A stretch of DNA of 47,778 bases from positions 1 to 47,778 of the forward strand of contig JAILZL010000023.1 in NCBI GenBank assembly GCA_023512475.1. The letters run 5' to 3'. The notes under the pieces were generated by a model. That model did no database searches and was not told the DNA's origin. It was given only the letters and a program-made list of their open reading frames with translations. Positions 1 through 47,778 of this stretch are shown here, piece by piece; positions within the stretch are counted from its first letter, which is position 1; every line of letters begins with the position of its first letter. A program made the translations under genes and the position numbers. This DNA comes from Syntrophobacterales bacterium (lineage in GTDB: Bacteria > Desulfobacterota > Desulfobaccia > Desulfobaccales > 0-14-0-80-60-11).

Positions 1-71
1 ATGGCTTTCTCAGCCCCTGGCAAACCAGAGCGCAGTGGCTCGCTCAGCACTCACTCGCCAGGGCCGCTTAA

Positions 72-251
72 AAAAAAACTTGTGTCCAGAAAACCGGATG
101 CGGTACACTCATCGGCTCCCTGTTCGGTGCCCTGTTGCAGACTGTCACCTTTCTGAGCGGAATCAAATTCCTCCTGGTCATTGTAACCTTTTTCTATGTC
201 ATGTCTTTTGTCAGCCTGCCGAAGGGTCCGGCTATCGCAAGGAACGGATGA
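72..251 (+). pseudogene. Possible frameshifted small membrane protein
   Basis: This frame is open from just after a stop at 69-71 to a TGA at 249-251. It encodes a strongly hydrophobic stretch (GTLIGSLFGALLQTV, then FLLVIVTFFYVMSFVSLP) that looks like one or two membrane segments. It has no good start codon. A run of nine A residues (70-78) lies at its 5' edge. Adding one A would join it to the frame that opens with the ATG at position 1, giving a protein of about 83 residues. The TGA overlaps the ATG of the next gene as ATGA, the usual sign of translational coupling, which argues that the 3' part is or was translated. Alternatives are transcriptional slippage on the A-run, a sequence error, or a gene truncated by the window edge. 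No function can be given. Confidence 0.35.
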
Positions 252-1060
252 ATCCAGAGACGACCCAAAGGAATTCCCCTGAAATTCCGCGGATCATCGA
301 TGCGCACCTGCACTGCGGGGTCCAGAACGTCCTCTGGCCCTGGGAAGGGGTGCGGGACCGCCTGCTGGCCGCCGGCATCCGGGGGGCGGGCCTCATCCCC
401 CCGGTGGAGGACATTTACGACCGCTACGACCCCACCTTCACCGACACCCCCGCCTGGCAGGCCACCCGCCGCCGGGCCCACCGCTATCTCCTGGATCTGG
501 CAGACCCGGAGATCCAGATCTTCCCGTACTTCTTCGTCTGGAATGACTTCGCCTGGGAGGAGCTGGGGGAGGGCTATGCGGCCATCAAGTGGCACCGCCA
601 CGGGGATGAGCCGGAGTACCGCTATGAGGACCCCCGCTGCCGGGAGTTTCTGGCGGTGGTGCACAGGAGGGGACTTCCCATCCTACTGGAGGAGACCTTC
701 GCCCACACCCTGTTTTTCTTAGAGAAGCTGCTGCCGCCCGGCGTGCCCCTCATCATTCCGCATTTGGGGGGCCTAAACGGCGGCTACCGGGCTCTGGCCC
801 GGGCCGGGGTATGGTCCCTCCCCTGCGTCTGGGCCGACACCTCCCTGGCCTCCCCCGGGGAGCTGGAGGACTATCTGGGCCGCTTCGGCAGTGAGCGGCT
901 GATTTTCGGCAGCGATTACCCCTTCGGCGATCCCGGCGCGCAGCTGGCCCGGCTCCGGCGCCTGGGCCTGCCACCGGCAGTGGAGCGGGGCATCTTGGGG
1001 GACAATTTCCGCCGCCTGCTGGCCGGCCGGAACCCCGGCAAGGGGCCGGGGGCGGGATAA
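248..1060 (+). CDS. Amidohydrolase-family metal-dependent hydrolase
   Basis: This is a 270-residue cytosolic protein of the amidohydrolase-2 (COG2159) TIM-barrel type, a family of zinc-dependent hydrolases and decarboxylases. Visible metal-site signatures run in order: DAHLH near the N-terminus, a Lys in AIKWH, a His in IIPHLGG and the Asp of FGSDYPFG near the C-terminus. The start at 248 gives the normal family length and overlaps the upstream TGA as ATGA; the frame stays open further upstream, but that part does not look like protein of this family. The gene is convergent with the minus-strand operon behind it. The substrate cannot be deduced from sequence or neighbours. Confidence 0.85.
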   Translation: MNPETTQRNSPEIPRIIDAHLHCGVQNVLWPWEGVRDRLLAAGIRGAGLIPPVEDIYDRYDPTFTDTPAWQATRRRAHRYLLDLADPEIQIFPYFFVWNDFAWEELGEGYAAIKWHRHGDEPEYRYEDPRCREFLAVVHRRGLPILLEETFAHTLFFLEKLLPPGVPLIIPHLGGLNGGYRALARAGVWSLPCVWADTSLASPGELEDYLGRFGSERLIFGSDYPFGDPGAQLARLRRLGLPPAVERGILGDNFRRLLAGRNPGKGPGAG

Positions 1061-1068
1061 GGCGGGGA

Positions 1069-1090
1069 GGGCGCCCGGCGCAGGGCGCCC
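1069..1090. terminator. GC-rich hairpin between convergent genes
   Basis: GGGCGCCC at 1069-1076 and again at 1083-1090 is self-complementary and forms an 8-bp stem with a 6-base loop between the convergent amidohydrolase and coiled-coil genes. There is no T-run on either side, so intrinsic termination would be weak. The position suggests a bidirectional 3'-end structure. Confidence 0.35.
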
Positions 1091-1097
1091 CCTTACC

Positions 1098-1724
1098 TCA
1101 CAGCGCGGCCATGCGCTCCTTGCGGTCGGCCAGCACGGGCTCGAACTGGTTGATGAGCTGGGTTTCGAACTTCCGCCACTCCTCCTGGAACTGGGGCAGG
1201 TGCTCCACCTCCAGGCGCACCCGGGCGCCGAGCTGGGCCTCCAGGGCCCGGGCATAGGAGGTGAGCTGGTGGCTGAAGCTGGCCTTGAGCTGCTGGTAGG
1301 CGCCGTTTCTGGCCTGGAGGAACTGCTGCCAGATCTGCTCCACCTCTTTTTTGAGGAGCGCCATGCCCTTTTTGTTGGAGGCCGCCAGCAGGAGGCCCTC
1401 CAGGGCGCGGCGCTGGCGCTCGTCCACGGTTTCGTCCCGGGGCAGGGTGATGTTGCGCAGGAGCACTTCCTTCACCGCCTGCCGCACCGGTTCCAGGGCC
1501 TCGGGGGGGAGCTTTTTCAGTTCCTCCTCCAGGTCCCCTTCGCCTTTCAGGTAGTTGACCGCCAGATGGCGGCCCTGTTCCTGATAACGTTCTTTGGCCA
1601 GCTCTTCCTTGGAGGCCTTGCCGAAGCGTTCGGCCTTTTCCAGGGCCAGTTCCAGGGCGCTTTTGATTTCGGCCACGGATGCTCTCTTTCTCTCCCCGCC
1701 AGGGAGTGTCAGCAGGTTGGTCAC
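1098..1724 (-). CDS. Uncharacterised alpha-helical coiled-coil protein
   Basis: This 208-residue protein is rich in Glu, Lys, Leu, Gln and Ala, with heptad-like stretches throughout (for example [17 protein letters not shown] and [15 protein letters not shown]). It has no signal peptide or membrane segment, so it is probably cytosolic. The start is a GTG at 1722-1724 that overlaps the TGA of the FmdB-type gene as GTGA, implying translational coupling in one operon with that gene and the HExxH gene. I do not recognise a named family. Context suggests it works with the zinc-ribbon protein, but no activity can be assigned. Confidence 0.8.
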
Positions 1725-1993
1725 TTACCGGAGGTTGACCCGGAGTCCGCGGCCGCAGGGGAGGAGTCGCCCGGTTTGTCGGTGGCGGAGTCGCTGGTGG
1801 CGGAGTTGGCCCGGCTGCCGGCATAGTCGGTGACATACCAGCCGGAACCTTTGAGATGGAAGGCGCAGTTGCTGATGAGCTTGTGCAGCGGCCCCCCGCA
1901 GGTGGCGCAGACCGTCAACGGCTCCTCGGAGAGTTTCTGCCATTTCTCCACGATCCGGCCGCAGGCGCTGCACTGATACTCATAGATGGGCAT
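1721..1993 (-). CDS. FmdB-type zinc-ribbon protein
   Basis: This 90-residue protein opens with [12 protein letters not shown], the hallmark of the FmdB/CxxC_CxxC_SSSS regulatory-type family. Two CxxC pairs (residues 8/11 and 29/32) would bind one zinc. The C-terminal half is a low-complexity Ser/Asp/Thr tail ([15 protein letters not shown]). The start at 1993 follows a good AGGAGG Shine-Dalgarno; longer in-frame starts lack the family N-terminus. It overlaps the upstream HExxH gene by 14 bp and the downstream coiled-coil gene by 4 bp, so the three are one transcript. The family was named from formamidase loci, but the function of most members is unknown. Confidence 0.88.
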
Positions 1994-2513
1994 ACATCCG
2001 ACCTCCTGAGGATTGGGACTCATAAAAATCAATCACCGGCGTGAGATCCAGGCAGCGCACCGGGGCCAGGATCTGCCGGGTCAGCCGGTGCACCAGGCGC
2101 TCCTCCGCCGCCCGCTCCGCCACCCCGGCGTCAAAACGGGCCTCAAAGCGGCTGAAGCGCACAATGTGCACCAGCTCATGGGTGAGCACATAACACAGCA
2201 GGGCCAGGGGGCTCAGAGCCGGCCGCCGGCGCAGTGCCGCCAGGATGTTGGGGTCCTGCAGGCAGATGCGGTAATAATCAAAGGCGGCGGAGGGGAGCCA
2301 GCGGTCGGGCGGGCGGCCGTCGTAGCGGCTCACCATGGCCAGGGCGTGGGGCGAGACCTCCTCCGCCCGGAGGTGCTCCCGGGTCAGGATATCATAGCGG
2401 GATTTGAGCCAGCGGCTGTGGGAGAGTTTGTAATAATCCGAGGTCATGTCCTCGGCGATCACCGCCGCCTGGCAGAGGACCCGCTTGTCCGCCTCACTGA
2501 AATAAGCCGCCAT
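1980..2513 (-). CDS. Putative HExxH zinc metalloprotease-like protein
   Basis: This 177-residue protein contains HELVH at residues 112-116 within a hydrophobic helix ([16 protein letters not shown]), the classic zincin metal-binding motif. Downstream Glu/His residues in the RAAEERLVH stretch (about 134-142) could give the third ligand. There is no signal peptide or transmembrane helix. It is the first gene of the three-gene minus-strand operon, and its 3' end overlaps the FmdB-type gene by 14 bp. A protease function is inferred only from the motif; the rest of the protein resembles no family I can name. Confidence 0.75.
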
Positions 2514-2534
2514 GGCACCCGATTCAACCTATTT

Positions 2535-2562
2535 ACATTACCATTCCCCCGGGCCTTGTCAA
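2535..2562 (-). promoter_or_regulatory. Sigma-70-type promoter for the HExxH operon
   Basis: On the minus strand a perfect TTGACA (2557-2562) is followed after 16 bases by TAATGT (2535-2540), about 22 bases before the ATG at 2513. The -35 is consensus and the -10 is weak (3 of 6). It lies in the divergent gap with the KptA-like gene. Confidence 0.5.
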
Positions 2563-2665
2563 GCCTTGCGCCGGGCTCCGGCCTCTGGTAAGTCTCAAGT
2601 CAACGGGGCCGCCTCGGCCCCGGCAGAAGAGCAGGCGCACCCGTAAACCCGATGCCGGTCCTCTG

Positions 2666-3394
2666 ATGCCCGCTTTGCCCCGGAACCTGGCCGACCTGGC
2701 CCGCACCTTGAAATACTTCCTGGGGCACCGGCCCGATGACCTGGGGCTGGTGCTGGACGCAGCAGGCTTTGTGCCGGTGAAGCGGCTGCTGGCCGCTCTG
2801 GCGGGGGAGCCGGGTCTGGCCTGGGTCAGGCGCCGGCACCTGGAGGAGCTGGCCGTGCTGCAGCAGCCCCCCGGCATTGAACTGGCGGGGGACCGCATCC
2901 GCAGCCTCATGCCGTCTCCGCCGGAGTTACGCCGTCCCGGGGAACCGGTGCCCACCTACTTGTATATTGCCATCCCTCCCCGGCACCACCCCCGGGTGTG
3001 GGAGGAAGGGCTCAGGCCCCCGGCCGGGGAGGAGCTGGTCCTGGCCCGGACCCCGGAGATGGCGCTGAAGCTGGGGAGACGCCGGGCCCCGGAGCCGGTG
3101 CCGGTGACCGTGCAGGCCCAGGCCGCAGCCCGCCAGGGGGTCACCTTTACGGCTTACGGCGAGGAGCTGTTTCTGGCCCGGGAAATACCCCGGTCTTTCC
3201 TGGAGCTCAGCTCCCCGCCGCCGGTGAAGGAGGCCCCCCGGCCGTCCAAGCCCCCGGGGCCGCCTCCGGTCCCCGGGGAGCTGCGGGTGGATCTCGCCTC
3301 CCTGCTGACAGAAGGCCCCAGGCCCAAGGCCAGACGGCGGGATGAACCCGCCTGGAAGGCCGCCACCCGGAAGGAGCGGCGCCGCCGGCGTTAG
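2666..3394 (+). CDS. Divergent KptA/Tpt1-like RNA 2'-phosphotransferase homologue
   Basis: This 242-residue protein follows the KptA/Tpt1 layout. An N-terminal winged-helix segment (LARTLKYFLGHRPDDLGL, then GFVPVKRLLAAL) is followed by GDRIRSLM (about 75-82). A C-terminal ADP-ribosyltransferase-like lobe follows (PTYLYIAIPP, then EEGLRP, ALKLGRRR at 133-140, GEELFLAREIPRSFL). The family removes an internal RNA 2'-phosphate using NAD+. Several family hallmarks are altered here: the RH pair is G20-H21, LYHGT reads LYIAI, and the QGHS segment is lost; an Arg in LGRRR remains. A Pro-rich linker and a very basic tail (KERRRRR) are extra. It may be inactive or have another activity. It stands alone, divergent from the HExxH operon. 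Confidence 0.65.
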   Translation: MPALPRNLADLARTLKYFLGHRPDDLGLVLDAAGFVPVKRLLAALAGEPGLAWVRRRHLEELAVLQQPPGIELAGDRIRSLMPSPPELRRPGEPVPTYLYIAIPPRHHPRVWEEGLRPPAGEELVLARTPEMALKLGRRRAPEPVPVTVQAQAAARQGVTFTAYGEELFLAREIPRSFLELSSPPPVKEAPRPSKPPGPPPVPGELRVDLASLLTEGPRPKARRRDEPAWKAATRKERRRRR

Positions 3395-3440
3395 GAGGAT
3401 GTGCGGGGGGCGGGGGAGGCGGGGACTTCCACCCTCCCCC
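3393..3440 (+). repeat. GC-rich hairpin module, copy 1
   Basis: This stretch begins directly at the stop codon of the KptA-like gene and closely matches 27118-27160 behind enolase. Both begin AGGAGGATG, continue as a G-run, and end CACCCTCCCCC, so each can fold G-rich against C-rich sequence. They may be 3'-end structures or part of a dispersed repeat. Confidence 0.5.
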
Positions 3441-3466
3441 TGACACTCTCCCCACGCGCCCCTGAG

Positions 3467-3608
3467 TAGTTAAATAAAGTTACCCTGGGAAAGGGGCCGG
3501 GTCCACCGGCCTCGCCCCTCCCCCTCCCCCAACCCCATATAAAGGATGGGTTTCGCCAAACCGGCAACATCGGCCCGCCTCATCCCTCAGATTGGGGGGA
3601 GGGGCGTT
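3467..3608 (+). repeat. Dispersed intergenic repeat, copy A
   Basis: This copy matches segments at 27463-27630 and 43602-43758. It has a left edge TAGTTAAATAAAGTTA, a GC-rich middle (GGGGCCGGG, then GGCCTCGCCCC) able to form a hairpin, a C-rich tract, and the core ATGGGTTTCGCCAAACCGGC followed by ATCGGCCCGCCTCATCCC. It fills the gap between the KptA-like gene and the YdcF-like gene. The middle can pair GCCGG with CCGGC. No transposase or coding capacity is evident. Confidence 0.7.
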
Positions 3609-3712
3609 TTGCAACCGGACGCCAAAGGATGGGAGGGCCGGGGAGAGGGAGAGGGCGAGGGTCCCCGGAGTCCTCCGGCCTCCGGTCCCATCCGACTGCA
3701 TCCCTGGGAACC

Positions 3713-4303
3713 ATGCCGCGGTTTGAGACCCTGCCGCCCCTGGACGGCCTGATTGTCCTGGGGGCCAAGCTCAATTCCGAGGGGAAACCCGGCCGCATCG
3801 CCCGGGCCCGCCTGATGCACGCCCTGGCCCTGTGGCAGGCCCAGGGGGGCCGGCCCTATCTCCTCCTCTCCGGCGGCCCGACCGCCCTTCCGGGTCTGAT
3901 GCCGGTCACCGAAGCGGGGGCCATGGCCGCGGCGGCCCGCACCTGGGCGGAGGAGCACGGCGGCCCGGCCCTCCGGGAGCACCTGGACCGGCGCCTCATC
4001 CTGGAAGAGCACAGCCAGAGCACCCAGGCCTCCGCCATGCATCTCCTGCCGGTGGTGCTGCACCTGGGCCTGCGGGAGGTGGGCCTGGTGAGCGACTCCC
4101 TGCATCTGCGGCGGGCCCTGTTCCTTTTCCGGCGCCACTTCCGCCGCCATGCCATCACCCTCCATCCCCTGGCGGCCCCGGGGCTGGTGCGCCACTACTG
4201 GCGGCAGCGCCGCTATTTCTGGCTCACCCGCATGGTGCTCCGGGAAAGCGCCGCCTGGCTCAAGGCCCTCACCCTTCACCCCTTCCGCCGCTTCGGTCCC
4301 TGA
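3713..4303 (+). CDS. YdcF/DUF218-family protein
   Basis: This 196-residue protein shows the DUF218 pattern: a first strand DGLIVLGAKLNSEGKPG, a second strand LLLSGG followed by an acidic/Thr stretch (VTEAGAMAAAA), and the signature LEEHSQSTQASA before the strand VGLVSDSLHLRRA. The family contains E. coli YdcF and SanA-like proteins, some linked to cell-envelope functions, but the biochemical role is uncertain. This copy lacks the N-terminal membrane helices seen in many relatives. The start at 3713 is chosen because the upstream in-frame extension is translated repeat sequence. It is followed by the complex I promoter. Confidence 0.78.
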   Translation: MPRFETLPPLDGLIVLGAKLNSEGKPGRIARARLMHALALWQAQGGRPYLLLSGGPTALPGLMPVTEAGAMAAAARTWAEEHGGPALREHLDRRLILEEHSQSTQASAMHLLPVVLHLGLREVGLVSDSLHLRRALFLFRRHFRRHAITLHPLAAPGLVRHYWRQRRYFWLTRMVLRESAAWLKALTLHPFRRFGP

Positions 4304-4358
4304 AAAGGTTGCCCGCCCGCGCCTTTCGGGCCTGTCGGGTTTTTCCCCAAAAAAATTC

Positions 4359-4387
4359 TTGACACCCTCAGACGATGGGATTAAAAA
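4359..4387 (+). promoter_or_regulatory. Promoter candidate for the complex I operon
   Basis: TTGACA (4359-4364) is followed after 17 bases by TAAAAA (4382-4387), in an A/T-rich pocket unusual for this GC-rich window and about 50 bases before the first nuo start. The -35 is perfect and the -10 matches 4 of 6 positions, with ideal spacing. Confidence 0.55.
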
Positions 4388-4436
4388 AGACGGGAATTAA
4401 GAAAATTTTCACAATTTTCTCTCTCCTGGACTGATC

Positions 4437-6296
4437 ATGCTGGAAATCAAGCGCCCCGTCAGTGCCCCGTTGAGTTCCGACCAGATAGCCAGCATCAAGG
4501 ACGTCTGCACCCGCTTCAAACAGATCAAGGGGGGGCTTTTGCCCGCCCTGCACCAGGTGCAGCGCCTCTGCGGCAACTGGCTGCCCATGGAGGCCCTCAC
4601 CCTGGTCTCCCAGACCATGGACATCCCCTACCCCTATCTCTACGGGGTGCTGAGCTTCTACACCATGTTTTCCACCCAGCCCCGGGGAAAGTACATCATC
4701 CGGCTGTGCGAATCCCCCCCCTGCCATGTGCTGGGGGCTGAGGACATGCTGAGCTTCCTCAAGGGGGAGCTGGGGGTGGAGGTGGGCGGCACCACCGCCG
4801 ACGGCCTCTTCACCCTGGAGCTCACCGCCTGCCTGGGGGTGTGCGAGGTGGCCCCGGCCATGCAGATCAACGAGGTGGTGCACGGCCACCTCACCCCGGA
4901 CCGGATCCGCCAGATCCTGGCCGACTACCGGGCCGGCAAGGCCCCGGACTACACCCAGCTGCGGCGCACCACCAATCCCTTGAGCGCCTATCCCCCCAGC
5001 CCCGATGAGACGCCGCTTTTGCAGAACGTCGATCAGATCGACCCCATGAGCATCGACGACTATCTGGCCCGGGGCGGCTACGAGGGGCTCAAGAAGGCCC
5101 TCTCCATGACCGACGAGGAAGTGGTGAACGTGGTCAAGGAGTCGGGGCTCCGGGGCCGGGGCGGCGCCGGCTTCCCCACCGGCCTCAAGTGGTCCTTCAC
5201 CCGGCCCCTGAAGGTCTTCCCCAAGTACATCATCTGCAACGCCGACGAAGGCGAGCCGGGCACCATCAAGGACCGCTATATCATGGAGGGGGACCCCCAC
5301 CGGGTGATCGAGGGCATGATCATCGCCGGCTACGCCGTGGGGGCCAACTTCGGCTACATCTACGTCCGGGGCGAGTACTACCTCTCCATGTACCGCCTGC
5401 AAAACGCCATCAACCAGGCCCTGGAGCGGGGCTTCCTGGGCCATAACATCCTGGGGAGCGGCTTCAGCTTCCACATCCAGATCCAGACTGGCGGCGGCTC
5501 CTATGTCTGCGGCGAGGAAACCGCGCTCATCAACTCCATCGAGGGTCAGCGGGGCTATCCCCGGGTGAAGCCCCCCTTCCCCGGCACCGTGGGCGTCTGG
5601 AACAAGCCCACCATCGTCAACAACGTGGAGTCCCTGGCCAGCGTGCCGGAGATCATCAAGAAGGGGGCCGAGTGGTACAAGAGCAAGGGCACCCCGGATT
5701 CCGCCGGCACCAAGATCTTCCAGGTGGTGGGGCATGTCAACCGCCCCGGCATCGTGGAATGCAACATGGGCCTGCCCCTGAGCCAGCTCATTGATCAGTT
5801 CGGCGGCGGGGTGCGCCAGGGCCACCGGCTGAAGGCGGTGCAGCCCGGCGGGGCCGCCTGCGGCTTCATCCTCCCGGAACACGTGAACACCCCCCTCGAG
5901 TACAAGGCCATGTACGAGGTGGAGGGCGCGGTGGGTTCCGGCACCAACCTGGTTCTGGACGACAGCACCTGCATCGTGGACGTGGTGAAGTGCCTGCTTT
6001 ACTTCTTCCAGCATGAGTCCTGCGGCTTCTGCCTGCCCTGCCGCCGGGGCACCCGGGTCCTCTATGAGATGATCCTGAAGGTGGCGGACGGCACCGCCAC
6101 CGAGGCCGATCTGGAGCGCATGCTGTCCCTGTCCAGGACCATGACGGAGAGCGCCAACTGCGCCCTGGGCTGGAGCCCCTACGCCTTCCTCAAAACCACC
6201 CTGGAGCGCTTCAAGGCGGACTATCTGGCGCATTTGGAAGGCCGGTGCCCCACCGGTGCCTGCACCCGGCACGAAAAGGCCGCGGCCGCGCATTAA
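4437..6296 (+). CDS. nuoEF: Fused NuoE-NuoF subunit of NADH:quinone oxidoreductase
   Basis: This single 619-residue protein carries two complex I subunits. Residues 1-170 are NuoE: a thioredoxin-like [2Fe-2S] domain with Cys 91, 96, 132 and 136. Residues about 205-600 are NuoF. It has the NADH/FMN loop GRGGAGFPTG (240-249), ICNADEGEPGT (266-276), the GGGSYVCGEE region and the [4Fe-4S] N3 ligands Cys 529, 532, 535 and 575. It forms the hydride-accepting tip of the peripheral arm: NADH reduces FMN and electrons pass to the cluster chain. A Pro-rich linker (SAYPPSPDETPLL) joins the halves. It is the first gene of the operon, ahead of nuoA, unlike the classical A-to-N order. The start has no strong Shine-Dalgarno. 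Confidence 0.97.
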   Translation: MLEIKRPVSAPLSSDQIASIKDVCTRFKQIKGGLLPALHQVQRLCGNWLPMEALTLVSQTMDIPYPYLYGVLSFYTMFSTQPRGKYIIRLCESPPCHVLGAEDMLSFLKGELGVEVGGTTADGLFTLELTACLGVCEVAPAMQINEVVHGHLTPDRIRQILADYRAGKAPDYTQLRRTTNPLSAYPPSPDETPLLQNVDQIDPMSIDDYLARGGYEGLKKALSMTDEEVVNVVKESGLRGRGGAGFPTGLKWSFTRPLKVFPKYIICNADEGEPGTIKDRYIMEGDPHRVIEGMIIAGYAVGANFGYIYVRGEYYLSMYRLQNAINQALERGFLGHNILGSGFSFHIQIQTGGGSYVCGEETALINSIEGQRGYPRVKPPFPGTVGVWNKPTIVNNVESLASVPEIIKKGAEWYKSKGTPDSAGTKIFQVVGHVNRPGIVECNMGLPLSQLIDQFGGGVRQGHRLKAVQPGGAACGFILPEHVNTPLEYKAMYEVEGAVGSGTNLVLDDSTCIVDVVKCLLYFFQHESCGFCLPCRRGTRVLYEMILKVADGTATEADLERMLSLSRTMTESANCALGWSPYAFLKTTLERFKADYLAHLEGRCPTGACTRHEKAAAAH

Positions 6297-6376
6297 AGAA
6301 CGGACCGGTTTCGCCCCGGGAGCGGCCGTCCCGCACCCCGGCCCGAGGCTGAACGACTTCGGTTAAAGGTCACGCT

Positions 6377-6733
6377 ATGTTGCTCAGTTATCTGCCCATT
6401 CTCATTTACATGGTCATTGCCGCCGGCCTGGTGGGGCTCATCGTCCTTTTGTCCGAGCTCCTCGGGAAAAAGAAGCATTTCCCCTCCAAGGATATGCCCT
6501 ACGAATGCGGCATGGACCCCATCGGCGATGCCCGCAGCCGCTACCATGTGCGCTTTTACGTCATCGCCATGTTCTTCATCGTGTTCGACGTGGAAGCCAT
6601 CTTCCTCTATCCCTGGGGCGTGGTCTTCAAGCAGCTGGGGTGGTTCGGCTTCGTGGAGATGGCCATCTTCATCTTTGTCCTGGTCGTGGGCCTGGTCTAC
6701 GTCTGGGGCAAAGGCGCCCTGGAATGGGAATGA
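6377..6733 (+). CDS. nuoA: Complex I membrane subunit NuoA
   Basis: This 118-residue protein has three predicted membrane helices: residues about 3-25, then FYVIAMFFIVFDVEAIFLYP and the C-terminal VEMAIFIFVLVVGLVYVWG. The cytoplasmic loop holds the conserved YECGMDP motif. NuoA sits at the junction between the quinone site and the membrane arm; the acidic FDVEAIFLYPW helix is conserved in the family. It lies 80 bp after nuoEF with an AAAGGT ribosome site and 98 bp before nuoB, the latter gap being full of hairpins. Confidence 0.97.
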   Translation: MLLSYLPILIYMVIAAGLVGLIVLLSELLGKKKHFPSKDMPYECGMDPIGDARSRYHVRFYVIAMFFIVFDVEAIFLYPWGVVFKQLGWFGFVEMAIFIFVLVVGLVYVWGKGALEWE

Positions 6734-6741
6734 GCCCCGCC

Positions 6742-6816
6742 GGAGGCTTCCGCCTCCCGGCCGCGGGCGGCGGGCAGGCAGCCGCCGCCCACCCAGTAAA
6801 GGCGGGTGCACCCGCC
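6742..6816 (+). other. Three consecutive hairpins between nuoA and nuoB
   Basis: The 98-bp gap holds three inverted repeats in a row: GGAGGC/GCCTCC (6742-6747/6752-6757), GGGCGGC/GCCGCCC (6765-6771/6784-6790) and the perfect palindrome GGCGGGTGCACCCGCC (6801-6816). No T-run follows. They could slow exonucleases, mark an RNA processing site or tune the relative expression of nuoEF-A and the rest. Confidence 0.5.
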
Positions 6817-6831
6817 TGATGGAGCTCCTGC

Positions 6832-7347
6832 ATGGGTATTGAAGAACATCTGGGTTACAACATCCTCACCACCTCGCTGGAAAAGCTGGTGGACTGGGCC
6901 AGGAAGAGCAGTCTGTGGCCGGCCACCTTCGGTCTGGCCTGCTGCGCCATCGAGATGATCGTCACCGCGGCCAACCGCTGGGATATCGCCCGCTTCGGCA
7001 TGGAGGCCTTCCGGGCCAGCCCCCGGCAGGCGGACCTCATCATCATCGCCGGCACGGTCACCAAAAAGATGATGCCGGCCATCCAGCGGGTCTATGACCA
7101 GATGAGCGAGCCCAAGTGGGTCATCGCCATGGGGGCCTGCGCCTGCTCCGGCGGGATTTTTGACTCCTACGCGGTGGTGCAGGGCATCGACCGCTACCTG
7201 CCGGTGGATGTCTACATCCCCGGCTGCCCGCCCCGGCCCGAGGGCCTGCTCTACGGCATCCTCAAGCTGCATGAAAAGATCCTCAGGGACCCCTTCCTCA
7301 CCCAGCAGTACCGGGAGAAACTGGCGGCCCGGAAGGAGGCGGCCTGA
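6832..7347 (+). CDS. nuoB: Complex I subunit NuoB (cluster N2)
   Basis: This 171-residue protein holds the terminal [4Fe-4S] cluster N2, which hands electrons to quinone. The ligands are visible as the tandem pair Cys 37-38 (GLACCAIEM), Cys 103 in GACACSGG and Cys 132 in [10 protein letters not shown]. It packs against NuoD to form the quinone pocket at the foot of the peripheral arm. GGAG lies about nine bases before the start. The TGA stop shares one base with the nuoC ATG (TGATG), so the two are translationally coupled. Confidence 0.97.
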
Positions 7348-7799
7348 TGCACCGGGCAGTGGATTTCCTGCAAGAGCGCTTTCCCGAGGACGTCCTGGAG
7401 GTGGTGGAGTTCCGGGGCGATACCACCCTGGTGGTGAACCCCAAGGCCATCCGGGCCCTCCTCACCGCCCTGAGGGACGCCCCGGAGATGGGCTACAAAT
7501 ACCTCTCCATGATCGCCGCGGTGGACTATTACCCGGCTGAGCCCCGCTTCGGCGTGGTCTACAACCTTTACTCCCACCGCTACCGGGACCGGCTCACCCT
7601 CAAGTGCCTGCTGCCCGGGGAGGCGCCGGTCATCGACTCGGTGGTGAGCGTCCATGCCACCGCCGATTTCCATGAGCGGGAGGCCTATGACCTCATGGGC
7701 ATTGTCTTCAAGGGCCACCCCAACCTGAAGCGGATTCTTCTCCCTGAGGACTTTGTGGGCTTTCCCCTGCGCAAGGAATTCCCCCAGCGGGGGCAGTGA
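7347..7799 (+). CDS. nuoC: Complex I subunit NuoC (30 kDa type)
   Basis: This 150-residue peripheral-arm subunit binds no cofactor and supports NuoD. The family signature is visible as HEREAYDLMGIVFKGHPNLKR near residues 110-130, followed by the typical end LLPEDFVGFPLRKEFP. It is a free-standing NuoC, not the NuoCD fusion found in enterobacteria. Its start overlaps the nuoB stop; nuoD begins 30 bases after its TGA. Confidence 0.96.
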   Translation: MHRAVDFLQERFPEDVLEVVEFRGDTTLVVNPKAIRALLTALRDAPEMGYKYLSMIAAVDYYPAEPRFGVVYNLYSHRYRDRLTLKCLLPGEAPVIDSVVSVHATADFHEREAYDLMGIVFKGHPNLKRILLPEDFVGFPLRKEFPQRGQ

Positions 7800-7829
7800 G
7801 GCCGAGCCACCCAGGCCAAGGATGCGACT

Positions 7830-9023
7830 ATGACACCCGTTCTCCCTGAAAAACAATACGACACCATGCTCCTCAACGTGGGGCCCTCCCACCCCAGCAC
7901 CCACGGGGTGCTCCGGGTGCTGGTGGAGCTGGACGGCGAGGTCATCGTCCGGGCCCAGCCCGATCTGGGCTATCTCCACCGGGGCATCGAGAAGCTCTGC
8001 GAGAACCGCACCTACCACCAGTGCATCCCCCTGATGAACCGGCTGGACTACCTGGCCGGGGAGGTGAACAACTTCGGCTTCTGCCTGGCAGTGGAGAAGC
8101 TCCTGGGCATTGAGGTCCCCAAGCGGGCCCAGTACATCCGGGTGATCATCGCCGAGCTCACCCGGATCGCCTCCCACATCTTCTGGCTGGGGACCCACGC
8201 CCACGACCTGGGGGCCATGACCCCGCTGTTCTACGGCTTCAGGGAGCGGGAAAAGATCATGGACCTCTGTGAGATGGTCTCCGGCGGCCGCATGTTCCCG
8301 GCCTATTTCCGCATCGGCGGCCTGGCCGCGGACCTGCCCGAGGGCTTTGTGGAGGAGGCCCTGGCCTTCGTCAAGGACTTCCCCAACAAGTGGAAGGACT
8401 ACGACACCCTGCTCACGGAAAACCCCATCTGGAAGAAGCGCACCGTGGGCGTGGGGGTGATGACCAAGGAGGAGTGCCTCCAGTGGGGCTGGTCCGGCCC
8501 CATGGCCCGGGGCTCCGGGGTGGACTGGGACCTGCGGCGGGACAACCCCTACTCCAGCTACGAGGACTTCGATTTCAACATCCCCCTGGGCACCCGGGAG
8601 GGCGACGTCTATTCCCGCTACCTGGTGCGCATGCAGGAGATGCTGGAGTCCGCCAAGATCGTGCGCCAGGCCCTGGAGAAGCTCCCCAAGGGCGACATCA
8701 AGGTGGACGACCCCAGAATCAGCCTGCCGCCCAAGGAGAAGGTCTACACCGACATCGCCGCCCTCATCAATCATTTCAAGCTCATCCAGGAGGGGGTGAC
8801 CCCGCCCGCGGGCGAGGTCTATCAGGCCATCGAGGCCCCCAAGGGCGAGATGGGGTTTTACATTGTCAGCGACGGCAGCGGGCGGCCCTTTAGGGTGAAG
8901 ATCCGCCGGCCCTCCTTTGTGGTATTGAACGCCACCGACAAGCTGGCGAGGGGCCGGCTCCTGGCCGACCTCATCGCGCTTATCGGCACCATGGACATCG
9001 TGCTGGCGGACGTGGACTGCTGA
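7830..9023 (+). CDS. nuoD: Complex I subunit NuoD (49 kDa type)
   Basis: This 397-residue subunit forms most of the quinone-binding cavity with NuoB and is related to the large subunit of NiFe hydrogenases. Recognisable family blocks are NVGPSHPSTHGVLRV with the conserved quinone-site His near the N-terminus, DLGYLHRGIEKL, and DPRISLPPKEKVYTD near residue 300. The C-terminus reads IVLADVDC, where most family members end DIVLGEVDR. The length is normal. It is followed after only 14 bases by a glycosyltransferase gene instead of another nuo gene. Confidence 0.96.
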   Translation: MTPVLPEKQYDTMLLNVGPSHPSTHGVLRVLVELDGEVIVRAQPDLGYLHRGIEKLCENRTYHQCIPLMNRLDYLAGEVNNFGFCLAVEKLLGIEVPKRAQYIRVIIAELTRIASHIFWLGTHAHDLGAMTPLFYGFREREKIMDLCEMVSGGRMFPAYFRIGGLAADLPEGFVEEALAFVKDFPNKWKDYDTLLTENPIWKKRTVGVGVMTKEECLQWGWSGPMARGSGVDWDLRRDNPYSSYEDFDFNIPLGTREGDVYSRYLVRMQEMLESAKIVRQALEKLPKGDIKVDDPRISLPPKEKVYTDIAALINHFKLIQEGVTPPAGEVYQAIEAPKGEMGFYIVSDGSGRPFRVKIRRPSFVVLNATDKLARGRLLADLIALIGTMDIVLADVDC

Positions 9024-9037
9024 AGCTCAAGGCCGCC

Positions 9038-10264
9038 ATGGGGACCGACCCCGATAACCGAGGATACGGCTTGAGGTATTCCGTCTTGATCACCAACTTC
9101 CACCCGCACCCCGGGTACGGCGGGGGGCATCGTACTTACATCCGCAGCCTCTGTGAGAGCGCGCTGGCGGAGGAGTTCCGACTGGCCCTGGCCAGCCCGC
9201 CGGGTTCCACCCTCAGCCGCTGGGCCAGGGAAGCGGGGATCAGACGGTACGAGGTCGATTTTCCCGGGTCTCTGCGGGAGATCCCCGGCATCCTCCGCAG
9301 CATTTTCCGGCTGCAGGCTGTCTATCGGGAGTTCGGTTTTGATCTGGTGCACGCCAACGGCTCCCGGGATCATTGGATTGCGGCTTACTGGAAGCTCCTG
9401 TCCCGGCAGCCGGTGCCCCTGGTGCGCACCCGGCACGCCCTGAGGCGGATTGCCGGGGACCCGGTGCACCATTTCCTGGACAACCGTCTCACGCAGGCCA
9501 ACATCTTCGTCTCCCAGGCCCTCTTTGAGCAGAGCGGCGCGGCGGGACGCCTGGAAAACGCCCGGGTGATCCCTCACGGGGTGGACCTCCGGCGGTTTCA
9601 GCCCTGGGAACGGCAGGCCGACACCGCCCGGGAACTGGGGATTGAAGAGGGGGACTTTGTCTTCGGCTCCGTGGCCGGCACCGGCCGCTACAAGCGGGTG
9701 GATCAGTTCCTCAGGGCCTTTGCCCGGACCCGGCTTAAGCGGCCGGCCAAGATCCTGGTCCTGGGGGACGAGGCCAACGGCCGCCGCCTGACGGCCCTGG
9801 CCCGGGAGCTGGGACTGGAAAAGGTCTTCATCTTCGGCGGCTACCGGGCGGATGTGCGGCCGGTCATCTCCCTTTTTGATGTGGGATTTGTCTTAAGCGA
9901 CGCGGTGGAAACCTCGTCTTTTGCCGCCAAGGAAATGCTGGCCATGGGGGTGCCCCTCATCAGCAGCAGTTTCTGCGGCCTGGTGGAAAACGTGGATCAC
10001 GGGGACAACGGCTTTCTGGTGCACCCCCACCGCCTGGAGGAGATTTCGGCGGCCATCGCCGCCTTCGCCCGCATGTCGCCGGCGGAGCTGGCGCGCTTCC
10101 GCCGGGCGGCCCGGGCCAAGGCTGAGCGCTGTTTCTCCCGGGAGGCCTCCATCCGCCGCCTGGGGCAGGTCTACCGGGAGGTGCTGGGCATCTCCGCCGC
10201 CCGGGGATGGAACCAGGCGCGCGCCACCTCCGGCACAGGCGGGCGGGCGCCGGTGGCCTCATAA
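9038..10264 (+). CDS. GT4-type glycosyltransferase embedded in the nuo operon
   Basis: This 408-residue, two-domain GT-B protein resembles family 4 glycosyltransferases. A glycine-rich N-terminal loop (PHPGYGGGHRTYIRSL) is followed by VIPHGVDLRRFQP at the domain hinge, then GSVAGTGRYKRVDQF, and the C-terminal nucleotide-sugar site ETSSFAAKEMLAMG, an E-x7-E motif. Members transfer a sugar from an activated donor to lipid, glycan or protein; the acceptor here is unknown. There is no signal peptide or membrane helix. It reads in the same direction as nuo, 14 bases after nuoD and 35 before nuoG, so it must be co-transcribed. The residues after about 385 are low-complexity, and the true end may be functionally earlier. 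Confidence 0.88.
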   Translation: MGTDPDNRGYGLRYSVLITNFHPHPGYGGGHRTYIRSLCESALAEEFRLALASPPGSTLSRWAREAGIRRYEVDFPGSLREIPGILRSIFRLQAVYREFGFDLVHANGSRDHWIAAYWKLLSRQPVPLVRTRHALRRIAGDPVHHFLDNRLTQANIFVSQALFEQSGAAGRLENARVIPHGVDLRRFQPWERQADTARELGIEEGDFVFGSVAGTGRYKRVDQFLRAFARTRLKRPAKILVLGDEANGRRLTALARELGLEKVFIFGGYRADVRPVISLFDVGFVLSDAVETSSFAAKEMLAMGVPLISSSFCGLVENVDHGDNGFLVHPHRLEEISAAIAAFARMSPAELARFRRAARAKAERCFSREASIRRLGQVYREVLGISAARGWNQARATSGTGGRAPVAS

Positions 10265-10299
10265 CCCACTATACCAACAGTAAAACCCAGGTACGAATC

Positions 10300-12945
10300 A
10301 TGATCAATCTTACCATTGACGGCCGGGCCATTCAGGCGGAACCGGGCAAAACCATCCTCGAGGTGGCCCGGGAGAACGGCATCTTCATCCCCTATCTCTG
10401 CTATCATCCGGCCCTGAAGCCCATCGGCTCCTGCCGCATCTGCGTGGTGGAAGTGAAGCCGGGTCCCCCCCGGCCCCTGCCGGCCTGCGCCACCTATGTG
10501 GCCGAGGGTCAGGAGGTGGTGACCGCCTCCCCCCGCTTGACCGCCATCCGCCAGGAGCTCATGAAGCTGGTGCTCATCAACCACGCCCTGGAATGCCCCA
10601 TCTGCGACAAGGGCGGCGAGTGCGAGCTCCAGGAGCTGACCCACGCCCTGGGGGTCCCCGAGGTGGATCTGACGGCCATCCCCGCCACCTCGCCCCCGGA
10701 CTATGAGTCCCTCCTGGTGGAGCGGCACACCGACCGCTGCGTCACCTGCGGCCGCTGCGTCCGCCTCTGCCGGGATCACGTGGGGGCCATGGCCATCAAC
10801 TTCATGCAGCGGGGCTATTTCACCGAGCTGGGCTCCGGTCTGCTGCCCCTGGACTGCGAGTTCTGCGGCTCCTGCATCGACATCTGTCCGGTGGGGGCGC
10901 TGATCAACAAGCAGTTCAAATACCGGGCCCGGGCCTGGGAGGTCACCAAGACCGAAATGGTCTGCCCCTTCTGCGGCGGCGGCTGCACCTATGAGCTGCA
11001 CCTCAAGGACGGGGAGATCATGCGGGTCTACAACGGCGAGACCGCCCTGCTGTGCGGCCGGGGCCGTTTCGGCTGGCCGGTCCTCTCCTCCCCGGAGCGC
11101 CTGCGCACCCCCTTGGTCCGGGTCAACGGCGAGCTCAAGGAGGCCACCTGGGAGGAGGCCCTCACCGCGGCGGCCGGAGGCCTCAAGGCGGTCCTGGAGG
11201 AGGCCGGCCCCGGCGCCCTCTACGGCGTGGGTTCGCCCCGGGCCACCAATGAGGCCAATTACCTCTTCCAGAAATTCTTCCGGGCAGGACTGGGGACCAA
11301 CAACCTGGACAACCCCGCCCGGCTGCATTATGTCAAGGCCCTGAGCGCCCTGGGCCAGGTCTTCGGCTGGCCCGAGGTAAAGGAGGCCGACGGCCCCCAT
11401 CCCAAGCCCCCGGCCTACACCTCCCCCTTTACCGTGAAGGAGGACACCAAGGGGAGCGGTTTCACCTTCGTGCTGGGCTTCTTGGAGGAGCTCCCCCGGG
11501 CCGATGCCGCCCTGATTCTCGGCGCCGATCTGACCCCGGAGCTGCCGCCCCTGGGCTGGGGCGTCAACGCCGCCCGGCAGAAGGATGACTTCAAGCTGGT
11601 GGTGGCCAACCCCCGGGGCACCAAGTTCGACCGCTGGGCCACCGTCAGCCTGCGCTACAAACCCGGCGCCGAGCGCCTGGTGGTGGCCGGCCTGATGAAG
11701 GCCCTCCTGACGGCCAAGCCGGATCTGGCCCCGGCCGTGCCGGCTCAGGGTTTTGAGGAGTTCAAGGAAAGCCTGAAGAAATTCAGCCTCAAGGAATACG
11801 CCAGCCGGGCCGGAGTGGAAGTGGCGGATCTGGAGGCCGCGGCGGCCATCCTGGCCCAGGCCCAGGCCCCGGCCATTCTCTTCGGGACCGAACTCCTGTC
11901 CCAGGACAAGGGCGACATGAACGCCCTGGCCCTGGCGGATCTTTTCCTTTTGGTGGGCAAACCCGGGACCCCGGGGAGCGCCCTCTACCCGGTGGCGGAC
12001 AAGGCCAACACCCGGGGGGTGTGCGAGCTGGGGGTGCTGCCCGACCGGCTTCCGGGGCTTTTGCCCCTGGATTCCCCGGCGGCGCCGGCCTTCTGGGGCG
12101 ACAAGAAGGTAGCGCAGCAGCCCGGCCCCACCCTCCTGGAGGTGCTGGACCTCCTGGAACAGGATGCCCCGGAAGCCCCCCGGGCGCTGTGGGCCCTGGG
12201 CGGCGATCTCCTGCGCTGGCTCCCCAACCGCAGCCGCACGGAAAAGCTCCTGGGGAAGGTGAAGTTCATGGTGGTGCAGGACGCCTTTCGGACCGACACC
12301 GCCAAGCTGGCGGATGTGGTCCTGCCGGTGGCCATCCATGCCGAGCAGGAAGGGTCCTTCATCAGCAGCACCGGACGGTTGGGGGTGCTGAAGGCGGCCC
12401 TCACCGCCGACGGGGTGCTCCCGGACTGGCAGATCATCTGCCGCCTAGCCTCGGCTCTGGGGGTGCCCATGAGCTACCGCAACCCGGCCCAGATCTTCGC
12501 CGAGTTTGCCCGGCAAATCCCCCTGTACGCCGGCCTGGCGCCCAAGAAGGCGGTGGGCAAGACGGGTATTCCGGCGGAGCTGAAAGGCACCTTCGTGCCT
12601 TTTGACCTGGACATCAGCCTGCCCGGCCGCCGGCCCTTCACCCTGATCATCGGCAAGGTGCTGCAGCACTCCGGGTCCTACACCACCCATGAGCCCTGCG
12701 GCACCCTGGTGGTCACCCCGGAGGGGGCCGTGAGCCTCAATCCTGAGGATGCGGCCCAACTGGAACTGAAGGCGGGCGACAAGGCCCGGGTCATCTCCTC
12801 GCACGGGGAGGTGGAGGCCAAGGTGGCGCTGGATCCCTTGCTGCCGGCGGGGGTGGCCTTCCTGCCGGAGCATTTTGCCCAGCCCGCCGCCCAGATGCTG
12901 ACCCTGAACTCCAATCTGGTGCGGGTCTCCATCCAGAAGGCATAA
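10300..12945 (+). CDS. nuoG: Complex I subunit NuoG (75 kDa, iron-sulfur)
   Basis: This 881-residue peripheral-arm subunit has an N-terminal [2Fe-2S] ferredoxin domain (Cys 34, 45, 48, 63) and the His-liganded cluster HALECPICDKGGEC (His 95, Cys 99, 102, 108). Two [4Fe-4S] motifs follow (Cys 147/150/153/157 and 186/189/192/196). A further set CPFCGGGC (222, 225, 229) with Cys 252 matches the off-pathway N7 cluster seen in some bacteria. The rest is a molybdopterin-oxidoreductase-like domain that in complex I carries no Mo, ending in a molybdopterin-dinucleotide-binding fold. The ATG at 10300 is chosen because the protein then begins with the family's INLTIDGRAI; the frame is open upstream inside the glycosyltransferase gene. 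Confidence 0.96.
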   Translation: MINLTIDGRAIQAEPGKTILEVARENGIFIPYLCYHPALKPIGSCRICVVEVKPGPPRPLPACATYVAEGQEVVTASPRLTAIRQELMKLVLINHALECPICDKGGECELQELTHALGVPEVDLTAIPATSPPDYESLLVERHTDRCVTCGRCVRLCRDHVGAMAINFMQRGYFTELGSGLLPLDCEFCGSCIDICPVGALINKQFKYRARAWEVTKTEMVCPFCGGGCTYELHLKDGEIMRVYNGETALLCGRGRFGWPVLSSPERLRTPLVRVNGELKEATWEEALTAAAGGLKAVLEEAGPGALYGVGSPRATNEANYLFQKFFRAGLGTNNLDNPARLHYVKALSALGQVFGWPEVKEADGPHPKPPAYTSPFTVKEDTKGSGFTFVLGFLEELPRADAALILGADLTPELPPLGWGVNAARQKDDFKLVVANPRGTKFDRWATVSLRYKPGAERLVVAGLMKALLTAKPDLAPAVPAQGFEEFKESLKKFSLKEYASRAGVEVADLEAAAAILAQAQAPAILFGTELLSQDKGDMNALALADLFLLVGKPGTPGSALYPVADKANTRGVCELGVLPDRLPGLLPLDSPAAPAFWGDKKVAQQPGPTLLEVLDLLEQDAPEAPRALWALGGDLLRWLPNRSRTEKLLGKVKFMVVQDAFRTDTAKLADVVLPVAIHAEQEGSFISSTGRLGVLKAALTADGVLPDWQIICRLASALGVPMSYRNPAQIFAEFARQIPLYAGLAPKKAVGKTGIPAELKGTFVPFDLDISLPGRRPFTLIIGKVLQHSGSYTTHEPCGTLVVTPEGAVSLNPEDAAQLELKAGDKARVISSHGEVEAKVALDPLLPAGVAFLPEHFAQPAAQMLTLNSNLVRVSIQKA

Positions 12946-13003
12946 AAACCCGGGGCTCCCTGACCCACAGCCCCGGAGCTGAACCGGAAAAAGGCGATCT
13001 CGT

Positions 13004-14032
13004 ATGAACATGCCTCTGCTGATCCTGCTGACGGCCCTGAAAATCACGGTGATCCTGGTGGTCTTCCTCACGGCCATCGCCTACACCGTGCTCATGGAGC
13101 GCAAGGTCCTGGGCTTCATCCAGCTGCGCTACGGCCCCAACCGCGTCGGTCCCTGGGGCCTGCTGCAGCCGCTGGCCGACCTGGTGAAGCTCCTCTTCAA
13201 AGAGGACTTCACCCCGCCCATGGTGAACAAGGTGCTCTTTATCATGGCGCCCATGATCACCGCCATCACCGCCTTCCTGCCCTTTGCGGTGATCCCCTTT
13301 GCCAGCCAGATCCTGCCGGACACCATCACCGTGTACGGCCAGACCCTGGATCTGAAGGCCGCAGGCCTCAACCAGGGGGTGATCGCCGACGTCAATGTGG
13401 GCATCCTGTACGTCTTTGCCATGTCCTCCCTGGCGGTCTATGGCGCGGTGCTGGGCGGCTGGGCCAGCAACAGCAAGTACTCCCTTCTGGGCGGCCTGCG
13501 CCTTTCGGCCCAGATGGTCTCCTATGAGCTGGCCCTGGGACTCTCCATCATCGGCGTCCTCATGCTGGCGGGGTCTCTGAGCCTGGTCAAGATCGTGGAG
13601 GCCCAGAAGAACCTCTGGTTCATCTTCCTGCAGCCCTTGGGGTTCATCATCTTCATGATCGCCGCCTTCGCCGAGTGCGCCCGCACCCCCTTTGACCTCA
13701 TCGAGTGCGAAAACGAGCTGGTGGCGGGCTACCAGACGGAATACAGCTCCATGAAGTGGGCCCTGTTTATGCTGGGGGAATACTGCCACATCATCGTAGC
13801 CTCGGCTTTGGCCACCACCCTGTTTCTGGGCGGCTGGCAGGGGCCGGTGCTGCCCCCCATCGTCTGGTTTGTGCTGAAAACCTTTGTCCTGGTCTTCGTC
13901 TTCATCTGGGTCCGGGGCACCTACCCCCGCTTCCGCTTCGACCAGCTCATGTATCTGGGCTGGAAGGTGCTCCTGCCCCTGGCGCTGCTCAACATCCTTG
14001 TGACCGGTGTGGTCATCCTGTTCCTTGGTTAA
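13004..14032 (+). CDS. nuoH: Complex I membrane subunit NuoH
   Basis: This 342-residue protein has about eight membrane helices and forms the membrane side of the quinone chamber. Diagnostic blocks are MERKVLGFIQLRYGPNRVGP (residues about 29-48), PLADLVKLLFKED, ECARTPFDLIECENELVAGY (about 225-244) and WVRGTYPRFRFDQLMYLGWK (about 304-323). The charged residues in these loops belong to the E-channel that couples quinone reduction to ion translocation. It follows nuoG after 58 bases and precedes nuoI by 10. Confidence 0.97.
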   Translation: MNMPLLILLTALKITVILVVFLTAIAYTVLMERKVLGFIQLRYGPNRVGPWGLLQPLADLVKLLFKEDFTPPMVNKVLFIMAPMITAITAFLPFAVIPFASQILPDTITVYGQTLDLKAAGLNQGVIADVNVGILYVFAMSSLAVYGAVLGGWASNSKYSLLGGLRLSAQMVSYELALGLSIIGVLMLAGSLSLVKIVEAQKNLWFIFLQPLGFIIFMIAAFAECARTPFDLIECENELVAGYQTEYSSMKWALFMLGEYCHIIVASALATTLFLGGWQGPVLPPIVWFVLKTFVLVFVFIWVRGTYPRFRFDQLMYLGWKVLLPLALLNILVTGVVILFLG

Positions 14033-14042
14033 GAGGTCACCC

Positions 14043-14474
14043 ATGATTCTGCCCCTCATCAAAGGCCTGGCGACAACGCTGCGCTACTGCTTCTCCAAGC
14101 CCATCACCCTGCAGTATCCGGAGGAGAAGCGCACCCCCTATCCCCGCTTCCGGGGCCACCCGGAGCTGGTGATCAACGAAGACGGCACCCGGCGGTGCGT
14201 GGCCTGCACCCTGTGCATGGTGGTCTGCCCCAGCAATGCCATCCGGGGCATCGTCCCGGCGGAAGGCCCCCAGCACGAGAAGTACCCGGTGCAGTTCACC
14301 ATCGACCTGACCCGCTGCATTTTCTGCGGCTTCTGCCAGGAGGCCTGCCCCAAGGCGGCCATCAAGCTGAACAATCTCTATGAGCTGGCCCAATACAACA
14401 AGGAAGTGCTGATTCTGGACATTGAGCGCGCCACCCAGAAGAAGCCGGAGATGCGCGCCCCGGATTGGCTGTAA
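14043..14474 (+). CDS. nuoI: Complex I subunit NuoI (two 4Fe-4S clusters)
   Basis: This 143-residue ferredoxin-like subunit carries clusters N6a and N6b, which pass electrons to N2 in NuoB. The ligands are Cys 52, 55, 58 with Cys 102, and Cys 92, 95, 98 with Cys 62, in the two motifs CVACTLCMVVCP and CIFCGFCQEACP. The ATG at 14043 follows a TAAGAGGT ribosome site right after the nuoH stop; an earlier in-frame start inside nuoH is unlikely. The C-terminal residues after about 125 are a short hydrophilic tail. Confidence 0.96.
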   Translation: MILPLIKGLATTLRYCFSKPITLQYPEEKRTPYPRFRGHPELVINEDGTRRCVACTLCMVVCPSNAIRGIVPAEGPQHEKYPVQFTIDLTRCIFCGFCQEACPKAAIKLNNLYELAQYNKEVLILDIERATQKKPEMRAPDWL

Positions 14475-14485
14475 GAGACTGCGGC

Positions 14486-14507
14486 CCCGGGGCTGGCCGG
14501 CCCCGGG
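14486..14507 (+). other. Hairpin between nuoI and nuoJ
   Basis: CCCGGGGC (14486-14493) and GCCCCGGG (14500-14507) form a perfect 8-bp stem with a 6-base loop in the 81-bp gap. No T-run follows, so it is more likely an mRNA stability or processing element than a terminator. Confidence 0.45.
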
Positions 14508-14555
14508 ACACCGCACCGTCAGCCACCCACAACCTTTGGCGAGGAAGCGTCGGAC

Positions 14556-15053
14556 ATGGAATACCTCTTTTATAGCCTGGCGGCCGTGGCTCTGATTTCC
14601 GGGGCCCTGGTAGTCTTTCAGACGCACCCGTTACGGAGTGCCCTCTGGCTCATCGTGAACTTCTTTGCGGTGGCCGGCCTCTATCTCCTGGCCCATGCCG
14701 AGTTCATCGCCGCCATCCAGATCATTGTCTATGCCGGGGCCATCATGGTGCTCTTCCTCTTCGTCATCATGCTCCTCAACCTGAGGCAGCCCGAAGAGGA
14801 GCTGGCCCGGCCCCGTCTGGGCCTGAAGATCGCCGGCATCACGGTGGCCGTGCTCTCGGCGGTGCTCATCGGCATGGGACTGGCCAAGGTGGTCCTCAAG
14901 CCGGTGACGGAGCTGCCGGTGGGTCTGGGGAACACTGAGTCCGTGGCCCGGCTCTTGTTTACCGACTACCTGCTGCCCTTCGAGGTCACCAGCGTGCTGC
15001 TTTTGGTGGCCATCGTGGGCTCGGTGGTGCTGGCCAAGGCCAAACTCCGTTAA
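14556..15053 (+). CDS. nuoJ: Complex I membrane subunit NuoJ
   Basis: This 165-residue protein has five predicted membrane helices. The family motif QIIVYAGAIMVLFLFVIMLL near residues 56-75 contains the pi-bulge helix that rearranges during turnover in this subunit. It lies between NuoH and NuoK in the membrane arm and contributes to the water/ion path. A GAGGAAG ribosome site precedes the start. It is followed after about 60 bases by nuoK. Confidence 0.95.
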   Translation: MEYLFYSLAAVALISGALVVFQTHPLRSALWLIVNFFAVAGLYLLAHAEFIAAIQIIVYAGAIMVLFLFVIMLLNLRQPEEELARPRLGLKIAGITVAVLSAVLIGMGLAKVVLKPVTELPVGLGNTESVARLLFTDYLLPFEVTSVLLLVAIVGSVVLAKAKLR

Positions 15054-15112
15054 CGGGCAAACAGCCGGGCCCGCCTGGGGCGCCGGCGAGGCAACGGGTG
15101 GGAGAAGCCTCC

Positions 15113-15418
15113 ATGGTCGTACCTGTCAACTATTATCTGGGATTGAGTCTGGCCCTGTTCACCCTGGGGGCCATCGGCGTGCTCATCCGGCGCAACATCC
15201 TCATCATCCTGATGTGCATCGAGATGATGCTCAACGCCGTCAACCTGGCCTTCATCGGCTTTGCCGACGCCTTCAAGGCGGTGGACGGTCAAATCTTCGT
15301 CTTCTTCGTCATGACCGTGGCCGCCGCCGAAGTGGCGGTGGGCCTGGCCCTGGTGATCGCCATCTACCGCAACCGGGCCACCGTGTACGTGGATGACCTG
15401 AACATCCTCAAGTGGTGA
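15113..15418 (+). CDS. nuoK: Complex I membrane subunit NuoK
   Basis: This 101-residue protein has three membrane helices and is MrpC-like. The second helix carries the conserved Glu of MCIEMMLNAVNLAFIG and another Glu lies in AAAEVAVGLALVIAIYR, both part of the central proton path. The ATG at 15113 is preferred over one five codons earlier because GGGAG sits at proper distance and MVVPVNYYLGLS matches the family N-terminus. The stop is 10 bases before nuoL. Confidence 0.95.
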   Translation: MVVPVNYYLGLSLALFTLGAIGVLIRRNILIILMCIEMMLNAVNLAFIGFADAFKAVDGQIFVFFVMTVAAAEVAVGLALVIAIYRNRATVYVDDLNILKW

Positions 15419-15428
15419 GGCGACGTTT

Positions 15429-17333
15429 ATGCACTTCATACCCTATGTGTGGCTGATCCCCGTCTTCCCCCTCATCGGCTTTGTTATCAACGGCCTGTTG
15501 GGGAAGAGTCTGTCCAAGGGCAAGGTGGGGACCATCGGCACGGTGGCCGTGGGCCTCAGTTTCGCCCTCACCGTGGCCGTCTTCCTGGAGTACCTGCGCC
15601 TGCCGGCGGCGGCCAAACCGGTGGAGGTGGTGGTCTACAACTGGCTCGCCTCCGGCTCGTTTTCGGTGAATGTCGCCTTCCTGGTGGACCCCCTCTCCCT
15701 GGTCATGCTCCTGGTGGTCTCCGGGGTGAGCACCCTCATCCACCTCTACTCCACCGGCTACATGCACGATGACCCGGGCTTCCCCCGCTTCTTCGCCTAC
15801 CTGAACCTCTTTGTCTGCTTCATGCTCATCCTGGTGGGCGCCAACAACTTCCTCATGATGTTCGTGGGCTGGGAAGGCGTGGGCCTCTGCTCCTATCTCC
15901 TCATCGGCTACTGGTATGAGAAGAAGTCCGCCAGCGATGCCGGCAAAAAGGCCTTCGTGGTCAACCGGGTGGGCGACTACGGCTTCCTTCTGGGGATGTT
16001 CGTCATCTTCTGGACCTTCGGCACCCTGAATTTCCGGGAGGTCTTCTCCCTGGCGGCCCAGTATCCGGTGGGCAGCGGCATCATCACCGCCGCCACCCTG
16101 CTCCTCTTTGTGGGGGCCACCGGCAAATCCGCCCAGATCCCGCTGTACACCTGGTTGCCCGACGCCATGGAAGGCCCCACTCCGGTGAGCGCCCTCATCC
16201 ATGCCGCCACCATGGTGACCGCGGGCGTCTATATGGTGGCCCGCTGCAGCGCCCTTTATGTGCTGGCCCCCACCTCCCTGGCGGTGGTGGCGGTCATCGG
16301 CTGCGCCACCGCCATCTTTGCGGCCTCCATGGGCACCTGCCAGTTCGACATCAAGCGCATCCTGGCCTACTCCACCGTCAGCCAGCTGGGCTACATGTTT
16401 TTGGCCTGCGGCGTGGGCGCCTTCGTCTCCGGCATCTTCCACCTCATGACCCACGCCTTCTTCAAGGCCCTCCTCTTTCTGGGCGCCGGGTCCATCAGCC
16501 ATGCCCTGGCCGGGGAGCTGGACATCCGCCTCATGGGGAACCTGCGGCACAAGATCCCCATCACTTACAAGACCTTCCTCATCGCCACCCTGGCCATCGC
16601 CGGGATCTTCCCCTTCGCCGGCTTCTTCAGCAAGGACGAGATCCTGATGTATGCCCTGATCAACGGCAATGTCTGGCTGTGGCTCACCGCCACCGTGGCC
16701 GCCTGCATCACCGCCTTCTACATGTTTAGGGCGGTGTACATGGTCTTTTTCGGGGAATCCCGGGTGCCCCACCACGTGGAACACCACATCCACGAATCGC
16801 CGCCCTCCATGACCATCCCCCTCATGGCCCTGGCCTTCCTGTCGGTGGTGGGCGGCTGGATCAACTTCCCCATCATCCCCGGGGCCCAGAAGTTCCACGA
16901 TTTTCTCTCCCCTGCCATTGCGCCCCTGGGGCATGAGGCCCACCTGGCCATCTCCGCCGAGCTGGGGCTCATGGCCTTCAGCATGGCGGTGGCGGCCGTC
17001 GGCATCTACATCGCCTACAAGTTCTACCTGGTGTCGCCGGAGATTCCCGGCTGGCTGGCGGAGAAATTCCCGGTCATCTACGACGTGGTCTACCACAAGT
17101 ATTATGTGGATGAGATCTACGACTACCTGATTGTGGAACCCATCAAGGTGGGCTCCACCCTGTTGTGGACCGAGGTGGATGACAAGGTGGTGGACGGGAC
17201 GGTGAACGGCTCCGCCGGGGTAGTGGCCTGGCTGAGCGAACACCTCCGGCGCCTGGAGACCGGCTTCGTGCAGAACTACGCCATGGCCATCGTCCTGGGC
17301 GTCACCTTGGTCGTCGGCTACTTACTCGGGTAA
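15429..17333 (+). CDS. nuoL: Complex I antiporter-like subunit NuoL
   Basis: This 634-residue protein is the distal antiporter-like subunit with about 16 membrane helices. Signature blocks are FVGWEGVGLCSYLLIGYW (about 140-157), TWLPDAMEGPTPVSALIHAATMV (about 239-261), DIKRILAYSTVSQLGYMFLA (about 307-326) and THAFFKALLFLGAGSISHAL (about 340-359). These contain the channel Lys and Glu residues. The C-terminal part is the lateral helix plus the last membrane helix that clamps NuoM and NuoN. It shows homology to MrpA-type antiporters. nuoM follows after 19 bases. Confidence 0.97.
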   Translation: MHFIPYVWLIPVFPLIGFVINGLLGKSLSKGKVGTIGTVAVGLSFALTVAVFLEYLRLPAAAKPVEVVVYNWLASGSFSVNVAFLVDPLSLVMLLVVSGVSTLIHLYSTGYMHDDPGFPRFFAYLNLFVCFMLILVGANNFLMMFVGWEGVGLCSYLLIGYWYEKKSASDAGKKAFVVNRVGDYGFLLGMFVIFWTFGTLNFREVFSLAAQYPVGSGIITAATLLLFVGATGKSAQIPLYTWLPDAMEGPTPVSALIHAATMVTAGVYMVARCSALYVLAPTSLAVVAVIGCATAIFAASMGTCQFDIKRILAYSTVSQLGYMFLACGVGAFVSGIFHLMTHAFFKALLFLGAGSISHALAGELDIRLMGNLRHKIPITYKTFLIATLAIAGIFPFAGFFSKDEILMYALINGNVWLWLTATVAACITAFYMFRAVYMVFFGESRVPHHVEHHIHESPPSMTIPLMALAFLSVVGGWINFPIIPGAQKFHDFLSPAIAPLGHEAHLAISAELGLMAFSMAVAAVGIYIAYKFYLVSPEIPGWLAEKFPVIYDVVYHKYYVDEIYDYLIVEPIKVGSTLLWTEVDDKVVDGTVNGSAGVVAWLSEHLRRLETGFVQNYAMAIVLGVTLVVGYLLG

Positions 17334-17352
17334 TCCGAAGCAGGAGTTGCTC

Positions 17353-18891
17353 ATGCAGCTGCCCATTCTTTCCCTTCTCATCCTCCTTCCCCTGGCGGGG
17401 GTGGTGGTGCTCATCTTCATGAACCGCGAGGATGACAAGCGCCTGAAGCTCTTCACCCTGGCGGTGATGGTGGCCGAGTTCCTCCTCTCCCTGCCCTTAT
17501 GGTTCCGGTTCGACGACGCCAACCCGGGGATGCAGTTTGTGGAGCGCTACAACTGGCTCCCCCAGTACGGCATCAGCTACTTCGTGGGCGTGGACGGCTT
17601 CTCCATCCTGCTAGTCATGCTCACCACGTTTTTGGGGCCCATGGCCGTGCTGGCCACCTGGGAGGACATCAAGGACCGGGTCAAGGAGTTCATGATCTGC
17701 CTTTTGGCCCTGTCCAGCGGCATGATCGGCGTCTTCGTGGCCCTGGATCTCTTCCTCTTTTATGTCTTCTGGGAAGTGATGCTCATCCCCATGTACCTGT
17801 TGATCGGGATCTGGGGCAATCCCGCCCGCCGGGTCTATGCCGCCATCAAGTTCTTCCTGTACACCATGTTTGGCTCCCTGCTCATGCTGGTCGCCATCTT
17901 GGTCCTCTACTTCTACGGCGGCAAAGTCACCGGCACCTATACCTTCGATCTCCTGAAACTCTACGGCCTCAACATCCCCTTCAAGATGCAGTTCTGGATG
18001 TTTTTGGCCTTCGGGCTGGCCTTTGCCATCAAGGTGCCCATGTTCCCCTTCCACACCTGGCTGCCGGACGCCCACACCGAGGCGCCCACCGTGGGCTCCG
18101 TCATCCTGGCCGCGGTGCTCCTGAAGATGGGGACCTACGGTTTCCTGCGCTTCAACATGCCCCTGTTTCCCCAGGCGGCCCTCTATTTCGTGCCCCTGTT
18201 CAGCATCCTGGCCATCATCGGCATCATTTACGGGGCTTTGGTCTCCATGGTGCAAAAGGACCTGAAGCGCCTGGTGGCCTTCTCCTCCGTGTCGCACCTG
18301 GGTTTTGTCATGCTGGGCCTCTTCACCTATAACGTCCAGGGCATCCAGGGCGGCATCATCCAGATGATCAACCACGGGCTGTCCACCGGGGCCTTGTTTT
18401 TCTGCGTCGGCTGCCTCTATGAGCGGCGCCACACCCGCATGATCGCCGATTTCGGCGGCATTGCCACGGTCATGCCGGTGTTCGCCACCATCTTCATGAT
18501 CGTCACCCTGTCCTCCATCGGGCTGCCGGGCCTGAACGGCTTCATCGGCGAGTTTCTCATTCTCTTGGGGACCTTCAAGGAGAACAAGATCTACGCCGCC
18601 CTGGCCGGCACCGGGGTGATCTTCGCGGCCTGCTATATGCTGTGGATGTTCCAGCGGGCCATCTTCGGAGAGGTGGACAAGGAGGAGAACCGCCAGCTCA
18701 CCGACCTGAGCGCCCGGGAGATCGCGGTCTTTGTACCCATCCTCCTGTTCATCGTCTGGATCGGGGTCTACCCCAACACCTTCCTGAACAAGACCAAGGC
18801 CACCACGGAGCACTTCGTGGCCCTGATGGAGAAGGCCAAGGCCACCCAAGTCACCAGCTTATCCCATGTCTTCAAGGGGGAGGCGCAATGA
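17353..18891 (+). CDS. nuoM: Complex I antiporter-like subunit NuoM
   Basis: This 512-residue protein has about 14 membrane helices. Recognisable blocks are FYVFWEVMLIPMYLLIGIWG (about 136-155), KVPMFPFHTWLPDAHTEAPT and KRLVAFSSVSHLGFVMLG, holding the ion-path Lys, Glu and His. The ATG at 17353 is chosen because CAGGAG lies six bases upstream; a TTG two codons earlier is possible. Its TGA overlaps the nuoN ATG (ATGA). Confidence 0.97.
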   Translation: MQLPILSLLILLPLAGVVVLIFMNREDDKRLKLFTLAVMVAEFLLSLPLWFRFDDANPGMQFVERYNWLPQYGISYFVGVDGFSILLVMLTTFLGPMAVLATWEDIKDRVKEFMICLLALSSGMIGVFVALDLFLFYVFWEVMLIPMYLLIGIWGNPARRVYAAIKFFLYTMFGSLLMLVAILVLYFYGGKVTGTYTFDLLKLYGLNIPFKMQFWMFLAFGLAFAIKVPMFPFHTWLPDAHTEAPTVGSVILAAVLLKMGTYGFLRFNMPLFPQAALYFVPLFSILAIIGIIYGALVSMVQKDLKRLVAFSSVSHLGFVMLGLFTYNVQGIQGGIIQMINHGLSTGALFFCVGCLYERRHTRMIADFGGIATVMPVFATIFMIVTLSSIGLPGLNGFIGEFLILLGTFKENKIYAALAGTGVIFAACYMLWMFQRAIFGEVDKEENRQLTDLSAREIAVFVPILLFIVWIGVYPNTFLNKTKATTEHFVALMEKAKATQVTSLSHVFKGEAQ

Positions 18892-20345
18892 GCCTGACGA
18901 TACCCACCTTCAGTCTGGCCAGCATCGGCCCCTGGCTCACCCTGAGCGTGGCCGCCATCGCCATTCTGGTCTGGGACGCCCTGTCCAAGGAGCGGCCGGC
19001 GGCGGTTCCGGCGGTCAGTCTGGCCGCGCTGGTCATCGCCGCGGTCCAGAGCCTCACCCTCCTGGGCAAGAAAGGCACTGACTTTGCCGGCATGGTCTAT
19101 GTGGACGGCTTCACCGCCCTGGCCTATCTCATCCTGATTCTGGGTGCGGCCCTCACCATCTTCCTTTCCTGGCGGTATCTGGAGGAGTACGGGAAAAACC
19201 TGTCCGAATACTACGCCCTCCTCCTCTTTGCCACCACCGGCATGATGATCATGGTGGCCGGGGCCCATCTCATCATGATCTTCCTGGGCCTGGAGGTCAT
19301 GTCCATCGCCGTCTATGTGCTGGCCGGCTTCCTCCGGGAGGACCTGAAATCCAACGAAGCCGCCATGAAGTACCTGGTGCTGGGGGCCTTCTCCAGCGCC
19401 ATTCTGCTCTTCGGCATGGCCCTCATCTACGGCGCCGCGGGCGGCACCCTGTACCTGAATGAGCTGGCCAAGAAGCTGGCGGTCACCAAGGCCGTCACCC
19501 AGCCCCTCATCCTTCTCGGTTTGGGCCTCATCGTGGTGGGCTTCGGCTTCAAGGTGGCCGCGGTGCCTTTTCATATGTGGACCCCCGATGTCTATGAAGG
19601 GGCCCCCACTTCCGTCACCGCCTATATGGCCGTGGCCGTCAAGGCCGCCGCGGTGGCCACCTTCCTTCGGGTCCTGTATGTCTCCTTCCCCGGCTTTGCG
19701 GCCGACTGGACCTGGCTGCTGTGGGGGCTGGCCGTGGCCACCATGACCCTGGGCAACGTGGTGGCCATCGCCCAGACCAACATCAAACGCATGCTGGCCT
19801 ACTCCAGCATCGCCCATGCCGGCTATCTCCTGGTGGGTTTGGTGGCCGCCAATCAGCTGGCCGCGGTGGGCATCCTGTACTATCTTCTGGCCTACACCCT
19901 GATGAACATCGGCGCCTTTGCCGCCATCCTCCTGGTGAGCCGGCAGCAGGACCGCTATCTCAATATCTACGATTACTGCGGCTTGGGGCGGCAGCATCCG
20001 GGTCTGGCCGCGGCCATGAGCGTCTTCATGTTTGCCCTGGCGGGCATGCCCCCCACCGCCGGCTTTGTGGGGAAGCTGTATATCTTTGCCGCCGCAGTGC
20101 AGGCGGGCTATATCTGGCTGGTCATCCTCGCGGTGATGAATTCCCTGGTGTCGGTGTACTACTATCTGCGCATCACCGTGCTCATGTACATGCGGCCGGC
20201 GGAGGCCGACCTGGGGCCGGTGAGCTTCACCCCCGCGGTCACCGCCACCCTGGCGGCCACGGCCCTGGCGGTGGTCCTGGTGGGCATCTTCCCGGGCTGG
20301 TTCTATGACCTGGCCGCGGCGTCAGTGAAAATCTTCTCCCTGTAA
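18888..20345 (+). CDS. nuoN: Complex I antiporter-like subunit NuoN
   Basis: This 485-residue protein has about 14 membrane helices and is the third antiporter-like subunit, next to NuoK. Visible blocks are FLGLEVMSIAVYVLAGFLR (about 129-147), VAAVPFHMWTPDVYEGAPT (about 223-241) and TNIKRMLAYSSIAHAGYLL (about 297-315). The ATG at 18888 overlaps the nuoM stop (ATGA) and has GGGGGAGG just before it. It is the last nuo gene and is followed within 30 bases by an intrinsic terminator. Confidence 0.97.
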   Translation: MSLTIPTFSLASIGPWLTLSVAAIAILVWDALSKERPAAVPAVSLAALVIAAVQSLTLLGKKGTDFAGMVYVDGFTALAYLILILGAALTIFLSWRYLEEYGKNLSEYYALLLFATTGMMIMVAGAHLIMIFLGLEVMSIAVYVLAGFLREDLKSNEAAMKYLVLGAFSSAILLFGMALIYGAAGGTLYLNELAKKLAVTKAVTQPLILLGLGLIVVGFGFKVAAVPFHMWTPDVYEGAPTSVTAYMAVAVKAAAVATFLRVLYVSFPGFAADWTWLLWGLAVATMTLGNVVAIAQTNIKRMLAYSSIAHAGYLLVGLVAANQLAAVGILYYLLAYTLMNIGAFAAILLVSRQQDRYLNIYDYCGLGRQHPGLAAAMSVFMFALAGMPPTAGFVGKLYIFAAAVQAGYIWLVILAVMNSLVSVYYYLRITVLMYMRPAEADLGPVSFTPAVTATLAATALAVVLVGIFPGWFYDLAAASVKIFSL

Positions 20346-20370
20346 GCCCTCCTCCTATTAGTTGTCCACC

Positions 20371-20399
20371 CAGGGCGGGATCTTCCCGCCCTGTTTTTT
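20371..20399 (+). terminator. Rho-independent terminator of the nuo operon
   Basis: CAGGGCGGGA (20371-20380) pairs perfectly with TCCCGCCCTG (20384-20393) around a 3-base loop and is followed at once by six T residues (20394-20399). It is the clearest terminator in the window and lies 25 bases after the nuoN stop. Confidence 0.93.
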
Positions 20400-20553
20400 G
20401 GGGGCGGACCGGGTCGGAACCGCCGGGCCCTGCCATCCCTTCCTCTTTCAGGGAATTCTCCCCTTATTGATTACTTGACAGAAAGACACCTCAGGCGGTA
20501 GTGTCAGGACAGGTGGTGTTGCAGATCTTACGCCCTGCCCGAGGTGCCGGCTG

Positions 20554-21477
20554 ATGGAACTGCCCTCCCTGAGCGCGGTCACGGTGGAAGTGCTGGTGGA
20601 CAACTTTTATGACGTCTTTGAGCCCTCCCGGCCCGGAGTGGTGGAGCGCGTCGTGCCGGGCAGGCTTAAAAAGCCGCTGGTGGCCGCCCATGGTTTGGCC
20701 TACTGGATCACCCTGGAGGGAAACGGCCGGCGCACCACCCTGCTGATGGATGCGGCCAACTCGCCCCTGCCCCTCCTCAACAATCTGGAAGCCCTGGAGC
20801 ATGATCTGGCGGAGGTGGACGCCCTGGTGCTGTCCCACGGCCATCCGGATCACTACGGCGGCCTGCTGGAGGTCCTGGCCCGCCGGGACAAGCCGTTGCC
20901 CATCTTCCTGCATCGGGACTCCTATCTGCCCAAGCTGCTCCTCACCCCCAAAGGCCGGGTGGGGCCCTGGGAGCTGGAGCGGGCCGAACTGGTGCGGCGG
21001 GGCGCCCAACTGCACGAAAACACCGGGCCGACCCTGGTCCTGGGCCAGGCCCTCCTCACCGGCACCGTGGAGGCCACCACCCCTTACGAGACGCCTCTGC
21101 CCGGACCCAAGCGGCTGGTGGCGGGCCAGGAAGAGAACGATCCCTTCAGCGACGAGCAGGCCCTGGTGGCCCATGTCCAGGGCCAGGGGCTGGTGATTGT
21201 GGGCGGCTGCTGCCACCCGGGCATCGTCAACATGGTGAAATACGCCCAGAAACTCACCGGGGTGACGGAGGTGGCGGCCCTCATCGGCGGGCTGCACCTC
21301 ACCGCCGGCGGGCCGGACCTCATCCGCCAGACCATTGCGGGGCTGAAGGAGCTCAAGCCCAAACTCCTGGTGGCCGGCCACTGCACCGGTTTTCGGGCCC
21401 TCACCCAGCTGGCCCTGGCCTTTCCGGACGCCTTCATGGTGAGCTGCGTGGGCACCACGGTACGGCTGGCCGCGTAA
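20554..21477 (+). CDS. Metallo-beta-lactamase-fold hydrolase, dihydropterin-type
   Basis: This 307-residue cytosolic protein belongs to the MBL-fold group that includes archaeal MJ0888-like 7,8-dihydropterin-6-methyl ribofuranosylaminobenzene 5'-phosphate synthase. The metal site is visible as SHGHPDHYGGL (about 88-98), GGCCHPGIVNMV (about 218-229) and AGHCTGF near the C-terminus. The second motif with its tandem Cys is typical of this group, not of RNases or lactamases. The substrate is unknown; pterin chemistry is only a homology label. A GAGG ribosome site lies nine bases before the ATG. It is transcribed on its own after the nuo terminator. Confidence 0.82.
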   Translation: MELPSLSAVTVEVLVDNFYDVFEPSRPGVVERVVPGRLKKPLVAAHGLAYWITLEGNGRRTTLLMDAANSPLPLLNNLEALEHDLAEVDALVLSHGHPDHYGGLLEVLARRDKPLPIFLHRDSYLPKLLLTPKGRVGPWELERAELVRRGAQLHENTGPTLVLGQALLTGTVEATTPYETPLPGPKRLVAGQEENDPFSDEQALVAHVQGQGLVIVGGCCHPGIVNMVKYAQKLTGVTEVAALIGGLHLTAGGPDLIRQTIAGLKELKPKLLVAGHCTGFRALTQLALAFPDAFMVSCVGTTVRLAA

Positions 21478-21597
21478 TCCACGGGGTTCCCCGCCTTGTC
21501 ATCCAGGGACGGATGAGCTACCACCGCTCTGAAGCATTCAGGTGCGACCCTCGGGCGGGGCGGCCGGAGGGCCCCCCGGCCTCCAGTGGGCTGCGGC

Positions 21598-22677
21598 ATG
21601 CCGGCGGCTGAGCCCTTCCCTTTCCTTTCCGCCCTGGACCTGCCGCCGGCCTGGAGGGAGGCCGGGGATCGCTTCGTGGCCGTCGGGGGCACGGTCATGA
21701 TCCTGGGCGGCACCGACAGCGGCAAGAGCACCCTGTCCCGCTATCTCGTCTATCGGGCCTATGTGGCCGGCGAAGCCGTGGGTCTCATCGATCTGGATCT
21801 GGGCCAATCCCATGTGGGCCCGCCCGGGAGCCTGGGGCTGGCCGCCTTCCCGCCGCACTTTCCCGGCGATGACCCCCTCTTTCCGGAGGAGCTCTATTTC
21901 ATCGGCCAGACGAGCCCCGTGGCGGCGGTGCTGGAGGTGGTGGTAGGCGCCCGGGTGCTGGCCGACGCGGCCCAGGCCCGGGGGCTCACCCGGCTGGTGG
22001 TCAATACCAGCGGCTTGGTGAGCGGCGGGGCCGCGGTGCGCCTGAAGCGGGGGCAGGTGGAGCTCCTTAAGCCCCGGCTGCTCCTGGCCCTGGAGCGGGA
22101 GGAGGAATTGACCCCCCTGTTGCGCGCCGTGGGGGAGGCGGCGCCTCTGTTGCGGCTGCCCGTTTCGCCCCGGGCCGTAGGGAAGAGCCCGGAGATGCGG
22201 CGGCTGTACCGGGAGCAGCGTTTCCGGGACTACTTCCGGGCGGCCCGGGAGGTGCACCTCCCCTGGGGGCAGGTCTGCCTCCGGGGCCGCCTCTGGGGGG
22301 AGGGCCGGCCCCTGACCCGGACGGAGCGCCGGGAGTGGGGGCTCCGCCTGGGCACCCGGGTCCTGGCCGGGGAGTCCGGGCCCCAGCGGCTCCTCCTTCT
22401 CACCGCCGCCCTTCCGGACCCCGAACTCCGGCAGCAGTTTCCCACCCTCCACGCCCTCCCCTGGCCCGCCCTCTCGCACCGTCTGGTGGGTCTGCTGGAC
22501 AGCAGCCACCGGACTCTGGCTGTGGGCCTCCTCCTCCCCGGACCCTGGGAGGAGCGTCTCTGGCGCGTCCTCACCCCCCTGGCGCCGACGCGGGCGGGGA
22601 TAGTGCACTTCCTGAGCCTCGGCCGGCTGCGCCTCACGCCGGAAGGCCGGGAACTGGGCCCGGCGGCCTGTAACTGA
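21598..22677 (+). CDS. Clp1/Grc3-type polynucleotide 5'-kinase-like P-loop protein
   Basis: This 359-residue protein has a clear Walker A, GGTDSGKST (about 38-46), followed by LSRYLV and the family strand GLIDLDLGQSHVGPPGSLGL, where most members read DxDxGQxxxxxPG. A further family block, FIGQTSPVA, lies near residue 103. This combination marks the Clp1/Nol9/Grc3 group of RNA 5'-hydroxyl kinases, common in eukaryotes and archaea and sporadic in bacteria. A C-terminal region after about 210 is variable. The ATG at 21598 is used; a GTG four codons upstream is possible. The gene stands alone, so the RNA target is unknown. Confidence 0.72.
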   Translation: MPAAEPFPFLSALDLPPAWREAGDRFVAVGGTVMILGGTDSGKSTLSRYLVYRAYVAGEAVGLIDLDLGQSHVGPPGSLGLAAFPPHFPGDDPLFPEELYFIGQTSPVAAVLEVVVGARVLADAAQARGLTRLVVNTSGLVSGGAAVRLKRGQVELLKPRLLLALEREEELTPLLRAVGEAAPLLRLPVSPRAVGKSPEMRRLYREQRFRDYFRAAREVHLPWGQVCLRGRLWGEGRPLTRTERREWGLRLGTRVLAGESGPQRLLLLTAALPDPELRQQFPTLHALPWPALSHRLVGLLDSSHRTLAVGLLLPGPWEERLWRVLTPLAPTRAGIVHFLSLGRLRLTPEGRELGPAACN

Positions 22678-23167
22678 ATAGGACGGGAGGGAGGGACAAA
22701 AATTTTTCCGGGACAGGGAAAGTTTTTTCGGCATGCCAGCCGATATTAAGATGAGGAGGCGGGAAAAACTCCCGGGAGACCGGGGGCCGCCGGCCGGCCG
22801 CTGCCGGTGCCGGACCAGAGATGAGGCTCCTCCGGCAGTTGTGGCCGCGGGCGGCAACCGCACCATTTCCGGGCAGTGATGAAAGATCTGCCCCGACAAC
22901 GCCCTCCGGCAGGATGGCTGAGGCTTGCGACCACCGCACCGGCTTAATATCCGCCCGGGGGAAGTTATCTAATAGACAGCGCCTCCCCAAAGCCACAGCG
23001 GAGCAAAGAGGAGCAAAAACTCGATAATCAGGGGGTGGAGGTGATACAGGGAACGGAGAGTTAATCAGGGGGCCAACAGGATGGCGGTGAGGGCAGATCC
23101 TGACGGACGGCGGACACAGCCCCTCCCCCGGAGTGCGGCGGAAATTTTACCGAAAAGGAGACCTTGC
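22678..23167. other. Intergenic region before the Gly/Pro-rich protein gene
   Basis: This 490-bp gap contains A/T-rich patches in an otherwise GC-rich stretch (around 22697-22730, 22744-22752 and 22944-22976). It also has a small inverted repeat GGGCAG/CTGCCC (22874-22879/22892-22897). An AAGGAG ribosome site lies just before the ATG at 23168. I see no convincing gene, riboswitch or repeat copy in it. Confidence 0.5.
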
Positions 23168-25555
23168 ATGTCACACTATCGAACGGTCAGCGCACTCGCC
23201 TTGGCCGTGGGGATGCTGCTCCTTCTGGCCGGCATCACCGGTATGCCGTCGGCAGCCCGGGCCGGGACGGAAGATGCGGCCATCTTCTATGAGGAGCTGA
23301 CCCAGTATGGCAATTGGGTCGATTACGAGGAATACGGCCCGGTATGGTACCCCACCCAGGTGGAGGAGGATTGGCGCCCTTATGTCAACGGCCGCTGGGT
23401 GCCCACCAAACACGGGTATATCTTTGAAACCGAGGAGCCCTGGGGCTGGGCCACCTACCACTACGGCAACTGGATGCCCACCGAGGGTTATGGCTGGGTG
23501 TGGGTGCCGGGCCGCACCTGGTATCCCAGCACCGTGACCTGGCGCAACACCCCGGAGACCGCCGTGGGCAGCGCGGTGGACGCCGCCTACATCGGCTGGG
23601 CCCCCATCCCGCCGCCCAACTACGTGCCGCCGCCCAACACCGGCTGGTATCCGCCGAACTGGGCCCCGGGACAGCCCATCCTGAACGTGCTCACCGCCCC
23701 CTTCTGGATCTTCTCCCAGGCGGCCAGCTTTCTTCTGGGTCTGGGACAGCCCTACACCCCGGCATACACTTACATGGGCTGCGGCTGCCTGGCGCCCCCG
23801 GCGTATTATCCGGTGGTCTATCCGGTCACCCGGATCATCACCAACTGGTATTATCCCACCTATTACCCCCCCGCGTATTTCGTGGGCGGGGTCATCCCTG
23901 GAGCCTACAACTGGGGGCCGCCCGTGGACTACATTACCCGGGTGACCAATGTCAACCATACGGTGATCAACAATTACATCAACAACTACAACGTCACCAA
24001 CATCCGGAACGGTTATCCGCCGGATGTGGTGTTTGCCAGGCATCATGATATTATGCCTCGCATTGCCCCTCCCCGGGAAGTTCATAATTGGGGCAATCCC
24101 ATGCGAGTCCAGAATGTCAACGCCATCCTCAACCGCAACCAGATCGCCAACCCCGGCGCCATTGCCAAGCCGCCGGTGGTGCCTGCCTTTGACCGCGGCC
24201 GCATCCCCAAAGCGGAGCGGAAGCTCTTGGCGGATCCCTCGGGGGCCTTCGGCCTCGGCCGGGGTCCGGGAATGGGCGCCGTGGGCGAGGGCCCGGGGCG
24301 CGGCTTGGGCACCCGAGGGTTGGGTCTGCCCACCAAAGCCGTTAGACCCATCACTCCGGAGATGGAAAAGCGCCTCCAGACCGCCAAGCCCATCAGGGGG
24401 GCGGAGACCTTCACCGGCCTGGGCACCGGGCGGGGCTTCGAGGGTCAGCCCGGGATGGGTGGCCGCGGCCCGGCCATGGGGGCCGTGGAGGGCCAGCCCG
24501 GCATGGGTCGGGGCGGCCAGCTCCCGGGGGCCGGTCCCCAGCAGGGCATCGGTCGGGGGAGGATGGAAGGCCAGCCCGGTACGGGGCCTGGTAGAGGCCT
24601 CGGACCGGGTGGGGCTCCCGGTTCACCCGGCGGTCCCGGCCAGCCCGGCTTCCAGCGGGGTCCTGAAGAAGGTCCCGGCATCCGCCGCGGGCCCACCGGC
24701 ACTATGCCGGAAGGGATGCCCGGAGTGCGCCGCGGGCCTCAGGAAGGCCCCGGAGTGCGCCGCGGGCCCGGGGAAGGCCTGATGCAGCCCCCCGGCCAGG
24801 GGAGAGGCCCCGACGGCCCCCAGCAGCAGGGCATCGGCGGCCGGATGATAATGGAAGGCCAGCCCGGCCGGGGCCGAGGACCGGCTGAAGGCTTCCAGAA
24901 GCCCGGCGGCGCTCCCGGGCAGCCCGGGATCCAGCGGGGTCCCGAAGAAGGTCCCGGCATCCGCCGCGGGCCCACCGGCACTATGCCGGAAGGGATGCCC
25001 GGGGTGCGCCGCGGGCCTCAGGAAGGCCCAGGCGTCCGCCGCGGGCCCGGGGAAGGCCTGATGCAGCCCCCCGGCCAGGGGAGAGGCCCCGGCGGCCCCA
25101 CGCAGCCGGGCATCGGCCGGGGGAGGATGGAAGGCCAGCCCGGTACGGGACCTGGTAGAGGCCTCGGACCGGGTGGGCCTCCCGGTTCTCCCGGCGGTCC
25201 CGGGCAGCCGGGTATCCAGCGGGGTCCCGGCGGGATGTCTCCCGGGACTCCTCCCGGCGGCGGCGCCCCCCAGATCCAGCGGGGCCCCAGCGGACCACCT
25301 CCCGGAGCCATCCCCGGCGGTGGCGCCCCCAAGATGAAGCAGCCGCCGCCTGTGGCCCCGCCTCCCGCGTCCCAGGGCATGCGGGGTCCTGGCGGGGGCG
25401 GCGGCGCCCCCCAGATCCAACGGGCTCCCGGTGGCGGCGGGCCTCCCAAGCAGATGAGCGCACCTCCGCCGCAGCAGCCCAAAGGCGGCGGGGGGAGCGG
25501 CCAGAAACAACAACAGCAGCAGCAACAAGGGAAGCGCCCTTTCCCGCCGCAATGA
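23168..25555 (+). CDS. Secreted DUF6600-like protein with collagen-like Gly/Pro/Arg tail
   Basis: This 795-residue exported protein has a signal peptide at residues 1-32, ending ARA. Residues about 36-230 are Trp/Tyr/Pro-rich with repeated phrases (YGNWVDYEEYGPVWYP, YGNWMPTEGYGWVWVPG), the pattern of DUF6600/YXWGXW-type domains. The middle part is hydrophobic and Tyr/Pro-rich, then Asn-rich (VINNYINNYNVTNIRNG). From about residue 357 to the end it is low-complexity Gly/Pro/Arg/Gln, with tandem-like phrases GPGIRRGPTG and GQPGTGPGRGLGPGG, ending in a Gln run and KRPFPPQ. The tail is collagen-like in composition but not strict Gly-X-Y. The start at 23168 follows AAGGAG. It is probably surface- or periplasm-located; no enzyme motif is seen. 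Confidence 0.8.
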   Translation: MSHYRTVSALALAVGMLLLLAGITGMPSAARAGTEDAAIFYEELTQYGNWVDYEEYGPVWYPTQVEEDWRPYVNGRWVPTKHGYIFETEEPWGWATYHYGNWMPTEGYGWVWVPGRTWYPSTVTWRNTPETAVGSAVDAAYIGWAPIPPPNYVPPPNTGWYPPNWAPGQPILNVLTAPFWIFSQAASFLLGLGQPYTPAYTYMGCGCLAPPAYYPVVYPVTRIITNWYYPTYYPPAYFVGGVIPGAYNWGPPVDYITRVTNVNHTVINNYINNYNVTNIRNGYPPDVVFARHHDIMPRIAPPREVHNWGNPMRVQNVNAILNRNQIANPGAIAKPPVVPAFDRGRIPKAERKLLADPSGAFGLGRGPGMGAVGEGPGRGLGTRGLGLPTKAVRPITPEMEKRLQTAKPIRGAETFTGLGTGRGFEGQPGMGGRGPAMGAVEGQPGMGRGGQLPGAGPQQGIGRGRMEGQPGTGPGRGLGPGGAPGSPGGPGQPGFQRGPEEGPGIRRGPTGTMPEGMPGVRRGPQEGPGVRRGPGEGLMQPPGQGRGPDGPQQQGIGGRMIMEGQPGRGRGPAEGFQKPGGAPGQPGIQRGPEEGPGIRRGPTGTMPEGMPGVRRGPQEGPGVRRGPGEGLMQPPGQGRGPGGPTQPGIGRGRMEGQPGTGPGRGLGPGGPPGSPGGPGQPGIQRGPGGMSPGTPPGGGAPQIQRGPSGPPPGAIPGGGAPKMKQPPPVAPPPASQGMRGPGGGGGAPQIQRAPGGGGPPKQMSAPPPQQPKGGGGSGQKQQQQQQQGKRPFPPQ
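24544..24663 (+). repeat. Internal gene duplication, module X copy 1
   Basis: This 120-bp segment of the Gly/Pro-rich coding tail recurs at 25108-25227 with few differences. It encodes the phrases GRMEGQPGTGPGRGLGPGG and GSPGGPGQPG. Confidence 0.8.
24651..24812 (+). repeat. Internal gene duplication, module Y copy 1
   Basis: This 162-bp segment recurs at 24930-25091 with only scattered substitutions. It encodes EEGPGIRRGPTGTMPEGMPG and GPGEGLMQPPGQGRGP. It overlaps the end of module X copy 1. Confidence 0.85.
24930..25091 (+). repeat. Internal gene duplication, module Y copy 2
   Basis: This is the second copy of the 162-bp module at 24651-24812, in frame and of identical length. Differences lie mostly at silent or conservative positions. 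Confidence 0.85.
25108..25227 (+). repeat. Internal gene duplication, module X copy 2
   Basis: This is the second copy of the 120-bp module at 24544-24663. The overall order is X-Y-spacer-Y-X with all copies in direct orientation, so two duplication steps are needed. Confidence 0.8.
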
Positions 25556-25572
25556 GCTTCCCTCTCACCTGA

Positions 25573-27072
<1,500 letters not shown>

Positions 27073-27117
27073 TCCCGCCCAAACTGAGCGGCCCAGGCGC
27101 CCCGAAGCTGCGGGGTC

Positions 27118-27160
27118 AGGAGGATGCGGGGGTGAGGGGGAGCGGGGTTCACCCTCCCCC
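27118..27160 (+). repeat. GC-rich hairpin module, copy 2
   Basis: This stretch is nearly identical to 3393-3440 apart from a few bases and small gaps. GGGGGAG (27136-27142) pairs with CTCCCCC (27154-27160) to form a hairpin 46 bases after the enolase stop codon. No T-run follows. Confidence 0.5.
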
Positions 27161-27462
27161 GGGGTGGGCCTGGTAGCAGTCCCTCAGCGCCTAAGGCAGG
27201 TCCACCCCTCCCCTGCCTGCTATTCCCTTCGGAGGCCACAAACCTTCTCCGGCGGCGATAGCGAAGCCTCCCCCGAGGGGCGCCGGCATATCAGCGGCCC
27301 CGTCTCTCCCGGGTTCTCTCACCGCCGCTTTATCGCGAATGAGATGCAATCGTAACTGATTTTTGCCGGCCCTTCATTGCGACCTCAGCATCCCTCCCCT
27401 ATCAGGCGGTTGACAAACACTCCTGCCACTCCAGGAGCCGGGGACATCGGGGCCGCAGTCCG

Positions 27463-27630
27463 ATCAGGTCGTTGACAAAGGTTATTTCGGGGAAGGGCCG
27501 GGAGTCACAGGCCCCTGCCCCTCCCCCGACACCCCCTCCCAACTCAGAAATGGGAGGTGGCTTCGCCCAACTGGCACAATCGGCCAGACTTATCCCACCG
27601 GATGTCTGGGTAGGGGCTGGCTCCCTCCTG
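27463..27630 (+). repeat. Dispersed intergenic repeat, copy B
   Basis: This is the best-preserved copy together with C. Its left edge is CAGGTCGTTGACAAAGGTTA, followed by the hairpin-capable GGGCCGGGAGTCACAGGCCC, a C-rich tract, and a core containing AGAAATGGGAGGTGGCTTCG and ATCGGCCAGACTTATCCCA. TGGGA and TCCCA of the core are complementary, as in copy C. Confidence 0.75.
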
Positions 27631-27749
27631 GGCCTCACGACTGGGGGGCACAAGAGCCCGATTTTTTCGGATTCCGGCCAGGACCGCGGCGGGGAGGCCG
27701 GCGCGGTCCCGGTTTCTTCGGGCTTCCGCGGCCGATCTCCGGTTCGGTT

Positions 27750-27944
27750 TCAGTATCCGAAGCCCTGGATCAGACTTTTCAGGGCCGCCAGCTCCTGCAC
27801 CAGTCCCAGGGGCAGTAGGCGGAGGGTATGTCCCAGGGCCTCGAAGCTGGCGCGCAAAAAAAGAAAGGCCGCCAGGTTGATCGAGAGATAGGCCGCCACC
27901 TTGATCACCTTCCGTTTCTTCGGCCGCTGAGTCGCAGTCTTCAT
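27750..27944 (-). CDS. Small putative membrane protein
   Basis: This 64-residue ORF begins with a basic stretch (MKTATQRPKKRKVIK) followed by one hydrophobic segment (VAAYLSINLAAFLFLRASF), then a shorter hydrophobic C-terminal half. The pattern suggests a single-span protein with a cytoplasmic positively charged N-terminus. A GGAAGCGGAG stretch just before the ATG can serve as ribosome site. It has no recognised family. It stands alone, divergent from the LysE gene. Confidence 0.55.
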   Translation of the reverse strand: MKTATQRPKKRKVIKVAAYLSINLAAFLFLRASFEALGHTLRLLPLGLVQELAALKSLIQGFGY

Positions 27945-28108
27945 CTCCGCTTCCTTTCGGGGTGGTCATTCTTCTCTTCGGTCAAAAGGGGCCGGGGGTT
28001 AAAAGCCGGCGAGGCGCGCCGGGGTGGAGGCGGTATCCCGTGATTTTTCTTGGAGAAGCGGCCGGGCTGTGATAATTTTTACAATCGATAATGGGTGCGG
28101 GGCAGGAT

Positions 28109-28753
28109 ATGGATCTGTGGGTGTTGGCCGGGGTGCCGGCCACTTCCTTTATAGTGGCCCTGTCCGGGGCCCTGATGCCTGGGCCACTCCTCACCGTCAC
28201 CGTCGGGGAGGCGGGCCGCCGGGGTTTCTGGGCCGGGCCCCTCATCATCCTGGGTCACGGCCTCCTGGAGCTGGCCCTGGTGCTGCTGCTGTTGGCCGGG
28301 GTGGGCGGGTGGCTGAACCGCCCCCAGATTCTGGGCGCGGTGGGGCTGGTGGGCGCCGGCATGTTGGGCTGGATGGGCTGGAGCCTGCTGCAGGCCGCCC
28401 GCGCCAGCCACCTGAGTCTGGAAGGGGCGGAGGCCGGCGGGCTCCATCCGGTGCTGGCCGGGGTGCTCATGAGCCTGGCCAACCCCTACTGGCTGCTCTG
28501 GTGGCTCACCATCGGCCTGGGGTATGTGCTTTTTGCCGCCCGCTTCGGGCTTTTGGGCGTCTTTCTTTTCTTTGCCGGCCATATCCTGGCGGATTTTGCC
28601 TGGTACACCCTGGTCGCGGCGGCGGTGGCCCAGGGCCGCCGCTTCCTCTCCGATACCCTCTATCGGGGCTTTCTGGCCGGCTGTGGGGTCTTTCTCTTGG
28701 GGTTCGGGGGCTACTTCGGCCTGCAGGGTCTGAAATTTCTCTTCAATGCCTGA
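28109..28753 (+). CDS. LysE/RhtB-family exporter
   Basis: This 214-residue inner-membrane protein has about six helices. The family motif is visible as ALSGALMPGPLLTVTVGEAGRRG near the N-terminus, and SLANPYWLLWWLTIG in the second half matches the conserved Asn-Pro segment. Members export amino acids or related small cationic molecules. The substrate cannot be told from sequence. The ATG at 28109 gives the family's usual N-terminal length; another is six codons upstream at 28091. The MBL-fold gene follows after 21 bases, probably in the same transcript. Confidence 0.82.
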   Translation: MDLWVLAGVPATSFIVALSGALMPGPLLTVTVGEAGRRGFWAGPLIILGHGLLELALVLLLLAGVGGWLNRPQILGAVGLVGAGMLGWMGWSLLQAARASHLSLEGAEAGGLHPVLAGVLMSLANPYWLLWWLTIGLGYVLFAARFGLLGVFLFFAGHILADFAWYTLVAAAVAQGRRFLSDTLYRGFLAGCGVFLLGFGGYFGLQGLKFLFNA

Positions 28754-28774
28754 CGACGAGGAGTTCGCATACAT

Positions 28775-29395
28775 ATGATCCAAAAGCCCTTGGTGGTGGG
28801 TCTGCTGGAAGTCAACTGTTACATCCTGGGGGATGAAGAGACCAAGGAGGCGGTGGTCATCGATCCGGGGGGCGATGAGGACGAGATCCTGGAGGCCCTG
28901 CGCTACCATGGCCTGACTCTCAAATACATCATCGACACCCACGGCCACTTCGACCATGTGGACGCCAACCAGCCGGTGAAGGAGGCCACCGGGGCCCGGA
29001 TCGCCATCCACGCCCTGGATGCCCCCCTCCTGAACCGGGGGAGTGACGCCATCATGTTCACCGGCAAGCCCATGCGGGTGTCCCAGGCTGATATTCTTCT
29101 CCAGGAGGGGGATATCCTGAGCTTCGGGAAATACCGCCTCAAGGTGCTGCACACCCCCGGCCACACGCCGGGAGGCATCTCCCTGGTGCTGGAGGACTCC
29201 AACCTGGTGTATGTGGGGGACACCCTGTTTGCCGGCTCCATCGGCCGCACGGATTTCCCCGGAGGCGATTTCAACGCCCTCATCCGCAATGTCCGGGAAA
29301 AACTCTTCACCCTGGGGGATCACTATATTGTCTATCCCGGCCACGGGCCGGTGACCACCATCGGCCACGAGCGCAAGTACAACCCGTTTTTCTGA
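28775..29395 (+). CDS. Glyoxalase-II-like metallo-hydrolase
   Basis: This 206-residue cytosolic MBL-fold hydrolase resembles the short YcbL/GloB2 type. Metal ligands are visible in THGHFDHVDA (HxHxDH, about 56-65), HTPGHTPGG (about 127-135), the bridging Asp of YVGDTLFAGSIGRTDFPGG (about 148-166) and PGHGPVTTIGHERKYNP at the C-terminus. Such enzymes hydrolyse thioesters such as S-lactoylglutathione or related compounds. It lacks the C-terminal glutathione-binding domain of classical GloB, so the natural thiol may differ. The ATG at 28775 lies 21 bases after the LysE gene. Confidence 0.87.
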   Translation: MIQKPLVVGLLEVNCYILGDEETKEAVVIDPGGDEDEILEALRYHGLTLKYIIDTHGHFDHVDANQPVKEATGARIAIHALDAPLLNRGSDAIMFTGKPMRVSQADILLQEGDILSFGKYRLKVLHTPGHTPGGISLVLEDSNLVYVGDTLFAGSIGRTDFPGGDFNALIRNVREKLFTLGDHYIVYPGHGPVTTIGHERKYNPFF

Positions 29396-29472
29396 CCCGG
29401 AAGACCTCCGGGTTACCGGCAGGAACCCGGACCCAAGGAGGGGCTGGACCCGGAGCATATCCTGGGGCGCGC

Positions 29473-30684
29473 ATGCACTTCAACGGCAAACGCATCCTTC
29501 TGGGAGTGAGCGGTGGCATCGCCTGCTACAAGGCGGTGGAGCTGGCCCGGCGGCTGGTGACCGCGGGGGCCCAGGTCAAGGTGGTGATGACCAAGGGGGC
29601 CCAGGAGTTTGTCACCCCCCTCACCTTCGCCGCCATCACCGGGCAGACGGTGGGGACCGGGCTTTTCGGGCCGGGGATCCACCCCCTGGAGCACATCTGG
29701 CTGGGCCAGCAGGTGGACGCCCTCATCCTGGCGCCGGCCACCGCCAATCTCATCGGCAAATTCGCCGCCGGCATCGGGGATGATCTCCTGACCACCATTC
29801 TTCTGGCCGCCACCCGGCCGGTGCTGCTCTGCCCGGCTATGAACTGCGAGATGTATGCCAACCCGGTGGTGCAGGAGAATCTGGCCCGCCTGGAGCACCG
29901 GGGGGTGACGGTGCTGCGGCCGGGGGTCGGGCCGTTGGCCTGCGGCGCCGTGGGCTACGGCCGCCTGCCGGAGGTGGAGGACATGCTGGCGGCCCTCAGC
30001 CGGCTGGTGAGCCCCCAGGATCTGGCCGGCCGCCACCTCCTGGTCACCGCCGGCCCCACCCATGAGGACCTGGATCCGGTGCGTTTCCTCACCAACCGCT
30101 CCAGCGGCAAGATGGGCTATGCGGTGGCCAAGGCCGCCTGGCGCCGGGGGGCGGAGGTGACCCTGGTGAGCGGCCCCACCGCCCTGCCGCCGCCGTACGG
30201 GGTGGAGGTGGTCCAGGTGCGGGCCGCCCTGGAGTTGCTGGCGGTTCTCCGGGAGCGCTTCCCGACGGCCGATGCCCTGATCATGGCGGCCGCGGTGAGC
30301 GATTACCGGCCGGAATCCCTGGCGTCCACAAAGTTGAAGCGGGGCAGCCGGGCCCAGGAGCTCCGGCTGGTGCAGAACCCCGACATCGTGAAGGAACTGG
30401 CGGCCCTCAAGACCCACCAGGTGCTGGTGGGCTTTGCCGCGGAAACCGGGGATCTGTTGGCCGAAGGCCGGCGCAAGCTGGAAGAGAAGAACCTGGACCT
30501 CATTGTGGCCAACGAGGTCAATCGCCCCGACGCCGGCTTTGCGGTGGACACCAATGAGGTGACCCTCATTCCCCGGGAGGGAGAGCCGCTGGCCTTGCCT
30601 CTCATGAGCAAGGATGAGGTGGCGGAGCGCCTGCTGGACTGGCTGGCGGAGCGCTTAGGCGGCCGGGAGGCGCAGGGTGGCTGA
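29473..30684 (+). CDS. coaBC: Bifunctional phosphopantothenoylcysteine synthetase/decarboxylase
   Basis: This 403-residue protein performs two consecutive steps of coenzyme A synthesis. CoaC domain (about 1-180): the flavin-binding start RILLGVSGGIACYKAVELARR, the active-site His in PLEHIWLG, PAMNCEMYANP and the Cys of GPLACGAVGYGRLPE. CoaB domain (about 185-400): VTAGPTHEDLDPVRFLTNRSSGKMGYA, AAVSDYRP and the region around VGFAAETGD. The length is normal. The start is at 29473. It overlaps the next gene (uracil-DNA glycosylase) by 8 bases. coaE, for the final CoA step, lies about 6 kb away on the other strand. Confidence 0.95.
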   Translation: MHFNGKRILLGVSGGIACYKAVELARRLVTAGAQVKVVMTKGAQEFVTPLTFAAITGQTVGTGLFGPGIHPLEHIWLGQQVDALILAPATANLIGKFAAGIGDDLLTTILLAATRPVLLCPAMNCEMYANPVVQENLARLEHRGVTVLRPGVGPLACGAVGYGRLPEVEDMLAALSRLVSPQDLAGRHLLVTAGPTHEDLDPVRFLTNRSSGKMGYAVAKAAWRRGAEVTLVSGPTALPPPYGVEVVQVRAALELLAVLRERFPTADALIMAAAVSDYRPESLASTKLKRGSRAQELRLVQNPDIVKELAALKTHQVLVGFAAETGDLLAEGRRKLEEKNLDLIVANEVNRPDAGFAVDTNEVTLIPREGEPLALPLMSKDEVAERLLDWLAERLGGREAQGG

Positions 30685-31384
30685 CCCGGCCCCGGCGGAA
30701 CTCGCCCGCCTCGTCCGCCGGCTTAGGGCATGGCTGGCGTATCAGGGGCGTCTGGGATGGCCGGGAGCACCGGCCGCCCCCCTGGCCGCAACGGACACCC
30801 CACCGGAGACCCCGGCTCCGCCTCCCCGGCGCCCCACCCTGGAGGAGATCCGGGCGGAGATGGGGGACTGCCGCCGCTGCAAACTCTGGCGCACCCGCAC
30901 CCACCTGGTCTTTGGGGAGGGCTCCCCCACCGCGGCCCTGATGTTCATCGGAGAGGGACCGGGGGCCGAGGAAGATCTCCAGGGACGGCCCTTTGTGGGC
31001 CCGGCGGGCCAGCTCCTCAACAACCTGCTGGCCAAACTGGGGCTCAGCCGGGAGGAGGTTTATATCGCCAATGTGGTGAAGAGCCGCCCCCCGGGCAACC
31101 GGGAGCCGGAGCCGGATGAGATCGCCGCCTGTCTGCCCTTTCTCAAAAAGCAGATCGAAGCCATTCAGCCCCGGGTCATCGTCACCCTGGGGCGGGTGGC
31201 CACCCAGGCGCTGCTGGACACTACCACGCCTTTGACCAAATTGAGGGGCACCTGGCAGAGGTATCAGGGCATTCCGGTGATGCCCACCTTCCACCCCTCC
31301 TATCTTTTGCGCTTCCCCCGGGAGCGCCTCAAGACCTGGGAGGACATGCAGAAAGTGATGGAGTTCCTGGCCCGCCATGAGTAG
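30677..31384 (+). CDS. Family-4 uracil-DNA glycosylase with one altered cluster ligand
   Basis: This 235-residue DNA repair enzyme removes uracil from DNA. It has a Pro-rich N-terminal extension (1-55) and the catalytic region FIGEGPGAEEDLQGRPFVG (90-108). The block HPSYLLRFP lies near the C-terminus. Family-4 enzymes carry a [4Fe-4S] cluster bound by four Cys. Three are present (Cys 65, 68 and 152), but the usual VKCRPP reads VKSRPP, so position 135 is Ser (codon AGC). The start is a GTG inside the coaBC end, 8-base overlap; the 3' end overlaps the NfeD gene by 8 bases. These overlaps put coaBC, this gene and nfeD in one transcript. Confidence 0.9.
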   Translation: MADPAPAELARLVRRLRAWLAYQGRLGWPGAPAAPLAATDTPPETPAPPPRRPTLEEIRAEMGDCRRCKLWRTRTHLVFGEGSPTAALMFIGEGPGAEEDLQGRPFVGPAGQLLNNLLAKLGLSREEVYIANVVKSRPPGNREPEPDEIAACLPFLKKQIEAIQPRVIVTLGRVATQALLDTTTPLTKLRGTWQRYQGIPVMPTFHPSYLLRFPRERLKTWEDMQKVMEFLARHE

Positions 31385-32687
31385 TTCGCTTCTCCGCCTC
31401 CTTCTGCTGCTGATCACCGCCCTCGGCCTGACCGGCCCGGCGGCGGCCCAGGGCCGCTACATCCATGTGGCGCCGGTGGTGGGCTCCATCAACCCCGGGG
31501 TGGCGGAGTTTGTGCTGGACTGCATCCGGCAGGCGGAAAAGGAGCAGGCCGAGGCCCTCATCCTGCAGCTGGACACCCCCGGGGGCCTGGATGCCTCCAT
31601 GCGCAAGATCAACCAGGCCATTGCCAACTCCCGGGTGCCGGTGGTGGTCTATGTCTCCCCCAAAGGGGCCCGGGCCGCCTCAGCGGGGGTCTTCATCACC
31701 ATCGCCGCACATGTGGCGGCCATGGCCCCGGGCACCAACATCGGCGCCGCCCACCCGGTGGCTGTGGGCCTGGGCAAGCCCGACAAGGTGATGAGCGAGA
31801 AAATGCTCAATGACATGGCCGCCTACGGCCGGGCCCTGGCCCTGGAGCGGGGCCGCAACGCCGATTGGGTGGAGAAGGCGGTGCGCAAAAGCGTCTCCAT
31901 TGACGCCGCCGAGGCCCTGCGCCTCAAGGTCATTGATTTTGTGGCGGAAAGCCTCCCGGATCTGGTGGCCAGGCTCCACAACCATACCGTGAAGACCGCG
32001 GCCGGGCCCCGCACCCTGAAGACTACCGGAATCCCCATAAAGGAGATCCCCGAAGGCCTGGGCACCCGCATCCTCAAGCACATCGCCGACCCCAACATCG
32101 CCTTCATCCTCATGCTCATCGGGCTGGCGGGCCTCTATTTTGAGCTGGCCCACCCCGGGGTTATCCTGCCGGGGGTGGTGGGGGCGTTGAGCCTCCTTCT
32201 GGCCTTTTATGCCTTCCAGACCCTGCCCGTCAATTTCATCGGCGTCCTGTTGATCCTGCTGGCCTTTATCTTTTTCATCCTGGAGATTTACGTCACCAGC
32301 TTCGGCCTCCTCACCCTGGCGGGCCTCATCTCCCTGGCCCTGGGGGGGATGATGCTCTTCCGGGGCGGCGACGCGGAAGGGGGGATGGCGGTGGCCTGGA
32401 ATATCCTGATCCCCTCCCTGGCGGCCATTACCCTGTTTTTTTTGGGGATCAGCACTCTGGTGGTGAAAAGCCAGATGCGGCGCTCCCTCACCGGCAGCGC
32501 CGGCCTGGTGGGGGAACACGGGGTGGCGTATACCGACCTGACCCCCGAAGGCCGGGTCTTTGTGCACGGTGAATACTGGCAGGCGGTGAGCGACACCCCG
32601 GTGGCCCAGGGGCAGGAGGTGGAGGTCCTGGAGGTCATCGGCCTGAAACTCCGGGTCCGGCCGGTCTTACGGGGCCCGGGCCGGTAG
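31377..32687 (+). CDS. NfeD-type membrane serine protease (ClpP class)
   Basis: This 436-residue long-form NfeD has a signal peptide (1-25) and a periplasmic ClpP-like protease domain. Blocks are [14 protein letters not shown] (about 61-74), [12 protein letters not shown] with the likely nucleophile Ser (about 100-111), and the Lys-containing [17 protein letters not shown] (about 141-157). Five to six membrane helices follow (about 240-365), then a C-terminal soluble OB-fold (about 375-436: [19 protein letters not shown]). Long NfeD proteins cleave stomatin-type partners. The partner lies directly downstream. It overlaps the uracil-DNA glycosylase gene by 8 bases. Confidence 0.93.
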
Positions 32688-32824
32688 GCGGCCCTCCCCG
32701 GGGAAAGGGTCGGGGCCCTGGGGCCGAACCCCCTCCGGCTCCCTTCCAGGCCCCCACTGGAGTCATCGGCGGCCGCGGGGTGGGATCTCCGCCTCTTTTG
32801 TCCAAAACAGCGAGCGAGGTGCAT

Positions 32825-33595
32825 ATGATGTTTTCCGGCTACACGGTCATTCTGGTGCTGTTGGTGTTTTTCCTGCTGAGCGCCGTCAAAATCCTCAACG
32901 AATACGAGCGGGGCGTCATCTTCCGGCTGGGTCGGGCCCTCCCCGGGGCCAAGGGCCCGGGCTGGATCATCGTCATCCCCCTCATCGACCGCCTGGTGAA
33001 GGTGAATCTGCAGCTGGTCACCTATGACGTCCCCAGCCAGGAGATCATCACCCGGGACAACGTCTCCATCAAGGTGAACGCGGTGGTCTATTTCCGGGTC
33101 ATCGACCCGGTGAAGGCGGTCATCGAGGTGCGGGACTACTACTCTGCCACCCAGCTTCTGGCCCAGACCACCTTGCGCAGTGTCTGCGGCCAGGTGGAGC
33201 TGGACGATCTGCTGGCGGAGCGGGAGAAGGTCAACGCCCAGCTGGCGGAGATCCTGGACAAGCACACCGACCCCTGGGGCATCAAGGTGACCCTGGTGGA
33301 GCTCAAGGCCATCGACCTGCCGGTGGAGATGCAGCGGGCCATGGCCAAGCAGGCGGAGGCCGAGCGGGAGCGGCGGGCCAAGGTCATCAACGCCGAGGGG
33401 GAGTTCCAGGCGGCGGCCAAGATGGCGGAGGCCGCCCGGGTGCTGGCCACCGAACCCATGTCCCTGCAGCTGCGCTATCTCCAGACCTTACGGGAGATTG
33501 CGGCGGAAAACAATTCCACCACTCTCTTCCCCATCCCCATTGACTTGGTGAAGCCCTTCATCAAGATGTACGAAAAGCTGGCGGAACAGGCGTAA
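32825..33595 (+). CDS. Slipin (SPFH/stomatin-family membrane protein)
   Basis: This 256-residue protein has one N-terminal membrane hairpin ([20 protein letters not shown]), then the SPFH/band-7 domain. The domain is visible as [32 protein letters not shown] and [16 protein letters not shown], with the later helical stretch [22 protein letters not shown]. Slipins oligomerise in membrane microdomains and are the usual substrate and partner of long-form NfeD proteases, encoded together in many bacteria. The ATG at 32825 is preferred over a longer frame open upstream. The 137-bp gap after nfeD contains no terminator I can see. Confidence 0.95.
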
Positions 33596-33631
33596 ACCAC
33601 CGGGGGGAGGGCAGGGTCGCCCCGCCTCCCT

Positions 33632-33669
33632 CCGACTTCCCACCCTGAAGGGGGTGGGGGGAAGGTCGG
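33632..33669 (+). other. Hairpin behind the slipin gene
   Basis: CCGACTTCC (33632-33640) can pair with GGAAGGTCGG (33660-33669) with one bulge, and the intervening CCCACCC/GGGGGTGGGG extends the stem. There is no T-run, so it is a candidate 3'-end stabiliser and only a weak terminator candidate. Confidence 0.4.
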
Positions 33670-33740
33670 GGGAAGGTTACCAGCCCCCGGCCCTCTCCTC
33701 GGAATGCAGCGTATAACATCCGAATCGGGAGTACGGCGAT

Positions 33741-34073
33741 ATGGGCAAGAAGGAAAAGGATAAGAAAGAAAAGCCTCTGGACAAGATGACGGCCACCGAA
33801 TTGCGCAAATACGCCCTGGAGCTGGGGGAGATCAGCGGCGTCCACGGCATGAACAAGGAAGAGCTCATCGCCGCCATCAAGAAGGTGAAAGGCATCGTGG
33901 ACGAAGGCAAAAAGGTGGTGAAGCCGGTCAACGTCCGGGAGCTGAAGCTGAAGCTCAAGGAGTTGCGCGCCACACGGCAGGAGGCCCGGGAAGCAGGCGC
34001 CTCCCGCAAGGAGTTGGAGATCCTCCGGCGGCGCATCAACCGTCTGAAGAAGCGCACCCGCAAGGCGGCGTAG
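33741..34073 (+). CDS. Rho N-terminal-domain-like protein
   Basis: This 110-residue, very basic protein has a small helix-turn-helix-like Rho-N/SAP module (about 15-50: KMTATELRKYALEL, then GMNKEELIAAIKKVK) followed by a long Lys/Arg/Glu-rich helix (ELKLKLKELRATRQEA, then RRRINRLKKRTRKAA). It resembles the Rho-N module at the start of true Rho but lacks the ATPase. It probably binds nucleic acid. The gene for Rho itself lies nearby on the other strand. Its start at 33741 is the first ATG in the frame. Confidence 0.75.
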   Translation: MGKKEKDKKEKPLDKMTATELRKYALELGEISGVHGMNKEELIAAIKKVKGIVDEGKKVVKPVNVRELKLKLKELRATRQEAREAGASRKELEILRRRINRLKKRTRKAA

Positions 34074-34094
34074 TGGCCGGTGCCCGCCCCTTGA

Positions 34095-34121
34095 CGGGAG
34101 CCCTCCCGGGGGTTAATTTTT
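34095..34121 (+). terminator. Weak intrinsic terminator candidate
   Basis: CGGGA (34095-34099) pairs with TCCCG (34104-34108) across a short loop and is followed by GGGGTTAATTTTT. It lies 22 bases after the Rho-N protein stop. The U-tract is interrupted, so termination may be partial. Confidence 0.35.
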
Positions 34122-34228
34122 GAACAAAGGCTTACTATCGAAGTCGGACCCCCGCCTTCCCTCTGGCGGCGAGGCGGGATCCCCGGGTGTGCCGCCCTGA
34201 GGCGCATCCCGCCAGGAGGTACTGAGCC

Positions 34229-34462
34229 ATGTGTATGGGTGGACACGGTTTCGGACATGGGCACGGGCACGGCTGCTGCACTTTTGTCGGACCGCGCCCC
34301 CACTGGGGGTGCTGCGGCGGCCGCCTGATCCACTGCTGCGGCCGCGGCTGGCGGCGCTTCCTTTCCCCCTCGGAGGAGGCGGAGTTCCTGAAGCAGTACC
34401 TGGAGGACCTGAAAAAGGAAATGGCCGGCGTCGAGGCCAGAATCAGGGAACTGCAGGGATAA
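34229..34462 (+). CDS. Small Cys/His/Gly-rich protein (DUF5320-like)
   Basis: This 77-residue protein has two parts. Residues 1-42 are Gly/His/Cys-rich (GGHGFGHGHGHGCC, WGCCGGRLIHCCGRGW), likely to bind metal. Residues about 43-77 form a helix (SEEAEFLKQYLEDLKKEMAG, VEARIRELQ) typical of DUF5320-type small proteins of anaerobic bacteria and archaea. An AGGAGGT ribosome site precedes the ATG. The role is unknown; homologues often lie near Fe-S or metal-cofactor genes, but here the neighbours are unrelated. Confidence 0.72.
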   Translation: MCMGGHGFGHGHGHGCCTFVGPRPHWGCCGGRLIHCCGRGWRRFLSPSEEAEFLKQYLEDLKKEMAGVEARIRELQG

Positions 34463-34950
34463 GGCCGCCCGCACACCTGAGGGGCCTGTGGCCCAGAGCC
34501 CCGGCCCCTCCTCCCCCTCACCCCCTCCGGTGACGGTCCGCCTCCCGCAGGTTGCGGGGAGACTCCTCCCCGATCTCGGGTGGGATGAGGCCGGCCGATT
34601 TCTGGGGAGGATTGGAGAGGGGGCGAGGTCCGAGACCCTGGCCCCTTCTTTTGAGCCCGCTCAGCCTTTCCCCCGCCCAGGCCCGGCTATGGCCGGAGCC
34701 CCCGGACGGAGGCCGGCAAGGCCACCCCCTTGACCCCCGCCAGCCTCAGGCGCTTCCGCCCCACCGGAGGTCCCCGGTGAGTGGCGGCCTCAGCCCGTGG
34801 ACCGCTCCCTTGCGTCTATCCGGCGGGGCAGTGCGGGCACAAGCTCCCCCTGAAAGGGCACCCTCACCCCCCAGGGCAATAGTCGGGGAAAGGTGTGCCC
34901 CTCCCCCTTTACTCCCCCTTTACTTCCCCATCAAGGTGCGGCGGGTGCGC
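34463..34950. other. Intergenic region between the small Cys/His-rich gene and rho
   Basis: This 488-bp gap lies between convergent genes. It holds an inverted, internally deleted copy of the dispersed repeat (34565-34655). The rest is GC-rich with C-tracts and no supported gene; the short open frames are translations of repeat-like sequence. Confidence 0.55.
34565..34655 (-). repeat. Dispersed intergenic repeat, inverted deleted copy D
   Basis: On the minus strand this segment reads GAAGGGGCCAGGGTCT, then a C-rich tract, then CCAGAAATCGGCCGGCCTCA followed by TCCCACC. It matches copies A-C but lacks about 28 bases of the core. The missing piece lies between two AAAT sequences present in copy C, as if deleted by recombination between them. 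Confidence 0.6.
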
Positions 34951-36198
34951 TCAGCGGTTCATGGAGGCCAGGAATTCGGCGTTGTTGCGGGTGCCCCGCA
35001 TCTTCTCCAGCAGGAACTCCATGCTGTCCACCGGGCTTAAAGGGGACAGGAGCTTGCGCAGGATCCAGATGCGGTTCAGGTCCTCCGGCGGCAGGAGCAG
35101 CTCTTCTTTGCGGGTGCCGCTCTTGTTGATGTCGATGGAGGGGAAGATGCGCTTCTCGGTGAGCTTCCGGTCCAGGTGGATCTCCATGTTGCCGGTGCCT
35201 TTGAACTCCTCGAAGATCACTTCGTCCATGCGGCTGCCGGTGTCCACCAGGGCGGTGGCGATGATGGTGAGGCTGCCTCCTTCCTCCACATTGCGGGCGG
35301 CGCCGAAGAAGCGCTTGGGCCGCTGCAGGGCGTTGGCGTCCAGGCCGCCGGAGAGGATCTTGCCGCTGGCCGGGATGACGGTGTTGTAGGCCCGGGCGGT
35401 GCGGGTGATGGAATCCAGGAGGATGACCACGTCCCGTTTGTGCTCCACCAGGCGCTTGGCCTTCTCCAGCACCATCTCCGCCACCTGGATGTGACGCTGG
35501 GGCGGCTCATCAAAGGTGGAGCTGATGACCTCCGCCTTGACGCTGCGCTCCATATCCGTCACCTCCTCCGGCCGCTCGTCGATGAGCAGCACGATGAGCA
35601 CCACCTCCGGGTGGTTGGTGGCGATGGAGTTGGCGATGTTCTGCAGGAGCATGGTCTTGCCGGTGCGGGGCGCGGCCACGATGAGCCCCCGCTGACCCTT
35701 GCCGATGGGGGTCATGAGGTCCAGGATGCGGGCCGAGTAGTTGTCCGGCGTGGTCTCCAGCTTCAAACGCTCGTTGGGATAGAGGGGGGTGAGGTTGTCG
35801 AAGAGGATCTTGTCCCGGGCCACCGCCGGGTCTTCGAAGTTCACCGACTCCACCTTCAGGAGGGCGAAGTAGCGCTCCCCTTCCTTGGGCGGCCGGATCT
35901 GCCCGGTGATGGTGTCGCCGGTGCGCAGGTTGAAGCGCCGGATCTGGGAGGGCGACACGTAGATGTCGTCCGGACCCGGGAGATAGTTGTAATCCGGCGC
36001 CCTCAGGAACCCGAAGCCGTCCGGCAGGATCTCCAGCACCCCGCCGCCGGAGATGATGCCGTTTTTTTCCACCTGCGCCTGGAGAATGGCGAAGATGAGC
36101 TCCTGCTTCCTGAGTCCGCTGGCCCCCTCCACGTTGAGTTCCCGGGCCAGGGCGGCCAGTTCGTTGATTTTCTTGTGCTTCAATTCCGAAAGGTTCAT
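34951..36198 (-). CDS. rho: Transcription termination factor Rho
   Basis: This 415-residue RNA-dependent ATPase releases nascent RNA from RNA polymerase. In order it shows the Rho-N start [20 protein letters not shown], and the RNA-binding OB-fold with [28 protein letters not shown]. The hexameric ATPase core follows with Walker A APRTGKT, the Walker B strand and [11 protein letters not shown]. The family block [19 protein letters not shown] and a typical C-terminus complete it. The start at 36198 gives the family N-terminus; in-frame ATG (36231) and TTG (36237) codons upstream are less likely. It is the last gene of the minus-strand cluster carD-yacL-rluD-coaE-rho and has its own long leader. 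Confidence 0.96.
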
Positions 36199-36483
36199 AT
36201 TCTGTGCCTCATGGACGGCTTCTGCCGCCATCTTCAAAGAGTCGTGCCCTCGTCAGGACACCCTGACGGCACCGCCCGGCCGCCCGGCGGCGGCAGACCG
36301 GCGCGGGCCCGGGCTTACCGGGCGGTCAGGGATGGACGTGGGGGTTTTGTGAGAGATTGCACATGTTGTTTCTGCGCACGTGGCGCGACTGTCTTGCCGG
36401 AGGAGGAAAAGAGTTGCCTGCCCGTTTCGTACTTCGGAACGAGAAAATATTTGCTTTAGGGGACAGAGTGCAGAATTGCTGGG

Positions 36484-36512
36484 ACGCTATCCTGTTTCCC
36501 GTGCCTTGTCAA
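36484..36512 (-). promoter_or_regulatory. Possible rho promoter inside the coaE 3' end
   Basis: On the minus strand a perfect TTGACA (36507-36512) precedes TAGCGT (36484-36489) by 17 bases. The -10 is weak (3 of 6). It would leave a leader of roughly 280 bases before rho, A/T-rich in its first part; long leaders are common for autoregulated rho genes. Confidence 0.4.
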
Positions 36513-37107
36513 GACGATTTTGGAGCAGGTGCCACAGATTTTCCACCTGGCGCCGGGTCCGGTCCAGGGTGCCGGAGTTGTCCACCACATAGTCCGCCCG
36601 GCGGCGTTTTTCCGCCAAGGGCATCTGGGCCGCCAGCAGCCCGCTGATCTCCTCCTCGCCCCGATCATCCCGGGCCTTGAGGCGGGCCCGCTGCTCCGGG
36701 AGAGGGGCATCCACCACAATCACCGCGTCATACTCCCCTTCCCGGCCGGTCTCAAAGAGGAGGGGCACCTCCACAATCACCAGGGGCGTGCCCTGGAGGG
36801 CCAGCTCCCGCAGGCGCCGCTCCAGCTCCCGGGTGATGGCCGGGTGCACGATGGCATTGAGGCGCCCCAGGGCCTCCGGTTCCGCAAAGACCAGGCGCCC
36901 CAGCTTCACCCGGTTGAGGGTGCCGTCCTCATGGAAAAAATCCGGGCCGAACTCCCGCCGCAAGGCCTCCCAGACGGGAGTGTGGGGCCGGACCACCTCC
37001 CGGGCGATCTCATCGGCGCTGAGCACCACCGCGCCCAGGTCCGCAAACATGCGGGCCACCGTGCTTTTGCCGGTCCCGGCCCCGCCGGTGAGGGCGATCT
37101 TCAGCAT
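36487..37107 (-). CDS. coaE: Dephospho-CoA kinase
   Basis: This 206-residue P-loop kinase phosphorylates dephospho-CoA in the last step of coenzyme A synthesis. It shows the Walker A GGAGTGKST (8-16), the substrate segment LSADEIAREVVRPHTP (about 29-44), IVEVPLLFETGREGEYDAVIV and RADYVVDNSGTLDRTRRQVE near the C-terminus. It lies 54 bases behind the rluD-like gene on the minus strand. The length is normal. Confidence 0.95.
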   Translation of the reverse strand: MLKIALTGGAGTGKSTVARMFADLGAVVLSADEIAREVVRPHTPVWEALRREFGPDFFHEDGTLNRVKLGRLVFAEPEALGRLNAIVHPAITRELERRLRELALQGTPLVIVEVPLLFETGREGEYDAVIVVDAPLPEQRARLKARDDRGEEEISGLLAAQMPLAEKRRRADYVVDNSGTLDRTRRQVENLWHLLQNRLDKARETG

Positions 37108-37161
37108 GGTGAGGCTTGTGTGCGGCCAGGGAGCGGAGAGCGCGACCCCCCGCCCTGGCCC

Positions 37162-38154
37162 TCAATCCCGCTCTTCCAGGTGTTCCAGCCTGGAGATGAC
37201 CGCCTGGAAATCCTCCGGCAGGGGGGCCTCAAAGGTCAGCCGCGCCCCGCTCTGGGGGTGCGTGAAGGAAAGCCGCCAGGCGTGCAGCAACTGGCGGGAC
37301 ACCAGCTTCCTCACCCCCGCCAGCCGGGGCAGGCCCTGAAACCGGGCCGCGCCGCCGCCGTAGGTGGCATCCCCCACCACCGGATGCCCCCGCGCCGCCA
37401 GGTGCACCCGCAGCTGGTGGGTGCGCCCGGTCTTGGGGGAGAGCTCCACCAGGGTGAGACCCCCGGGCAGTTCCTCCACCACCCGCCAGGTGGTCACCGC
37501 CTCCTTGCCCCGCCGGGGCCGGGCGCTCATCTTCTGGCGCTGGCTGGGGTGGCGGCCGATCTCCCCCACCATCTCCCCCTGCGGCTCCCGGAAGCGCCCC
37601 CAGGCCAAGGCGAGGTAGGTCTTTTCCACCGTGCGTGCCTGGAACTGCCGCACCAGATGGGCATGGGCCGCGGCACTTTTGGCCACCACCAACAGACCGC
37701 TGGTGTCCTTGTCCAGGCGGTGCACCAGCCCCGGGCGGCTGATGTCTCCCACCCCGGCCAGCTCCGGGCAGTGGGCCAGAAGCGCATTCAGCAGGGTCCC
37801 GCCCCGATGGCCGGCTCCGGGATGCACCACCAGCCCCGGGGGCTTGTTCACCACCAGAAGGTGAGCATCCTCAAAGAGAATGTCCAGGGGCCGGGGCTCC
37901 GGAACCAGCTCCGTGGGCTCCGGGGGCGGCACGACAAGGGCCACTTCTTCCTTGGCCCGCACCCGATAGCTGGCCTCCCGCACCGCCCCGTTCACCCGCA
38001 CCTGCCCCGCCTTCAGCCAGCGGGCCAGGCGGGAGCGGGAATAGGCCGTGCGCCGGGCCAGAAACTGATCCAGACGCAGTCCGGCTTCCTCCGGCGACAC
38101 CACCAGGCTGAGGGATTCCGGCGGGCCGTCAGCCACCTGACCAGCCCCAGCCAT
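37162..38154 (-). CDS. RluA/RluD-family pseudouridine synthase
   Basis: This 330-residue protein has an N-terminal S4 RNA-binding domain (about 21-80: GLRLDQFLARRTAYSRSRLA and VRVNGAVREASYRVRAKEEV) and the synthase domain with the catalytic-Asp motif GLVHRLDKDTSGLLVVAK (about 141-158). The later blocks KTYLALAWG and GRTHQLRVHLAARGHPVVGD complete the family pattern. Such enzymes isomerise uridines in 23S rRNA or other RNAs; RluD is the closest known layout. It begins 13 bases after the YacL-type gene. Confidence 0.92.
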   Translation of the reverse strand: MAGAGQVADGPPESLSLVVSPEEAGLRLDQFLARRTAYSRSRLARWLKAGQVRVNGAVREASYRVRAKEEVALVVPPPEPTELVPEPRPLDILFEDAHLLVVNKPPGLVVHPGAGHRGGTLLNALLAHCPELAGVGDISRPGLVHRLDKDTSGLLVVAKSAAAHAHLVRQFQARTVEKTYLALAWGRFREPQGEMVGEIGRHPSQRQKMSARPRRGKEAVTTWRVVEELPGGLTLVELSPKTGRTHQLRVHLAARGHPVVGDATYGGGAARFQGLPRLAGVRKLVSRQLLHAWRLSFTHPQSGARLTFEAPLPEDFQAVISRLEHLEERD

Positions 38155-38167
38155 CCCCTCAGTCCTC

Positions 38168-39184
38168 CTACACCTTCCTCAGGACGCCGCCGTTTTTGAG
38201 TTCGCTGAAGATCATGCGGCCGGCGGTGGTCTGCAGCACGCTGGTCACCGATACCTCCACCTCTTTGCCGATGAAGCGGCGGGCGTTTTCGATGACCACC
38301 ATGGTGCCGTCGTCCAGGTAGCCCACCCCTTGCCCCTGGGACTTGCCCTCCCGCTGGATCTGGACCCACAGGGTCTCCCCGGGCAGGACGGAGAGTTTGA
38401 GGGCGTTGGCCAGCTGGTTGAGGTTGAGGACCTCGATCCCCTGGATCTCCGCCACCTTGTGCAGGTTGAAATCGTTGGTGAGGATTTTGGCGCCCTTTTT
38501 CAAGGCCAGGGCCACCAGTTTGGAATCCACCCCTCCCGGCGGCAGGGGTTCGTCCACGGTTTCCACCTGCAGGCGGTGCTGCTGCTGCAGGCGCCGGAGG
38601 ATGTCCAGCCCCCGGCGGCCCCGGCTGCGGCGCAGCTCCTCCGAGGAGTCGGCGATGTTCTGCAGCTCGTCCAGGATGAATTTGGGCACCACCAGCACCC
38701 CATCCAGGAAGCCGGTGTCCGCGATGTCGGCGATGCGGCCGTCGATGATGACGCTGGTGTCCAGGAGATACACCGGTTTGCGAAAGGGTTTTTCGGGCTC
38801 CAGGAAGGCGGGGGCCTGCATTTCGGAGATCTTCTTTCCCCCCAGCACCAGACCGATGTAGCCGAAGACCGCCGAGAACATGATGTACAGGGGGATCTGC
38901 AGGGTGGGCAATTCCAGGAACTGCTCGAAGGGGTAGCTGGCCACCTTGGCCATCCCCAGTCCGATGAACAGGCCCAGGGTGCCTCCCACGATGGTCTTCA
39001 GGGGGATGTGCTTGACCGCGGCCTCCAGGCCCAAAGTGAGGACGGCCAGTCCCAGACCGGCGGCTCCTCCGGCCCAGCCGCTCCACCACCACTGGCTGAT
39101 CTGCGGCACCTGACTGCCGATCAGATAGCCGCTCACGGCGCAGATGGAACCCAGGATGGCGAAGACCGCCAGCTTTTTCAGCAC
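38168..39184 (-). CDS. YacL-type membrane PIN/TRAM-domain protein
   Basis: This 338-residue protein has four N-terminal membrane helices (about 1-115). A PIN nuclease domain (about 138-250) follows, starting VYLLDTSVIIDGRIADI with the metal-binding Asp 142 and Asp 148, and continuing through VDSKLVALAL and ILTNDFNLHKVAE. A C-terminal TRAM RNA-binding domain (about 275-335) ends it. The arrangement matches B. subtilis YacL-like proteins, thought to act on RNA at the membrane. It stands between carD and the pseudouridine synthase, a common order for yacL next to carD-type genes. Confidence 0.9.
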   Translation of the reverse strand: MLKKLAVFAILGSICAVSGYLIGSQVPQISQWWWSGWAGGAAGLGLAVLTLGLEAAVKHIPLKTIVGGTLGLFIGLGMAKVASYPFEQFLELPTLQIPLYIMFSAVFGYIGLVLGGKKISEMQAPAFLEPEKPFRKPVYLLDTSVIIDGRIADIADTGFLDGVLVVPKFILDELQNIADSSEELRRSRGRRGLDILRRLQQQHRLQVETVDEPLPPGGVDSKLVALALKKGAKILTNDFNLHKVAEIQGIEVLNLNQLANALKLSVLPGETLWVQIQREGKSQGQGVGYLDDGTMVVIENARRFIGKEVEVSVTSVLQTTAGRMIFSELKNGGVLRKV

Positions 39185-39316
39185 GAGGGGCTCACCTCCC
39201 TATCCCCCAGGGATGGGCAAGGTGCCGCAGAAACCACGGTGGGACGGGTCAAGGGGTCGCACCGGGCCCCTCACCCACAATGCTGTCGGCTCAGAGGCCG
39301 GAAAAGCGCCTGCGGC

Positions 39317-39832
39317 TCACCCGCCATTGCCCTCCCCGGCGGCGGGCCCCGCCTGGGCCAGAATCTCCTGGAGCTGCGCCTCCACTTCCTCTTCCTTCTT
39401 ATTATTGACCAGGGACAACTCCTTGACCAACAGATTTTTTGCGGTGTCGAGTAATTTCCGTTCCCCGAAGGAGAGCTCCTTTTCGGCCTTGAGCAGGGTC
39501 AGGTCCCGGAGGACCTCCGCCACCCGGAGGGGGGAACCGGTCTTGATCTTGTCCATGTAGTCCCGATAGCGCCGGTTCCAGGTGGTATTATTGAGGCGCG
39601 CCGGGCGGCTCTTCAGAATGGAGTAAATTTCTGAGACCATCTGCGGGTTGATGACGGTCCGCAGGCCGATGTTGGACGCATTGTCGGTGGGAATCATGAT
39701 GATCATGTCATTTTCCAGAAGCCGCATGATGTAGAAACGCTGGGCCCGGCCTCCCACCTCCCGCTCCTGGATGGACTCGATGAGGCCTACTCCGTGGGCC
39801 GGATAAACGGCCATCTCTCCCACATTGAACAT
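39317..39832 (-). CDS. CarD-family transcription regulator
   Basis: This 171-residue protein opens with the CarD/TRCF-type RNA-polymerase interaction domain (MFNVGEMAVYPAHGVGLIES, about 1-65). An all-helical C-terminal DNA-binding part follows (SGSPL-type motif SPLRVAEVLRDLTLL, then KELSFGERKLLDTAKNLL). Members bind the polymerase beta subunit and stabilise open promoter complexes, tuning rRNA and other housekeeping promoters. A GGGAGG ribosome site precedes the start. It has its own promoter candidate. Confidence 0.93.
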   Translation of the reverse strand: MFNVGEMAVYPAHGVGLIESIQEREVGGRAQRFYIMRLLENDMIIMIPTDNASNIGLRTVINPQMVSEIYSILKSRPARLNNTTWNRRYRDYMDKIKTGSPLRVAEVLRDLTLLKAEKELSFGERKLLDTAKNLLVKELSLVNNKKEEEVEAQLQEILAQAGPAAGEGNGG

Positions 39833-39862
39833 CGCCTCGACCTCCCTGCAGACTTCACGTTC

Positions 39863-39891
39863 ATTTTATCACAAATGCACCCTGCCGACAA
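39863..39891 (-). promoter_or_regulatory. Promoter candidate for carD
   Basis: On the minus strand TTGTCG (39886-39891) is followed after 17 bases by TAAAAT (39863-39868), 30 bases before the carD start. The -10 matches 5 of 6 and the -35 4 of 6. The box abuts the ychF stop. Confidence 0.6.
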
Positions 39892-40989
39892 TCATCCGGA
39901 CCGCTGAAAGCGGAAATGCAGGATTTCGCCGTCCTCCACCACGTGATCCCGGCCTTCCACCGTCAACAGGCCGGCCTCCCGGACCCGGGCCGGGGAGCCC
40001 AGGCGCACCAGGTCCTCATAGCGCATCACTTCGGCCTTGATGAAGCCCCGCTCCATGTCACTGTGCACCCGCCCCGCGGCCTGGGGGGCCTTGGTGCCCG
40101 CGGGCACGGTCCAGGCCCGGACCTCCGGCCCGACGATGGTATAAAAGGTCACCAGATTCAGGAGCCGGTAGCTCTCCCGGATGAGGCGGATGATTCCCGG
40201 CTCCTTCAGCCCCAGGCTGTCGAGAAACTCCCGGCGCTCCGCCTCCGGCAGCTCCATCAGCTCCGCCTCCAGATCCCCCAAAATGGGCACCAGGGGCACC
40301 CCCCGGGTGCGGGCCAGCTCCTGAAGCGCCCCGTAGGCGGCCCCGCCCCGAAACTCCGCCTCGCTTAAGTTGGCCACCAGGAGATAGGGTTTGACGGTGA
40401 GCAGGGCCACCGGAGCCAGGTCCTCCCATTCCGCCGCGCTCCAGGGCAGGTCTTTCAGCCACTGGCCCCGGCTGAGGGCGGCCTCGGCCTTGGCCAGAGT
40501 GGCGCAGGCCCGGACCGCGTCCTTGTCGCCGGATTTGGCCTTCTTCTCCAGCTTGGCCAGCTGGCGGCCCAGGACTTCCAGATCCGCCAGGAAGAGCTCC
40601 GTCTCCACCACCTCCACGTCCCGCACCGGATCCAGGGAGCCCAACGGGTGGGGACAGGTGGGGCTGTCAAAGCAGCGCACCACATGCACCAACAGATCGG
40701 TGTCCCGGATGTCCGCCAGGAAGCGGTTCCCCAGCCCCTCCCCCCGGGAGGCCCCGGCGATGAGGCCGGCGACATCCACAAACTCGATGGTGGTGGGGGT
40801 GAGGCGCTCCGGTTTCAGGAGTTCCCCCAGGCGCTGCAATCGCGGGTCCGGCACCGGCACCACTCCGGTGTTGGGGGAAATGGTGCAGAAGGGATAGGCG
40901 GCCACCTCGGCCTGGGCCGCGGTGAGGGCGTTGAAGATGGTGCTTTTGCCTGCGTTGGGCAGACCGATGATGCCGCAGCGCCAGCCCAT
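39892..40989 (-). CDS. ychF: YchF/OLA1-type ATPase
   Basis: This 365-residue Obg-related protein prefers ATP over GTP in this family. It shows the Walker A IGLPNAGKSTIFNAL (about 7-21), DVAGLIAGASRGEGLGNRFLADIR, and a coiled-coil insertion around residues 130-190. A C-terminal TGS-like domain ends it, with IGLPNAG-class features and TVPAGTKAPQAAGRVHSDME and GFIKAEVMRYEDL. Roles in translation and stress have been reported. The start at 40989 gives MGWRCGIIGLPNAGKS; an upstream extension is open but not family-like. Confidence 0.95.
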   Translation of the reverse strand: MGWRCGIIGLPNAGKSTIFNALTAAQAEVAAYPFCTISPNTGVVPVPDPRLQRLGELLKPERLTPTTIEFVDVAGLIAGASRGEGLGNRFLADIRDTDLLVHVVRCFDSPTCPHPLGSLDPVRDVEVVETELFLADLEVLGRQLAKLEKKAKSGDKDAVRACATLAKAEAALSRGQWLKDLPWSAAEWEDLAPVALLTVKPYLLVANLSEAEFRGGAAYGALQELARTRGVPLVPILGDLEAELMELPEAERREFLDSLGLKEPGIIRLIRESYRLLNLVTFYTIVGPEVRAWTVPAGTKAPQAAGRVHSDMERGFIKAEVMRYEDLVRLGSPARVREAGLLTVEGRDHVVEDGEILHFRFQRSG

Positions 40990-41272
40990 GGCCCCTACCC
41001 CCTCTCCGGGGCTGCCGGGGGCGGAAAACCCCCCTCGCCGCAAACCCGCGCCAGGCTGCCGGACATCTCAGACCGGAAGGAAAGGGAGGAATCGCCACGG
41101 CCCGGAGGCCGTCGGGAGGAGGTCATCGGCGCATGCCTTTCCTCAGACAGAGCCTGCGGCGCCCCGGGACCCGCGGTCGCCTGCGGACGGAGGCGTCCCG
41201 GAGGGCGGATGCATTCCGACCACCACGTCAGGGGTGCAGGTTACAGCAGGTGCGGCCGGGTGAGGGGCCGGA
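40990..41272. other. Intergenic region between ychF and ihfA
   Basis: This 283-bp GC-rich gap lies on the 3' side of ihfA and the 5' side of ychF, both on the minus strand. I see no conserved gene or clear terminator in it; the open frames have no family features. Confidence 0.4.
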
Positions 41273-41563
41273 TCAGGGGCGGACGCCGTTGATGCGGTTG
41301 CGCAGCACCCCGGAGGTCTTGAAGACCACCACCTTCCGGGCCCGAAGGATGAGGTTTTCCTTGGTTTGCGGGTTTCTGCCCCGGCGGGCGTTTTTCTGTC
41401 TCACCGAAAACTTGCCGAAACCGCTTACCAGGAGGTCTTCTCCCGAGGCCAGGGTCTCCTTGATGAGGCTGAGGACCCGCTCCACCACCGCCCGGGATTC
41501 CTGCTTGGTCAAACCGACCTGGGTCTGCAGACGGCTGATGAGTTTCTCTTTGGTGAGAGCCAT
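41273..41563 (-). CDS. Integration host factor alpha-type DNA-binding protein
   Basis: This 96-residue protein of the HU/IHF group bends DNA as a dimer. It begins with MALTKEKLISRLQTQVGLTK and contains the dimer core VERVLSLIKETLASGED. It then shows the beta-arm signature VSGFGKFSVRQKNARRGRNPQTKENL, with the Arg-Asn-Pro tip that intercalates in DNA. The match to IhfA is closer than to HU. Sigma-54 activators such as the NifA-like protein in this window often depend on IHF. A GCAGG ribosome site and a promoter candidate precede it. Confidence 0.9.
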   Translation of the reverse strand: MALTKEKLISRLQTQVGLTKQESRAVVERVLSLIKETLASGEDLLVSGFGKFSVRQKNARRGRNPQTKENLILRARKVVVFKTSGVLRNRINGVRP

Positions 41564-41604
41564 AACCTGCGGCAGTCGGGTTCAGGATGGTAACGTCATC
41601 TCTT

Positions 41605-41633
41605 ATGCTAAAGAAAAATCCCTGTGCTGTCAA
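41605..41633 (-). promoter_or_regulatory. Promoter of ihfA
   Basis: On the minus strand a perfect TTGACA (41628-41633) is followed after 17 bases by TAGCAT (41605-41610, 4 of 6), 41 bases before the ATG. The region between is A/T-rich. It slightly overlaps the 3' end of the polyferredoxin gene. Confidence 0.65.
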
Positions 41634-42529
41634 GGGCTTTTTCCGGGCGGCAGGGGCGCGGTCAGGCGCCGGGGGGCCTCCTTGTACTGCCGCAGGCCGA
41701 AGTCCAGGGCATGGAAGCGGCAGGCGTCGATGCACTTGAGGCACATGATGCACTCCGGACTGGCCTGGGTCTCATAGGGCACCACCCCGGTGGGGCAGGC
41801 CTTCTCGCAGGCCTTGCAGTGGACGCAGTTGCCGGCAATGTAATCCAGCTTGATGAGGGTGAGGCGGTTGAAAAGCCCGTAGAAGGCCCCCAACGGGCAG
41901 AGGGTGCGGCAGAAAAAGCGGCTGATGAGCACCGCCCCCACCAGGATGAGGACCAGCAGGGTGACCTTGTTCCAGAAATAGAAGCCCACCGTCTCCCACA
42001 GAGACGGCTTCAGGACCAACAGGGGCATGGCCCCCAGAAGCGTCCCCGAGGGGCACAGCAGCTTGCAGAACCAGGGATGCCCCAGGCCATAGCTGTCCAC
42101 CAGGAAAAGGGGCATCACTACCACCATAACCACCAGGACGACGTATTTGAGATATCGCAGGGGCGGCCAGAGGAGGAGTTTCGGGCCGGGGATCAGGTAC
42201 AGCAGATCCTGGATGAAGCCGAAGGGGCAGAGCCAGCCGCAGGGCAGGCGTCCCACCAGGGTGCCGATGAATCCCAGATAGCCCAGCACCAGGGTGCCCA
42301 GATGGGGCAGGCTGCCCGGGGCGGTGAACCGCAGGCTGGCGATGAAGTTCTGGATCGCCCCCACCGGACAGGACAGCAGGGCCGCAGGGCAGGAATAGCA
42401 GTTCAGCCCCGGGTGGCAGATGGCCTTCAGCGGCCCCTGGTAGATGACCGGCCCGCCGAAGGGAAAGAGCAGGTAGGAGTTGGTGCCCAGGGTGATGAGG
42501 GTCTGCACCAGCCGGCGGAAGGCGTTCAT
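41630..42529 (-). CDS. Membrane polyferredoxin (NapH/CcoG-like 4Fe-4S protein)
   Basis: This 299-residue inner-membrane protein has about four to five helices and several Cys motifs. An N-terminal CHPGLNCYSCPAALLSCPVGA segment is followed by PCGWLCPFGFIQDLLY and KLLCPSGTLLG. FFCRTLCPLGAFYGLF comes next, then two [4Fe-4S] motifs CVHCKACEKACP and CIMCLKCIDACR at residues about 235-275. The pattern matches NapH/MauN/CcoG-type membrane ferredoxins that move electrons between quinones or membrane partners and soluble Fe-S proteins. The small CXXC gene lies directly upstream without a gap. The partner is unknown. Confidence 0.88.
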   Translation of the reverse strand: MNAFRRLVQTLITLGTNSYLLFPFGGPVIYQGPLKAICHPGLNCYSCPAALLSCPVGAIQNFIASLRFTAPGSLPHLGTLVLGYLGFIGTLVGRLPCGWLCPFGFIQDLLYLIPGPKLLLWPPLRYLKYVVLVVMVVVMPLFLVDSYGLGHPWFCKLLCPSGTLLGAMPLLVLKPSLWETVGFYFWNKVTLLVLILVGAVLISRFFCRTLCPLGAFYGLFNRLTLIKLDYIAGNCVHCKACEKACPTGVVPYETQASPECIMCLKCIDACRFHALDFGLRQYKEAPRRLTAPLPPGKSP

Positions 42530-42661
42530 TCAGCCCACCCCGATGCAGGCCAGGCAGATGGTGTTCCCCAGATTCATCAAATACTCCAGGTCGCCCGTAT
42601 TCACCCCGAGGAGGAAGAGCAGGGTGAAGAGGATCAGAAGCCAGATGGCGGTGCGGGACAT
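42530..42661 (-). CDS. Tiny membrane peptide with CXXC (CD1871A-like)
   Basis: This 43-residue ORF has one hydrophobic helix (TAIWLLILFTLLFLLGV) and a C-terminal NTICLACIGVG. That ending closely resembles the CD1871A family of small CXXC proteins, which end ICLECIGIG. Its TGA is directly followed by the ATG of the polyferredoxin gene, so the two are coupled. A GGGAGG ribosome site lies just before the ATG. It probably serves as an assembly or redox helper of the polyferredoxin; this is inferred from position. Confidence 0.8.
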   Translation of the reverse strand: MSRTAIWLLILFTLLFLLGVNTGDLEYLMNLGNTICLACIGVG

Positions 42662-43014
42662 GCCGCCTCCCTTGCTGCCCGGATTTGCTCATTCCTGTCT
42701 GATATTATACCCAGGGGGGAGCCGGAAAGGGAGAACCGGGGCGAGTTTTCCCGCCGGTCCTGCCCTGAGGGAGCCTCCGGTCTTGCGGGGGTGAAGTTTT
42801 ATGTCTAATGTAAAGCCAGGGAAGGTAAGGCCGGCGCGCCAGGGAGGGTGACGGGAGGCCGGGGAACGGGTGGCGCCGCCGGGGCCGCGGGTTCCTGAAC
42901 CACATTCCCAAGAGGGAGCGAGGAGACGGGGACCGCCGGGCCCGAAAGCTGATGCCGCCGTCTCCATTGACAGAGGGGGCCAAGGTTTTTGGCCCCTCCC
43001 ACGAGGTTTCGGCC
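42662..43014. other. Divergent intergenic region
   Basis: This 353-bp gap separates the divergent CXXC/polyferredoxin pair from the cysteine hydrolase gene. It contains the TATAAT above and GC-rich sequence. A possible ribosome site CGAGG lies before the ATG at 43015. No gene can be supported. Confidence 0.45.
42704..42709 (-). promoter_or_regulatory. -10 element for the polyferredoxin pair
   Basis: A perfect TATAAT on the minus strand lies 42 bases before the small CXXC gene start. No good -35 is seen at 16-18 bases, so an activator or extended contacts may be needed. Confidence 0.4.
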
Positions 43015-43536
43015 ATGTCCAGGAAGGCATTGCTGATCACCGACATGCTCAACGACTTCATCGACCCCGAAGGCGCCCTGTATGTGGGGGAGGCCGGGCG
43101 GCAGATCATCCCCTTCATCGCCGGCAAGATCGCCGAGACCCGGGCCGCCGGCGGGCTGGTCTTTTATCTCTGCGACGCCCACACCCCGGATGATCCCGAA
43201 TTCCAGCGCTTTCCCCCCCACGCAATCCGGGGCACCTGGGGCGCGGCCATCATCCCGGAGCTGGCCCCCGCCCCCGGGGATATCATCGTGGAAAAGACCC
43301 GCTACAGCCCCTTCAGCGGCACCGACCTGGAAGATCGGCTCCGCCGGGAGGGCGTCACCGAAGCCGGGGTGGTGGGCGTGTGCACCTCCATCTGCGTGCT
43401 GGAGACCGTGCGGGGGCTTTTCGAGATGGGAATTTTGGCCATCGTCTACCGGGACGGGGTGGCGGATTTCGACCCCGAAGCCCATGCCTTCGCCCTGAAG
43501 TACATGCCCCGCATCCTGGGGGCCACTGTGATATAA
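43015..43536 (+). CDS. Isochorismatase/nicotinamidase-family cysteine hydrolase
   Basis: This 173-residue cytosolic hydrolase shows the family triad: Asp in LITDMLNDFIDPEGAL (about 7-22), Lys in IVEKTRYSPFSGTDLE (about 90-105) and the nucleophile Cys in VVGVCTSICVLETVRGL (about 120-136). Metal-binding residues of true nicotinamidases (around DAHTPDDPEF) are partly present: Asp and His are seen. Nicotinamide or a related amide is a plausible substrate, not proven. The start at 43015 gives the family N-terminus. Confidence 0.87.
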   Translation: MSRKALLITDMLNDFIDPEGALYVGEAGRQIIPFIAGKIAETRAAGGLVFYLCDAHTPDDPEFQRFPPHAIRGTWGAAIIPELAPAPGDIIVEKTRYSPFSGTDLEDRLRREGVTEAGVVGVCTSICVLETVRGLFEMGILAIVYRDGVADFDPEAHAFALKYMPRILGATVI

Positions 43537-43834
43537 AATGATATGTGAGGGAAGGGCCGGGGACCACAGGCCCCCCCCACTTACTCCTCCCCCACTCTTT
43601 TAACAGGTGGTTGAAAAGGTTATTCGGGGAAGAGGGCCAGGGGGTCCCAGCCCCCTGCCCCCGCCCCCGGAACCCCCTTTCCCCAACCCCAGAAATGGGA
43701 CGTGGCATCGCCGAACGGGGAAAATCGGCCGGCCTTATCCCAGTGGGGCGGGGGAATTTTTCCACTGCCTCTGAGCAGGTGGGGGAGGGGGTTTGCCGGG
43801 GAGGTACGAGCCCCGGCCCCCGAAAGGAGAGGGC
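43537..43834. other. Repeat-filled intergenic region
   Basis: This 298-bp gap begins with a partial copy of the left half of the dispersed repeat (about 43549-43590: GGGAAGGGCCGGGGACCACA and a C-tract), directly followed by full copy C (43602-43758). Nothing else is recognisable apart from the leader of the flavoprotein gene. Confidence 0.55.
43602..43758 (+). repeat. Dispersed intergenic repeat, copy C
   Basis: The left edge is CAGGTGGTTGAAAAGGTTAT. GC-rich middle and C-tract follow, then AGAAATGGGACGTGGCATCG and ATCGGCCGGCCTTATCCCA. TGGGA/TCCCA can pair as in copy B. A partial copy of the left half lies in tandem just upstream. Confidence 0.75.
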
Positions 43835-44398
43835 ATGAAAGTGCTGGCGGTATTGGGAAGTCCCCGCTCCCAGGGGAACAGCGCCACCCTGGCCCGGGAG
43901 GTGCTCTCCGGCCTCACGGCCGGCGGGGCCGAGGTCCAGGTCTATGAGCTGAACCGCCTGGAGTTCCAGGGCTGCCAGGGCTGCGGCGCCTGCAAGGCCG
44001 AGGCCGAGGCCTGCGTCCTGGAGGATGATTTCACCCCCATTTATGCGGCCCTGCGGGAGGCGGACGTGCTGCTCCTGGCCTCGCCGGTCTACTTCGGCGA
44101 CCTCTCCGGCCAGATGAAGTGCTTCTTCGACCGCCTCTATGCCTTGGCCAACCCCGATTTCACCAGCCGCCTGGCGCCGGGGAAACGGGCCGTGGTCATC
44201 CTCACCCAGGGGGCGCCGCCGGAGGAGATGTTCGCCGACATCTTCCCCCGCTATGAACGCTGGCTCCAGCACTTCGGTTTCGGGCCCATCCACCTCCTCC
44301 GGGGTCTGGGTCTGAGCGACGCCGGGGAGGCGGCCCAGCGCCCGGAGCTTTTGGCCCGGGCCCGGGAGGTGGCGGCCCAACTGTTGGCCCCGGCCTGA
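43835..44398 (+). CDS. Iron-sulfur flavoprotein / flavodoxin-fold reductase
   Basis: This 187-residue protein has an FMN-binding flavodoxin-like fold (VLAVLGSPRSQGNSATLARE at the N-terminus; LLLASPVYFGDLSGQMKCFFDRL at about 85-107). It has a compact Cys cluster motif, FQGCQGCGACKAEAEACVLE at about 44-63, spaced C-x2-C-x2-C-x6-C. This spacing is typical of Isf-type iron-sulfur flavoproteins of anaerobes, which carry electrons or detoxify O2 and H2O2. The start at 43835 follows AAAGGAGAGG. It is monocistronic. Confidence 0.85.
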   Translation: MKVLAVLGSPRSQGNSATLAREVLSGLTAGGAEVQVYELNRLEFQGCQGCGACKAEAEACVLEDDFTPIYAALREADVLLLASPVYFGDLSGQMKCFFDRLYALANPDFTSRLAPGKRAVVILTQGAPPEEMFADIFPRYERWLQHFGFGPIHLLRGLGLSDAGEAAQRPELLARAREVAAQLLAPA

Positions 44399-44420
44399 TC
44401 TCTTCCCCCACCTGAGAAGG

Positions 44421-44496
44421 GGAGGCCCGGAAGCGGCGGCTCCCACCCCTGTACCGGGTGGGAGCCGGGTGACGGGGGCTTTGCTTCCGGGCCTCC
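44421..44496. other. Nested palindrome behind the flavoprotein gene
   Basis: The outer arms GGAGGCCCGGAAGC (44421-44434) and GCTTCCGGGCCTCC (44483-44496) are perfect 14-bp complements. The inner arms GGCTCCCACCC (44438-44448) and GGGTGGGAGCC (44456-44466) are perfect 11-bp complements. The result is a 76-base two-storey hairpin located 22 bases after the stop. No T-run follows. It could be a strong 3' stabiliser, a pause site or a protein-binding structure. Confidence 0.7.
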
Positions 44497-44564
44497 TCCC
44501 CCCTCACGGTCCCTCCCGGGAGTCGGCTGCCTGATTGTTACAATTTAGTAAATAAAGCTTGCCG

Positions 44565-44604
44565 GTTAAACGAAAATGGCGTAAAATTTCCAGTAAATAT
44601 TTTA

Positions 44605-44617
<13 letters not shown>
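44565..44617 (+). promoter_or_regulatory. Operator-like elements before the NifA-like gene
   Basis: In an A/T-rich leader lie GTTAAAC (44565-44571) and TGACAAATTTGT (44606-44617). Both also occur, with one or two changes, in the promoter of the XRE/cupin regulator (47719-47746). The second element covers the upstream ATG candidate at 44605, which favours the later start at 44641. Confidence 0.45.
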
Positions 44618-46185
<1,568 letters not shown>

Positions 46186-46186
46186 A

Positions 46187-46200
46187 GGGCCGGGCGGCCC
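46187..46200. terminator. Short hairpin between convergent regulators
   Basis: GGGCC (46187-46191) and GGCCC (46196-46200) form a 5-bp stem right after the NifA-like stop. It is short and without a T-run, and can only be a weak 3' element for either gene. Confidence 0.25.
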
Positions 46201-46268
46201 CCCCCCGATGGGACGGGGCGGCCATTCCCTTTTCACCGGAGACATGGCGCCCTGAGCCTTTCTCCCGC

Positions 46269-47570
46269 TTATTGGGTGAGGATCCACAGCAGGCGGGCCA
46301 CTTCGGGGCCGGGATTGTGCCACTGCTCCGGGAGATCGGTGGTGAGATAGAGGAGGTCCCCCGGCTTCAGGGTCAAGACCCGCCGGCCGCAGCTCACCTT
46401 CAGGGTCCCGGAGAGGAGATAGCCCATCTCCTCCCCTTTGTGAAAGAGGAAATGTCCGGGGATGGTCGTCCCAGGATTGATCTCCAGGAGGTAAGGCTCG
46501 ATTTTGGCGCTGAAATCCACCGGATGGAGCAGTTTGGCCGAGCCGGCGCTCTCCGGGAGGAGGGGCAGCCGGGTCTCCACCGCCTCCCCGGGCGTGAACA
46601 CCTGGCTGCCCCGGCCTTCGGACCGCTCCTGGAAGAAGGAGGCCGGCTCCACCTCCAGGACCTCGGCCATGCTCATCAGGGCCGGGAGCGAAGGGTAGAT
46701 GAGATTGCTTTCCACCTGGGAGATGGTGCTGGGGGTGACCCCCACCAGCTTGGCCAGCTCGCTCTGGGACAGCCCCCGCCGGCGGCGGAATTCCTTCAGA
46801 CGGCGGCCCAGATGCAGTTTGCCGCTCACCCGCCGCTCCTCCTCAAAGACCACCGTCAGGCCCTTGGTCCAATAGGCGTGCGGCTGGTGAAACGCCTCCG
46901 TGCTGCGGTTTTCCGCCTTGAGGATGGTGAGGGCGGTGGCCCCCCGCTTGATGGTCAGCTCGATGGCCACCTGGGCGATCTGGTTCACCGCCGCCCGGAA
47001 GCGGGGGGAGTGGGCGTTCTTCTCCAGGAGCCAGTAGGCGATGGTGTTCAGCTCGTACAGCCGGGGACAGGCGTGGGAGTAGAAACTGAGGAGGCGGTCC
47101 TCGCTGCCCCAGAGCTCCTGCATGCCGGTGAGGGATTCAAAGACAAAGCGCACATCCCCGGTCAACCCGGCGTGCACGCCGTAGAGCTGCTCCGCGAAGG
47201 AGTCCGGATTCCGGGGGTCGGCCACCGGCAGGAGACGGCAGCCGGGGTCCGGCTGCCGCTCCTCATAGAACTTGAGAAAGATGGGCGAGCTCCGGCCCTT
47301 GCCATGGGTGAAGCAGTCCAGGAGGGTGAGGCCGGGGTAGTGGGCCAGAGTCCCCAGTTTGTCCAGCAGGTTTTTGGGGGAGCGATCAAAACTGACGTAG
47401 ATGATGGCCTTGCCCTGGCGCTGGGAGGCCTGCAGGAAGTTGAGACAGAAGACCGGAGCCAGGGAGCCGGCGTCATCATGCCACAGGACATTATCCCCGA
47501 TGAACAGGCCGCCCAGGAGGAGATCCAACCGGGGGATGCCCGAGGCCACCGCCTGCCGTGCCGTCTCCAT
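46269..47570 (-). CDS. Pseudo-KaiC/XRE/cupin three-domain regulator
   Basis: This 433-residue protein has three parts. Residues about 8-245 follow the KaiC/RAD55 pattern (ASGIPRLDLLLGGLFIGDNV, KAIIYVSFDRSPKNLLDKLG). Where a P-loop GxxGxGKT is expected it reads HDDAGSLAPVF, so ATP binding is doubtful. Residues about 253-312 are an XRE HTH (GRRLKEFRRRRGLSQSELAK, GVTPSTISQVESN). Residues about 345-433 are a cupin (PGHFLFHKGEEMGYLLSGTL, LKPGDLLYL, WHNPG), a small-molecule sensor in XRE-cupin regulators. The start at 47570 follows GGAGG; an ATG 24 codons upstream is less likely. It is probably a ligand-responsive transcription factor, likely autoregulated. Confidence 0.85.
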   Translation of the reverse strand: METARQAVASGIPRLDLLLGGLFIGDNVLWHDDAGSLAPVFCLNFLQASQRQGKAIIYVSFDRSPKNLLDKLGTLAHYPGLTLLDCFTHGKGRSSPIFLKFYEERQPDPGCRLLPVADPRNPDSFAEQLYGVHAGLTGDVRFVFESLTGMQELWGSEDRLLSFYSHACPRLYELNTIAYWLLEKNAHSPRFRAAVNQIAQVAIELTIKRGATALTILKAENRSTEAFHQPHAYWTKGLTVVFEEERRVSGKLHLGRRLKEFRRRRGLSQSELAKLVGVTPSTISQVESNLIYPSLPALMSMAEVLEVEPASFFQERSEGRGSQVFTPGEAVETRLPLLPESAGSAKLLHPVDFSAKIEPYLLEINPGTTIPGHFLFHKGEEMGYLLSGTLKVSCGRRVLTLKPGDLLYLTTDLPEQWHNPGPEVARLLWILTQ

Positions 47571-47718
47571 GTCCGCCTCCTTCCGGCGGGGTGCGGCGCC
47601 CGGCCGCAGGGTGGACCCTCGCCGCCCCTCTCCCCTGTTCATAGCAAAAACGGCGCCAGATCGGGCCGGGCACGCCCGGCCCCGGCAGGGACTTTTTTTA
47701 CATGTTTGTCTTAAATTT

Positions 47719-47746
47719 CAGTTTAACTGACAACTTTGTCATTATA
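47719..47746 (-). promoter_or_regulatory. Promoter and operator of the pseudo-KaiC/XRE gene
   Basis: On the minus strand a perfect TATAAT (47741-47746) is overlapped on its downstream side by the near-palindrome TGACAAAGTTGTCA (47728-47741). The palindrome CAGTTAAACTG (47719-47729) follows directly. No consensus -35 is visible. The palindromes cover the expected transcription start, the usual place for a repressor site. Confidence 0.55.
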
Positions 47747-47778
47747 TCCGTCCACCGTGGCGCCGGATATATCATAAC

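Follow-up and report, generated by a model that had tools for sequence, protein, structure and literature searches.

The window, a 47,778-nucleotide contig from a Syntrophobacterales bacterium, carries an uninterrupted open reading frame on the minus strand at 46269-47570. The frame encodes a 433-residue protein that begins METARQ and is built from three domains. A KaiC-like domain (residues 1-245; 46836-47570, minus strand) is followed by an XRE helix-turn-helix (HTH) (residues 253-310; 46641-46814, minus strand), which matches Pfam HTH_31/HTH_3 with E about 4e-14 to 5e-14, and by a Cupin_2 domain (residues 361-430; 46281-46490, minus strand; Pfam E 4e-13). A sequence-only reading had placed these three parts in one frame, and each part was borne out by Pfam, fold comparison and alignment. 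Only 208 bases lie between the start codon and the contig end, and because of this the upstream neighbour of the gene is missing from the window. The intergenic part that lies inside the window (47571-47778) contains a short palindrome, TCAGTTTAACTGA, and its contig end carries 12 bases, GTTATGATATAT, that recur at the end of another contig of the same genome, C32.

A KaiC-like domain without a P-loop

The first 240 or so residues had been read from the sequence as following the KaiC/RAD55 pattern. In the window protein, the Pfam KaiC profile PF06745 scores 20.3 bits (cut-off 26.6) and covers residues 8-71 only, and other members of the regulator family match it with a best E of 1.5e-8. When the N-terminal profile of the regulator was aligned by hhalign to 15 KaiC domains of the same phylum that have a P-loop, the probability was 97.6 % (E 3.7e-12) over 217 columns. 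The full protein was modelled with AlphaFold (mean pLDDT 75.5, pTM 0.53), and the model was compared with known structures. VIA-align matched it to KaiC 7s65_B at Z 18.7 (205 residues, 2.6 A) and to PH0284, a RecA-family protein of Pyrococcus (2dr3), at Z 18.4 over 219 residues. Foldseek with the whole model returned XRE-cupin proteins first (1y9q, HppE) and KaiC folds after them. Modelling the N-terminal domain alone was no improvement over the full model (pLDDT 74.8, pTM 0.78); the top matches were unchanged, but with Z of 12.0 and about 11, in an overall range of 10-12, they scored below the 18.7 of the full model. By profile and predicted structure, residues 1-245 are a KaiC fold. An unrelated fold, which would have spoken against the sequence-only reading, was not what structure prediction returned.

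The same reading had noticed that neither GKT nor GKS stands at the Walker A position. In the hhalign alignment with true KaiC domains, Walker A (GxxxxGKT) pairs gap-free with D32-D-A-G-S-L-A38-P39 of the regulator, where the first Gly is D32, the Lys is A38 and the Thr is P39. Where the strand after Walker A ends, these domains have a catalytic Glu pair (FEES); the regulator has FDRS there, and position 62, in this pair, is Asp or Asn in 95/95 sequences. GxxxxGK[ST] was found within the first 80 residues of none of 95 non-identical homologues. Since none of the 95 carries a P-loop, its absence is not a local error, and a frameshift or sequencing error was ruled out as the cause.

In place of the P-loop, the 95 sequences share a conserved GDNVVWxxDxG, whose variants read GDNVVW..[DE].G. 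W30, D85, F87, G90, T148, G149, W154, W180 and H187 are invariant or nearly so, with exceptions in one or two sequences, and of the three domains, conservation is lowest in the cupin. When the window gene was compared with those of two sister genomes, dN/dS came to about 0.1 over the KaiC-like domain and to 0 over the HTH. Residues 20-45, around the former P-loop, gave about 0.02, which means strong purifying selection. The former Walker A region itself (residues 25-45, GDNVLWHDDAGSLAPVFCLNF; 47436-47498, minus strand) is marked by the hhalign alignment, by conservation and by the dN/dS of residues 20-45. Loss of the P-loop under strong constraint is established by these computations; judged from the sequences, the catalytic motifs are gone yet the domain is strongly preserved. 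Such conservation fits a role as sensor or oligomerisation module, which the sequence-only reading had proposed.

Nucleotide might still be bound without the P-loop lysine, in which case the protein would sense energy charge or a nucleotide second messenger. The KaiC fold and the acidic residue of Walker B (position 145, Glu or Asp in 94/95 sequences) are in keeping with this, but the Lys, the first loop Gly and the catalytic Glu pair have been lost across the family, and we regard retained nucleotide binding as unlikely.

Relatives and distribution of the regulator

The MEDS domain (PF14417) is named after DcmR, a repressor. MEDS is likewise KaiC-related (hhalign E 2e-7, MEDS versus KaiC), but it has no significant profile similarity to the regulator domain, is shorter and conserves other residues. 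As an identity for the regulator domain, MEDS was rejected (hhalign probability 0.8 % over 30 columns against 15 MEDS domains), and PF14417 was absent among the hmmscan matches listed for 24 family members. In PMC5847659, the MEDS domain (PF14417; DcmR sensory domain) is listed as a type of iKaiC, a term used there, citing Makarova, Galperin and Koonin 2017, for inactivated KaiC-like ATPase domains in archaeal signalling proteins. The iKaiC proteins described in that paper are archaeal and have receiver, HalOD1 or PAS domains as fusion partners. Like them, the regulator domain is a KaiC fold that has lost its ATPase motifs and is a module of a signalling protein. It also agrees with the general description of iKaiC as a KaiC-superfamily domain with lost motifs, here fused to HTH and cupin and kept in homologues. 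Unlike those archaeal iKaiC proteins, the regulator is bacterial, is fused to XRE and cupin domains, is linked to glutamate synthase and has its own GDNVVWxxDxG motif.

Active KaiC/RAD55-like ATPases of the RecA superfamily (PF06745; PDB 2dr3, 2w0m, KaiC) share the core fold and a full-length profile match with the regulator. In contrast to them, the regulator lacks Walker A and the catalytic Glu pair, mostly has Glu for the Walker B Asp, stays below the Pfam cut-off, and carries its KaiC-like domain fused to DNA-binding and cupin domains. The C-terminal half resembles XRE-cupin repressors of the PuuR type, as positions 6-177 of the 185 in the PuuR profile NF007408 match regulator residues 252-428, with 69.8 bits against an equivalog cut-off of 211. 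The HTH and cupin half, and likely the mode of DNA binding, are common to both. The regulator differs from PuuR in its additional N-terminal stretch of about 245 residues, its glutamate synthase neighbour and its own predicted operator. No match was found in the literature searched for a combination of KaiC, cupin and HTH. iKaiC domains and XRE-cupin regulators are known; new here are a dead domain under constraint and the target gene and operator that are predicted for the regulator.

A profile search was conducted over 395 genomes of the same phylum, Desulfobacterota. The three-domain order, which the sequence-only reading had not known from elsewhere, is present in 69 of these, a count that includes G139, with two fragments only, and G354, whose gene is cut by a contig end. 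Eleven further genomes have a shorter form of KaiC-like domain and XRE without the cupin. The existence of cupin-less members suggests that the KaiC-like domain and the HTH are perhaps sufficient. A scan of genome contigs with a single query sequence, which reaches close relatives only, gave 22 relatives from metagenome-assembled or isolate genomes of Deltaproteobacteria, Syntrophobacterales, Desulfobacterales and other groups, or unclassified. No plasmid record matched with 80 % query coverage, and all of the plasmid matches listed were to the HTH-cupin half.

The two-domain proteins (L057-L066) have 350-362 residues, and their Walker A position is occupied by PGTYF or a similar sequence. A glutamate synthase gene, gltB525, is present in 8/11 genomes with this form, and GOGAT-like genes lie near several of its loci.

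Linkage to a glutamate synthase gene

The gene gltB525 recurs near regulator loci and encodes a 525-residue protein with a match to the glutamate synthase FMN domain (PF01645, 67.8 bits); its identity is taken from this one Pfam match and from context, and an NCBIfam scan gave no match. It is no more than about 8 kb away from the three-domain regulator in 42/69 genomes. Among 40 pairs selected for sharing a contig (38 with the three-domain and 2 with the two-domain form), 30 are separated by less than 1 kb, and these comprise 11 convergent pairs, 10 that run in the same direction and 9 divergent ones. The pair is retained while its orientation changes, which indicates a functional link. Across the genomes searched, gltB525 is present in 67/69 with the regulator and in 119/315 with neither regulator form; the co-occurrence has a Fisher p of 2e-21 for regulator genomes against all other genomes, a statistic that ignores kinship. 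The genomic linkage is in this way established computationally.

On contig C32 of the window's genome, 114 bases separate the start of gltB525 from the contig end. Since the ends of C32 and the window share GTTATGATATAT, the regulator and gltB525 are very probably divergent and about 310 bases apart. Two sister genomes have the divergent pair with gaps of 351 and 470 bases. On C32, gltB525 is followed by glnA, putative split GOGAT parts and, beyond them, an isocitrate dehydrogenase-like gene, names that were taken from the sequences of the window's genome and from scans of relatives. By Pfam, glnA and split GOGAT genes are also among the neighbours in related loci.

On the other side, a sigma54-dependent activator-like gene, which reads as GAF, AAA and HTH, lies at 44605-46185 on the plus strand, convergent with the regulator. 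L001 has a similar gene next to the regulator, and 11 loci include this blast cluster. The gene in the window could be an activator of a sigma54-like gltB525 promoter.

A candidate operator and the proposed role

A palindrome, TYAGT-N3-ACTRA, was noticed in the divergent regions between regulator and gltB525. It was found by eye in a set that includes the window's own genome, and its core, AGT-N3-ACT, was tested outside that set. Upstream of linked gltB525 genes, 25 core sites were found in 20/40 independent regions, compared to 1.8 expected from first-order Markov shuffles, which gave at most 6 sites in 200 shuffles; the 40 regions share ancestry, so that their effective number is below 40. 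Where the regulator is present and gltB525 is unlinked, there were 7 sites in 5/20 regions (1.1 expected). Genomes without the regulator had 3 sites in 2/40 gltB525 upstream regions (1.9 expected), and one of these two site-bearing genomes, G120, carries a fragment of the cupin part of the regulator. Computation thus establishes a palindrome that tracks the regulator, and we infer that it is the operator of the regulator. The exact core is absent from half of the linked regions and from 15/20 unlinked ones, which means that the site must vary or that there are other targets.

The 13-base pattern occurs once in the window, at 47718-47730 (0.02 expected), where it would be the distal site of the divergent region, a prediction also based on the enrichment upstream of gltB525 elsewhere. 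In the window's whole genome, TYAGTNNNACTRA has three matches: by gltB525, by the regulator and inside a UvrD-like helicase gene (C68:38891), the last of which was taken as chance. In a search of 10 whole genomes, the strict 15-base pattern matched once in each of six. The sole genome match to TTYAGTNNNACTRAA is in front of gltB525 in G015, G295 and G161. In G214, G257 and G392, the single strict match lies away from gltB525, and the G214 and G257 matches are in similar sequence. A control pattern, read backward, had 8 matches in the same 10 genomes.

The link to gltB525 could be merely positional, with the true targets elsewhere, for example among the amino-acid or polyamine genes that other XRE-cupin regulators target. 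On available sequence, gltB525 is not within about 8 kb in 27/69 genomes, and only 5/20 unlinked gltB525 genes have the palindrome, both of which would agree with this. However, the linkage holds in all orientations over many families, the two genes co-occur, and the palindrome upstream of gltB525 follows the presence of the regulator (20/40 linked versus 2/40 without it). A purely positional link is, in our judgement, quite unlikely.

The position of the site in front of gltB525 ranges from -44 to -300. In the window's genus, as seen at the C32 end of the window's genome (L182) and in L130, the proximal site directly follows a sigma54-like promoter element, TGGTGCA-N4-TTGCAT. In several other genomes, the site is 44-91 bases from the gltB525 start codon; in others, it is 150-300 bases upstream. 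A site after a sigma54-like element, or 44-91 bases from the start codon, suits a repressor. Paired sites in front of gltB525 commonly have a spacing of about 50-56 bases, roughly five turns of the helix, as would suit a cooperative protein.

KaiC folds are established to assemble into rings in KaiC itself. The KaiC-like domain could accordingly be an oligomerisation scaffold only, forming a ring or dimer and binding no ligand, with the cupin alone as sensor and the spaced operators bridged cooperatively. Ring assembly and the site spacing speak for such a scaffold, but the pocket residues D26, N27, W30, G35, D85, F87 and G90 are invariant or nearly so, beyond what a plain scaffold needs, and the cupin is the least conserved domain and is missing from the two-domain form. 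We hold a scaffold-only role to be rather unlikely.

The regulator family appears to control glutamate synthase genes, which build ammonium into amino acids. We think it likely that it is an inactivated-KaiC (iKaiC), one-component regulator of ammonium assimilation and glutamate synthase in Desulfobacterota, acting as follows. The XRE domain would bind TTYAGT-N3-ACTRAA upstream of gltB525 and, for a divergent pair, also in the region shared with the regulator's own gene, mainly for repression. The KaiC-like domain, having lost the motifs for ATP hydrolysis, would most likely be a ligand-sensing and/or oligomerising module. Together with the cupin, it would form the input that sets DNA binding by the nitrogen/carbon state. 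A nitrogen/carbon-status metabolite is the likely signal because the neighbouring genes make glutamate from ammonium and 2-oxoglutarate; the ligand would be a metabolite that reports nitrogen status, with 2-oxoglutarate, glutamine and glutamate as examples. More tentatively, and as a possibility that falls short of being probable, the former KaiC ATP pocket in Desulfobacterota may have been remade as a sensor of one of these nitrogen/carbon metabolites (2-oxoglutarate, glutamine or glutamate) and exert direct control over glutamate synthase by way of the XRE-cupin body, as a nitrogen regulator distinct from PII/NtrC, GlnR, TnrA, NrpR and ANTAR systems.

Most descriptions of inactivated KaiC domains come from archaeal signalling, and the role given to the domains there is a proposal. 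With its many homologues, its predicted target gene and its predicted DNA site, the present bacterial family opens the signal of a dead KaiC domain to direct test. For sulfate-reducing and syntrophic lineages, it also puts forward a transcription factor of ammonium assimilation.

The gltB525 upstream regions hold further elements. The sigma54-like element of L182 and L130 is 67-70 bases upstream of gltB525. In L143, L147, L151 and L157, a second palindrome, of the type GGCAATAGTTGCC, immediately precedes the predicted operator at about 70 bases upstream of gltB525, and the same regions have a similar GGCAATATTGCC further upstream. Tandem small hairpins stand 60-220 bases upstream of gltB525 in L136, L160, L153, L179 and other loci. 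An Rfam scan of these leader hairpins found no known RNA. Examples such as GCAC-AAxGGC-GTGC and GAC-AAAGGC-GTC have hexaloops with A1 and G4, as do the targets of ANTAR antiterminators. ANTAR substrates have been reported at glutamate synthase genes of Desulfotomaculum reducens (PMC3369931). In L136 and L160, the second leader hairpin overlaps a terminator-like hairpin.
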